From the IMG/VR virus record IMGVR_UViG_3300040781_000269, positions 1-30,644 of that record: a stretch of 30,644 nucleotides of DNA; one strand, 5' to 3'. The position numbers were made by a program, and so were the translations under genes. Position 1 is the first letter of the stretch. Each line of letters begins with the position of its first letter. The notes under the pieces were generated by a model. It did not search any database. It saw only the letters and a program-made list of their open reading frames with translations, and had not been told where the DNA came from. This document shows, piece after piece, positions 1-30,644 of this stretch. This stretch comes from a virus.

Positions 1-150
1 GAAGATGAGGTTGATTTAGATGCAATGAATAAAAAAGAGTTAGTAAAATACATGAAAGAATTTGATATAAAAATTAAAGGTTGGAAAAATCTTGATGAGG
101 ATGAGTTAAGGGACGCCATAGAAGACGCAATTGATGAATTACAAGATTAA
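1..150 (+). CDS. C-terminal fragment of an acidic protein with a SAP/HeH-like end
   Basis: An open frame runs from the first base to a TAA at 148-150, giving 49 residues. The start lies outside the window. The visible part is rich in Asp and Glu. Its core (MNKKELVKYMKEFDIKIKG, then W, then LDEDELRDAIEDAI) has the helix-extended-helix rhythm of SAP/HeH/LEM-type nucleic-acid-binding motifs found at the ends of many phage proteins. That resemblance is to a pattern only; the parent protein is unknown. It ends 11 bases before the clamp gene, whose ribosome binding site (AAGGAGAA) lies just after this stop, so the two are probably co-transcribed. Confidence 0.6.
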   Translation, partial: EDEVDLDAMNKKELVKYMKEFDIKIKGWKNLDEDELRDAIEDAIDELQD

Positions 151-161
151 GGAGAATAATA

Positions 162-944
162 ATGGCTAAAAAAACAAAGGATAATGATATCAATGTAAAA
201 TCTATTATCAATACTATGCAAGTAATTAATAGTATTGATAACTCTTCTGTTTTATTTAAAGAAGATGCTTTAGTTAATACATCAACATCAGGTGATATTA
301 TATTAAGATATGAGGGATCGACTTTTAATGAGGAATTTGCTGTTACTGATTTAAATCAATTTATATCAGCTTTTCAAATTTTTGATGGTTTTGATTACCA
401 ATTTAAAAATGAGTCAATAATTTTTAAAAGTCAAAATGATAAAAAGAGTTTTAATTTTACTCTTGAGTATGGTGATATTAAAAAAGATATTGAGAATGAT
501 ATAGAGAAGGCAGTTGAACATATTGATAGTTTTAAAAGTAGATTATCTGAGTTAGACGATCATAATTTTTTCTCATTTGAATTTGCACCTGAGACAATTA
601 AGGAATTAAAAAACATTTCAAGTAAATTTGGTTTAAAGGATCTTTGTATATCTTTTAATAAAGGCAAAAAGAAAGATAAAATTAATTTTAAATTAATTAA
701 TATTGATCTTAAAAATGAGAGAGAATATGATATTGAATTAAATCTTTTAAAAGAAAGCAAATTTGATCATAATCATGAATTTTTCATAGATATTAATAAT
801 TTAATAGAAATGCCTTGGACTTGTTATTATTTTGAGGAAGAGGAAGATGTATACTTAGTTTCTGATGATGGTAAATATGATATGACTATATCACATTTAA
901 TAGATGATGATATAATGGATGATGATTTCGAAGATATAGATTAA
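162..944 (+). CDS. 45: DNA polymerase sliding clamp (T4 gp45-like)
   Basis: The 260-residue protein resembles T4 gp45 (228 residues) in its first half: an N-terminal helix with NTMQVINSIDNSSVLF, a beta-rich run, then the AVTDLNQFISAFQIFDG segment matching gp45's DLNGFLGILSLV region. In T4 this trimeric ring tethers the polymerase to DNA and, with gp55 and gp33, activates late promoters. The C-terminus is strongly acidic (DDDIMDDDFEDID), as is the protein overall. A good AAGGAGAA site precedes the ATG. The clamp loader ATPase lies downstream with two small genes between them, close to the T4 arrangement 44-45. It is longer than T4 gp45, with extra lysine/glutamate-rich sequence around residues 100-130. 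The match is by eye and sequence identity is low. Confidence 0.75.
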   Translation: MAKKTKDNDINVKSIINTMQVINSIDNSSVLFKEDALVNTSTSGDIILRYEGSTFNEEFAVTDLNQFISAFQIFDGFDYQFKNESIIFKSQNDKKSFNFTLEYGDIKKDIENDIEKAVEHIDSFKSRLSELDDHNFFSFEFAPETIKELKNISSKFGLKDLCISFNKGKKKDKINFKLINIDLKNEREYDIELNLLKESKFDHNHEFFIDINNLIEMPWTCYYFEEEEDVYLVSDDGKYDMTISHLIDDDIMDDDFEDID

Positions 945-972
945 AAAATATTTAAAGAGGGTTATTTTAAAA

Positions 973-1185
973 ATGTCTAATGATAATATAAAATTTAAAT
1001 CATATAGAGATAATGAGGGTCTAATAAGTTATATGAAGATAGTTAAACTAAATGATTATTTTCATATTTTTTATGAGAGTAATAAATATCAAATTAAAAT
1101 AACCCCTGAATTAGATCATGATTTTACATTAGGTAACTGTGATTTAATAATTGAAAAAATCAAATCACAGTTACCTAATAAATAA
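973..1185 (+). CDS. Small protein of unknown function
   Basis: A 70-residue protein with AAAGAGGG at 954-961, eleven bases before the ATG. It contains two Tyr/Phe-rich strands (LNDYFHIFYESNKYQIKI) and a C-terminal helix, which looks like a small compact alpha/beta fold. I do not recognise a family. It lies between clamp and clamp loader genes, so a replication-linked role is possible but only inferred from position. Its last 18 codons contain a perfect 15-bp inverted repeat, described separately, which constrains both sequence and codon choice there. Confidence 0.6.
   Translation: MSNDNIKFKSYRDNEGLISYMKIVKLNDYFHIFYESNKYQIKITPELDHDFTLGNCDLIIEKIKSQLPNK
1131..1176 (+). repeat. Perfect 15-bp inverted repeat (stem-loop) at a gene's 3' end
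   Basis: AGGTAACTGTGATTT at 1131-1145 is the exact reverse complement of AAATCACAGTTACCT at 1162-1176, with a 16-base AT-rich loop. It lies inside the end of the 973-1185 gene, nine bases before its stop. No run of T follows, so it is not a canonical intrinsic terminator. It could be an mRNA 3'-end stabiliser, a processing site that separates clamp from clamp loader message, or a protein-binding palindrome. Confidence 0.75.
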
Positions 1186-1214
1186 ATTAAAATATATTTA
1201 TAAGGATTAAAATT

Positions 1215-1382
1215 ATGGATAAAATAAAATTAAATAAAAAAATTATTACATGTGCATCATGTGGTCATAAACAGGTTTTAAAACAACCACAAGGTATTGA
1301 TGTAACAGAAAAGTATGATATTAATGAATTAATACATTGTTTGAAATGCAAAGATAATAATTGGATTATTGAGGAAGATTAA
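1215..1382 (+). CDS. Small zinc-ribbon protein
   Basis: A 55-residue frame begins at ATG 1215, preceded by AAGGATT at 1202-1208, and stops two bases before the clamp loader ATG. It contains two CxxC knuckles: CASC (Cys13, Cys16) and CLKC (Cys42, Cys45). Four cysteines in this spacing normally bind one zinc ion in a zinc-ribbon fold. The protein at 6497-6697 has its four cysteines at the same residue numbers, although the rest differs. Its function is unknown. Small zinc ribbons in phages often bind nucleic acids or RNA polymerase, but nothing here shows the partner. Confidence 0.65.
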   Translation: MDKIKLNKKIITCASCGHKQVLKQPQGIDVTEKYDINELIHCLKCKDNNWIIEED

Positions 1383-1384
1383 TC

Positions 1385-2374
1385 ATGGCAGATTTAAAGA
1401 TTACAGATAAACAATCTAATGAGATGACATGGGTTCAAAAATATAGACCAAATAATATTAATGATGTAATTTTACCTAAAAGATATTCATCAATGTTTGC
1501 TAATATGGTTGCTTCTGGTCAAGTACAGAGTATGATATTTTCTGGTCGTCAGGGATCAGGTAAAAGCACCAGTGCTTTTGCTTTAGCTAAAACTCTTAAA
1601 TGGGAGACTTTAGTTATTAATGCATCTGATGATAGAGGTATTGATGTTTTGAGAGGAACACTAAAAGATTATTGTGAGAGAGGTCTCCGTAATAATAAAC
1701 CTCGTATTGTTATATTGGAAGAAGCCGATAGCATGACACCACAGCTACAAGCAGGATTGCGTAGCATGATGGAGAAACATTCTCGTAGAGTTATATTTTT
1801 ATTTACAGCAAATGAACCGCATAAGATAATTGCACCTATTAGAGAGTCAAGATTGGTAGAAATTAATTTTAACTTTACTAAAGAAGAGATTGAAGAGATT
1901 AAAAAACCTTTATTTAGACGTATAAGACAAATATGTAAAATGGAAGGTGTTGTAATAGTAGATAAATCAACTTTGAGAGAATTTATATATGAATATATTG
2001 ATAATAGCTGTGATATGCGTAGATTAATACAAACAATACAAAATATAGCTATTACAAATGCATATACAGAAGTTGATGGTTCTATGGTTTATAAAATACC
2101 CAAACAAATTTATTTTAACGATTTTAAAGGTGATTTTGATGGATTAAAAGAAATTTTAAAAGATGGCAAACATGAGAGCTTATATAAATATGTAGGTGAT
2201 CATGCAGTAAATGAAATTTTTAAGTTAGTTGAAGATAATTTAGATAAATTTGCTAAAAAACATATATTTGATGTAATTGGCGCAATTACTATTTATGATA
2301 CTAATAATTTTATGTGTATGCGAACAAACTCAAATATGGTTAATTTTTTAAAAGAAATATCAAGTTATTTGTAG
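1385..2374 (+). CDS. 44: Clamp loader AAA+ ATPase subunit (T4 gp44-like)
   Basis: A 329-residue AAA+ protein, close to T4 gp44 (319). The N-terminal WVQKYRPN matches the WVEKYRP signature of clamp loader ATPases. Walker A is GRQGSGKST (residues 54-62), Walker B is IVILEEAD (108-115), and the sensor/arginine-finger region is LFTANEPHKIIAPIRESR (ending about residue 156, with the SRC-type Ser155-Arg156). Walker B reads EEAD rather than the commoner DEAD/DEFD. In T4 four gp44 subunits and one gp62 open the gp45 ring and load it on primed DNA. No gp62 was recognised next to it: the following gene is a methyltransferase. Confidence 0.92.
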   Translation: MADLKITDKQSNEMTWVQKYRPNNINDVILPKRYSSMFANMVASGQVQSMIFSGRQGSGKSTSAFALAKTLKWETLVINASDDRGIDVLRGTLKDYCERGLRNNKPRIVILEEADSMTPQLQAGLRSMMEKHSRRVIFLFTANEPHKIIAPIRESRLVEINFNFTKEEIEEIKKPLFRRIRQICKMEGVVIVDKSTLREFIYEYIDNSCDMRRLIQTIQNIAITNAYTEVDGSMVYKIPKQIYFNDFKGDFDGLKEILKDGKHESLYKYVGDHAVNEIFKLVEDNLDKFAKKHIFDVIGAITIYDTNNFMCMRTNSNMVNFLKEISSYL

Positions 2375-2392
2375 ATAAAGGATCTTGTTACT

Positions 2393-3529
2393 ATGCCAAA
2401 ATATATTTCAAAGCAATATACAGAAAAAGAGAAACAAAATATATTACAAAAATATAATATGGGTTTAATACCAAAGGCTAATATACCATTGGATATATTT
2501 AAAAATAATATTCAAGAGTTAATTGATTTTGGTATATATTGGGAAGATTGGAATGATGATAATGATTATAGAAGTCTTTTCAAAAAATTAGAACAAATGA
2601 GTGTTATTGATAAAATAGAAATTATAAAAGGTGAGAAATTTCTAAATTGGGGTAATGTATCATTTGTTCTTTTAGCAAATGTTTTCTTTAAACATATGTG
2701 GGAAGCAAGATCACATGATAAACCATCTTTATATGATATATGGCATGATCCTATAAAAATGCAAAAATTGCTTGATAAGTTTTTGAGAGATAAAAAAATT
2801 TTTAGATCGCATGAGAAAACTATGAAATTTTTTCGTAAATTTTTGAGATCTTTATCAGGTGGTTATTTTACATATAATTATAAACCGGATATTGCAAAAA
2901 TAATTTATGAATTATATGGTAGACGTGGCAAGGTTTTTGATTTTTCAATGGGGTGGGGTGCGAGACTTGTTGGTTTTTTAGCTTCTAGTTGTAAAGAATA
3001 TGTTGGTGTTGATGTTAATCATAAAAATTTTAAATCTTACGATATGATTGTTAAAGCATATTCTAAGAAAGGATTTCGTAAGAAAAAATTTGATTTTATC
3101 GAATGTCCTGCTGAAGATTTTAGACCAAAAAAATATAAGGAATATTTTGATCTATGTTTTTCATCACCACCTTATTTTATAAAAGAAATATATTCAAGTG
3201 ATGAAAATCAACATCATCTAAAACATGGTGATGATTATAATGATTGGATTGATGGTTTTTTGTTACCTATGATTCAAAATCAGTGGTATTTACTCAAAAA
3301 AGGTGGACGTTTGGTTATAAACATTGCTGATGTTACTATTAAGGGTAAGATATACCCATTAGAGAAAGATACGCTCTCCATTGCAAAACAGACAGGATTT
3401 AAGATAGATGAGATATTAAATCAAAAACTAAATAAATCACCTTTTATGCGTAATAAAGATGTAAACGAAAGAACTCAAGATAAGTTTGGTTTTAAATTTG
3501 AAAGAATTTATGTTTTTATAAAGGAGTAA
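2393..3529 (+). CDS. Amino-methyltransferase-like protein (SPPY motif)
   Basis: The 378-residue protein has a Rossmann methyltransferase core in its second half. Motif I is DFSMGWGARLVG (from residue 183), followed by an acidic motif II (YVGVDVNHKNF). The catalytic motif IV is SSPPY (residues 257-261), a variant of the D/N/S-PP-Y/F motif of N6-adenine and N4-cytosine methyltransferases. The KKGGRLVINIADV strand follows. The motif order I then IV is that of beta/gamma-type orders. The N-terminal ~170 residues are helical, basic and aromatic, and could recognise the target. No restriction endonuclease lies beside it, so it may protect phage DNA from host restriction. An RNA or small-molecule substrate cannot be excluded. 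Its start is 18 bases after the clamp loader stop. Confidence 0.75.
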   Translation: MPKYISKQYTEKEKQNILQKYNMGLIPKANIPLDIFKNNIQELIDFGIYWEDWNDDNDYRSLFKKLEQMSVIDKIEIIKGEKFLNWGNVSFVLLANVFFKHMWEARSHDKPSLYDIWHDPIKMQKLLDKFLRDKKIFRSHEKTMKFFRKFLRSLSGGYFTYNYKPDIAKIIYELYGRRGKVFDFSMGWGARLVGFLASSCKEYVGVDVNHKNFKSYDMIVKAYSKKGFRKKKFDFIECPAEDFRPKKYKEYFDLCFSSPPYFIKEIYSSDENQHHLKHGDDYNDWIDGFLLPMIQNQWYLLKKGGRLVINIADVTIKGKIYPLEKDTLSIAKQTGFKIDEILNQKLNKSPFMRNKDVNERTQDKFGFKFERIYVFIKE

Positions 3530-3532
3530 ATT

Positions 3533-3790
3533 ATGGGGTTTAAAGAAGCTAAATTAGAGATAGAAGCAAGATTTAATATAAACATTGATAACTTTAAGAC
3601 TTCTTTAAAGGGGAGTAAAGTTAAAAAATCTGATATATCAAAATTTAAACCATCTGATCTGTGTGAAGGTATGCAGATTGAATTTGAGCATACTACTGAT
3701 GCAATGGTTGCTCTCGAAATTGCATTGGCTCATTTAAATGAAAGAAAAGACTATTATTATAAATTAAAAAAATATGTTGAGAAAGACTAA
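3533..3790 (+). CDS. DUF5661-like small protein
   Basis: An 85-residue protein. Its C-terminal half, GMQIEFEHTTDAMVALEIAL followed by AHLNERKDYYYKLKK, matches the pattern I know as DUF5661: (E/D)xEHT(D/S)D, then IAxxHLxExxxYYxxLxxxE. This domain of unknown biochemical function is widespread in phages and in archaeal/bacterial mobile DNA. The gene has an AAAGGAG site and shares one base with the next gene (TAATG at 3788-3792), so translation is probably coupled. Confidence 0.7.
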   Translation: MGFKEAKLEIEARFNINIDNFKTSLKGSKVKKSDISKFKPSDLCEGMQIEFEHTTDAMVALEIALAHLNERKDYYYKLKKYVEKD

Positions 3791-4488
3791 TGCATTATTT
3801 TGGGTTAGAAAATCGAAAATTAAGAAAAGTTACAATTAATAGAGTTTATGATTTCATTCATAATAATGGTGATCGGTTAATTAAAGATAAAAATTTAATT
3901 TTTGATAAAATATCATTAGCAAATGGTATAAGTTTAAATTGTTATTTATGTCCTAAAAAATATGGATGTTGTAATGGTTCTCCATTTAAAGTTACCGATG
4001 ATTATAAAAATATGATTAAGATAATTTTAAAGGATTTAGATTATAAAGATATTAAAACGAATATAAAACAAATATTTAATAAGTCTAATATTATAAAAGA
4101 ATTAAAAGATAATGAAAACAAAAATCATTGTATTATGATGCAAGATATAAACTCAAGTATGAAAGGGTGTGTATTACAAAAATATGCAGTTGATCATGGT
4201 GATCATCCTTTAAAATATAAACCAATATCTTGTGCTTTATTTCCGTTAGATATTATAGTTTTAGATGATCATAGATATTTTATTTTTAGTAAAACTATAG
4301 ATGATAATGATCCTATTAATAAACTATCAAGATTTTGGGAAAGTGTTAAATATATGCCTTGTATGAGTGGTACAAAAGATGGTTTTATTTTACAAAAACC
4401 AATATACATTGAATTTGAAAAAGAGATAAGATTTTATTTAGGGGATAACTCATATGAAAGAATTTATAGATTTTTTCAACAATCTTGA
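3790..4488 (+). CDS. Cysteine-cluster protein resembling DUF3109/YkgJ-type metal-binding proteins
   Basis: The 232-residue protein has a Cys cluster CYLCPKKYGCC (Cys51, 54, 60, 61) and further cysteines at 114, 127, 148 and 191. The segment around Cys127-Cys148 (GCVLQKYAVDHG, then YKPISCALFPLDI) resembles the DUF3109 pattern in which a cysteine is followed by an 'xKPxSCxLFPxR' element. Such proteins probably bind zinc or an Fe-S cluster. The family's reaction is not established. It overlaps the first GNAT-like gene by 35 bases and sits at the head of a cassette with two GNATs and a PLP enzyme, which suggests a shared pathway. Confidence in the family is moderate and rests on cysteine spacing. 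Confidence 0.55.
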   Translation: MHYFGLENRKLRKVTINRVYDFIHNNGDRLIKDKNLIFDKISLANGISLNCYLCPKKYGCCNGSPFKVTDDYKNMIKIILKDLDYKDIKTNIKQIFNKSNIIKELKDNENKNHCIMMQDINSSMKGCVLQKYAVDHGDHPLKYKPISCALFPLDIIVLDDHRYFIFSKTIDDNDPINKLSRFWESVKYMPCMSGTKDGFILQKPIYIEFEKEIRFYLGDNSYERIYRFFQQS

Positions 4489-5509
4489 TATAAAAAAACC
4501 ATCAATTGATAAGCATTTAGAGATTCAAAAGTATTTTGATAAATATTTTGAGTCACATGATTATTCAACCTCACGTATGAGTTTTTTAGATTTATATTGT
4601 CAGGAAAAATATTTTTATACAATAGTTGATGATACTTTTTTATATTTTAATTTATCAATATATAAGAGAAAAAAAGGTGGGTCTATAACTCTATCTTCTG
4701 CACCAATTAATAAAAATGGTGATATCAATAAAGAAAAAGATATAATAGATTACTTATCAAATCATGGTGTTAATATAATTATATCTGAAGAAGATATGGA
4801 AAGGTATAATTATAGTGATTGGAAATATTTATCAACTTTTGATGATTATATTGCTAGTTCTGAAAAGCTTATTGAACTCAAAGGTAAAGATTTTAAAAAA
4901 CTTAGATGGCGTAAGAATCAATATGAGAAGCAATTAAATATTAATCTAATGGAAAATTTGTTTATAACAAATCCTTCCAATAATACAATTAGTAAATCAT
5001 TAGATCTTCTTGATCATTGGTTAAATAGATGGAAAAATAATAATAATCGTATTTGGGAAGACCCATCAGCATATATTAAGCGATATCATAAAGACATCAA
5101 TAATTTAGATTTGTTTCAATATCTATCGATACATGATGTTCAAAGTGAACAACAACTTGTATATGAATTAACAGAAAAAATATCAAATGATCATATTTTA
5201 TCAACAACTGGTTATAGACATTATGATTATAATTTATTACCCGAAGCTAATGAGATGATTTTGCTTAGAGGTATTGATAATTGGTATAATAAAATAGGGA
5301 ATCATTTTTTAATAAATTTAGGTTATTGTGGTTTTAATGGGAAGCTTAAAAAACAAAAAATGAAATATAAACCAATTAAAGTACTTAAACATTATAAGAA
5401 AGAATCAGATACATCATTAATAATGAAAAATTTTGATAAATTTAAATTATTAAAGGATTTAAAACTCAAGATAACAAATCCACGCTTAAAATCTACTTGG
5501 AGAAAATAA
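4454..5509 (+). CDS. GNAT-fold acyl/aminoacyltransferase-like protein (DUF2156-like), copy 1
   Basis: The 351-residue protein starts within the preceding gene; AGGGG at 4440-4444 supports the ATG. A middle segment, DDYIASSEKLIELKGKDF followed by KKLRWRKN, matches the 'DYxYxxxxLxxLxGKxxxxxRxxxN' pattern of DUF2156, the C-terminal domain family of phosphatidylglycerol lysyltransferases. The C-terminal NLGYCGFNGKLKKQKMKY plus P matches that family's 'NxxxDxGxxGLxxxKxxYxP' ending. These are tandem GNAT folds; characterised relatives transfer an amino acid from aminoacyl-tRNA to a lipid. The acceptor here is unknown. The next gene is a paralog with the same landmarks. There is no membrane segment, so it should be cytosolic. 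Confidence 0.55.
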   Translation: MKEFIDFFNNLDIKKPSIDKHLEIQKYFDKYFESHDYSTSRMSFLDLYCQEKYFYTIVDDTFLYFNLSIYKRKKGGSITLSSAPINKNGDINKEKDIIDYLSNHGVNIIISEEDMERYNYSDWKYLSTFDDYIASSEKLIELKGKDFKKLRWRKNQYEKQLNINLMENLFITNPSNNTISKSLDLLDHWLNRWKNNNNRIWEDPSAYIKRYHKDINNLDLFQYLSIHDVQSEQQLVYELTEKISNDHILSTTGYRHYDYNLLPEANEMILLRGIDNWYNKIGNHFLINLGYCGFNGKLKKQKMKYKPIKVLKHYKKESDTSLIMKNFDKFKLLKDLKLKITNPRLKSTWRK

Positions 5510-6465
5510 TGTCATTTTTAAATGAACTAAAATTTAAACATATAGAGTTTGATGATTTAGAAAAATATTCACAATATTATAATAATCTAAATAATCGTTT
5601 CTATAAATCGTTTATGTATTTAACACAATCAAAAAAATTTATATATACTTTTTATAAAAAAGCTCTTTTGATTTTTAAAAGAGGGCATATAATGAATAAT
5701 AAATATGTTTATCTTTTAGTACCACCAATTACAAAAAATAATGATAGAAAACTTGAGTTAGAAATTATAAATGATTTAGCATTAATTGGTGTGAAAACTA
5801 AATTAACAATAGATGATGTAATTATTTATGGTTTAGATATTGACAATCTCATGATTGATAAAGGAAATGATGAGTTTATATATTCTGCTAAAAAGATATG
5901 TTTAATGAAAGGCAAAAAATGGGGTCGAGTTAGAACATATATCAATAAAAATAATCAACTTGTGGAAAATGGTCAATTAAGAGTTGAGACTACACGTAGA
6001 GTTGATCCTTTAACCATGCGTAGATTAATAAAAATTACAGATTATTGGATAAAGCATCATAAAAATATGAAAGGAATTAAATATTATCTAAATAATCTAA
6101 ATAATTTTAAACCAGCATATATCACATACGTAGAAAATTCAAATAATGATATTTTAGCATATATGATTGTTGAAAATTATGGTAATGAGTTAATTTTAAC
6201 GATGCCAGTAAAGAATTATAAAATTAACTGGAAATATGATATTAATGCTTTTGTTATGAATAAAGTTGCTGAGTATTGGTTAAATTATTATATATTTACT
6301 TATGATAAATTAGATGTTCAAATGAATATTGGTGCTAGCGTTAATGATAAAGGACTACATAAAAATAAAAATAAATATGAACCAATAATTATACAACAGA
6401 TTTATAATAATAAAGTTGACACAACATTAATTAATGATATATATTTAGATATAAATATCTTATAG
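5509..6465 (+). CDS. GNAT-fold acyl/aminoacyltransferase-like protein (DUF2156-like), copy 2
   Basis: The 318-residue protein is placed at ATG 5509, which overlaps the previous stop (TAATG) and has GGAG at 5499-5502. A TTG at 5497 is in frame but lies at the ribosome binding site. It is a paralog of copy 1: EFIYSAKKICLMKGKKWG followed by RVRTYINKN corresponds to the 'IASSEKLIELKGKDFKKLRWRKN' stretch, and MNIGASVNDKGLHKNKNKYE plus P corresponds to copy 1's C-terminal signature. The middle (TDYWIKHHK, then ITYVENSNNDILAYMIVENY) looks like the GNAT beta strands. The pair diverged long ago, because identity outside the landmarks is low. The two could form a heterodimer or act on different acceptors. 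Confidence 0.55.
   Translation: MSFLNELKFKHIEFDDLEKYSQYYNNLNNRFYKSFMYLTQSKKFIYTFYKKALLIFKRGHIMNNKYVYLLVPPITKNNDRKLELEIINDLALIGVKTKLTIDDVIIYGLDIDNLMIDKGNDEFIYSAKKICLMKGKKWGRVRTYINKNNQLVENGQLRVETTRRVDPLTMRRLIKITDYWIKHHKNMKGIKYYLNNLNNFKPAYITYVENSNNDILAYMIVENYGNELILTMPVKNYKINWKYDINAFVMNKVAEYWLNYYIFTYDKLDVQMNIGASVNDKGLHKNKNKYEPIIIQQIYNNKVDTTLINDIYLDINIL
6450..6457 (+). promoter_or_regulatory. Candidate T4-type late promoter (TATAAATA)
   Basis: An exact TATAAATA octamer lies inside the end of the second GNAT gene, 39 bases before the ATG of the zinc-ribbon gene at 6497. T4 late promoters consist of this octamer about 6-7 bases before the start point and need no -35 element. The 20 bases after it are AT-rich. 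In DNA this AT-rich the octamer is expected by chance about ten times per strand, so its position is the only support. Confidence 0.4.
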
Positions 6466-6496
6466 ATATTTTGATATTTTGTTGTTAGGAGAATTT

Positions 6497-6697
6497 ATGC
6501 GTAAATATAAAATGAAAAAAATTGGATTTGATTGCCCTTTTTGTCATATGGAAAATTTTGATTTCTTGAGCTCAAAGAATAATCTTTTAATTAAGAATGA
6601 ACTAAAAGATGGTTACATATGTAAGGGTTGTGGTATAAGAATACCGGAAACACTTATCATAAGTTTTATTGATGATTATAATTATAAATTTGTATGA
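6497..6697 (+). CDS. Small zinc-ribbon protein
   Basis: The 66-residue protein is placed at ATG 6497 because AGGAGAA lies at 6487-6493. Upstream in-frame TTG codons sit at or before that site. The sequence carries CPFC (Cys13, Cys16) and CKGC (Cys42, Cys45), a four-cysteine zinc-ribbon arrangement, followed by a short hydrophobic tail. The cysteine positions are the same as in the 55-residue protein at 1215-1382. Its stop overlaps the next start (ATGA). The function is unknown. Its place in the GNAT/PLP cassette may be meaningful or may reflect gene packing only. Confidence 0.6.
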   Translation: MRKYKMKKIGFDCPFCHMENFDFLSSKNNLLIKNELKDGYICKGCGIRIPETLIISFIDDYNYKFV

Positions 6698-6987
6698 GCC
6701 ATAATATAAAATTAAATATGATGGAAGTCATTTTTGATGAGTTTCATAAAAATTTAGAATCGAGAGTTAAGAATATCATACAAAATATATTATCTGAGGA
6801 AGATTATAAAATATATGATGAATTATTAGTTAAAAATAATTTAGATAACATTCATGATTTTCTAATAAAAAAAGTTGGTTTAATAAGTTTTGCTGTCAGT
6901 GAGATGATTATTGAAAAAAATTCTTTAGAGGTTGAAATAATATTTGATATTTTTATCAATGATACAAAGATTGAGGACATTAACTAA
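6694..6987 (+). CDS. Small protein of unknown function
   Basis: A 97-residue protein with starts and stops overlapping both neighbours (ATGA at 6694-6697, TAATG at 6985-6989), so it is likely to be translationally coupled. The predicted make-up is mostly helical in the first two thirds (EVIFDEFHKNLESRVKNIIQ), followed by an LEVEIIFDIFIND beta-like end. It has no cysteines and no recognisable motif. I do not recognise a family. Confidence 0.6.
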   Translation: MSHNIKLNMMEVIFDEFHKNLESRVKNIIQNILSEEDYKIYDELLVKNNLDNIHDFLIKKVGLISFAVSEMIIEKNSLEVEIIFDIFINDTKIEDIN

Positions 6988-7856
6988 TGGAAAATAAAAT
7001 ATATGAACCAATTGAAATAACACCAGTAGAATTTAGGAATGGTATTTATTTTAAAAGAGATGATTTATTTAAAATAGGTAAATCATGTGGTGGTAAAGTT
7101 CGCTCTTGTTGGTATCTAGCACAAAAAACTAAGGGTTTAGTTACTGCTGGTAGTAGATCATCACCACAAGTTAATATTGTTGCGGAGATTGCTAATAGAT
7201 TAAATATACCTGCTATTGTTTTTACACCAGAGGGTGAATTAATGCCAGAGGTTAAATTAGCAGTTGTTCATGGTGCAACTGTTTATCAAGTTGAAGCTGG
7301 TTATAATTTAGTTATAATTAATCGATCAAGAATAGCCGCTCGTAAATATGGTTATAAAGAAATACCTTTTGGTATGGAAACTATTGAAGCTATTAATCAA
7401 ACTCGTAAACAACTTAAACATATTCCAAATCAAATAAAAAGAATTGTTATGCCTGTTGGATCAGGTATGTCTTTGGCTGGAGTGTTATGGGGTCTAATTG
7501 ATCTTAAAATTAATATTCCAGTTATTGGTATAGTAGTTGGTGCAGATCCAAAAGAAAGATTAGATAAATATGCACCTCGTAATTGGAGAAAAAGAGTACA
7601 ATTAATTAAATCAGACTCACCATATCATGAATATTATAAAAAAGAAGAATTTACATATTTTAATGATATTTTGTTAGATCCAATTTATGAAGCTAAATGT
7701 ATACCATATATTCAGAAAGGTGATTTATTTTGGATTGTTGGTCAAAGAGCTTCTATGGGTATACCAACTGATTATATAAATGAAAGATTTAATGAGGTTA
7801 GGGATAAAAGAGTATTTAGGTTAAGTAAAAAGGATCGTAAAAAGAGAAATTGGTAA
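6987..7856 (+). CDS. Fold-type II PLP-dependent enzyme (ACC deaminase/D-cysteine desulfhydrase/threonine synthase-like)
   Basis: The 289-residue protein has the landmarks of beta-family PLP enzymes. YFKRDDLF (residues 21-28) and CGGKVRS (34-40) match the 'KREDL...GGNKxRKLE' segment in which the lysine binds PLP; here that is Lys37. GSGMSLAG (158-165) is the phosphate-binding glycine loop. Substrate-side motifs TAGSRSSPQVN and GATVYQVEAGY also fit. Relatives deaminate, desulfhydrate or add to the beta carbon of amino acids; the exact reaction cannot be read here. It is somewhat shorter than cellular relatives (about 320-340) and has a lysine/arginine-rich tail. It shares a base with the previous gene and may supply an amino acid or amine to the neighbouring GNAT-like enzymes; this is inference. 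Confidence 0.8.
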   Translation: MENKIYEPIEITPVEFRNGIYFKRDDLFKIGKSCGGKVRSCWYLAQKTKGLVTAGSRSSPQVNIVAEIANRLNIPAIVFTPEGELMPEVKLAVVHGATVYQVEAGYNLVIINRSRIAARKYGYKEIPFGMETIEAINQTRKQLKHIPNQIKRIVMPVGSGMSLAGVLWGLIDLKINIPVIGIVVGADPKERLDKYAPRNWRKRVQLIKSDSPYHEYYKKEEFTYFNDILLDPIYEAKCIPYIQKGDLFWIVGQRASMGIPTDYINERFNEVRDKRVFRLSKKDRKKRNW

Positions 7857-7887
7857 TAAATTTTGTTGCTATGAAGGAGATTTAAAA

Positions 7888-8274
7888 ATGTATAATAAAC
7901 CATTAATTTATGCGGTAGTCGGGTCAAGATCTTTTAAAGATTATCGTTATTTGGAAGCAATATTAGATAAAATATTTAGTACTAAGAATGTTTTAAAAAT
8001 AATAAGTGGTGGTGCTATAGGAGCTGATACATTAGCAATGCGATATGCTAATGAACATAAAATTAATTTTGTTGAATATAAAGCTGATTGGGTTAAATAT
8101 GATAAATCAGCAGGATTAGTTAGGAATATGCAAATGGCAAATATATGTGATGTTGTTATTGCTTTTTGGGATGGTAAATCAACAGGTACAGCACATATGA
8201 TCGATATATGTAAATCTCAAAATAAAAAAGTAATAATTAAAAAAATTGATAAACGTAAAAAGAGGACTTGGTAA
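7888..8274 (+). CDS. SLOG/DUF2493-family protein (YspA-like)
   Basis: The 128-residue protein has the family signature throughout: VVGSRSF near the N-terminus, SGGAIGADTLAMRYANEH in the middle, FVEYKADWVKYDKSAGLVRN, and VVIAFWDGKSTGTAHMI. This Rossmann-like SLOG fold binds nucleotide-derived ligands. Phage members are common and their role is not established. The start has a strong AAGGAG (7874-7879). The last codon overlaps the ATG of the gp47-like gene, so the two are translationally coupled, which points to a nucleotide or DNA-metabolism role. The basic tail (KKIDKRKKRTW) resembles the tail of the preceding PLP enzyme (KKDRKKRNW). Confidence 0.85.
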   Translation: MYNKPLIYAVVGSRSFKDYRYLEAILDKIFSTKNVLKIISGGAIGADTLAMRYANEHKINFVEYKADWVKYDKSAGLVRNMQMANICDVVIAFWDGKSTGTAHMIDICKSQNKKVIIKKIDKRKKRTW

Positions 8275-9311
8275 TGAAAACATTATTAATGACAGATTTA
8301 CATCATAATGACGATACTTTTCTAACACATTATGCGATTAAATATTTAAATAATATGATTGATATAATAGAAACTCAAAAAATTAAAAGAGTTATTATAT
8401 TGGGTGATTGGAGTGATAAAAGATCTTATATGCATTATAAATCTTTAGCAATATTCACACCATTATATTATAAAATGATGGAATTGGTGGATCACTTTTA
8501 TTTTATTATGGGAAATCATGACTCAACATATCACAATGTTAATGATATATTCTCAGCTAAAGAAATATTTGAGTATGCTAGCAATCAGATCAAATGTGAT
8601 GTTAGATTCATTCAAGATGATGTTTTGGTATTAGATGATGAAAAAATTGTTTTATGTCCATGGATACCAAAAGAAAATAATGAAAAAATAATATCAGATA
8701 TAATGAAATATAATAAAAGTGATTATATTTTACTGGGTCATTTTGAATTGAGCGGATTTCAGACTAATGATAAATATATTATGACATCAAGTCAGCTTAA
8801 AAGATCTACTTATAATAAATATGATAAAGTAATATCAGGTCATTATCATTTAAATCAAACAAAGCGTAATGTTGTATACTTGGGATCACCATATCAAACA
8901 AAATTTGGTGAGGGTACAAATCATGAAACCTTTATTTTAAATAATAAAAGAGAACTAAAATCAGTATATATGCATGATGATATTTTTATTGAATTATATA
9001 TTAAGGAATTTGATAATGATAATTGGCTTGATGTAATTGATAATATTGATAATAAGAAAGTTAAAATATCAATAGATAGTGATGATAATGATGTTATAAA
9101 TAAAATTATAAACTATGTAAATGTGAATTATAAACCAATTGACGTTAAATATTTCTTCAGAAATAAAGAATTTGCTTTTGAAGAAATAGAAGTTGAAAAT
9201 AAATCAAATGAAGAAAATGAAATAGATTTTTTTAATACTTTGATTTTAGATGATGATATCGAGGAAGAGGTTAAAAAGAGATTTTATGTTTTCAAAAACG
9301 ATAGAAGCTAA
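8274..9311 (+). CDS. 47: Recombination nuclease subunit (T4 gp47/SbcD/Mre11-like)
   Basis: The 345-residue calcineurin-type metallophosphoesterase contains all nuclease motifs: DLHH (Asp8, His10), GDWSD (Gly44-Asp48), GNHD (Gly80-Asp83), GHF (155-157) and SGHYH (ending His192). These bind two metal ions in Mre11/SbcD enzymes. T4 gp47 works with the gp46 ATPase to resect DNA ends for recombination-dependent replication. ATG 8274 is chosen because it overlaps the previous stop and has AGAGGA at 8261-8266. A TTG six bases upstream is in frame but less likely. The C-terminal third is acidic. The gp46 partner is not in this window. Confidence 0.9.
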   Translation: MKTLLMTDLHHNDDTFLTHYAIKYLNNMIDIIETQKIKRVIILGDWSDKRSYMHYKSLAIFTPLYYKMMELVDHFYFIMGNHDSTYHNVNDIFSAKEIFEYASNQIKCDVRFIQDDVLVLDDEKIVLCPWIPKENNEKIISDIMKYNKSDYILLGHFELSGFQTNDKYIMTSSQLKRSTYNKYDKVISGHYHLNQTKRNVVYLGSPYQTKFGEGTNHETFILNNKRELKSVYMHDDIFIELYIKEFDNDNWLDVIDNIDNKKVKISIDSDDNDVINKIINYVNVNYKPIDVKYFFRNKEFAFEEIEVENKSNEENEIDFFNTLILDDDIEEEVKKRFYVFKNDRS

Positions 9312-9741
9312 ATCAAATGATTTTTTATTATTATCAAATTTTATTGAAATTAAATTTATCAATGAAAATGGTTATAGATTAGTTAGGGAAACAATTGCTA
9401 GAATATGCACACTAAAAGATGATGTATATATACAGGAATGTTACTTATATCATAGACGCAATAAATATTATATTGTACATTGGTCAGAAATGTATGCATT
9501 AGATCATTCTGACTATAGTAATATAAATGAGAGAAATTTAAGACTGCGTAATAAAATAGCTCAAATATTAGTTAAATATGATCTAATCAAAATCATAAAT
9601 AATGATGATCTAAAAGAGTGGGTTTATTTAGATCAATCTGGTAAGGAAAATACAATTTTTATTACGGATGAGTATATAAAATTTAAAGTACTCACATATC
9701 AAGAAAGTCGTAATAATAATATTAAAATAATGGAATGGTAA
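9286..9741 (+). CDS. regA: RegA-like translational repressor
   Basis: The 151-residue protein aligns along most of its length with T4 RegA (122). YIQECYLYHRRNKYYIVHWS followed by EMYALD corresponds to RegA's LYQSCHILQKKGLYYIVHFK/EML region, and RNKIAQILVKYDLIKII to RRDSIAWLLEDWGLIEIV. RegA binds AU-rich sequence at start codons of early mRNAs, including its own, and blocks translation. ATG 9286 is preferred, with AAAGAG at 9275-9280. An in-frame ATG at 9250 would add 12 basic residues. The gene overlaps the end of gp47 by 26 bases. In T4 regA lies between 43 and 62; here it follows 47 and precedes baseplate genes. Confidence 0.75.
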   Translation: MFSKTIEAKSNDFLLLSNFIEIKFINENGYRLVRETIARICTLKDDVYIQECYLYHRRNKYYIVHWSEMYALDHSDYSNINERNLRLRNKIAQILVKYDLIKIINNDDLKEWVYLDQSGKENTIFITDEYIKFKVLTYQESRNNNIKIMEW

Positions 9742-9742
9742 A

Positions 9743-10699
9743 ATGGCAAAAACAAGAGAGTTTAGAGATATAATATATCCAAATAAAATAGCTGATATGC
9801 CATTGGAAGGTAAAGCATATGTTACGTTTGTACCTAAAATCGTACAATTTATGCTTAATAAAGAAAAATTAAAGAATAGTTTAACAGGTAATAGTGATAA
9901 AAAACAAGTAATTATTGATAGATTAGATCAAGCTGAGAGAATTATTTATGCTGAACAATTAATAGACCCCGATGGTAAAATTGTTCGAAGTATAACTTTA
10001 CCAATTAATAAAGTTAGAGATACATTAAAATCTAATTATAAGTTAATAAATGGTCTTGATTTATTGGCTAGTGGTGAATTCTTTAAGTGGTCTTTAGCTA
10101 ATTTTACAACAATCATGAAAATGGGTGGTAATGCTCTAAATATGTTTGGAGGTAATATGGCTGGTAATGCTTTAGGCGGAATAGCTAATATATTATCATC
10201 AGCACCTGAAGAATGGAAAGCTTTAGGTCGGTCTATTATTGGTAATGGATATATGGAAAATCCACATGATATGATGATTTATGATGGTGTTGAAAGACGT
10301 ACTTTTGGTGTTACATATAATCTTATGAAACCTCAAAATGCGGAAGAAGAAAAAGATTTAAAACTCATTCGAGAAATTTTTAGAGCCACACAAATTGGTA
10401 ATTATAAAGATGATGTGTGGTCAGTATCAGCACCAGCAACTTGGTTTATAAGTTTCACGAGTTATGGATCAAATATAAATGATCAACAGACTTCAATCGA
10501 TCCATTTTTAAATTATTATAATTGTGGTCTAGTAGATAGCACATTTAATTTTGGAGATACATCTCAGAATGTAAATTTTTCAAGAACACCATCAGGTGAA
10601 CCAATTTATGATATGTCTTTGAGTTTTATTGAACTTGAAAAAATGGGTACTAAAAGTTGGGATGAGAATGTTAAGTTTGTTAAAAATAATTATAAGTAA
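9743..10699 (+). CDS. Baseplate tail-tube protein (T4 gp48/gp54-like)
   Basis: The 318-residue protein has a C-terminal part typical of baseplate tail-tube initiator/cap proteins: NPHDMMIYDGVERRTFGVTY about residue 171 onward, then NLMKPQNAEEEKDLKLIREI, and an ending with SGEPIYDMSLSFIELEKM. In gp48/gp54 this domain resembles the tail tube subunit and starts tube polymerisation on the baseplate hub. A Gly/Ala/Met-rich stretch (about 128-155, GGNALNMFGGNMAGNALGG) precedes it and may be a flexible or membrane-interacting insert. The gene is two bases after regA. I cannot tell whether it equals gp48 or gp54; only one such gene is in this window. Confidence 0.7.
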   Translation: MAKTREFRDIIYPNKIADMPLEGKAYVTFVPKIVQFMLNKEKLKNSLTGNSDKKQVIIDRLDQAERIIYAEQLIDPDGKIVRSITLPINKVRDTLKSNYKLINGLDLLASGEFFKWSLANFTTIMKMGGNALNMFGGNMAGNALGGIANILSSAPEEWKALGRSIIGNGYMENPHDMMIYDGVERRTFGVTYNLMKPQNAEEEKDLKLIREIFRATQIGNYKDDVWSVSAPATWFISFTSYGSNINDQQTSIDPFLNYYNCGLVDSTFNFGDTSQNVNFSRTPSGEPIYDMSLSFIELEKMGTKSWDENVKFVKNNYK

Positions 10700-10704
10700 A
10701 TAAA

Positions 10705-11778
10705 ATGGTAATAGAGAGACGTAATCAAAATAGGCGATTTAAATTAAATGGTATTTTTCTTAGAAATATCAATAAAAAAGAAATTGAAATTACTGCATTA
10801 TGTCGATATTTAAACATAGTACATTCATCCTTAAACATATTTCCTGTTGCGCAACTTATGATTCAGACAGAAGAATCATTATCATCATTTATAGAGAGTG
10901 GTGATACAATTAGAATATCATATGCTACAGGATTAATGGAAGATTATTTTGAAACACGTGAGTTTTTATTTAAAATAAATGCAATCCCATCAAATGAATT
11001 GGAGAAATCCACAAGTATACAAAATATAAAATTTGATCTAGTAGATCATCGTTTATATGATTTAATGAATGATAGATTTAATAAAACTTTTGTTAATAAA
11101 ACAAAATCAGAGATGTTAAATGAAATCTTTAAATATTATGAATTAAATATAAATGTAGATATTACTGATAATAACAAATATACTTATTATTGTCGTAATG
11201 CAAATATATTAGAAGATATTAATATTATAAGATACTTAGGTGATGAACCAAGTTTTATATATGAACGTAATAATAATACCGATATTTATGTTAGAGAAAG
11301 AGGTATTATTCTCAATTCTCCGAGTACTTTTAGGTTTGATCTAAGTAATGTCATAGGTACAAACGATACTGACCGCACAAATAATATTCAGGGGTCATTT
11401 CGTAATTTATATAATGGTCAATCATCAAAGGCTGGTTATATTTTATATAATTTTGATGTTGATACAAAAACACCATCATATATTAATAAGGGCATAGATA
11501 ATGATGTATTTTATCCTCAAGATAGAATTAATAATATAAAAACATTACATAATTCTTTATATCTTGAAGATTATTATTTTAATAATACTTTAGTTGCTAA
11601 ATACAGTTTTAGTAATACTAATTTAAAAATTGGTGATTGTGTCGAAATAAGAAATACTGCACCATATAATAGTAGCTTACAGACATCTGATTCTGGAAAA
11701 TATTTTATTTATTGTTTTGAAGAAAATATAAATTTTGAAAAATTATTACTAGAACAGTCATTTACATTTGTTAGATAA
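10705..11778 (+). CDS. Baseplate hub-like protein (gp27/gpD-type fold)
   Basis: The 357-residue protein starts with a beta-rich segment. It then shows features of hub proteins: AQLMIQTEESLSSFIESGDT followed by IRISY resembles the 'xxI.Es..dl...l..Gd.v.i.y' element of gp27/gpD/VgrG-type hub domains. Later come KIGDCVEIRN and a YFIYCFEENINFEKLLLEQS ending. It follows a tail-tube initiator gene, which fits the hub that holds the tail tube and spike. The assignment is by pattern and context, with little direct identity to T4 gp27 (391 residues). No clear Shine-Dalgarno precedes the ATG; instead TATAAGTA lies at 10691-10698, six bases before it. Confidence 0.55.
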   Translation: MVIERRNQNRRFKLNGIFLRNINKKEIEITALCRYLNIVHSSLNIFPVAQLMIQTEESLSSFIESGDTIRISYATGLMEDYFETREFLFKINAIPSNELEKSTSIQNIKFDLVDHRLYDLMNDRFNKTFVNKTKSEMLNEIFKYYELNINVDITDNNKYTYYCRNANILEDINIIRYLGDEPSFIYERNNNTDIYVRERGIILNSPSTFRFDLSNVIGTNDTDRTNNIQGSFRNLYNGQSSKAGYILYNFDVDTKTPSYINKGIDNDVFYPQDRINNIKTLHNSLYLEDYYFNNTLVAKYSFSNTNLKIGDCVEIRNTAPYNSSLQTSDSGKYFIYCFEENINFEKLLLEQSFTFVR

Positions 11779-11808
11779 ATTTGTTGTTATGAAATTATGG
11801 AGTAAATT

Positions 11809-12783
11809 ATGAGTAAAAAAAGTATGGTTTTATTTGATTTTTCACAGATATTTTATAGATATGCTATGCCGGAGGTAACCAGACAATCATCATTATTAAA
11901 GAATAATGATATCAAAAAAGTTGATTATACAGAAGCATATAAAAATGTGAGATATGGTGTTATTAAAAGTATTTTATTATTTAAGAAAAACAATGATATC
12001 AACATAAAAAATTACATTTTATGTTGTGATCATGGTACATGGAGAGAAAAAGAAAATCCTTTTTATAAAAAAAGAAGAAAAGAAAATAAAGATGAAAATA
12101 TTGATTGGGATAGTTTTAATGATCAGATGAGCATTATTGCAAATGAGATATCTGATCTGTTTGAGATTCCAATGTTGAGTATAAAAGATGCGGAAGGTGA
12201 TGATATTATAGGCACATTAACAAACGAGTTTAATAATACACATAATATTTTTATTATATCATCTGATAAGGATTTTAAACAATTATTAAAATATAAAACA
12301 GTTAAAATATTTGATCCTGTTAAAAATGAATTTATGAAAGTTAAAAAACCTAAACTATATTTAATATCACATATTCTAATGGGTGATGCAACTGATGATG
12401 TTCCAAATATTTTTAATCCTATAGATTTTTATACTAATACACCCATAAATGAGAAAACAGGAAAACCACAAAGAGCTAAGGGTCTAGGTGAGTCTAAAAT
12501 CAATCAATGGTTTGGTGATGATGTTGATAAAGAAACAAGAAGAAAAAACTTAAAAGAAATAAAATCTCAATATAAAGAAAGATATGAACAAAATAGGCAA
12601 ATGATAAGTCTTGATTTTATTCCTGATTATATAATTGAGAAGATATTAAACGTTTATGAAAATAAAAATATAATATTGGAAGACAGAAAAATATCAAGAA
12701 ATAAATTATTTGATTATTTAAAAAAATACGAAATACCTGATCTAAAAAAAGATATACAAACTGGTCTATTTAAATTAAGATAA
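11809..12783 (+). CDS. rnh: RNase H / 5'-3' flap exonuclease (T4 Rnh-like)
   Basis: The 324-residue FEN-family nuclease is close in size to T4 RNase H (305). Acidic metal-site residues are visible: VLFDFSQ (Asp10), AEGDDIIG (Glu129, Asp131, Asp132), SSDKDFKQL (Asp153, Asp155) and GDATDDVPN (Asp193, Asp196, Asp197). The C-terminal IPDYIIEKILNVYENKNI segment resembles the T4 protein's IPDNIASNIVNYYNSYKL. It removes RNA primers and short flaps from lagging-strand fragments. GGAG lies about ten bases before the ATG. The terminator-like hairpin at 12811-12844 follows the gene. Confidence 0.88.
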   Translation: MSKKSMVLFDFSQIFYRYAMPEVTRQSSLLKNNDIKKVDYTEAYKNVRYGVIKSILLFKKNNDINIKNYILCCDHGTWREKENPFYKKRRKENKDENIDWDSFNDQMSIIANEISDLFEIPMLSIKDAEGDDIIGTLTNEFNNTHNIFIISSDKDFKQLLKYKTVKIFDPVKNEFMKVKKPKLYLISHILMGDATDDVPNIFNPIDFYTNTPINEKTGKPQRAKGLGESKINQWFGDDVDKETRRKNLKEIKSQYKERYEQNRQMISLDFIPDYIIEKILNVYENKNIILEDRKISRNKLFDYLKKYEIPDLKKDIQTGLFKLR

Positions 12784-12810
12784 ATCTTGACATCAATAAA
12801 AAAATTTAGT

Positions 12811-12844
12811 AAGTTTTACTTAAATGACTAAGTAAAACTTTTTT
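12811..12844 (+). terminator. Intrinsic terminator or attenuator hairpin
   Basis: AAGTTTTACTTA (12811-12822) and TAAGTAAAACTT (12829-12840) form a perfect 12-bp stem with a six-base loop, followed by a run of six T (12839-12844). The stem is AT-rich, so it is weaker than GC-rich terminators. It follows the RNase H gene and lies only 16 bases before the next start codon, leaving no room for a promoter between. It therefore may act as an attenuator for the topoisomerase operon. Confidence 0.7.
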
Positions 12845-12860
12845 GTTGCAAGGAATTATA

Positions 12861-14708
12861 ATGAAATCAGATAAAATACAACAATTATCTCAAGTCGAAC
12901 ATGTATTTAAAAGATCATCAATGTATATTGGTGATATTACCACATATAAAAAATATATGTGGTTTATTGAAGATGATGAACCATATTATGATGAGATATA
13001 TTACAATGATGGGTATTTTAAAATAATACAAGAACCAATTGATAATGCAATTGATGAATATATAAAAACTAAAGGTAAATTTGGTAATATACTCAAAGTA
13101 AATATAAAAAATAAAAAAGATCATGTTCTTTATACTATTGAGGATAATGGTCGAGGTTTAAGTACAGACAAAATAAATGATGATATCTCTGCTAAAATAG
13201 CATTCACATCATTAATGGCTGGGTCAAACTTTGATGACACACAAAGATCTGGTATTGGTATGAACGGTGTTGGGGTATCACTCACTAATTTATTTTCTAA
13301 GAAATTTAAAGTTGTGACTGTTAATGATCATAATAAATATGTTCTTAAATGTGAAAATAATATGAGTGAGATTAATGAAAAATTACTTAGACGCAGATCT
13401 CATACAAGAGGTACAACTTTAAATTTTATTATTGATTTGGAAAAATTTAAAAATATTGAATTATTAACCTTTGATAATATTTTTAATATTATTAAAATGA
13501 AGTTAATTGAGATAAAAACTTTATATGATGATATGAGCATATATTTAAATGATGAAGAAATAATATATGGCTTACCACAATATTTAAAAAATGGTATGGT
13601 ATATCGTAATGGTAATATTTTATTAGGTTTATATTCAAAAAATGATAACGAAGCTGATATTACTTTTGCAAATGGTGTAAATACATATGATGGTGGGTCT
13701 CATTTATCAAATATGACTACAATGGTTTATGGTTATTTAAGAAAATTAATAAATCAAAAATACAAAGTTGACTTAAAACCATCATTGATACAAAAAGAAT
13801 TTTATATTTTATTTTCTATAAATGGTATTTTAAGTCCAAATTTTATTGGACAATATAAGTCTAAAATTACCATATCAATCATCGAATATAATAATATTAT
13901 GAAAGATCATATTGTTAAAATATGTGAATTTTTAAATAATTATTTTCAGCACAATGAAACATTGTTTTATAATTTAGCATCTCAATATAATAGTGTTGCA
14001 GAAGAGAAAGAGATAACAAAAATAATTAAGATTGAGAAAAAGAGAAATTTAAAAAATTTAGATAAATTTATACGTATTGAAAAGCATAAAAAAGGGGAAG
14101 GTGATCTTTTTATTGCTGAGGGTGACTCTGCTATAGGTATGGGCTTAAAAGTACGAGATAATAAGAAACATGCATTTTATGCATTGGGTGGCAAGTTTAT
14201 TAATGTAATTAATATGCGTGAGTTAAAAGTACGTCAAAGTAAAAAAGTTAATGATTTACTTTTAGTTTTGGGTGTTGATCTTAGAGACGATAATTATTTA
14301 AATAAAATAAATTTTAAGAATATATATCTTTTGGTTGATAATGATACCGATGGACAACATATAGCAATGTTATTAATTTTGTTTTTTTACAAATTTTTCC
14401 CAGATATAATAACCAAAGGTAGATTACGTATTGTTAGTGCGCCTTTGGTTATTGCTAAAAATAAAAAAACAGAAAAGATATTTTATAATTATGATGATTT
14501 TATTAATGCTGATTTAGTAGGTTTTGATATTAATTATTATAAAGGTTTGGGTACTTACGATGAAAATCAATATAGGGATATAATTTTTAATCCAAGATAT
14601 AAGAAAATCCAAATATCTGATATTACATCGAGCTATATAGAAAAAATATTTTCAGATGATGCTTCATATCGTAAGTTGTGGTTGGAGGGTAAATTAAATG
14701 GCAAATAA
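12861..14708 (+). CDS. 39: Type II DNA topoisomerase large subunit (T4 gp39 with gp60 region)
   Basis: The 615-residue protein combines the GHKL ATPase and TOPRIM parts of a type IIA topoisomerase. The ATPase side shows EPIDNAIDE (Glu58, Asn62), EDNGRGLS (from Glu94) and GIGMNGVGVSLTN. The TOPRIM side shows EGDSA (420-424), DNDTDGQH (493-500) and YYKGLGTYDENQY. In T4 the TOPRIM half is split into gene 60, which has a 50-base translational bypass; here the chain is continuous and shows no split. ATG 12861 is chosen because AAGGA lies at 12850-12854. An earlier in-frame TTG falls in the hairpin's T run. Partner is the gp52-like subunit at 20396-21700. Confidence 0.92.
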   Translation: MKSDKIQQLSQVEHVFKRSSMYIGDITTYKKYMWFIEDDEPYYDEIYYNDGYFKIIQEPIDNAIDEYIKTKGKFGNILKVNIKNKKDHVLYTIEDNGRGLSTDKINDDISAKIAFTSLMAGSNFDDTQRSGIGMNGVGVSLTNLFSKKFKVVTVNDHNKYVLKCENNMSEINEKLLRRRSHTRGTTLNFIIDLEKFKNIELLTFDNIFNIIKMKLIEIKTLYDDMSIYLNDEEIIYGLPQYLKNGMVYRNGNILLGLYSKNDNEADITFANGVNTYDGGSHLSNMTTMVYGYLRKLINQKYKVDLKPSLIQKEFYILFSINGILSPNFIGQYKSKITISIIEYNNIMKDHIVKICEFLNNYFQHNETLFYNLASQYNSVAEEKEITKIIKIEKKRNLKNLDKFIRIEKHKKGEGDLFIAEGDSAIGMGLKVRDNKKHAFYALGGKFINVINMRELKVRQSKKVNDLLLVLGVDLRDDNYLNKINFKNIYLLVDNDTDGQHIAMLLILFFYKFFPDIITKGRLRIVSAPLVIAKNKKTEKIFYNYDDFINADLVGFDINYYKGLGTYDENQYRDIIFNPRYKKIQISDITSSYIEKIFSDDASYRKLWLEGKLNGK

Positions 14709-15375
14709 AAAAAGTCGTAAAAGAATTCCTGCTTGGAAATTAGAATTAAAAAAAGAAAAAAAGGAAAAGGCAAAACAAGAAAATAAAAAACAATCTAGTG
14801 TTCCAGATGAATATAAGATTATTAAAAAGAAAAAAGTAAATGATACTAAGAAAAATCATTATCTAAATAAAACCATCATTACTTTAAAATTAGAGAGATA
14901 TAGAAACATTCATTATTTTTTAAAAGCCTTTCCTGATGATAGAAAAGAAAATTGTCCAATTTATAAAGAGTATGAAAAACAATTGCGATTATTAAAAGAT
15001 GAATTAATAATAGATTATTATAAAGCTGGTAAAGAATTATTAAAATCACCTAAATTTAGATCTAAAACTAAAGAATTAAAGTATGAGATGCTATCACATA
15101 GTATAGAGAGGATGTATTATTATGGGTATTTTTATACATTTGATGTAAATATTGGTAGAGAGGGTTTTTCGTGGTTAACATCATGTCATTATAATTATTT
15201 CATACAAGTTATAAATGACGATAAAAAATATGAGACAACTCGATTAGATATGCGTAAACGTAAGATTTATCAATTTGAAAATACAAATCAGGAACAGAGT
15301 TTAGATGATCATTCTATTGGTAGTCTTGTAAAGGGTTTAAAATATAATTATTCTGATATGGCAGTTGATGAATAG
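14698..15375 (+). CDS. 55: Late-transcription sigma factor (T4 gp55-like)
   Basis: A 225-residue protein whose central part resembles T4 gp55 (185): KTKELKYEMLSHSIERMYYY followed by GYFYTFDVNIGREGFSWLTS and CHYNYFIQVINDDKK matches gp55's [20 protein letters not shown] / [20 protein letters not shown] segment, which is the sigma region 2-like part that reads the TATAAATA late promoter. The first ~60 residues are an unusually lysine-rich extension (KKSRKRIPAWKLELKKEKKE) absent from T4 gp55. GGAGGG precedes the ATG, which lies ten bases inside the topoisomerase gene. The acidic C-terminus could contact the clamp, as in T4. Identity is low, but the length, motif pattern and TATAAATA octamers in the window agree. 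Confidence 0.7.
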   Translation: MANKKSRKRIPAWKLELKKEKKEKAKQENKKQSSVPDEYKIIKKKKVNDTKKNHYLNKTIITLKLERYRNIHYFLKAFPDDRKENCPIYKEYEKQLRLLKDELIIDYYKAGKELLKSPKFRSKTKELKYEMLSHSIERMYYYGYFYTFDVNIGREGFSWLTSCHYNYFIQVINDDKKYETTRLDMRKRKIYQFENTNQEQSLDDHSIGSLVKGLKYNYSDMAVDE

Positions 15376-16444
15376 ATATATTGTTTTGAAATACCTAGAT
15401 CGTTTAAATCTTAAACGATTTAAAAAGACAAGAAATCATTTTTATTTTAAATGTCCATTAGTTGGGTGTGGTGATCTTCAGAGTCATAAATCAAATGGTC
15501 GTGCTTATATATTAGCTGTTGATAGTGATTATCCAAAATTTTATTGTCATAAATGTGGTACTAAATTAAGTTTCCCTCAGTTTATTAAAACATTAAACGA
15601 GTCTATGTATTATGAGTTATTAAAAGAAATTAAAGATTCTAATTTTAATGAGGTTATTAAAGGTGGTAATAAAAGAAGTAAAAAAATAACATTACCTATA
15701 AAAAAGAAAATAAAAATAAAGAAAATTACTGATTATTTACATCCTGTTTCTGATTATATGGAAAATAGTATACCAGCACTATATTTATCTAAAAGGCAAA
15801 TACCAAAAAGGCACTGGAAAAAAATTTATTATTTTAGTGGTGATCCATATGCTTTTTTTAAAAAGATCTTTAAGAGTAAAAAATATATAGATAAATCAGT
15901 AAATATTGAGGGTTTACTTTACCCATTTTATAATCATGAGAATTTATTATATGGATTCGCAATTAGAAATTTAGATTCTACATCATATCAAAGATTTTTT
16001 AATTTAACAGTTGATGATATCACTATTGAATTTTTAGGAATAAATAAAGTAGATTTTAATAAAAAGGTTTATATATTGGAAGGTATATATGACAAATTAT
16101 CTTTCTCAAAAGATAGACAAATTTTGGCTATGTTATCTTTGAATTTAAAATTTGAAAATATTCCAAAAAATATTAATTTAAGAAATATAATATATGTTTT
16201 TGATAATGAATATGATAATAAGAACTTATATGAAAGCGCATTAAAGGTAATAGATATGGGTTTTGGTTTAATGATATGGGATGTTGAAATGAAAGAAAAA
16301 GATATAAATGATTTAAAACAAAAAGGTTGGAATGATGATGATTTTATATCATATTTTGAAAGAAATACATATTATGGTTTTAATGCTATTTTTGAACTCA
16401 ATAATCGAGTGAGAGTTTTTAAAGAAAGATCATATTATGTTTGA
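15368..16444 (+). CDS. 61: DNA primase (T4 gp61-like)
   Basis: A 358-residue DnaG-type primase. The N-terminal zinc site has Cys29 and Cys34 (KCPLVGCGD) and Cys60 and Cys63 (YCHKCGTK). The TOPRIM catalytic core shows VYILEGIYDKLS (Glu238, Gly239, Asp242) and YVFDNEYDN (Asp279, Asp283), then KEKDINDL. T4 gp61 has 342 residues. It makes RNA primers on the lagging strand with the gp41 helicase, which is not in this window. ATG 15368 overlaps the end of the gp55-like gene; a TTG one codon upstream is in frame. A 9-bp inverted repeat lies about 30 bases after the start codon. Confidence 0.88.
   Translation: MNRYIVLKYLDRLNLKRFKKTRNHFYFKCPLVGCGDLQSHKSNGRAYILAVDSDYPKFYCHKCGTKLSFPQFIKTLNESMYYELLKEIKDSNFNEVIKGGNKRSKKITLPIKKKIKIKKITDYLHPVSDYMENSIPALYLSKRQIPKRHWKKIYYFSGDPYAFFKKIFKSKKYIDKSVNIEGLLYPFYNHENLLYGFAIRNLDSTSYQRFFNLTVDDITIEFLGINKVDFNKKVYILEGIYDKLSFSKDRQILAMLSLNLKFENIPKNINLRNIIYVFDNEYDNKNLYESALKVIDMGFGLMIWDVEMKEKDINDLKQKGWNDDDFISYFERNTYYGFNAIFELNNRVRVFKERSYYV
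15399..15419 (+). repeat. 9-bp inverted repeat near the 5' end of the primase gene
   Basis: ATCGTTTAA (15399-15407) and TTAAACGAT (15411-15419) are perfect reverse complements around a three-base loop, about 30 bases after the primase ATG. A hairpin here could slow early elongation or mark an RNA-processing site. In such AT-rich coding DNA a short repeat like this can also arise by chance, so the functional claim is weak. Confidence 0.4.
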
Positions 16445-16452
16445 TTTTAAAT

Positions 16453-16460
16453 TATAAATA
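16453..16460 (+). promoter_or_regulatory. Candidate T4-type late promoter (TATAAATA)
   Basis: An exact TATAAATA octamer nine bases after the primase stop (16442-16444), 40 bases before the ATG at 16501. It would start transcription near 16466 and leave a leader that contains TTTGTTGTTAAGAGG, the element seen before several other starts. It could give late-phase expression of the 16501 gene and the DNA polymerase downstream. Confidence 0.45.
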
Positions 16461-16500
16461 TAATATAAAGAGTTTATTTGTTGTTAAGAGGTACATTTTT

Positions 16501-17208
16501 ATGCGCAAAGTTAGAGATTTTCGAGGTAATACTTTATTACCTAATTTTGAATTAAAAGAGTATACAATATCACCTTTTGAATTACTTGTTTTATTACAAT
16601 TACGTAAATATAGTAAGATAATAGATAATGGTGTAAATTTTTATGGTATTTTTTCTAAGTCGGTTAATAAGAAAACAAACAAAGCAAAATACTATATAAC
16701 AACTGGTTATGTAACTTTTGAGGAAGCTTTAAATGATCTAAAAGATCGTAAAGTTGATTTAAGTAAATATAAAACCAAAGGTTATGATTTATCAAAGATT
16801 GAACATGTTGTTGAGATAACTAAAAATGAAAAATTCTCACTTCGATATTGTAAAATAAATAATAATGGTGTTTTATTTCCATTAATTAATTATTTGGGCA
16901 TGTCTCCAAAAACGGAACGTTTGGCTTTATATGCTAGTTTGGTTTTTGCTCGTAAAGTTAAACCAATATCAATTTTAAAAATGATTGAGTCTGAGATTAC
17001 TCAAACCAAATTATATCATCCATATATACATTGCAAAGAAACAATTGATCGCAATGATCCACGTATTGTTAATATGCAAAAATATGCAAAAAAATCATTA
17101 TCTGAAATATCTGAGGAAATAGATATAAGGCAATTAATTGGTGGTGATGATATGGTGCAAGCTTGGTTAAATAATTATAAAATTAAAGAAAATAAGGTTA
17201 AAAAATAA
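16501..17208 (+). CDS. Protein of unknown function between primase and polymerase
   Basis: A 235-residue protein placed at ATG 16501 because AAGAGG lies at 16486-16491. An in-frame TTG at 16441 overlaps the primase stop and would run through the promoter-like and leader sequence. The protein is basic with an ISPFELLVLLQLRKYSKI helix near residue 25 and a LFPLINYLGMSPKTERLALY helix further on. No catalytic motif is apparent. Its stop overlaps the polymerase start (TAATG at 17206-17210), so translation is probably coupled and a replication role is plausible. I compared it with the expected but missing clamp loader small subunit (gp62) and saw no resemblance. Confidence 0.6.
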   Translation: MRKVRDFRGNTLLPNFELKEYTISPFELLVLLQLRKYSKIIDNGVNFYGIFSKSVNKKTNKAKYYITTGYVTFEEALNDLKDRKVDLSKYKTKGYDLSKIEHVVEITKNEKFSLRYCKINNNGVLFPLINYLGMSPKTERLALYASLVFARKVKPISILKMIESEITQTKLYHPYIHCKETIDRNDPRIVNMQKYAKKSLSEISEEIDIRQLIGGDDMVQAWLNNYKIKENKVKK

Positions 17209-20003
17209 TGTACTCATATATTAGAAATATTGGTAATAATGTATTTTGTAAAAAATATGATGAAGATGGTAAATATACGCTTATAAAAGATACAAAATTT
17301 AAACCATCTTTATATATTAAAGATCAAGGTGTGTCTAAATTTAAAGGATTTATAACTGATGAAAATCTAAAGAAAGTAAAATTTAATAATATTTATGATT
17401 ATAAGGATTACATTAAAGAGATCGGAGAGAATAGAGTTTATGGTCATCTAGGATCTCAAGCTATAGTAAATCAATATATACAACGTAAAAAACTATCTTT
17501 GAATAAGAATTTTGCTTTGTTAAGTCATTATTTTATAGATATTGAGGTTTTATCATTTAAAGAATTCCCAGACGCAATTAATGTTAAATACCCAATTACT
17601 GCTATATGTGTTGTTAGATCAACTGATAGGGAAACAAGGCTTTGGGGCTTGCGTACGGATAGTATGCATAAGTATAAAAAACAAAGACAAATATTTCGTA
17701 AATTTAAGATGTTTTTAAATCGATATCCTGAGATGTCAGAGTTTAAAAAATTTAAAGAGACTAAATTACATATTAAAGAAAAAATAAAAGAGTTTAAAAA
17801 AGATAAAGAAAAAACAAAATACTATAAAGATATGCTCGATTATTTAGCATACACCAAAAATATAATATATGAAGAATTTGTTGATGAGAGAGAATTATTA
17901 AATTCCTTTATTAAATGGGTTTCTGAGACAAATATTGATACCTTTGTTGGTTATAATAGTGAACTATATGATATGCCTTATATTTTTAATCGCATCATTA
18001 AGTTATTTAGTGAAGACAAACTAAAAGAGTTATCACCATTTAAAACAATACGTAAAACTAGACATAAGGATTTGAGAGGTAATTATGTACCATCATATGA
18101 TATTGTTGGTATAACTCTTATTGACTATATGAACGTATATAAAAAATATACTCGTGGTGAGAAGCCAAGTTGGAAGTTAAAAGATGTTGCTAAATTAGAA
18201 CTAGGTCATACTAAAATTGAACATGAGGAGTCATTTTGGGATTTTTATCATAATCGACCTCAAATATATTTTGAATATAATATTGTAGATACTGATTTAT
18301 TATATTTGATGGATAAAAAGTTAAGTTATATATCAACTGCATTTGGTATGGTACATTTATGTTCTTTACCATTTAAACAGTTTGAACATAATACGATTTT
18401 ATGGGATGGTTATTTATCGGTTTATCTTAAAAACTTAAATCTAATTATACCACCAATTATACATGTTGAACCAAGAAGTATTGAGGGTGCTTATAATAAA
18501 CAACCAATACCAAATATATATGATTGGGTTACATCATTTGACCTTAATTCTCTTTATCCTCATTTAATTATGCAATATAACATTAGTCCTGAGACATATA
18601 TTCCTTTAGAGAAAATTAAAGATAAAAAATTAATACAATATGCTGAGATGGCTAGAGAAAAAGTAGATCATATTGAACCATTCCCTCATTCTAATGGTGT
18701 TGATCTTACACTAGAAAATAAGATTGATTATGCTTATATAGCGTCACATAATTTAATAATGACACCATCTGGATCGTTTTTTAGATCAGATATTAGAGGT
18801 ATTGCACCTATAATTATGGAAAGTATATATAAAGATCGTAAAGTTTTTCAAAAGAAAGCTAACGAGCTTTATAACTTAATGCAAAATGAGACAGATAAAC
18901 AAAAGATTAAAAAAATGAAAATAGAAGCTGATATATTAAACAATGAGCAATATGTTTTAAAGATTTTTCTAAATTCATTTTATGGTGCTTTCTTGGAGAA
19001 AAATTTTAGATATTATAATTCTTTCATAGGTGAGTCTATTACATCTGCTGGTCAGCTTTCAATTAGGTTTATCATTAATTGGATTAATGATTTTTTGAAT
19101 GAGGAATGTGATATAAAAGATCATGATTTTGTTGTAGGTTCATCAACTGACTCTATGTATTTATGTTTATCGCCTGTTGTAGATAAAAAATATAAAAATA
19201 TGACCCATGAGGAAACTATTAATTGGTTATTTGATTATGCTGATAATGTTATTACAAAGGAACTAAGTCGTGGCTATAGTGTTTTGGCTGATAGATGTCA
19301 TGCCTTTGAAAATAAAATGCATATGGGTAGAGAGGTTATTGCAGATAGATCATTTTGGCAAAATAAGAGATACTATGCTTTGAGAATTTATTCTGATGAA
19401 AAGATTAAATACTATAAAGAGCCTAAGATTAAAATTGTTGGGTTTCCAATTGTAAAGAGTTCAATACCTGATTGTGTTAAGCCAAAAATGAAAGATATGA
19501 TTAAAATGATACTCGATCGTAAAAGTGGTAGAGAACTTTATTCGATTTTAAAGGCTTTTAAAAAAGAGTTTAATACTTATGATTATAGAGATATAGCTAT
19601 ATCATCGAACGTTAATTATATTGATAAAAACATCAATGATAAAAAGCGACAACGTAGTAATTGGAAAAAGGATTTACGTAATTATAATCAAGGTAAAGAT
19701 GGTGGTACACATGAAAATGCCAAAGGTGCTATAGTTTACAATAATTTAATTGATAAGTATGATTTGGGTGAAGATAAGAAAATCATAGAAGGTTCAAAGG
19801 CAAAATTTATATTTCTTAAAGAGCCTAATAGTGTGGGTATAAAATATATTGCTTTTGATGAGAAATTATATGAAGAATTTAATTTGATTAAATATGTGGA
19901 TTATAATGCTCAGTTCAATCGTATTTTTGCAAAAATAATGCTCGATTGTATGAAAGAATTAGGTTTAAATTGGAAAAGTACATGGAAAACAAAAAGGAGA
20001 TAA
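17208..20003 (+). CDS. 43: Family B DNA polymerase with 3'-5' exonuclease (T4 gp43-like)
   Basis: A 931-residue polymerase (T4 gp43 has 898). The exonuclease domain shows FIDIEV (Asp111, Glu113), TFVGYNSELYDMPYI, and YNIVDTDLLYLM. The polymerase domain shows motif A SFDLNSLYPHL (Asp445), motif B KIFLNSFYG (Lys585-Gly593), and motif C as VVGSSTDSMY. In most relatives motif C is GDTDS; here the first Asp position is Ser646, while the metal-binding Asp648 is kept. The C-terminal KSTWKTKRR is where a clamp-binding peptide is expected. It is coupled to the preceding gene by a TAATG overlap. A DNA replicase for this phage is certain; whether motif C changes activity or fidelity is unknown. Confidence 0.95.
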   Translation: MYSYIRNIGNNVFCKKYDEDGKYTLIKDTKFKPSLYIKDQGVSKFKGFITDENLKKVKFNNIYDYKDYIKEIGENRVYGHLGSQAIVNQYIQRKKLSLNKNFALLSHYFIDIEVLSFKEFPDAINVKYPITAICVVRSTDRETRLWGLRTDSMHKYKKQRQIFRKFKMFLNRYPEMSEFKKFKETKLHIKEKIKEFKKDKEKTKYYKDMLDYLAYTKNIIYEEFVDERELLNSFIKWVSETNIDTFVGYNSELYDMPYIFNRIIKLFSEDKLKELSPFKTIRKTRHKDLRGNYVPSYDIVGITLIDYMNVYKKYTRGEKPSWKLKDVAKLELGHTKIEHEESFWDFYHNRPQIYFEYNIVDTDLLYLMDKKLSYISTAFGMVHLCSLPFKQFEHNTILWDGYLSVYLKNLNLIIPPIIHVEPRSIEGAYNKQPIPNIYDWVTSFDLNSLYPHLIMQYNISPETYIPLEKIKDKKLIQYAEMAREKVDHIEPFPHSNGVDLTLENKIDYAYIASHNLIMTPSGSFFRSDIRGIAPIIMESIYKDRKVFQKKANELYNLMQNETDKQKIKKMKIEADILNNEQYVLKIFLNSFYGAFLEKNFRYYNSFIGESITSAGQLSIRFIINWINDFLNEECDIKDHDFVVGSSTDSMYLCLSPVVDKKYKNMTHEETINWLFDYADNVITKELSRGYSVLADRCHAFENKMHMGREVIADRSFWQNKRYYALRIYSDEKIKYYKEPKIKIVGFPIVKSSIPDCVKPKMKDMIKMILDRKSGRELYSILKAFKKEFNTYDYRDIAISSNVNYIDKNINDKKRQRSNWKKDLRNYNQGKDGGTHENAKGAIVYNNLIDKYDLGEDKKIIEGSKAKFIFLKEPNSVGIKYIAFDEKLYEEFNLIKYVDYNAQFNRIFAKIMLDCMKELGLNWKSTWKTKRR

Positions 20004-20006
20004 AAA

Positions 20007-20399
20007 ATGTCAGATTATGATAAAATGCGTATAATGGTTGGTTGGAGTACTGAATTTGGAGTTGATATAATAGGTCTACATGATGGTGATAAGCTACATG
20101 ATGTGTTTGCTGTTGTTGACAAGATACTCTATGATGATTTTAGTAAGGAACCGATAATCGAACCATTGCGGTCAATGGCTTTTTCATTTGATAAAACTGG
20201 TCAGAGAATAAGGCATGATATAAATAAGAATAATTTAAAATTATTAAAATTTTTAGATTTTTATTACCCAACATCATTTGAAAAATTAGATAAAACTTAT
20301 CGTTTGTTCATCAGTACAAATACAATTGAAGATTATAAAAAAGTGTTTGATGCAATTATACCTGAACCTGAAAAGGATTATGAGGTTATATCATCATGA
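20007..20399 (+). CDS. Protein of unknown function between polymerase and topoisomerase
   Basis: A 130-residue protein with a strong AAGGAG site ten bases before the ATG and an ATGA overlap with the gp52-like gene. It reads as alpha/beta, with DKMRIMVGWSTEFGVDIIGL at the N-terminus and a C-terminal YRLFISTNTIEDYKKVFDAI unit. There are no cysteines and no known motif. It could be a small accessory replication factor given its neighbours, but I do not recognise it and see no likeness to gp62. Confidence 0.6.
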   Translation: MSDYDKMRIMVGWSTEFGVDIIGLHDGDKLHDVFAVVDKILYDDFSKEPIIEPLRSMAFSFDKTGQRIRHDINKNNLKLLKFLDFYYPTSFEKLDKTYRLFISTNTIEDYKKVFDAIIPEPEKDYEVISS

Positions 20400-21700
20400 A
20401 TGAAGTAATTGATATTGTTGATTTTGTTGATAAGGAATATCGAAATCATGGTTATTATACTTTATATAATCGAGGTATACCATCATTCGAAGATGGTATG
20501 ATACCAGTACAAAGAAAGATTTTTTATGTTGCTCAGAAACAAATGAGAGATAATTTTCAACCAATGTTAAAATTAATTGGTGGTGTAACTGAAAGCGGTT
20601 ATCATCATGGTGATAAATCTTCTTTTGATGCGGCCGTAAATATGGCTACTGATTTTATTGCATCCAATAATAATATAAATTTATTAATTGGTTATGGAAA
20701 TTTTGGTAATCGCCAATTTAGAGAATCAGCATCAGCAAGATATATTAAGATTAAATATAATAAAATTTCAGATTATATTTTTATGGATGATTTTTTGCAT
20801 GAGTCATCAGATGATCAAATGGCTAAGGAGCCAAAGTTTTATTACCCAATTATACCAATGATATTAGTAAATCAAAAAAGTGGTATAGGGCTTGGACACG
20901 CAACGAATATACCACCTCATAACCCACTTGATTTGATTAATTATATTATACGTCATTTAAAAGGTAAAAAAACTAATGATATATTACCTTTTTGGCGAAA
21001 TATGAATCTTGATATAGAGAGAGTTGATCTGAATCGAATTTATATTGCTGGTAAATTTGAAATAAAAGGTAAACAAAAAATAAATATAATTGAATTACCA
21101 CCTCAATATGATAGACCAAAATATATAAAAATATTAAATGAGTTAGAGGATAAAGATCTAATTACATCTTATATTGATAATAGTCAGGGTGATAATTTCA
21201 ATATTGAGATTAGATTTAAAAATAATATTGAAAATATCGATATCATAAAAACTTTAAAATTATATCAATATGTAAATTATAATCTAACCTGCATAAAAGA
21301 TGGTAAATTAAAAGTTTATGAAAATATTTTTGATATTATTGATGATTTCATAGATTATAGATTATCGATATATAAGAATAGATATAAGCAATTAATAATA
21401 GATCTTCAAAAAGATGTGTTATTTTTAGTGTCAAAAATAACATTTATTAAAAAAGCTATTAAATTAATATCCAAATTAAAATTAAAGGTTACGAAAAAAG
21501 ATTTTAAAGATATTATTGATAATGCTGATTACATTGAATCATTTTTAAATATACCGATATATAGATTAACTGATGAACATATATCAGAATTAGAAAATAA
21601 GATTATAAAAAATGCTGATCTCATAAAAAAATATAAAAACATAGATATTAAACAGGTTTATATAAAAGAATTAATAATCCTTAAAGGTAAGCTAATATGA
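20396..21700 (+). CDS. 52: Type II DNA topoisomerase medium subunit (T4 gp52-like)
   Basis: A 434-residue GyrA/ParC-type breakage-rejoining subunit, close to T4 gp52 (442). RGIPSFEDGMIPVQRKIFY is the winged-helix entrance motif, GYHHGDKSSFDAAVNMA follows, and the catalytic tyrosine is Tyr116 in ESASARYIKI. GIGLGHATNIPPHNP is also conserved in the family. The C-terminal half is a lysine-rich coiled-coil arm. With the gp39-like ATPase subunit it relaxes DNA and supports origin use in T4. It starts by an ATGA overlap and ends by another with the next gene. Confidence 0.93.
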   Translation: MNEVIDIVDFVDKEYRNHGYYTLYNRGIPSFEDGMIPVQRKIFYVAQKQMRDNFQPMLKLIGGVTESGYHHGDKSSFDAAVNMATDFIASNNNINLLIGYGNFGNRQFRESASARYIKIKYNKISDYIFMDDFLHESSDDQMAKEPKFYYPIIPMILVNQKSGIGLGHATNIPPHNPLDLINYIIRHLKGKKTNDILPFWRNMNLDIERVDLNRIYIAGKFEIKGKQKINIIELPPQYDRPKYIKILNELEDKDLITSYIDNSQGDNFNIEIRFKNNIENIDIIKTLKLYQYVNYNLTCIKDGKLKVYENIFDIIDDFIDYRLSIYKNRYKQLIIDLQKDVLFLVSKITFIKKAIKLISKLKLKVTKKDFKDIIDNADYIESFLNIPIYRLTDEHISELENKIIKNADLIKKYKNIDIKQVYIKELIILKGKLI

Positions 21701-22008
21701 ATTTTAAATATGTTATAGGTCAAAAGGTTTTTATAAAAGATCTTGATGATAGACTTTATATGGTTCCAAAACAAATAGTCGCCCAATGTAATTTACTAAA
21801 CAAAGAATATTATATTGTTGATATAAATTTACCAAATATTATTAACTCTGGTGTAATGATAGGTAATTTATATCTTTACCCTGTCAATTCAATTTTAAAT
21901 AATGAGGAAGCTAAAGAATTTTATTTCGCTCAAAAAAATAGTTATAGATCAACGGAATATGATCATCTTTTTGAATCTTTTGATAAACAATCATATAAAA
22001 TAATCTAA
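21697..22008 (+). CDS. Small protein of unknown function, possibly SH3-like
   Basis: A 103-residue protein overlapping the gp52 stop (ATGA). The first half reads as short beta strands (YVIGQKVFIKDLDDRLYMVP, then EYYIVDINL, VMIGNLYLYPVNSIL), which suggests a small SH3-like barrel. The last 30 residues are polar and helical. There is no recognised family. It is the last gene before the head block, with the late-promoter octamer at 22020 just after it. Confidence 0.55.
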   Translation: MNFKYVIGQKVFIKDLDDRLYMVPKQIVAQCNLLNKEYYIVDINLPNIINSGVMIGNLYLYPVNSILNNEEAKEFYFAQKNSYRSTEYDHLFESFDKQSYKII

Positions 22009-22019
22009 AAAATAATCCA

Positions 22020-22027
22020 TATAAATA
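22020..22027 (+). promoter_or_regulatory. 4: Candidate T4-type late promoter (TATAAATA) touching a start codon
   Basis: An exact TATAAATA octamer ends only five bases before the ATG of the gp4-like gene. T4-type late transcription starts about 6-7 bases after the octamer, so the RNA would begin at or next to this ATG (22033). No Shine-Dalgarno sequence lies upstream of the ATG. Either the transcript is leaderless, or the octamer is fortuitous and the gene is translated from longer upstream message. Confidence 0.45.
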
Positions 22028-22032
22028 AATAT

Positions 22033-22512
22033 ATGGCTAAAAAAGGATTTTACAACATACAAAATATTTCAAAATATGATGGGGCTTCTTTTAAATTGAG
22101 ATTCCTATCATCATGGGAATTAAATTATATGGTTTTTTGTGATTACAATCCTGATGTTATAAAATGGTCTTATGAAAGAAAAATGGTTAGATATTACGAT
22201 CCCATTACAAAAAAAGTGCGTAGGTATAAAATTGATTTTTATGTTAAACATAAAAAAAAGGATGGTGGGGTTTTTAAAATGTTAGTTGAAATAAAACCTA
22301 AAAAACAAATGTTCCCTCCTAATAAACAAAAAAGATTTAATAGCCCAAAGGGTTTTATGAAGGATCTTTTAGTATATAATTTAAATAAAGCTAAATGGTT
22401 ATCAGCGAACACATATGCTATAAATAACGGCATGTATTTTTATTTAGTTGATTATAGTGATAATAGATTTTATTATTATACATTGAAAGAGGTTGGTATA
22501 ATTGAAAAATAG
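22033..22512 (+). CDS. 4: Head completion protein (T4 gp4-like)
   Basis: A 159-residue protein that resembles T4 gp4 (150). FLSSWELNYMVFCDYNPDVI matches gp4's SSWELKFCQWCDRNP segment, RRYKIDFYVKHK matches HRYFPDFWIKV, and LVEIKPKKQMFPPNKQKR matches IVEIKPYAQTKPPR. The spacing of W, D and E-x-K residues resembles PD-(D/E)xK nuclease folds, and gp4 relatives are described as nuclease-like head completion factors that act when DNA is packaged and the tail joins. The full-length family alignment supports this ATG even though no ribosome binding site is visible. The next gene overlaps by 11 bases. Confidence 0.82.
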   Translation: MAKKGFYNIQNISKYDGASFKLRFLSSWELNYMVFCDYNPDVIKWSYERKMVRYYDPITKKVRRYKIDFYVKHKKKDGGVFKMLVEIKPKKQMFPPNKQKRFNSPKGFMKDLLVYNLNKAKWLSANTYAINNGMYFYLVDYSDNRFYYYTLKEVGIIEK

Positions 22513-23197
22513 TAGTGATAAATCACGATCATATTTTTGGTCTCTTTTTCATGATATTGTTAGAGATGCGAAAGGTAATATTGAAAAACGTAGTGATCGA
22601 AAATTAAAAAAAGATATAAAGATTGCACGTACATCATTTTCACCTATGGGTCGAGGTCTAAAAAAACTCAGTATTGCAAATATATATGCACATATCTATA
22701 TACCTAAATATAAAGATGATCCTCAAAAATTACCTTTTTATGATGAGTTCCCTTTATATATACCAATAACTTTTGATAAAGGTAGAATTTTTGCTTTTAA
22801 TTTACATTATTTAAAGCCAGCAAATAGAAAAATTTTTATTAAGAATTATATTAAATATCTAAAAAATAGAGTTCGAACATATTATAGTTTAAACACCAAA
22901 CATGAAGTTAATTTAGATGAAGTTGATCAAAAATTACTACAACGTTGGGGTGAAACTTATATGAATCAGTTTTTAGGATCTCATAAAAACTCTGTTTTAA
23001 AAGTATGTGTTAGATCATATTTACCAAATCATATTGCCAGTCGTATATTTAAATTAAATATGGGTGAATTAGATAAATACCAAGAATTAAATATGACATT
23101 TGCACCTGTATTTAAACGTAAAACGGCTAAAGAGATTTATGCTGAGGTTGAAAGAAACTATATAAAATATGCTGATTCAGATTGGAGTTTTAAATAG
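22502..23197 (+). CDS. Conserved T4-type virion/packaging-associated protein of unknown function
   Basis: A 231-residue protein with a TTG start, supported by AAAGAGG at 22486-22492 nine bases before it; no suitable ATG exists until far into the protein. It contains KYKDDPQKLPFYDEFPLYIP followed by FAFNLHYLKPANR, a 'LPYYDxFPLxxP...GxNxHYLPxxxR' arrangement that I recall from conserved proteins of distant T4-like phages. The role is unknown. Its place between gp4 and portal suggests a structural or DNA-end role. It has a basic N-terminus and overlaps gp4 by 11 bases. The recalled family pattern would need a profile search to confirm. Confidence 0.6.
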   Translation: MKNSSDKSRSYFWSLFHDIVRDAKGNIEKRSDRKLKKDIKIARTSFSPMGRGLKKLSIANIYAHIYIPKYKDDPQKLPFYDEFPLYIPITFDKGRIFAFNLHYLKPANRKIFIKNYIKYLKNRVRTYYSLNTKHEVNLDEVDQKLLQRWGETYMNQFLGSHKNSVLKVCVRSYLPNHIASRIFKLNMGELDKYQELNMTFAPVFKRKTAKEIYAEVERNYIKYADSDWSFK

Positions 23198-23198
23198 A

Positions 23199-23206
23199 TA
23201 TAAATA
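23199..23206 (+). promoter_or_regulatory. 20: Candidate T4-type late promoter (TATAAATA) before the portal gene
   Basis: An exact TATAAATA octamer lies one base after the preceding stop, 31 bases before the portal ATG (23238). A late start point near 23212 would give a short leader with the weak ribosome binding site AATAGG at 23225-23230. It is placed as expected for the head operon 20-21-22-23. Confidence 0.55.
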
Positions 23207-23237
23207 ATATCGATATGAATTATTAATAGGTTAAAAT

Positions 23238-24755
23238 ATGGTATCAAGAAGATCAAGAGATGTTAGATCAGGGAGTTATCTAACATTTAGGCATTCTGTT
23301 GAGAGAATGTTAAAAGATGAACAGAATAAAGAATATATACTTGATAATGGAGCTAATTTTTTCTCTTTTTTTTCTAATGGTGTACATGAAAAAAATCTAC
23401 ATAATAGTAAAGAATTAATTAATAAATATCGAGAATATGCAGAGATTACAGAGGTTGAGCATGCAATAGATATTATCACAAATGAAGCTATAGTTTCGGA
23501 TGAGGATGAACCAGTAAAAATAAAGATTAAAAAAGAATCAAATATTATTGAAGATTATGTTTTAAGTTATTTGAGAGATGAGACATTAGCTTCATTTGAT
23601 CGTGTATATAACATTCTAAATTTTTCAGTTGAAGGTGAAATGTTATTTAGAAGATGGTATGTTGACGCAAGATTATATTTGTATATGGATTTTGAAATTG
23701 GTGTTGGTCTTAAAAATGTATATTGGTTAGATCCTTTACGTATTAAGAAAATTAAAAAAGAAGATGGTTTACTTTACTATAGATATACTTTTAAGAAGCA
23801 TGACGTTAGAGAAAAAGCTGAAAAATTCGTAGATATACCAGTTGAGTTTGTTCTTTTTATTGATAGTGGTATGATTGGTAAAGAAGGATTAATAATAGGT
23901 CCTTTAAATAAAGCAATAAGACCAATATCATCTCTTAAAATGATGGAAAATAGTTTAGTTATATCACGTATGTCCAGAAGCCCAGAGAGATTTGTATTTA
24001 AAATAGATACAAAAAATCTTGATAAAAATATGGGTGAACAATATATGCGTAATCTAATGCGACAATATCGTAATAGATTTTATATAGATGGTACAACTGG
24101 TGAAATTAGAGGTGATACATCATCATTAGCATTAATGGAGAATTTTTGGTTTTCAAAACAACAGGGTGAAGGTCATGAGGTTGATATATTAAGAGGATCA
24201 GCTCCAATGTCAGATATATCCGACATTAGTTATTTTGAAAGAAAAGGTATACGTAGTTTAAATGTACCTGTTTCAAGATTTGAGGAACAAAAGGCTTTTA
24301 ATTTCTCAAGTCGTAAAGATGAAATTGATAGAGAAGAATTAGACTTTTTTAAATTTATTAAAAAAGAAAGAAAAAGATCAATACGACCAATATTTAATGG
24401 ATTAATGAAAGTTGATCTAATAGCTCAGAATAAAATTGGTATTGAAGATTGGAAGCGTTTGGTACCATTAATTCAATATGATTATAATAATGACAATAAA
24501 TATGAAGAACATAAAAAATATCAGGAGCTAATGGGTATTTTTGATAAATATCCACAAGCTAAAGAGATTGTCGAGGATGGTTATCAGAGTCTTGATTGGT
24601 TTTATGAAACTGTTTTTAATATGACACCTGATGAGGTTATAAAAATAAAAGAGGAACGTAAATCAAATCTTATACGTCTTGCAAATGAGAGACATTTAAA
24701 GATTAAATTGGGGCTTATACCAAAAGATGATTATAATGAAGATATTAAATATTAA
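23238..24755 (+). CDS. 20: Portal vertex protein (T4 gp20-like)
   Basis: The 505-residue protein matches the size of T4 gp20 (524) and its landmarks. EYAEITEVEHAIDIITNEAI near the N-terminus corresponds to the family's 'P(E/D)...AI(D/E)IVNEAI' helix. IIGPLNKAIRPISSLKMMEN plus SLVISRMSRSPERFVFKID is the highly conserved middle, and the tryptophan and acidic groups after it fit the wing and crown. Twelve copies form the DNA channel of the head and dock the terminase. It is followed by protease, scaffold and capsid in T4 order. Confidence 0.93.
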   Translation: MVSRRSRDVRSGSYLTFRHSVERMLKDEQNKEYILDNGANFFSFFSNGVHEKNLHNSKELINKYREYAEITEVEHAIDIITNEAIVSDEDEPVKIKIKKESNIIEDYVLSYLRDETLASFDRVYNILNFSVEGEMLFRRWYVDARLYLYMDFEIGVGLKNVYWLDPLRIKKIKKEDGLLYYRYTFKKHDVREKAEKFVDIPVEFVLFIDSGMIGKEGLIIGPLNKAIRPISSLKMMENSLVISRMSRSPERFVFKIDTKNLDKNMGEQYMRNLMRQYRNRFYIDGTTGEIRGDTSSLALMENFWFSKQQGEGHEVDILRGSAPMSDISDISYFERKGIRSLNVPVSRFEEQKAFNFSSRKDEIDREELDFFKFIKKERKRSIRPIFNGLMKVDLIAQNKIGIEDWKRLVPLIQYDYNNDNKYEEHKKYQELMGIFDKYPQAKEIVEDGYQSLDWFYETVFNMTPDEVIKIKEERKSNLIRLANERHLKIKLGLIPKDDYNEDIKY

Positions 24756-24766
24756 TGGGGTGTATT

Positions 24767-25471
24767 ATGGAAAATACCAATGCTAAAAAAATAGATAACA
24801 GTGATGTTTGGGTCTGTACAGAAGAATCTAAAATAACTGAAACAAAGATTGAAAATGATGATGACGGTAAGAAATATATACTTGAGGGGGTTGCTACTCA
24901 GGCTGAATTTTTAAATCGTAATAAGAGATTTTATAAGCTCGATCCAATGATAAGAGAAGCTGAGTCATATCAAACAGAAATTCAAAATGGTAGAGCTGTA
25001 GGAGAATTAAATCATAGTGGTGAATTATCAATAAATCCTGAGAGAATTGCTATAAAAATTCTTGAGTATGAAAGAATTGGTGAGACAAACGATTTCAGAC
25101 ATAAATCACAGGTTTTACCATATGGTTTAGGTTTATTGGTTATTGGTCATATGGATCATGGTATACAGATAGCAACATCAAGTCGTGCCGCAGGTAAACT
25201 TCTTAAAACAAAAGATATGGTTATTGTAGAAGATTTAAAATTAATTACACCAGCAGACGTTGTTTGGAATAATTCTGCACCATCTGCAATACCAACATAT
25301 ATTAAAGAAGATGTCATGAATATGATTTTTGAGAGTGTTGATTTAATGCAGTCAGTATATGCAACTCAAATAATTGAAGAATCAAAATATTTATTACATA
25401 GAACTCCAAAGAATGGGTTAAAAGACGTTATAAATAAAATATATGATGATATACTTAAAATGAAAATCTAA
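24767..25471 (+). CDS. 21: Prohead core protease (T4 gp21-like)
   Basis: A 234-residue protein (T4 gp21 has 212). EGVATQAEFLNRNKRFY is the usual early segment. The catalytic His is His83 in GELNHSG, and the nucleophile lies in QIATSSRAAG (Ser138 or Ser139). It cleaves scaffold and capsid precursors inside the prohead. Two starts are possible. ATG 24755 overlaps the portal stop (TAATG). ATG 24767 has GGGGTG eight bases or so before it and is the one I give. The choice changes only four residues. Confidence 0.88.
   Translation: MENTNAKKIDNSDVWVCTEESKITETKIENDDDGKKYILEGVATQAEFLNRNKRFYKLDPMIREAESYQTEIQNGRAVGELNHSGELSINPERIAIKILEYERIGETNDFRHKSQVLPYGLGLLVIGHMDHGIQIATSSRAAGKLLKTKDMVIVEDLKLITPADVVWNNSAPSAIPTYIKEDVMNMIFESVDLMQSVYATQIIEESKYLLHRTPKNGLKDVINKIYDDILKMKI
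25429..25436 (+). promoter_or_regulatory. Candidate T4-type late promoter (TATAAATA) before the scaffold gene
   Basis: An exact TATAAATA octamer inside the last codons of the protease gene, 47 bases before the scaffold ATG (25484), whose ribosome binding site AAGGAGAT is at 25470-25477. The octamer encodes part of VINKIYD in the protease, so coding constraints can explain it as well. Confidence 0.4.
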
Positions 25472-25483
25472 GGAGATCGAAAG

Positions 25484-27676
25484 ATGAAAATTACAATTAA
25501 AAAGATCTTAGAAGATGCAAAATTTACTGTAGAACAGCATTCTCTATTTAAGGATAAACTTCTTGAATCAATCGAGAATAAAAATCCAGAAGCTATTTTA
25601 AGTTTTGTTGAAGAAAATCTTACTGAGATTAATGAAGAATCTTACATTGCTTTTTGTGAAGCAATGGTTGAAAAAGTTAATGAAGGTATGGTACTTGAAG
25701 AAGGAGAAGAAGTAGGAGAGGTTTCAAATACAGCTGATCCAGAAGGCGCATCTGCTACTCATGTTGCTATTTTGAATCTACTTAAACCATTAAAAGAAAA
25801 AAATTCTGAATTTGATTATCAGATATTAGATTCTAATTTTGGTGATGACGCATATGTTGTAACAATACGTCAATATGATGAGGAAAGACTTGATACATTT
25901 ATAGTTAATGGCTCTGAGGGTCATACTATGGGTGATTTTAAATCATGGCTTGAAGGCAAAGCACAGCTTTATTTAGGTGGAGCAGTAACAGGTCAAACCT
26001 TTGATGATGGTTTACAGGTTGGTCAAAAAGCATTTCCAGACGCACCTGTTTTAACAAAAGAAGAGCTGGAAACAGATTATGGTAAAGGTATTATGGAAGG
26101 CTTTAATAGAGCTAAAAAAGATAAAGAACATACTGACCCTGAAACATATGCTGAACCTTTAAATGGAAAAGTAAAACCAGTAACAGGTGATGAGGACACA
26201 GTAAGTGATAATCCAGATAAAAAGAAAACACCTTTATCAACTAAAGAATCAGTTGATGATGACAAAGATAATGAAGATGATGACAAAGATAATGATGACA
26301 AAAAATCAAAAAAGAAAATCGTTAAAGAGTCTGTAAAAAGACCAGAGGGTGTAGAGGAAGCTGATTATAAAAAAGGTTATGATGCTGGTCATAAAGATAA
26401 AATGAATGGAGAAGATCCATCAGTAACCGATGAAGATGAGAGCGGTTATGGTAAAGGTTATAGACGTGGATATAAAGATGCAAATGATTACAAAACATCT
26501 AATGAAAGTATTAATTATGATGAGCAAATTAATGAAAAAATAAATTCATCTCTATCAACAAACATTGTTGAGTATTTATCAGAAAAAAGCCTTGATGTTA
26601 TGAAAGGTGATAATCTATCAGGTGTACTATCAACAATTAAAGAAGATATAAAACCATATACAACAGAGACAAGATATGCTTATATCATGGAGAGATTTGT
26701 TGAGAATCTTGCTAAATATGGTTTAAATGTTTATTTTGTGAAAGAAGAAAAAACTTTAACACAAGAAGAATTAAATTATATTAATGATGAAACCCTTGAG
26801 GAGGGAGCAATGAAAACTAAAAATTATCCAGCTAAAGGTACTGAACCTAAAGGCAAGGAAAAGGAACCAAAAGATCCTAACTTTGGTGGTGCTAATACAA
26901 CTATTAGTGATGATATGTATAAAGACTTTGCTGAGAAAAACAAACACAAAGTTATGACATATTCTGAAGCTAAAGCTGTATTTGAAAAGATGTTTAATAT
27001 CAAAATAGTACCAGAGGGTGAAGAATCATTTAAAGCAAAAATCAACAATGAAATAGTACTCAACGGTGAAGGTAAATCTGTTGATACTGTTAGTGATAAT
27101 GCTTACAGAATTTTTAAAGAAAGATCAAATGCAATGGCTTGGGCTGACGCTAAAGATGGTTATGAGAAAATGTTTAACATTAAACTTATGCCAGAAGGTG
27201 AAGAAAAATTTAAATCTATGCTTAACAATGATGATCTTCTTGCTGGTAGTGATAAATCAGACACAACAGTATCAGACAAAGTATCTGATATTGGAGATCA
27301 TGTAGATGGTAAATCAAAAGCTCAGGTTAATGTAAAAGAAGATATTGATGAACTTAAAGATGCATTAGCTATTATGACTAAAAACATGTCAGTTCTAACA
27401 GAAAGCATGTCAACTCTTATAAATAAGAGTAGTGAAGAATCAATAAAAAAGATTAAAGAAGATATTATTGAGGAAGCTGTAAAAGATATGAATGATGCAA
27501 ATAAAATTAGATTTGAAAAATTATCTAATGCATTAGTTTTTGAAAGTGCTGATACTTTTAAAGAGACAATTGAAAGTATGAAAAAAATGATAGTAGTTGA
27601 AGAAGGCAAAAAGGATGCGGGTGTTTTTGCAGACGAAAAAGTTTATATGTCAGATCTTGAAAGAAAATATAGATAA
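25484..27676 (+). CDS. 22: Prohead scaffold/core protein, unusually large (gp22-position)
   Basis: A 730-residue, very acidic, low-complexity protein between protease and capsid genes, the position of T4 gp22 (269 residues). The N-terminus (EDAKFTVEQHSLFKDKLLES) is helical. A folded-looking segment spans about 85-190 (FDYQILDSNFGDDAYVVTIR). A charged linker follows (about 250-282, DDDKDNEDDDKDNDDKKSKK). It contains three copies of a D/G-Y-x-K-G-x-x-x-G motif (residues 198, 294 and 321) and two copies of a 62-residue domain (474-535, 536-597). The last 100 residues are coiled-coil-like (KEDIDELKDALAIMTKNMS). It would fill the prohead and be degraded by the protease. Function is by position and composition, since identity to gp22 is not visible. 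Confidence 0.7.
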   Translation: MKITIKKILEDAKFTVEQHSLFKDKLLESIENKNPEAILSFVEENLTEINEESYIAFCEAMVEKVNEGMVLEEGEEVGEVSNTADPEGASATHVAILNLLKPLKEKNSEFDYQILDSNFGDDAYVVTIRQYDEERLDTFIVNGSEGHTMGDFKSWLEGKAQLYLGGAVTGQTFDDGLQVGQKAFPDAPVLTKEELETDYGKGIMEGFNRAKKDKEHTDPETYAEPLNGKVKPVTGDEDTVSDNPDKKKTPLSTKESVDDDKDNEDDDKDNDDKKSKKKIVKESVKRPEGVEEADYKKGYDAGHKDKMNGEDPSVTDEDESGYGKGYRRGYKDANDYKTSNESINYDEQINEKINSSLSTNIVEYLSEKSLDVMKGDNLSGVLSTIKEDIKPYTTETRYAYIMERFVENLAKYGLNVYFVKEEKTLTQEELNYINDETLEEGAMKTKNYPAKGTEPKGKEKEPKDPNFGGANTTISDDMYKDFAEKNKHKVMTYSEAKAVFEKMFNIKIVPEGEESFKAKINNEIVLNGEGKSVDTVSDNAYRIFKERSNAMAWADAKDGYEKMFNIKLMPEGEEKFKSMLNNDDLLAGSDKSDTTVSDKVSDIGDHVDGKSKAQVNVKEDIDELKDALAIMTKNMSVLTESMSTLINKSSEESIKKIKEDIIEEAVKDMNDANKIRFEKLSNALVFESADTFKETIESMKKMIVVEEGKKDAGVFADEKVYMSDLERKYR
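26255..26295 (+). repeat. 20-bp tandem direct repeat in the scaffold linker
   Basis: GATGATGACAAAGATAATGA occurs at 26255-26274 and again at 26276-26295, a period of 21 bases (seven codons, DDDKDNE). It encodes the acidic/lysine linker of the scaffold. Replication slippage could readily lengthen or shorten it without breaking the frame. Confidence 0.8.
26903..27274 (+). repeat. Duplicated 62-residue domain in the scaffold protein
   Basis: Residues 474-535 and 536-597 align: ISDDMYKDFAEKNK against VSDNAYRIFKERSN, then AKAVFEKMFNIKIVPEGEES against AKDGYEKMFNIKLMPEGEEK, followed by FKAKINNEIVLNGEG against FKSMLNNDDLLAGSD. The shared core is EKMFNIK-x-x-PEGEE-x-FK. This is an in-frame tandem duplication of a small helical unit, now diverged. 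Confidence 0.8.
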
Positions 27677-27711
27677 TTAAACCGTAAGTATAACTTAAAA
27701 GGAGAAATGAG

Positions 27712-29055
27712 ATGATTTATGGAAAATTAATCGAAGAACACATTGAGGACTTTAAGGTAACTCTTGAAGAATCAAAGATTCCACAGGAAAAAAGGGGCGT
27801 TATGGCTCAGATTCTTGGTTCTCAGGTTGCTCTATTAGAAGAAAGAACAGTTACTGGTGAAGTAGCTGGTTACGACAAATTCCTCTTCAAACTCGTTGAA
27901 AGAGGTTATCCTGCTGTTATTGGTTTGGATATTTTTGGTGTACAGATGCTGGAAGGACCTACTGGTATGATATTCTCTCTTTGGAGAGCATACGGTGGTG
28001 ATGATAATGCACCTACAGGAGTAAAAAAATCAAACGGTGTTATTATGATCGTTTCTGTTGGTACAGACTTTGCAACACAGAATACAGCAATTGTTGGTGA
28101 AACATCTGGTGCTGTTGGTGCTGTTGTTTATGCAGAAGGAACAAAACTTCTTGTAAAAGTTACTTCTGGTACTTTCGTAGAAGGAGAAAATGTTGATGAT
28201 GCCGCAGTTTATTCATCCCCATCTGCAAGTATTAGTTATGTAACTGACAATGTTCAGGGTTACAAACAGGTTTTCACTGATTATGCCGCTTTCTCAACTG
28301 TTTATGCCGGTGAAATTGCAAGTGCAAATATCAAACAGATCACAATCAATATTGAGAAAATCACTGTAACAGCCGAAACTAAAAAATTGAAAGCAAAATA
28401 TTCTGAAGAAATGAGACAGGATCTTCAGAAATTACACAAAAAAGATGCGGCTGAAATATTTAGCGGAATCGCATCTCAGGAATTTGCACTTGAATTAAAT
28501 CAAGATATGCTTTCACAGATGAAAACAGCTGCTGCTACTGGTGGAATTATTCCTTGGGATTATTCTACAGCAACAGGTCTTTCACAGAAACAAAAAGTGG
28601 AATCTCTGCTTGCAACTCTTTCAAGAGAATCAGGTAATGTAGCAAGAGCATCTATGATGGGATTCGCAAACTGGATTGTAACTGATGTTGAAACTTTTGG
28701 AACACTTGATATTTTTGGATTTATTGATAGATCAATGCTTCCTAATAAAATTCTTGATCCAACCCTCAATGCTTTTATGGGTGTACTTGTTGGTAGATGG
28801 AGAGTATTTGTAGATCTTTTCGAAGATGACAATGTTATTTATCTTGGTTACAAAGATATGTCAGGAAGACCAGAAGCAGAATGGAAAGCACCTTTTTACT
28901 TCTGCCCTTACATTCCAGTTGAAAGCATTGAGGTAAGAGATCCTGATTCTGGACAACCAAACATAATTTTTGGTACTCGTTATGCCATTCAGGAAAATCC
29001 TTATGGGGCGGAAAATTTTCTTCGTAAAATAACAGTAAATAATTTACCTAATTAA
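27712..29055 (+). CDS. 23: Major capsid protein (T4 gp23-like)
   Basis: A 447-residue protein behind a strong AAAAGGAG site (27697-27704). The N-terminal ~50 residues (to LLEERTVTGE) fit a propeptide removed by the gp21-like protease, which in T4 cuts after Glu in L/I-x-E contexts. FKLVERGYPAVIGLDIFGVQ plus M-x-GPTGMIFSLW is the conserved gp23 core, with AEIASANIKQITINIEKITV-like and GFANWIVTDVETFGTLDIFG segments later. T4 gp23 has 521 residues. Codon choice is unlike its neighbours: 14 of 17 Gln codons are CAG, whereas CAA dominates elsewhere, and GC is visibly higher, as expected for the most expressed gene. A terminator follows. Confidence 0.95.
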   Translation: MIYGKLIEEHIEDFKVTLEESKIPQEKRGVMAQILGSQVALLEERTVTGEVAGYDKFLFKLVERGYPAVIGLDIFGVQMLEGPTGMIFSLWRAYGGDDNAPTGVKKSNGVIMIVSVGTDFATQNTAIVGETSGAVGAVVYAEGTKLLVKVTSGTFVEGENVDDAAVYSSPSASISYVTDNVQGYKQVFTDYAAFSTVYAGEIASANIKQITINIEKITVTAETKKLKAKYSEEMRQDLQKLHKKDAAEIFSGIASQEFALELNQDMLSQMKTAAATGGIIPWDYSTATGLSQKQKVESLLATLSRESGNVARASMMGFANWIVTDVETFGTLDIFGFIDRSMLPNKILDPTLNAFMGVLVGRWRVFVDLFEDDNVIYLGYKDMSGRPEAEWKAPFYFCPYIPVESIEVRDPDSGQPNIIFGTRYAIQENPYGAENFLRKITVNNLPN

Positions 29056-29061
29056 TTAGGT
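29046..29061 (+). repeat. 16-bp perfect palindrome over the capsid stop codon
   Basis: ACCTAATTAATTAGGT is its own reverse complement and includes the last codons and stop of the capsid gene. It is followed by TTTTTATT. It could form a small hairpin with a U run, a weak companion to the stronger terminator 23 bases further on. Confidence 0.5.
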
Positions 29062-29083
29062 TTTTATTATTAATCGATTTATT

Positions 29084-29109
29084 GGGCTACTTTCGGGTAG
29101 CCCTTTTTT
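29084..29109 (+). terminator. Strong intrinsic terminator after the capsid gene
   Basis: GGGCTACT (29084-29091) pairs with GGTAGCCC (29096-29103), including one T-G wobble, around a TTCG tetraloop (29092-29095). Six T follow (29104-29109). A GC-rich stem with a UUCG loop and a U run is a textbook Rho-independent terminator. It ends the head operon and separates it from the endonuclease/tmRNA region. Confidence 0.92.
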
Positions 29110-29264
29110 ATTGGAAATAATATCTTGCTTAATATTGTGTAATGTGAGATTAATATTACGCTAACTACTTAATATTATTGTTATTTTATTAAAAAGATCA
29201 AACATATCTGATTTCTATATGCCCTTATGTTGCTAAGATTGTATTGATGTTTAAAAACCCTACT

Positions 29265-29337
29265 TAGGTGTATAATGTTGTAAAAAAACCCATAAAAAAG
29301 TTGATTTATTAAAATATAGGTGTAATATTATAAAAGA
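29265..29337 (+). promoter_or_regulatory. Two TAGGTGTA direct repeats overlapping -10-like sequences
   Basis: The 29110-29419 gap has no gene. Inside it TAGGTGTA occurs at 29265-29272 and 29317-29324, 52 bases apart. The first runs into TATAAT (29271-29276). The second runs into TAATAT (29323-29328), with TTGATT at 29301-29306 giving a 16-base spacer. This looks like a sigma70-type promoter region with a repeated element, perhaps an operator, for the endonuclease gene at 29420. The -35 of the first copy is poor. Confidence 0.4.
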
Positions 29338-29382
29338 AAGGGCTTGTTAAGCTACCTTTGCATATAAACTTAACAAGCCCTT
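29338..29382 (+). repeat. 14-bp perfect stem-loop upstream of the endonuclease gene
   Basis: AAGGGCTTGTTAAG (29338-29351) and CTTAACAAGCCCTT (29369-29382) are exact reverse complements with a 17-base loop. The stem ends 25 bases before the AAGGAG of the 29420 gene. No U run follows on the + strand; on the - strand the stem is followed by TTCTTTTATAA, a poor U run. It may regulate translation of the endonuclease, protect the mRNA, or mark an insertion boundary. Confidence 0.75.
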
Positions 29383-29419
29383 GATATATTATTCACTGGT
29401 ATTTATAAGGAGAATTATA

Positions 29420-30367
29420 ATGCCTAAAAAATTAGATTTGATTAACAAGCGTTTTGGAAGATTATTAGTAGTTGAAGAAGTTGATGGTGTTAGAGAACCA
29501 TCTGGTGCAATGGTTAGGAGGTTTTTATGTAAATGTGATTGTGGTAATGAGAAAATATTTAGAGTAGATAGTTTACGTAAACGAGCTAAATCTTGTGGTT
29601 GCTTAAATGCTGAAAATATACGTAAACCTAAAAAACATGGTCTACATAAACACCCATTATATATGAGGTGGGACACTATTAAACAAAGTTGCAATAACCC
29701 AAATAATGCTAATTATTCTTCTCGTGGTGCTAAAGGTATTAAAATGTTTAAAGATTGGGAAGATGATTTTTTATCTTTTTATAATTGGTGTATGGAAAAT
29801 GGTTTTACAAATGATATGCAATTAACACGTATTGATAAATCAGGTGACTTTGAACCTAATAATTGTAAATTTAAACCAAAATTAAAAAGACATGGATTAA
29901 CTAATCATATTCTTTATAAAAAATGGGATTCTATGAAACAGAGATGTTATAACAAAAAAAATGATTTCTATCATAGATATGGTGGTCGTGGAATAAAAAT
30001 GTGTGATGAGTGGTTAAATAATTTTAAGTCATTTTATGATTGGTCAATGGAAAATGGTTGGAGAAAAGATTTAACAATAGATCGAATAGATAGTAATAAA
30101 AATTATGAACCTTCAAATTGTAGATATATACCATCGAGATTAAATACCTTAAATACAAATAAACGTATGGATAATAAATCAGGTTATAAAGGTGTATCTT
30201 GGTCAACTAGGGATAAAAAATGGATTTCTAGAATTGCGATAAAAGGTAAAGTTATAAGTTTAGGAAATTACACTGAGCTTTATGATGCAGTTGAAGCTAG
30301 AAATAAATATATAAGAAAGCATCAGCTACAAGACAGTTACCCTATACAACAATATAAGTCTAACTAA
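29420..30367 (+). CDS. HNH/AP2-type homing-endonuclease-like protein with internal duplication
   Basis: The 315-residue protein begins with a GKRFGRL-like segment (NKRFGRLLVVEE) and a Cys cluster CKCDC...SCGC (Cys37, 39, 41, 59, 61), likely a zinc site. Two related blocks follow (residues 73-151 and 158-236), each with HGL..H.LY..WD..K..C, a GxKGIKM/GRGIKM turn and a final RID.....(F/Y)EPNNC-like motif typical of this phage HNH-like family. The C-terminus (253-300, SGYKGVSWSTRDKKWISRIA) is an AP2-type DNA-binding domain. Such genes are usually free-standing mobile endonucleases. ATG 29420 follows AAGGAG at 29408-29413; a TTG at 29381 falls in the hairpin. It lies alone between the terminator and the tmRNA. 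Confidence 0.82.
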   Translation: MPKKLDLINKRFGRLLVVEEVDGVREPSGAMVRRFLCKCDCGNEKIFRVDSLRKRAKSCGCLNAENIRKPKKHGLHKHPLYMRWDTIKQSCNNPNNANYSSRGAKGIKMFKDWEDDFLSFYNWCMENGFTNDMQLTRIDKSGDFEPNNCKFKPKLKRHGLTNHILYKKWDSMKQRCYNKKNDFYHRYGGRGIKMCDEWLNNFKSFYDWSMENGWRKDLTIDRIDSNKNYEPSNCRYIPSRLNTLNTNKRMDNKSGYKGVSWSTRDKKWISRIAIKGKVISLGNYTELYDAVEARNKYIRKHQLQDSYPIQQYKSN

Positions 30368-30437
30368 TACCTAAACCCTCATAAAACCTAAAGCTCTCTC
30401 ACAATCAATTCTTCTAACATTTTTTATTATTTTTTAT

Positions 30438-30466
30438 TTGACATGTTTTTATAAATGTATTAATAT
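30438..30466 (+). promoter_or_regulatory. Sigma70-type promoter for the tmRNA
   Basis: TTGACA (30438-30443), a 17-base spacer, and TAATAT (30461-30466) match the housekeeping consensus in five of six -10 bases or better and all -35 bases. It lies about 100 bases before the tmRNA 5' end, so a precursor leader would be removed by processing. A second TTGACA at 30538-30543 is only 26 bases before the RNA 5' end, but its -10 (TTGATT region) is poor. The rest of 30368-30569 holds no gene that I can see. Confidence 0.65.
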
Positions 30467-30569
30467 GATCAAGTAAGTTTTATTGTTAAGATTTTTTGAT
30501 TTTTGATTAACAAACTAATTTGATGTAAAAAAAATAATTGACAAAATCGTTCATTTAAATTTGATTAAT

Positions 30570-30644
30570 GGGGACGTATTGGTTTCGACGTTGTGATGAA
30601 AGAGATTGTAAAGCATGTGTGAGTGGGCTGGCTCACTAAAAAGC
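30570..30644 (+). ncRNA. ssrA: tmRNA (ssrA), 5' part, cut by the window end
   Basis: GGGGACGTATTGGTTTCGAC at 30570-30589 matches the tmRNA 5' end (in E. coli GGGGCTGATTCTGGATTCGACG), the first strand of the acceptor stem and the D-loop-like region. Further on, a stem GTGAG (30619-30623) / CTCAC (30632-30636) encloses GGGCTGG and is followed by TAAAAAGC, the same order as the first pseudoknot of bacterial tmRNA. Its second stem would need AGCCC just past the window edge. tmRNA rescues stalled ribosomes and tags the peptide for degradation. The tag frame and 3' end are not visible. This lies in phage DNA, so it is a phage-encoded tmRNA. Confidence 0.88.

Follow-up and report, generated by a model that had tools for sequence, protein, structure and literature searches.

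A methyltransferase-like protein and a fold-type II PLP enzyme as a candidate DNA base-hypermodification pair in a T4-like phage fragment

Known phage systems and the gene run in the window

To our knowledge, phage DNA hypermodifications start mostly from hydroxymethylated pyrimidines. The thymidine hypermodification pathways of phages M6, SN1 and ViI are reportedly the subject of work by Lee et al. in NAR in 2022, and acetyltransferases occur in pathways of this type too. An M6-like thymidine cassette includes a PLP gene (PMC9476957), and the likeness to the locus described here is that a related phage PLP family acts beside DNA-base-modifying enzymes. In contrast to the M6 and ViI pathways, the PLP clade of the window accompanies a SAM-dependent methyltransferase (MTase)-like enzyme; ADDT (aGPT-PPlase), 5-hmdU kinase, hydroxymethylase and rSAM were not found among the scanned proteins of the window, which is a fragment. 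Phage ParB-MTases (PF01555 plus ParB_N), such as Listeria phage B054 gp77 and Enterococcus phage phiFL3A gp36, are CPPY MTases of the same broad family as the MTase-like protein of the window, but they carry a ParB domain, which the latter lacks, and neither of these two has a PLP or SpeD partner close by. Phage SpeD/AdoMet decarboxylases share the PF02675 family with the partner of the sister MTases described below; the two papers on them concern polyamine synthesis, and text searches of both turned up nothing on DNA modification or ParB-MTases (PMC9992855, PMC10407285), while the window itself has no SpeD.

The window, which is the whole 30.6-kb stretch of DNA analysed, is a fragment of a T4-like phage. 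The genes considered here are as follows.

2393..3529, + strand: DNA-methyltransferase-like protein, 378 aa, SPPYF family (phrog_12517, E 6.6e-14)
3533..3790, + strand: DUF5661 protein, 85 aa (PF18905, E 1e-9, over the cut-off)
3790..4488, + strand: Cys-cluster protein, 232 aa, weakly DUF3109-like (CxxC..GCC...C...C..FP pattern)
4454..5509, + strand: LPG_synthase_C/DUF2156-type protein 1, 351 aa (PF09924, E 2.9e-8, 33.6 bits)
5509..6465, + strand: LPG_synthase_C/DUF2156-type protein 2, about 318 aa (PF09924, E 8e-9, 35.4 bits)
6497..6697, + strand: zinc-ribbon protein, about 66 aa, with two CxxC pairs (no family match over the cut-off)
6694..6987, + strand: 97-aa protein (no family over the cut-off)
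6987..7856, + strand: fold-type II PLP enzyme, 289 aa (PF00291, E 4.9e-12; phrog_3650, E 3.6e-27)
7888..8274, + strand: SLOG (YspA-like) protein, a neighbour outside the claimed set (PF10686, E 5.8e-15)

The original prediction treated the six genes of 3790-7856 (the Cys-cluster protein, two PF09924 paralogs, the zinc ribbon, the 97-aa protein and the fold-type II PLP enzyme) as a functional cassette. All six lie on the + strand where they had been placed, and two start codons needed correction: the likeliest start of GNAT-like protein 2 is ATG 5509, with GGAG upstream, rather than TTG 5497, and that of the zinc-ribbon protein is ATG 6497, which follows AGGAG, rather than TTG 6479. Throughout the 30.6 kb, head-to-tail overlapping or abutting genes are the norm and all main genes are on the + strand. 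Because such packing is genome-wide, it is no evidence of a cassette, and head-to-tail overlap was rejected as a sign of a functional unit. No tRNA genes and no terminator-like sites were found within the window, and promoter-like matches are no commoner there than in shuffled sequences. The range 3790-7856 also leaves out a key functional neighbour, the DNA-methyltransferase-like gene at 2393-3529, which lies just outside it.

The MTase-like protein and the PLP clade

The MTase-like protein matches the PADLOC model MTase_II (E 1.8e-12) and the C-part HMM of PLP-linked CPPY MTases (E 7e-6), and it has no Pfam match. Its motif I is DFSMGWGAR at residue 183, with an Arg at D+8 as in the GGSVRG class; this Arg is kept in 112 of 114 SPPYF-family MTases. 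Its motif IV is SSPPYF (alignment A3) instead of CPPY, which together with the missing ParB domain places it outside the CPPY ParB-MTases. It belongs to the related SPPYF branch. Many T4-like phages have an SPPYF MTase but no detected PLP enzyme.

The fold-type II assignment of the PLP enzyme, already proposed for this gene, is borne out by the PF00291 and NCBIfam matches, although the best NCBIfam match, TIGR01275, scores 41.6 bits where 289.4 is the cut-off. The predicted PLP-binding Lys37 (GGKxR) is invariant in a 13-sequence alignment (A5), and the conserved stretches SPQ and LDPIYEAKC distinguish the phage clade from D-cysteine desulfhydrase and ACC deaminase. The window enzyme is nested in a phage clade of 39 tree rows with a clade support of 100/100, and its tree neighbour (L030, support 97/85) belongs to an independent pair of a PLP enzyme and an SPPYF MTase. 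MTase linkage is found in 35 of the 39 rows, as a fusion in 21 and as adjacency in 14, the window included. In an HMM-based count, 44 of 54 loci are MTase-linked, versus 2 of 32 for more distant PLP enzymes. The window MTase gene lies 3,461 bases upstream of the PLP gene, within the 4-kb linkage limit, a distance that makes the link weak.

By motif scan, 17 ORFs carry the PLP domain within the MTase, in the stretch that separates motifs I and IV. In the AlphaFold2 model of one fused relative (L016), the PLP domain sits between helix B and strand 3 of the MTase, and the PLP part mostly has pLDDT >90. Its closest PDB folds are the fold-type II PLP enzymes D-cysteine desulfhydrase and ACC deaminase, and O-phosphoserine sulfhydrylase and CysM are also among the nearest. 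The same MTase also has partners from a second PLP subfamily, fused to it in ZS04 and adjacent in Mae-JY30, and in a further locus (L104) a PLP gene of this subfamily lies 2 nt after a ParB-SPPYF MTase. A sister PLP clade lies in known hypermodification clusters, where its neighbours include ADDT (amino acid:DNA transferase), a P-loop nucleotide kinase, 5-hmdU kinase, Tet_JBP and thymidylate synthase. A DNA base, one of the acceptors originally suggested, is thus the likeliest one, since relatives of the PLP enzyme are fused to DNA-MTase-like proteins or lie in hypermodification clusters. A literature search on the PLP-MTase theme found no earlier account, which does not by itself prove novelty.

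Members of the same MTase family without a PLP partner overlap or abut a SAM decarboxylase (SpeD, PF02675) gene in 49 loci. These MTases carry an altered SAM motif, GD..FG for GGSVRG; all 49 lie within 16 nt of SpeD, most of them overlapping it, and none has a PLP partner. Conversely, none of 75 GGSVRG-type MTases lies within 16 nt of SpeD, and the altered motif occurs in none of the 42 PLP-linked GG-type MTases. The SpeD-linked MTases fall in essentially one clade, so the correlation between motif and partner may reflect a single evolutionary event. The SpeD proteins of the MTase-linked loci keep ESH...HT and a conserved Cys; the Ser, His and Cys of SpeD are reported to be needed for processing and catalysis, and the substrate that phage SpeD homologs decarboxylate can instead be ornithine or arginine (PMC10407285).

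Proposed modification pathway and its alternatives

We consider it an evenly balanced proposal that the MTase-like protein (2393-3529) and the PLP enzyme (6987-7856) form a DNA base-hypermodification pair acting through an aminocarboxypropyl arm; its probable product is a bulky DNA base that bears an amine. In the first step, the MTase-like enzyme would move the 3-amino-3-carboxypropyl arm of SAM, not the methyl group, onto a DNA base; an exocyclic amine is the probable target, because motif IV is of the SPPY/CPPY kind. In the second step, the PLP enzyme would act on the base-bound amino acid, most likely by decarboxylation, to yield a 3-aminopropyl base. Fold-type II PLP enzymes also catalyse elimination and replacement, and decarboxylation, though most likely, is an extrapolation. 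Sister phages would reach the same product by another route, with SpeD making decarboxylated SAM first, and the SpeD-carrying version suggests the addition of an aminopropyl arm and not of a methyl group. In a speculative third step, the two LPG_synthase_C proteins would load an amino acid, taken from aminoacyl-tRNA, onto the exposed amine. The resulting bulky base would shield the phage DNA from host nucleases. The broader scheme, in which many phages use an amino(carboxy)propyl-transferring MTase-like enzyme with SpeD acting before or PLP after it, with GNAT aminoacylation added here, is offered only tentatively.

The pairing in the window could be coincidental, because the two genes are 3.4 kb apart and SPPYF MTases are common without a detected PLP enzyme. 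One alternative is ordinary N4/N6 DNA methylation, with the PLP enzyme as a regulatory or metabolic helper (SAM supply, by-product removal) and no hypermodified base. The matches of the window MTase to type II DNA MTase models and the spread of PLP-free SPPYF MTases in T4-like phages fit it, and for 33 of the 75 GGSVRG MTases no partner of either kind lies within 2.5 kb, so that plain methylation may be all that some of them do. We nevertheless consider this alternative unlikely, since a PLP domain lodged within the MTase and the scattered gain and loss of two PLP subfamilies suggest a shared substrate, and the SAM motif varies with the SpeD partner. Plant beta-substituted alanine synthases carry out beta-replacement with uracil or purines, and in the same way the PLP enzyme could take the alanyl moiety from serine or O-acetylserine and attach it to a base that the MTase domain holds. 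The fold-type II PLP domain inside a DNA-MTase-like protein would suit this reaction, as would the presence of O-phosphoserine sulfhydrylase and CysM besides D-cysteine desulfhydrase among the nearest folds, but it leaves the SpeD-for-PLP swap and the changed SAM motif of the sister MTases unexplained and is rather improbable.

If the aminocarboxypropyl pathway is true, it would be a second hypermodification chemistry, based on MTase-fold enzymes that draw on SAM's other arm and work with PLP or SpeD partners, and a family of phage 'methyltransferases' would gain a function. Its predictions are testable in deposited phages, among them Croceibacter phage P2559S, Pseudomonas phage ZRG1, Erythrobacter phage ZS04 and Pseudanabaena phage Pam4.

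The paired LPG_synthase_C proteins and the Cys-cluster protein

The two GNAT-like genes are joined by a TAATG overlap and encode paralogs (25% identity, BLASTP E 5e-12). Both proteins exceed the curated PF09924 cut-off of 27.5 bits, which upholds their proposed likeness to DUF2156 proteins and LPG synthases, and both are possible aminoacyl transferases. Their putative GNAT fold rests on sequence profiles: the profile of their alignment (A4) matches PDB 2hqy with E 0.0022. The AlphaFold2 models, with a pLDDT of 41, do not confirm it. The GNAT pair is not co-conserved with the PLP and MTase relatives. PF09924 was undetected in 98 records with such relatives, in a search that was imperfect and missed a weak member in L091, and the contig of L091 was the sole match when the GNAT alignment was used as the query. 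No match to this alignment was found in bacterial genomes, and an hhalign comparison of phage and cellular GNATs had no power with these small alignments. Single-sequence IMG/VR scans with GNAT-like protein 1, the PLP enzyme, the Cys-cluster protein and the DNA polymerase found no close relatives of the cassette.

The Cys-cluster protein matches DUF3109 (PF11307) with E 2.4e-4 and 21.4 bits, below the curated cut-off of 33.5. DUF3109 was undetected in the 27 viral records tested, and single-sequence scans found relatives of the protein neither in phages nor in IMG/VR. It is a possible accessory of the modification set, and the GNAT pair, judged by its position, may be a member. The set does not hold as a conserved unit, and the co-occurrence on which the original prediction staked itself is largely absent for the GNAT and Cys parts. 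The PLP enzyme more likely acts on a base-bound amino-acid arm than supplies a free amino donor, and an independent donor-making role was set aside, as its clade is tied to MTases. An MTase-independent unit, in which GNATs, partnered by the Cys protein, attach such a donor to lipid, cell wall or DNA, is very improbable: gene order, the two PF09924 matches and Bacteroidota homologues of the 2hqy type, which likewise adjoin a second GNAT gene, speak for it, but PF09924 and DUF3109 are undetected in the records above, close PLP relatives accompany MTases instead and the gene packing is genome-wide.

The phage pair shares PF09924 with the C-terminal domain of MprF and with 2hqy, a Bacteroides DUF2156 protein, and it has YIY..L..LKGKK...R..INR and a C-terminal LG...GL.KAK..Y.P stretch in common with 2hqy. 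MprF, a lysyl-phosphatidylglycerol synthase, has a membrane flippase domain, whereas the phage proteins match PF09924 only, with no membrane domain, and lack a stretch of roughly 35 residues found in aligned MprF-type sequences. A general acetyltransferase (PF00583) occurs in 1 of 40 PLP-clade records, about 11 kb from the PLP gene.

The six-gene segment and its phage setting

The original prediction described six head-to-tail genes in the window, and their positions are confirmed, with a better start codon found for two of them, the second GNAT-like gene (5509) and the zinc-ribbon gene (6497). The features considered here are as follows.

2393-3529: DNA-methyltransferase (MTase)-like gene of the SPPYF family
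3790-7856 (+): six genes encoding a Cys-cluster protein, two GNAT-like proteins, a zinc ribbon, a 97-aa protein and a fold-type II PLP enzyme
6987-7856 (+): the PLP gene, last of the six

The paired GNAT-like proteins both score above the cut-off for LPG_synthase_C, and they are paralogs of each other. The PLP gene is a PF00291 match, and the likeness of the Cys protein to DUF3109 is weak. The 30.6-kb virus record comes from a divergent T4-like phage, with T4-like gene types for portal, head protease, major capsid, clamp loader, RNase H and DNA polymerase. Its main genes all lie on the same strand and are closely packed throughout, and the packing is therefore uninformative on whether the six genes form a unit. 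The window also encodes a T4 RegA-like translational regulator (9250-9741; PF01818, E 8.8e-14) and a protein with a TnsA-like endonuclease domain (22033-22512; PF08722, E 1.7e-12).

The PLP enzyme and its DNA-methyltransferase-like partners

Among deposited phages, Pam4, AlanGrant and Alsa_1 carry relatives of the PLP enzyme inside or adjoining DNA-MTase-like proteins, and Montesquieu carries one within a thymidine-hypermodification cluster. A profile scan of IMG/VR with the PLP enzyme gave 80 loci, and a motif scan found 17 ORFs in which the PLP enzyme is inserted in the MTase. By HMM, an MTase is fused or lies within 4 kb in 44 of the 54 PLP loci scoring above 80 bits and in 2 of the 32 below 80 bits, where the MTase and PLP HMM seeds came partly from the same loci that were later counted with them. 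Here and below, all counts depend on the loci chosen, and many contigs are so short that a gene missing from one of them says little. The PLP tree shows two clades, both with full support, and the window is nested within the MTase-linked clade; neighbours of the other clade include genes for amino acid:DNA transferase, 5-hmdU kinase, TET and thymidylate synthase. When the genomes of 84,980 species of bacteria and archaea were scanned by pattern, the MTase-linked clade proved to have just two clear relatives there (at 41% and 45% identity), plus two that were weak, so it is essentially a phage clade. Gene 2 of Mycobacterium phage AlanGrant (L005:1406-2272) is labelled a nucleoside deaminase, yet it aligns with fold-type II PLP enzymes.

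The MTase of the window belongs to a related SPPYF branch that is frequent among T4-like phages. Like the GGSVRG-like MTases described below, it carries the Arg at D+8 of the SAM motif (motif I), as do 112 of 114 SPPYF MTases. A PLP gene lies near an SPPYF MTase at five other loci (L004, L030, L104, L124 and L136, the last two related to each other), and at L104 a ParB-SPPYF MTase is followed by a PLP gene after 2 nt. The weak point of the MTase-PLP pairing in the window is the 3.4-kb spacing.

A second PLP subfamily (GGTKxR) is fused into the same MTase in ZS04 (L193:1985-4420), annotated as a DNA methyltransferase, and adjoins it in Mae-JY30 (L200:3611-4318), annotated as a DNA modification methylase, a product name that appears to be wrong.

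Motif I of the MTase and the SAM decarboxylase gene

Members of the MTase family that lack the PLP enzyme overlap an S-adenosylmethionine decarboxylase (SpeD) gene in Croceibacter phage P2559S and Pseudomonas phage ZRG1. We surveyed the MTases in a further 80 IMG/VR loci together with the loci already collected; the 80 were picked by similarity to the ZRG1 MTase, and the counts are not frequencies in nature. An altered motif I (GD..FG) is found in 49 MTases, and SpeD lies within 16 nt of every one (49/49), mostly overlapping it.

MTases with motif I GD..FG and an overlapping or abutting SpeD gene
L197:2024-3662
L198:2024-3866
47 IMG/VR loci

The Arg-containing, GGSVRG-like motif I is found in 75 MTases, of which 36 have PLP type 1, 6 have PLP type 2 and 33 have neither; SpeD accompanies none of the 75 in the same survey. 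Because the SpeD-linked MTases form almost a single clade (35 of 38 tree rows), the link between motif I type and partner gene may be a single event. Over the GG part of the MTase tree the PLP types are scattered, with 15 and 5 changes. Although this tree was made quickly and leaves many forks open, the scatter suggests that the PLP types were gained or lost there more than once.

That the changed SAM pocket goes together with a SAM decarboxylase suggests transfer of the aminopropyl side by the SpeD-linked MTases. The class with the Arg may, by the same reasoning, accept SAM as such, and would then leave a base-bound amino acid as the substrate for the PLP enzyme. The aminopropyl product is a prediction, and so are the decarboxylation and aminoacylation steps. 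The MTase-SpeD gene pair with its altered motif I lies outside the six-gene finding and is its most testable extension.

The GNAT-like proteins

The original prediction offered a possible pathway in which the GNATs attach an amino donor made by the PLP enzyme to an acceptor. The GNATs of the window resemble Bacteroides 2hqy, and they lack an extra stretch that MprF-type sequences have; a lipid acceptor is slightly less likely on these grounds. Co-conservation of the GNATs with the PLP/MTase set was not supported: a search of 98 related records detected no PF09924, although its sensitivity is imperfect and it overlooked a weak member in the phage contig L091, and position is thus the one argument left for GNAT membership. 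In L091, one protein matches PF09924 below the cut-off (hmmscan, E 4e-5), and SPPYF MTases lie at 1.4 and 5.5 kb. The same contig carries ribonucleotide-reductase-like ORFs (L091:11099-15645) that, by eye, are apparently broken by several intein-like stretches. In two Bacteroidota genomes, a 2hqy-type DUF2156 gene is followed by a second GNAT-like gene (L191:3394-5353 and L192:3508-5444).
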